The notes under the pieces were generated by a model. That model was not told the DNA's origin, did no database searches, and saw nothing but the letters and a program-made list of their open reading frames with translations. Below are positions 1 to 7,899 of a stretch of DNA of 7,899 nt, piece after piece. Origin of the DNA: Labilithrix luteola. Lineage in GTDB: Bacteria > Myxococcota_A > Polyangia > Polyangiales > Polyangiaceae. The DNA lies in contig JAMFST010001323.1 of assembly GCA_026225435.1 (NCBI GenBank), positions 1-7,899 of the forward strand. Direction: 5' to 3'. Position 1 is the first letter of the stretch; every line of letters starts with the position of its first letter. The translations under genes and the position numbers were made by a program.

Positions 1-1
1 C

Positions 2-433
2 ACCGATCTGCGCAACGTCGGCGCCAACGGGACCTACCCGGTGCGGGTGATGAAGCGCGCCGACTTCGAGGCGCTCGCCGTCGCACGCCGGGAGGAGAGC
101 GGGCCGACGCTCGGCTCGGCGGCGCCGGAGAAGGTGGCCGCAGCTGCGGCGGCCGATGCTGGGGCGGTCGCCGTCGGGCATCCCACCGCGATCATCTACG
201 GCGCTTCGTGGTGCGGCGCCTGCCACCAGGCGGCCGCGTACCTGAAGCAGAAGCACGTGCCTTATGTAGAAAAGGACATCGAGGCGGACAACGGCGCGGC
301 GGCGGAGATGCAGGGGAAGCTCGCCAAGATCGGCCAGCGCGGTGGCTCCATCCCGGTCCTCGACATCCGCGGGCGGGTCATGGTGGGCTTCAACCCCCAC
401 GAGGTCGACGACGCCCTGGGCCAGGCGCTGTAG
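2..433 (+). CDS. Glutaredoxin-domain protein, 5' end outside the window
   Basis: The frame is open from the first bases of the window to TAG at 431-433, so the true start lies upstream. About 143 residues are visible. The C-terminal 85 or so form a thioredoxin-fold glutaredoxin domain: a beta strand (AIIYGASW), the redox motif CGAC with cysteines at 212-214 and 221-223, a helix (AAAYLKQKHVPYVEKDIE), and the cis-proline segment GGSIPVLDI. An Ala-rich linker (EKVAAAAAADAGAVAVG) separates it from an N-terminal part ending near TDLRNVGANGTYPVRVMK. That part resembles the tail of a DUF4124-type envelope domain, but too little is present to be sure. The dithiol motif predicts thiol-disulfide exchange or deglutathionylation. 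Whether it acts in the cytoplasm or the envelope depends on the missing N-terminus. It is convergent with the next gene, with only 12 nt between the stops. A GTG at 41 could be read as a start, but the open frame continues upstream of it. Confidence 0.85.
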   Translation, partial: TDLRNVGANGTYPVRVMKRADFEALAVARREESGPTLGSAAPEKVAAAAAADAGAVAVGHPTAIIYGASWCGACHQAAAYLKQKHVPYVEKDIEADNGAAAEMQGKLAKIGQRGGSIPVLDIRGRVMVGFNPHEVDDALGQAL

Positions 434-445
434 GAGGTCGGGACG

Positions 446-1444
446 TCAGAAGGTCGCGGTCAGCGTGCCGCCGGTGAGGCCTGGTTGCAGGACCAGGCCG
501 GTGGTGCTCGCGTTCTTCTTCGGCGGGCGCAGTACGAAGTACATGGTCGTGCCCGCGCCGATGATGGCGGCGGCACCGACGATATCGGTCGCCAGCGCCA
601 GCGAGCGCACCTTGGTGCGCGCGTCGTTGACCGCCCCCTGGGTGGTCGGGAACTGATCGAGAGCGCTGTCGTAGTCGTGCCGTGCGCCCAGCGTGAGGAT
701 GCCCAGCACCGTCGTCGCCGCGACCAGGCCGACGGTGGCCGAGCCGGCGATCCACATGGGCGTGCGCGACGGCGCAGGGGGCGGCGGCGCGGCTTCGAGA
801 GGCGCCGGCTGCACCACGGCGACGGGCACCAGCGGCGCCGGCGCGGGGGCGCGCGGCAGCTCGAGGTTCACCGTCAGGTGATCCGCCCCCGCGACCTCCA
901 GCGTACGCGAGACGGTGCCACGCCCTTCGAGTGTCGCGGTGATGCGTCGCTGGCCGCTGCTCACGCGCACCGGCGCGCGCAGCGGCGTCGTGCCGGCGGG
1001 GACATCGTCGATCGCCACGCTGGCGCCATCGGCATCGACGGTCACCGTGAGGTAAGCCATGCGGGCCTCGAGCTTGAGCAGATCCTCCGTCACCTGCGTG
1101 CGCCGCGCCGCGGGGATCTGCGTGCCGCCCTGATCGAGGTACCCCTGGAAGGCGTCGTGCGCCCCGACGTAGTCCTGGAGCTCGAAGTACGTCTGCCCGA
1201 GGTTGTAGAGAATGCGGTAGCTGGGCGCGATCTCGTTGGCGCGGCGGAACTCGATCAGCGCCGCGCGGTAGTCCTGGTCGCGAAACAGGTCCACGCCGCG
1301 GAGGAAGTGGGTGCGCCCCTCGGCCAGCGCGCTCGCCGTGGGCTTGTCTTGCGCCGAGGCGACGTCGCACGGCAGGGTGACCGTGGCGGCCAGTGCGGCG
1401 CAGAGGAGCCCGCGAAGAATCACGTCCGTCGAGAGGAAGCTCAC
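446..1444 (-). CDS. TPR and PEGA domain membrane protein
   Basis: 332 residues. The N-terminus looks like a Sec signal peptide with hydrophobic core LLCAALAATVTL and a likely cleavage after ASA at residue 31. Residues about 43-105 hold two TPR-like helix pairs (DYRAALIEFRRANEIAPSY; LGQTYFELQDYVGAHDAF). Residues about 131-195 fit a PEGA beta domain (YLTVTVDADGASVAIDDVP, GTTPL, GQRRITATLEG). A Pro/Ala-rich linker (198-227) leads to two hydrophobic segments, about 231-252 and 285-305, and a short tail ending in TF. TPR domains mediate protein contacts; PEGA is a surface-layer or envelope-associated beta fold often found beside myxobacterial Ser/Thr kinases. The start is GTG at 1442-1444, overlapping the kinase stop as GTGA, so translation is very likely coupled. 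A role as scaffold or partner of the kinase is inferred from context. No enzymatic motif is visible. Confidence 0.87.
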   Translation of the reverse strand: MSFLSTDVILRGLLCAALAATVTLPCDVASAQDKPTASALAEGRTHFLRGVDLFRDQDYRAALIEFRRANEIAPSYRILYNLGQTYFELQDYVGAHDAFQGYLDQGGTQIPAARRTQVTEDLLKLEARMAYLTVTVDADGASVAIDDVPAGTTPLRAPVRVSSGQRRITATLEGRGTVSRTLEVAGADHLTVNLELPRAPAPAPLVPVAVVQPAPLEAAPPPPAPSRTPMWIAGSATVGLVAATTVLGILTLGARHDYDSALDQFPTTQGAVNDARTKVRSLALATDIVGAAAIIGAGTTMYFVLRPPKKNASTTGLVLQPGLTGGTLTATF

Positions 1445-2943
1445 GGTGCGTACGGGTCCTTGTCGTCGACGGTGCGAGACGGGTGCGAGGTGGGCGCCGA
1501 ATGGTTGTGGCTGGTGTGCCCCGGGCTCGGCAGCTGCCCGACGTTACCCGGAGCGCTCGCCGGTGTCGCTGGCGAGGTGGACGGTGGTGACGGCGGTGAC
1601 GCGGCATCCGCCGGGTCCGCCGCTCGCGTCACGGATGGCGCCGACGTCGAGCTGGCTGCCTGCGCGCCGGGTAGCGTGACGACGCTGGAGTCGTGGGCGG
1701 CGGCCGCCGCCGGCATCGACGTCGACGGGGCCAGCGGCTGCGAGGGGCGCGTGGCGAACCGCGCGCTGGCGATGGCGGCGATGGCGATCGGGAGGATCAC
1801 CGCAGCCGCGATGGCCGCCTTGGACCCCGGTCGCGACGTCCGCGGGCCGATCGTCGCCTGCTCGACCGCCGAGATGACCCCGTCGTCGTGGGAGCTTCCT
1901 CCCCCGCGCGACCCCGTCGTCTCCTTGCCGAGCTCCACCAGCATGATGTTGCTGTTCGACGTCGCCGCGCTGATCTGCTGCTCGATCACCGTGCGGAGGC
2001 GCTCGCGTTGCTGGACGAACGCGTCGCTCACCAGCCGACCGAGATCACGCGGCCGCGCGGCGAGGCTGCGGCTCTCCAGGTACGCCTCGAGCGCCTCCTG
2101 CATCTCCTGCGCGCTGGCGTAGCGATCCTGCGCGGAGAAGGCGACGGCGCGCAGGCAGATGGCAACCAGCTCCTGATCCGCGTCCGGCTTGTGCACCAGC
2201 GGGCTCTCCACCGGAGTGGAGATGCGCCTCTGCAAGGTGACCACCTCCGAGGAGTCGCCCGCGTTGAGCCGCCGCCCGGTGATCGCCTCCCAGAGCATCA
2301 CGCCCACGGCGAAGATGTCCGTGCGGGCGTCGACCGGCTCGCCGAGCGCCTGCTCGGGCGCCATGTAGCTGATCTTGCCCTTGATCACCCCGGTGGTGGT
2401 GCTGTGCGACGCGTGCACCGTCTTGGCGATGCCGAAGTCCATCAGCTTCACCTGCCCGTCGTAGGTGACGAAGACGTTGGGCGGCGAGACGTCGCGGTGG
2501 ACCACGCCGAGCGGTGTGCCGTCGTAGTCGGTCAGCTCGTGAGCGCTCTGCAGCCCCGCCAGCACCAGCGTGAGCACACGAACGCGCAGATCGAGCGGGA
2601 ACGACTCCTTCAGCCGACCGGTCACCCGGTGGAGCGGCTGGCCGTCCAGGTACTCCATCGTCAGGAACTGCTGCGCGTCGTCCTCACCGACCTCGTACGT
2701 CTGGACGACGTTGGGGTGGTTGAGCCGTGCGGCGAGACGGGCTTCGTCGAGGAACATCGCGCGAAAGCTCTCGTCGTCGGCGAGCAGCGGGCGCAGCACC
2801 TTGCACACGAGGAGCTTGTTGAATCCCGCGGGCCCTTGCGCGACCGCGAGGTACACCTCCGCCATCCCACCACTGCCGAGGGTGGCGATCAGTCGGTAGC
2901 GACCGACCGTGCTCGGACGTCGTTCCGGAGCCAGTGCCGACAC
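1441..2943 (-). CDS. Transmembrane Ser/Thr protein kinase (Hanks type)
   Basis: 500 residues. The cytoplasmic kinase domain spans about 15-290 and all catalytic elements are present: glycine loop GSGGMAEV (23-30), ATP-anchoring Lys48 in VCKVL, alpha-C Glu67 in FLDEARL, catalytic loop HRDVSPPN with Asp151 and Asn156, DFG at 169-171, APE at 195-197 and Asp209 in the F helix. It should be an active kinase. A linker (300-375) precedes one membrane helix at about 376-394 (AAIAAAVILPIAIAAIASA). The remaining 105 residues are Pro/Ser/Thr/Ala-rich with no recognisable sensor such as PASTA or WD40, and end in DKDPYAP. The start is GTG at 2941-2943; an in-frame TAG at 2947-2949 excludes a longer protein. 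A GGGG (2956-2959) lies 12 nt upstream and AGGAGA (2961-2966) 17 nt upstream, both rather distant for ribosome binding. Its 5' end is shared with the lipoprotein gene upstream. Confidence 0.95.
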   Translation of the reverse strand: MSALAPERRPSTVGRYRLIATLGSGGMAEVYLAVAQGPAGFNKLLVCKVLRPLLADDESFRAMFLDEARLAARLNHPNVVQTYEVGEDDAQQFLTMEYLDGQPLHRVTGRLKESFPLDLRVRVLTLVLAGLQSAHELTDYDGTPLGVVHRDVSPPNVFVTYDGQVKLMDFGIAKTVHASHSTTTGVIKGKISYMAPEQALGEPVDARTDIFAVGVMLWEAITGRRLNAGDSSEVVTLQRRISTPVESPLVHKPDADQELVAICLRAVAFSAQDRYASAQEMQEALEAYLESRSLAARPRDLGRLVSDAFVQQRERLRTVIEQQISAATSNSNIMLVELGKETTGSRGGGSSHDDGVISAVEQATIGPRTSRPGSKAAIAAAVILPIAIAAIASARFATRPSQPLAPSTSMPAAAAAHDSSVVTLPGAQAASSTSAPSVTRAADPADAASPPSPPSTSPATPASAPGNVGQLPSPGHTSHNHSAPTSHPSRTVDDKDPYAP

Positions 2944-2960
2944 GGGCTAAGAATACCCCA
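2904..2960 (-). repeat. Shared gene-start block, kinase copy
   Basis: On the minus strand this block reads TGGGGTAT (2953-2960), nine bases, GTG start (2941-2943), then TGGCTCCGGA (2924-2933) and CGTCCGAGCACGGTCG (2904-2919). The same pieces occur in the same order at the start of the lipoprotein gene 1 kb upstream (3895-3942). The GTG is exactly nine bases from TGGGGTAT in both. Relative to the lipoprotein copy, this copy has two extra codons after the GTG and one extra Arg codon between the last two pieces, so the reading frame is kept. The peptide is LAPERRPSTVGR here. Confidence 0.85.
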
Positions 2961-3022
2961 TCTCCTACGCCAACGACGTGAACCGCGAAAACTGGAAGCA
3001 AAAACGGGTTACCTGGCACCGG
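2944..3022 (-). promoter_or_regulatory. Leader and possible promoter of the kinase gene
   Basis: A 79-nt gap between the lipoprotein stop and the kinase start, visibly richer in A/T than the genes around it. Read toward the kinase it holds a T run (TTTTTGCTTCC, about 2995-3005), an AGGAGA at 2961-2966 and TGGGGTAT at 2953-2960. TATTCT (2950-2955) could be a -10 element; its distance would place the first transcribed base close to the GTG, giving a leaderless or nearly leaderless message. No good -35 is visible at 16-18 nt. The T run follows only a very weak GGT/ACC stem, so a terminator is not supported. Confidence 0.3.
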
Positions 3023-3925
3023 CTACGGGCTGGGCGCGAGCGTCATGTACGTGAACTGACCGGCGCTGATGTTTCCCGTCGCCACTCCGATGCGCTGACC
3101 GGTCGCCAGCAGCGTCGCGGTGACCACCAGAGGCCCGGTAGGGACGTTGATGGCGACGTAGCTGGCTTCGGAGTCCGTCTCGGTCGCGGAGCTGCTCGGG
3201 AGCCCGCCGACCAGGTACGTCTGCACCGTGTTGGCGGCGACATGGTCGAGGTCGAGGTGGACACCGGCGGCGTCGCCGAGGTTGCAATCGTCGGTGCCGA
3301 TGAAGAGATGTCCGAGCGTCGGATCGACCGCCATCCCGTTGCCGGCCACGGCGACCACGTCGCTGAACTCCGAGCTGGTGACCAGGTCCGAGTCGGTGAG
3401 CGGGTTGCTGTTGACCTGAGGTGGGTTGATGTAGACGACCGTCGGGTAGCTCTGCGACCAGCCCACCTGGAGGAACCCGTCGAAGCCGCCGGGGACCTGC
3501 AAGCTGAAGAAGCCATCCGCGCCGGTGACCGCCTGCGGGGCGAGGGGGGCGGCGCACGCGAGATCGAGCTTGGCGCACGGGACCACCGTGATGCCGGGGA
3601 TCGGCGCGTCGTTGACGGCGTTCAGGAACGGGAAGGTGAGGGTGACGTTGCCCGCGGGTGGGTCCGGGACGGCGACGTGGCCCAGGCAGCTCCACGGACC
3701 TGTCGCTGCGTCCCCGGCAGCCGCGTCGGAGGCGCTCGCCACGCAGACGTTGGCCACGCAGGAGGCGCCCGCGAACCCGCGCGCCGCGCATTCACCGTCG
3801 CTCGCGCACTGGTCGTCGCTGACGTTCTCGATCAACGAGCACGAGCTGAGCCCGCCGAACGCTGACGCCGCCGCCACCGCGAGAACAAGCCGAGCGACCG
3901 TGCTCGGACGATCCGGAGCCAACAC
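3023..3925 (-). CDS. Lipoprotein with Cys module and carboxypeptidase-regulatory-like domain, downstream paralogue
   Basis: 300 residues from GTG at 3923-3925. A TTG at 3947-3949 would add eight residues, but the GTG matches the kinase GTG in the shared start block. The n-region LAPDRPSTVAR is followed by a hydrophobic core (LVLAVAAASAFGG) and lipobox LSSC (Cys29), predicting a lipid-anchored envelope protein. Next comes a short four-cysteine module (Cys40, 46, 56, 61) with the pattern QCxxDGxCxARGFxGAxCVxNVC, a small Ala/Asp-rich spacer, and WSCLGH leading into beta-rich sequence. The segment NVTLTFPFLNAVNDAPIPG through GADGFFSLQVPGGFDGFLQV resembles a carboxypeptidase regulatory-like (transthyretin-type) fold. 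The remainder (DPTLGHLFIGTDDCN, ATGQRIGVATGNISAGQFTY) is unassigned. It is about three quarters identical by eye to the adjacent upstream gene. No catalytic residues are recognised and function is unknown. Confidence 0.85.
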   Translation of the reverse strand: MLAPDRPSTVARLVLAVAAASAFGGLSSCSLIENVSDDQCASDGECAARGFAGASCVANVCVASASDAAAGDAATGPWSCLGHVAVPDPPAGNVTLTFPFLNAVNDAPIPGITVVPCAKLDLACAAPLAPQAVTGADGFFSLQVPGGFDGFLQVGWSQSYPTVVYINPPQVNSNPLTDSDLVTSSEFSDVVAVAGNGMAVDPTLGHLFIGTDDCNLGDAAGVHLDLDHVAANTVQTYLVGGLPSSSATETDSEASYVAINVPTGPLVVTATLLATGQRIGVATGNISAGQFTYMTLAPSP

Positions 3926-3942
3926 CCTGCGACGATACCCCA
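3895..3942 (-). repeat. Shared gene-start block, lipoprotein copy
   Basis: This is the second copy of the block found at the kinase start. On the minus strand it reads TGGGGTAT (3935-3942), nine bases, GTG (3923-3925), TGGCTCCGGA (3912-3921) and CGTCCGAGCACGGTCG (3895-3910). The peptide is LAPDRPSTVAR, directly followed by the hydrophobic signal sequence. In the kinase family, residues like RPSTVGRYRLI normally lead into the first kinase strand. In a lipoprotein they have no evident purpose, which suggests that the kinase is the source of the block and the lipoprotein the recipient. Confidence 0.85.
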
Positions 3943-3951
3943 GAAGCAACT

Positions 3952-4842
3952 TCAGGGGCTAGGGACGAGGGTGAGGTAGGTGAACTGACCCGCGCTGATA
4001 TTTCCCGTGGCCACGCCGATGCGCTGGCCGGTCGCCGCGAGCGTGGCGGTGACCAGGAGAGGCCCGGTGGGGACGTTGACGGCGACGTAGGTGCCTTCCG
4101 AGTCCGTCTCGGTCGCGTCGCTGCTCGGCAGGCCGTTGACGAGGTAGGCCTGCAGGGTGTTGGGCGCGGTCCGGTCGAGCGCGAGGTGGACCCCGGCAGC
4201 GTCGTCGAGGTTACAGTCGCCGGTGCCGATGAAGAGATGGCCCAGCGTGGGATCGATGGTGTCGCCGACGATGGCGACCACCTCCTCGAACTCCGCGGTC
4301 GTGACCAGGTCGGTGTCGTCCTGGGGTGTGTCGTTGACCTGCGGGGGGTTGATGTACACCGAGGTGGGGTTGCTCAGGGACCAGCCCACCTGCAGGAAGC
4401 CGTCGAAGCCGCCGGGAACCTGGAGGCTGAAGAAGCCGTTCGCGTCGGTGACCGTCTGCGGTGCGAGGGGGGCGGCGCAGGCCAGATCGAGCTTGGCGCA
4501 CGGGAGCACCGTCACGCCCGGGATCGGCGCGTCGTTGACGGCGTTCCACAGCGGGAAGCTCAGGGTGACGTTCCCCGCCGGCGCCGCCGGCAAGACCACG
4601 TGGCCGAGACAGGACCAGATACCGGCGTCCGCGTCGGCCTCCGCGTCGACGACCGGGCTCGGCGCCACGCACACGTTGGAGACGCAGGTGGCGCCAGAAA
4701 AGCCGCGGGCGGAGCAGTCGCCGTCGGTCGAGCACTGATCGTCGCTCACCCGCTCGAGGAGCGAGCAGCTGCTGGCGACCGCCACGAGGCCGAGCCCCAG
4801 GCACACGATCACTCCGGGCCCCCCCGTCGGAGTCACCGCCAC
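3952..4842 (-). CDS. Lipoprotein with Cys module and carboxypeptidase-regulatory-like domain, upstream paralogue
   Basis: 296 residues from GTG at 4840-4842, which lies 4 nt after the bfr stop. The frame stays open to a TTG at 4891-4893, which would overlap bfr by 47 nt. That longer form would add a Lys/Arg-rich n-region, which the short form lacks, so the start is uncertain. The hydrophobic core VIVCLGLGLVAV ends in SSC (Cys26 in the short form), with Ala at -3 instead of the preferred Leu. Then follow the four-Cys module (QCSTDGDCSARGFSGATCVSNVC), an acidic Asp/Ala spacer (VVDAEADADAG), WSCLGH, and the same beta-rich domain as the downstream copy. It is predicted to be lipid-anchored in the envelope; function is not recognised. 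Its stop at 3952-3954 is 26 nt before the GTG of the second copy. The close spacing to bfr suggests co-transcription. Confidence 0.85.
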   Translation of the reverse strand: MAVTPTGGPGVIVCLGLGLVAVASSCSLLERVSDDQCSTDGDCSARGFSGATCVSNVCVAPSPVVDAEADADAGIWSCLGHVVLPAAPAGNVTLSFPLWNAVNDAPIPGVTVLPCAKLDLACAAPLAPQTVTDANGFFSLQVPGGFDGFLQVGWSLSNPTSVYINPPQVNDTPQDDTDLVTTAEFEEVVAIVGDTIDPTLGHLFIGTGDCNLDDAAGVHLALDRTAPNTLQAYLVNGLPSSDATETDSEGTYVAVNVPTGPLLVTATLAATGQRIGVATGNISAGQFTYLTLVPSP

Positions 4843-4846
4843 GGAA

Positions 4847-5323
4847 TCAGTCTTCTTTGCGGATCTGCTGCGCCTGGTAGGCCACGAAGCCAAGCTGGCG
4901 AATCAGCTCCTGCTGCGTCTCGATCCAGTCGACGTGCTCTTCCTCGGCCGTGAGGATGTTGGTGAGCAGGTCCTCGGTGCCGTTGTCCCCGAGGTCACGG
5001 CAGAGCTTGATGCCGTTGTTCAGGCGGACGATGGCGTCGTACTCGACCTGCGCGTCGTTCTTGAACTGCTCCTCGACCGTCTCGCCGATGTTCAAGTGTC
5101 CGAGGCGCTGGAGGTTGGGGACGCCGTCGAGGAAGAGGATGCGGTCGATGAGCCGCTCCGCGTGCTTCATCTCGTCGATGCTCTCGTCGCGGACGTACTT
5201 TGCCAGCTTGAGGTAACCCCAGTTCTGCAGCATCTTCGCGTGCAGGAAGTACTGGTTGATCGCCGTCAGCTCGGCGGTCAAAACCTCGTTGAGCAGCGTG
5301 AGGACCTGCGGGTTGCCCTTCAT
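4847..5323 (-). CDS. bfr: Bacterioferritin
   Basis: 158 residues, the usual length for the family. Bfr forms a 24-subunit cytoplasmic shell that oxidises Fe(II) and stores it as a ferric mineral. All ferroxidase ligands are at the standard positions: Glu18, Glu51, His54, Glu94, Glu127 and His130. Met52, the axial ligand for haem between subunits, is present, as is Tyr25. The N-terminus MKGNPQVLTLLNEVLTAELT fixes the start at ATG 5321-5323; the frame stays open upstream to 5524 but that part is only out-of-frame bfd sequence. No Shine-Dalgarno sequence is visible before the ATG (TCGTCCTTCTC), so translation may depend on coupling to bfd, whose stop is 26 nt upstream. The C-terminus (QQIRKED) ends 4 nt before the probable GTG of the first lipoprotein gene. 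Confidence 0.97.
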   Translation of the reverse strand: MKGNPQVLTLLNEVLTAELTAINQYFLHAKMLQNWGYLKLAKYVRDESIDEMKHAERLIDRILFLDGVPNLQRLGHLNIGETVEEQFKNDAQVEYDAIVRLNNGIKLCRDLGDNGTEDLLTNILTAEEEHVDWIETQQELIRQLGFVAYQAQQIRKED

Positions 5324-5349
5324 GAGAAGGACGATACTCAACGCGCAGG

Positions 5350-5616
5350 CTACGCCGGTGCAAAAACCGACGAGCCAGCGCTCGCCGATGCTGCCGCCGC
5401 CGGTGACGCTGCGGGGCGCAAGGGGCCGGACGGGCACGACGCGCAGCCGCGCGCCTCGAGCTCCTCCTCGATCAGGTCGTCGATCTGCCCGCGGCATCCG
5501 CCGCAGTCGGTCCCGGCGCCGCAACGTTCGCCAATCTCGGCGCGCGTCTCGGCGCCCCCGCGGATGAGGGAACGGACGGTGCGATCAGTGACGGCCTTGC
5601 AGAGACAGACGTACAT
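5350..5616 (-). CDS. bfd: Bacterioferritin-associated ferredoxin, C-terminally extended
   Basis: 88 residues from ATG at 5614-5616. Bfd is a small [2Fe-2S] protein that binds Bfr and passes electrons to the ferric core, releasing iron when the cell is short of it. The cluster ligands are visible as Cys4 and Cys6 (MYVCLCKAVT) and Cys38 and Cys41 (GTDCGGCRGQI), the standard CxC plus CxxC spacing. A further Cys32 precedes them. The family is usually around 64 residues. Here an extra tail of about 30 residues carries a second CxxC (Cys58, Cys61) and then Ala/Ser/Pro-rich sequence ending SSVFAPA. The gene stands directly upstream of bfr, 26 nt apart, and a candidate Fur site lies just before it. 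That fits iron-dependent repression of bfd. No Shine-Dalgarno is evident. Confidence 0.95.
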   Translation of the reverse strand: MYVCLCKAVTDRTVRSLIRGGAETRAEIGERCGAGTDCGGCRGQIDDLIEEELEARGCASCPSGPLRPAASPAAAASASAGSSVFAPA

Positions 5617-5626
5617 GAACCGGTAG

Positions 5627-5645
5627 GAAGTTGATTATCACTTTC
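5627..5645 (-). promoter_or_regulatory. Candidate Fur box over the bfd promoter
   Basis: On the minus strand the site reads GAAAGTGATAATCAACTTC. Counted by hand it matches the classic 19-bp Fur consensus GATAATGATAATCATTATC at 14 of 19 positions, including nine in a row (TGATAATCA) across the centre. It is a near-perfect inverted repeat around one central base (GAA..TGAT.ATCA..TTC). GATAAT within it (5634-5639) could also be the -10 element; transcription would then start about 10 nt before the ATG, which fits the lack of a ribosome binding site. Two TTGAAA hexamers lie upstream at 5642-5647 and 5654-5659, but neither is 17 nt from GATAAT. The site sits in a low-GC island of an otherwise very GC-rich window. 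Confidence 0.6.
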
Positions 5646-5689
5646 AACGACCGTTTCAAGGCGAAGAGCGCCGCAAATGCGCGCCCCGT

Positions 5690-6532
5690 TCACTTTTTCA
5701 TCTGCTTGCGCGCCAGGAGCCGCTCATAGACGGCTCTGCGGGGGCGTCCGCTCCAGGCCGCTAGCCGCTCGGCGATGGCCTTGGCGTGCCCGCCGGTGAG
5801 CAGCTCCACGTCGATGCGAGTGTCGAGCGCGTGGTCGTCGACCGTCGCCTCGCGCTCGCCGGGGTCGTGGGGGCCGAGGACGATGACCACCTCGCCGATC
5901 CACTCCTCGCGGGTGGCCAGCTCCTTCAAGGTGCCGCGGACGAACTCCTCGTGCATCTTCGTGAGCTCGCGGGCGACGCAGGCGGGGCGCTCGGGGGTCG
6001 CGTCGGCCAGCTCCTCGAGCGTCGCCTGGGTGCGGTTGGGGGCCTCGAAGAGGATCACCGTCTCGCGCTCTCCGCTGATGCGGGTGATGGCGTCGCGCCG
6101 CTCGCGCCCTTGCCGGGGGAGGAAGCCGACGAAGCGGAAAGCATCGGCCGCCAGCCCGCTCCCGACCAGCGCGACGAGGACGGCGCTGGCGCCCGGAACG
6201 GGGACGACGCGCACGCCGGCGACGATGCAGGCGCGGGTCAGCGCTTCTCCCGGATCGCTCACCGAAGGGGTGCCGGCGTCGGTGACGAGGGCGATGGTCT
6301 CGCCGTTCTTGAGCCGCTCCACCATGCGCTCGACGTCGGCGGGGCTGGAGTGCGCGTCGAGCCGGTCGAGCGGCTTGCCGGTGATCTCGAGGTGGGTGAG
6401 GAGGCCGCGGGTGCGGCGCGTGTCCTCGGCGGCGATCCGGTCGACGATCTTGAGGGTCTCGATGGCGCGCGGCGTGAGGTCGCCGAGGTTTCCGATCGGC
6501 GTGGCGACGATATAAAGGAGGCCGTCAGTCAT
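5690..6532 (-). CDS. rsmI: 16S rRNA (cytidine-1402-2'-O)-methyltransferase RsmI
   Basis: 280 residues, normal for the family. RsmI uses S-adenosylmethionine to methylate the 2'-hydroxyl of C1402 in the decoding centre of 16S rRNA, supporting start-codon fidelity. The tetrapyrrole-methylase fold is recognisable throughout: YIVATPIGNLGDLTPRA (7-23), AEDTRRTRGLL (35-45), LVTDAGTPSVSDPG (82-95), PVPGASAVLVAL (111-122), FVGFLPRQGRERR (134-146), LFEAPNRTQATLEEL (161-175) and ACVARELTKMHEEFVRGTL (184-202). The C-terminal helical part (GGHAKAIAERLAAWSGRPRRAVYERLL) matches the RsmI-specific extension. ATG at 6530-6532 is 6 nt after the sigma factor stop with no clear ribosome binding site, so it is probably co-transcribed and coupled. 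It ends 73 nt before bfd. Confidence 0.97.
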   Translation of the reverse strand: MTDGLLYIVATPIGNLGDLTPRAIETLKIVDRIAAEDTRRTRGLLTHLEITGKPLDRLDAHSSPADVERMVERLKNGETIALVTDAGTPSVSDPGEALTRACIVAGVRVVPVPGASAVLVALVGSGLAADAFRFVGFLPRQGRERRDAITRISGERETVILFEAPNRTQATLEELADATPERPACVARELTKMHEEFVRGTLKELATREEWIGEVVIVLGPHDPGEREATVDDHALDTRIDVELLTGGHAKAIAERLAAWSGRPRRAVYERLLARKQMKK

Positions 6533-6538
6533 CGTCGG

Positions 6539-7783
<1,245 letters not shown>

Positions 7784-7820
7784 GGGCGCCCTGATAGCAC
7801 GCCCGCGTCCGTCAAACGAC

Positions 7821-7852
7821 CCGCCTCGACGCGGTCAGTCAAGCCGAGGCGG
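7821..7852 (-). terminator. Inverted repeat overlapping the end of the upstream gene
   Basis: CCGCCTCG (7821-7828) and CGAGGCGG (7845-7852) form a perfect 8-bp GC-rich stem around a 16-nt loop. On the minus strand the loop contains the stop codon of the preceding gene (7839-7841), and the stem is followed by GTCGTTTG, a poor U tract. It could act as a weak or Rho-assisted terminator between that gene and the sigma factor gene, or protect the 3' end. No convincing sigma-70 promoter is seen between here and the sigma GTG at 7783. Two TTGAC motifs (7838-7842 and 7811-7815) lack a matching -10. Confidence 0.35.
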
Positions 7853-7898
7853 TCCCGTTCTTGTGCGACGCGTAGCGCAGCACCCGCGTGAGTGGAGG
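7839..7898 (-). CDS. C-terminal codons of an unidentified gene
   Basis: A minus-strand frame is open from the window edge to TGA at 7839-7841 and gives 19 residues ending VLRYASHKNGTASA. Its third positions are mostly G or C (16 of 19), as in the neighbouring genes and better than the next frame. The orientation agrees with the sigma factor gene that follows 55 nt downstream of the stop. The fragment is too short to assign a family. Confidence 0.4.
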   Translation of the reverse strand, partial: PPLTRVLRYASHKNGTASA

Positions 7899-7899
7899 G

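What the first reader, a model, noticed from the sequence alone, without database searches (positions are those of the whole stretch)
2904..3942. A lipoprotein gene appears to have captured the start region of the neighbouring kinase gene
Seen directly: the kinase (start 2943) and the downstream lipoprotein (start 3925) share collinear identical pieces on the minus strand: TGGGGTAT, then exactly nine unmatched bases, GTG, TGGCTCCGGA, and the 16-mer CGTCCGAGCACGGTCG. The length differences inside the coding part are 6 and 3 nt, so both stay in frame and encode LAPERRPSTVGR and LAPDRPSTVAR. The upstream lipoprotein paralogue lacks this sequence. Inference: the tandem duplication ran from the lipoprotein signal region into the first codons of the kinase that follows it. 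Each new lipoprotein copy would then begin with kinase start signals fused in frame to a signal peptide. The order lipoprotein, block, lipoprotein, block, kinase is what such an event predicts. This would be a small, datable example of a gene gaining a new N-terminus and start site from its neighbour.
Basis: partly seen in the sequence, partly recalled or inferred. Interest (0 to 1): 0.75.

Follow-up and report, generated by a model that had tools for sequence, protein, structure and literature searches.

The report
Lipoprotein start copied from neighbouring kinase
In a draft bacterial genome that likely belongs to the myxobacterial family Polyangiaceae, the second of two adjacent predicted lipoprotein genes carries at its predicted start a short block that also opens the next gene, a protein kinase, and it most likely acquired that block when a tandem duplication ran past the lipoprotein gene into the kinase's first codons, a natural case of a process known from the laboratory.

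Summary
On the minus strand, kinase (GTG 2943) and lipoprotein 2 (LP2, GTG 3925) share TGGGGTAT, a 9-base spacer, GTG, TGGCTCCGGA and a 16-mer, with in-frame indels. The alignment scores 46 against at most 35 in 2000 shuffles; the exact 16-mer has two places in the 6.8-Mb draft genome, both here. In 17 fetched loci from 15 related genomes a lipoprotein lies directly upstream of the kinase, and in none does its start resemble the kinase start. A leader motif is in 0 of 53 lipoprotein and 3 of 127 kinase N-termini, including the two closest readable kinases and one beside a leader-less lipoprotein. So the block is kinase-native. The kinase-derived peptide VLAPDRPSTVAR forms the n-region of LP2's predicted signal peptide, which would be removed on maturation. 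LP1 and LP2 look constrained (dN 0.16, dS 0.54). The geometry matches Staphylococcus aureus sigH short-junction duplications (PMC3486894). Not shown: LP2's start codon, the junction repeat, any close single-copy relative. Novelty: a new natural member of a known kind.

The parts
1441..2943 (-). Serine/threonine kinase gene (500 aa from GTG 2943), donor of the block
   Evidence: Pfam Pkinase E 3.4e-34; N-terminus matches P0008 and P0010
2904..2960 (-). Kinase copy of the block: TGGGGTAT, 9-nt spacer, GTG and the first 13 codons
   Evidence: alignment score 46 against LP2 start
2944..3022 (-). Gap between LP2 stop and kinase GTG, 79 nt; presumed original of the LP1-LP2 gap
   Evidence: shares TTGCTTC with the LP1-LP2 gap, chance 0.023
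3023..3925 (-). LP2, chimeric predicted lipoprotein gene (300 aa from GTG 3925; alternative starts TTG 3949 and TTG 3922)
   Evidence: signal peptide and lipobox LSSC by inspection; tree
3890..3925 (-). Kinase-derived n-region of LP2's predicted signal peptide, VLAPDRPSTVAR
   Evidence: leader motif absent from 53 other lipoprotein N-termini
3895..3942 (-). LP2 copy of the block
   Evidence: exact 16-mer at 2 places only in the draft genome
3842..3889 (-). LP2 hydrophobic stretch and lipobox up to the residue before Cys, read as lipoprotein-derived (inference)
   Evidence: no significant match to the kinase P-loop region (0.20 of shuffles reach it); resembles RLVLA of the G002 lipoprotein (L064)
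3926..3951 (-). Gap between LP1 stop and LP2 GTG, 26 nt, presumed shortened copy of the LP2-kinase gap
3952..4842 (-). LP1, upstream paralogue without the block (start uncertain: GTG 4842, GTG 4836 or TTG 4893)
   Evidence: 76% identical to LP2 at protein level; sister of the LP2 clade
446..1444 (-). TPR plus PEGA-domain protein, third gene of the cassette, overlapping the kinase by 4 nt
   Evidence: Pfam TPR_2 and PEGA; after the kinase in 16 of 17 comparison loci

Best explanation
LP2 is a predicted lipoprotein gene whose predicted first codons and the stretch just before them match the start of the neighbouring kinase gene, and it most likely arose when a tandem duplication running from the lipoprotein signal-peptide region through the gap into the kinase's first codons fused the kinase start in frame to a second lipoprotein copy. 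Before the event the order would have been lipoprotein, kinase, PEGA gene, as in relatives (their order is shown, the ancestry is inferred). The duplicated unit would have run from just after the lipoprotein's start codon, through its stop codon and the gap, into about codon 15 of the kinase. The result is original lipoprotein (LP1), chimera (LP2), intact kinase. The kinase's cytoplasmic leader would now serve as the positively charged n-region of LP2's predicted signal peptide; signal peptidase II would cut it off at the lipobox LSS|C, so the mature lipoprotein would be unchanged, which can explain why the fusion was tolerated. LP2 would be translated from the captured GTG 3925, with the kinase's GGGGT-like ribosome-binding site at the same distance (predicted, untested). 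The gap before LP2 would have shortened later (inferred).
For: Shared block far above chance. Lipoprotein body, gap and block are contiguous and in the order a single tandem duplication gives; LP bodies 77-83% identical in three ungapped stretches. Leader motif in the kinases P0008, P0010 and L121 but in 0 of 53 lipoprotein N-termini. Lipoprotein directly upstream of kinase in 17 loci of 15 related genomes, 16 of the 17 also with a PEGA gene further on in the fetched stretch (L117's contig ends first), with no kinase-like start on that lipoprotein (max z 2.0 in 17; window 9.4). The kinase-derived piece coincides with the n-region: VLAPDRPSTVAR, then hydrophobic LVLAVAAASAFG. LP1/LP2 mature parts dN 0.16, dS 0.54. 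GGGGT pairs with the recalled 16S tail at -6.1 kcal/mol and the same spacing before both GTGs.
Against: No close relative with a single lipoprotein copy was found; the comparison lipoproteins are about 28-38% identical, and I fetched 36 stretches chosen among the better hits, not every hit. The DNA upstream of the close LP2 homologues P0001 and P0002 could not be read, and their called starts lie after the place of the leader, so they cannot show it; they are counted among the 53. LP1's own N-terminus does not align with LP2's, so the lipoprotein-side breakpoint cannot be placed. The Shine-Dalgarno energy is not special by itself: 13% of 163 ATG/GTG on the minus strand and 24-31% of shuffles reach it. 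The gap homology outside the block is only a 7-mer (0.023). P0004 falls outside LP1 plus LP2 in the tree (85/81); where the LP2 clade is uniform, LP1 agrees with it against P0004 at 51 sites, with P0004 against it at 15, and stands alone against both at 11, so the history of copies may be more complex and neither copy is clearly the more derived. LAP-type leaders are rare in kinases at large (3 of 127). The lipoprotein of L118 scores 32 with the leader peptide (window kinase 41), through an arginine-rich TVAR stretch, though its DNA does not match its kinase (z 0.5).
Confidence: 0.82

Rival explanations
1. The lipoprotein pair was already duplicated, and a later short gene-conversion or template-switch event copied only the kinase start onto LP2.
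For: The block (38 of 42 positions identical over 14 hand-paired codons, leaving out the spacer and the gapped codons) is somewhat more alike than LP1/LP2 third positions (12 of 14 against 65%), as a younger event would give; P0004 may be an older tandem copy.
Against: The LP1-LP2 gap shares TTGCTTC with the LP2-kinase gap, in the order a tandem duplication predicts; one duplication explains body, gap and block together; 14 codons are too few to date.
Confidence: 0.12
2. The reverse: the kinase took its leader from the lipoprotein.
For: The block alone has no direction.
Against: Kinases P0008, P0010 and L121 carry the leader motif; lipoproteins do not (0 of 53); (T/S)(V/I/L)G(R/K)YRLI is a usual kinase lead-in to the glycine loop in the list.
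Confidence: 0.02
3. The block is a shared regulatory or generic motif (for example a promoter or ribosome-binding element) that arose separately before two genes.
For: TGGGGTAT plus exactly nine bases plus GTG is spaced like an initiation signal, and both copies also read TATnnT six bases before GTG.
Against: Similarity continues through the first 12 codons of LP2 with in-frame indels; the exact 16-mer is found nowhere else in the draft genome; the other lipoprotein-kinase pairs lack it.
Confidence: 0.02
4. Assembly artefact of a draft metagenome contig.
For: Draft genome of 1502 contigs, 80% complete; the whole contig is 7899 bases.
Against: The two block copies differ by substitutions and indels, LP1 and LP2 differ at 17-23% of bases in aligned stretches, and other data sets hold LP2-like proteins (P0001, P0002) and the leader-bearing kinase P0008.
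Confidence: 0.02

Closest known systems
Staphylococcus aureus sigH short-junction tandem duplications (nusG'-'sigH, rplK'-'sigH), PMC3486894 (passages read)
   Same: A tandem duplication fuses the first codons of a downstream gene in frame to early codons of the upstream gene, keeps both parents, and replaces the native translation start.
   Different: There it was seen in selected clones, with 7-8 bp junction repeats still visible and fusion proteins shown by Western blot. Here it is an old, diverged natural case, the donor piece is about 15 codons, it would act as a signal-peptide n-region, and expression is untested.
Promoter capture by tandem duplication (Salmonella his genes, Anderson and Roth 1978; E. 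coli citrate transporter), as cited in PMC11111574 (passages read; the cited papers not seen)
   Same: A duplication junction gives a gene copy a neighbour's expression signals.
   Different: Those are described as promoter captures; here start region and coding sequence moved.
Deletion-born gene fusions in bacteria, PMC12803068 (title and start of abstract in the listing only)
   Same: New chimeric genes from joined gene fragments.
   Different: Made by deletion; here both parent genes remain.

Membership tests
Short-junction tandem-duplication chimera (sigH type) | Tandem second copy of the upstream gene | tested here: met
   LP1 and LP2 adjacent, 83, 82 and 77% identical over 300, 300 and 112 nt
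Short-junction tandem-duplication chimera (sigH type) | Middle gene starts with the downstream gene's first codons, fused in frame | tested here: met
   LP2 block against kinase, score 46; frames kept; that translation starts there is not tested
Short-junction tandem-duplication chimera (sigH type) | Intact parents flank the chimera | tested here: inconclusive
   Kinase domain complete; LP1 is an open frame but its N-terminus is not alignable and its start is uncertain
Short-junction tandem-duplication chimera (sigH type) | Short direct repeat at the junction | tested here: inconclusive
   The lipoprotein-side parent sequence is too diverged to align
Short-junction tandem-duplication chimera (sigH type) | Downstream gene's initiation signals drive the chimera | not testable with these tools
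   Same -6.1 kcal/mol site at the same spacing before both GTGs, but not above background
Bacterial lipoprotein | Signal peptide with lipobox and Cys | tested here: met
   By inspection LSS|C after a hydrophobic stretch with mean hydropathy 2.22 over 12 residues; no signal-peptide predictor was available
Bacterial serine/threonine kinase | Protein kinase domain | tested here: met
   Pkinase 118.9 bits, cut-off 31.7

The most novel reading that the evidence does not exclude
A kinase's cytoplasmic leader, with its ribosome-binding site, start codon and spacing, has become the working translation start and signal-peptide n-region of an exported lipoprotein, and selection has kept this borrowed export signal since before LP2's lineage split from its nearest relatives.
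Probability: 0.45. Interest if true: 0.55.

Novelty: new member of a known kind. Interest (0 to 1): 0.4.

Why it matters
Tandem-duplication chimeras are documented as fresh mutants under laboratory selection; natural cases where donor, chimera and original still lie side by side and can be read are scarce to my knowledge (recalled, not searched exhaustively). This one also suggests why signal peptides may be easy landing sites: the borrowed part would be cut off, so the mature protein is spared. It gives a testable rule: look for lipoprotein or secreted paralogues whose n-region matches the next gene's first codons.
Full report
Setting. The window is one whole contig (7899 bases) of a draft genome (6.8 Mb, 1502 contigs, 80% complete). 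Its family is probably Polyangiaceae: one member of the same family group, G060, has a contig of 16,040,666 bases, the length given for Minicystis rosea under P0032 and P0096, and that species is placed in Polyangiaceae, Myxococcota; this is inference. On the minus strand the genes run sigma factor, RsmI-like methyltransferase, BFD-like protein, ferritin, LP1, LP2, kinase, TPR/PEGA protein (the sigma factor and RsmI names are my own reading of the sequence).

Observation. The shared pieces are exactly where stated. The two start regions align with score 46; the best of 2000 shuffled pairs is 35. The repeat finder lists the same match as families D6 and D9. The exact 16-mer has two places in the draft genome, both here; two one-mismatch places lie elsewhere. 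LP1 has no such block.

Which gene owned the block. The closest kinase with a readable N-terminus, P0008 (92% identical), starts MGYAQTVSALAPERRPSTVGRYRLI; P0010 (70% over 60% of the kinase) starts MSSDLAPERPRTIGRYLLI; P0009, between them in rank, is called from inside the glycine loop and says nothing. The TVGRYRLI part resembles the usual lead-in to the kinase glycine loop in the list. A motif for the leader was found in 3 of 127 kinase N-termini (P0008, P0010, L121; 27 from fetched loci, 100 from the database) and 0 of 53 lipoprotein N-termini (29 from loci, 24 from the database), window genes left out. Two of the 53, P0001 and P0002, are called from after the place of the leader and cannot show it. 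L121 is telling: one lipoprotein upstream without the leader, kinase with it. The block is therefore kinase-native.

The cassette. Searching LP2 in 108 held family genomes gave 31 (own included) with a match at E 1e-15, and the LP alignment in 183 held order genomes gave 29 (own included) at 1e-30. I fetched and mapped 37 LP-bearing stretches, the window's own contig included, chosen among the better hits. In 18 a lipoprotein lies directly upstream of a kinase: the window and 17 others, from 15 genomes (G068 and G092 give two each; G044 is of another family of the order). In 16 of the 17 a PEGA gene follows in the fetched stretch. In all 17 the lipoprotein start does not resemble the kinase start (16, L112; best z 2.0, L117, reached by 4.7% of its shuffles; window 9.4, reached by 0 of 300). 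Other loci show kinase-PEGA-lipoprotein order (L067, L074, L075, L126), kinase-lipoprotein-PEGA (L065) or lipoproteins on both sides of the kinase (L072).

Mechanism. A single tandem duplication from the lipoprotein signal region into the kinase's first codons gives the present order and leaves three marks: a homologous lipoprotein body, a gap before LP2 that copies the gap before the kinase, and the kinase start on LP2. The first and third are strong. The second is weak outside the block: a shared 7-mer, chance 0.023. LP2's gap is 26 nt against 79, so a deletion would have followed. The fusion point lies around Arg: kinase STVGR then YRLIA; LP2 STVAR then LVLAVAAASAFGGLSSC. One relative's lipoprotein reads VNRLVLAMLPLLLAAEGC (L064), which suggests the hydrophobic part is lipoprotein-derived; kinase P-loop DNA does not match it significantly. 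This residue-level placement is inference.

How it would work. With GTG 3925 the n-region is VLAPDRPSTVAR (two Arg, one Asp), followed by a hydrophobic stretch and lipobox LSS|C. The kinase-derived piece and the n-region coincide. Signal peptidase II would remove it (established knowledge of bacterial lipoproteins). TGGGGTAT could be the ribosome-binding site: GGGGT pairs with the 16S tail (recalled) at -6.1 kcal/mol, at the same spacing before both GTGs, which would explain why spacer length is kept while spacer sequence is not. Against this, 13% of the 163 ATG/GTG on this strand and 24-31% of shuffles reach that energy. TTG 3949, two bases after the LP1 stop, would instead give MLLGYRRRVLAPDRPSTVAR; TTG 3922 is also possible. 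The kinase's upstream ATG is blocked by TAG, so the start implied by the P0008 record is doubtful or lineage-specific.

Age and selection. LP1 and LP2 mature parts give dN 0.16, dS 0.54, so both copies seem constrained. In the tree LP2 groups with P0001 and P0002 (100/99), LP1 is sister, and P0004 falls outside (85/81). P0002 and P0004 both come from a contig of 2270 bases, so they are probably neighbours. At sites where LP2, P0001 and P0002 agree, LP1 sides with them against P0004 at 51, with P0004 against them at 15, and differs from both at 11. At the 15, the outgroup majority agrees with LP1 at 9, with LP2 at 0 and with neither at 6. So the LP2 clade changed at some sites, but neither copy is clearly the more derived.

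Known kind. S. aureus sigH duplications have the same geometry, with nusG or rplK first codons fused to sigH (PMC3486894, passages read). Promoter capture by tandem duplication is also established (PMC11111574, passages read, citing Anderson and Roth 1978). So this is a natural, aged member of a known kind, with the added feature that a cytoplasmic leader would have become a signal-peptide n-region.

Noticed in passing
window 446-4842 and L064, L066, L068, L070, L071, L077, L108, L109, L111-L113, L115, L118, L120, L121: Lipoprotein, kinase and TPR/PEGA protein form a recurring cassette in this family and order; the gene order varies in other loci. The one literature search for it listed only an unrelated paper.
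   Followed up: partly
window 4836-4893: LP1's start is also odd: from GTG 4842 its n-region has no Lys or Arg; from TTG 4893 it would read the 3' end of the ferritin gene in another frame and gain five. LP1 may itself have an improvised N-terminus.
   Followed up: no
window 2943-2961: The kinase's upstream ATG is followed by an in-frame TAG while the P0008 record starts at what looks like the equivalent ATG; the database call for this kinase (P0007, 474 aa) starts inside the glycine loop and is probably too short.
   Followed up: partly
P0128 and P0130; L072; L073: Other lipoprotein pairs: P0128 and P0130 share a contig length of 103,001, L073 has two adjacent copies, L072 has one on each side of the kinase. 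The family seems prone to local duplication.
   Followed up: no
window 1441-1444: Kinase stop and PEGA-gene GTG overlap by four bases, suggesting coupled translation.
   Followed up: no
[not shown]
   Followed up: partly
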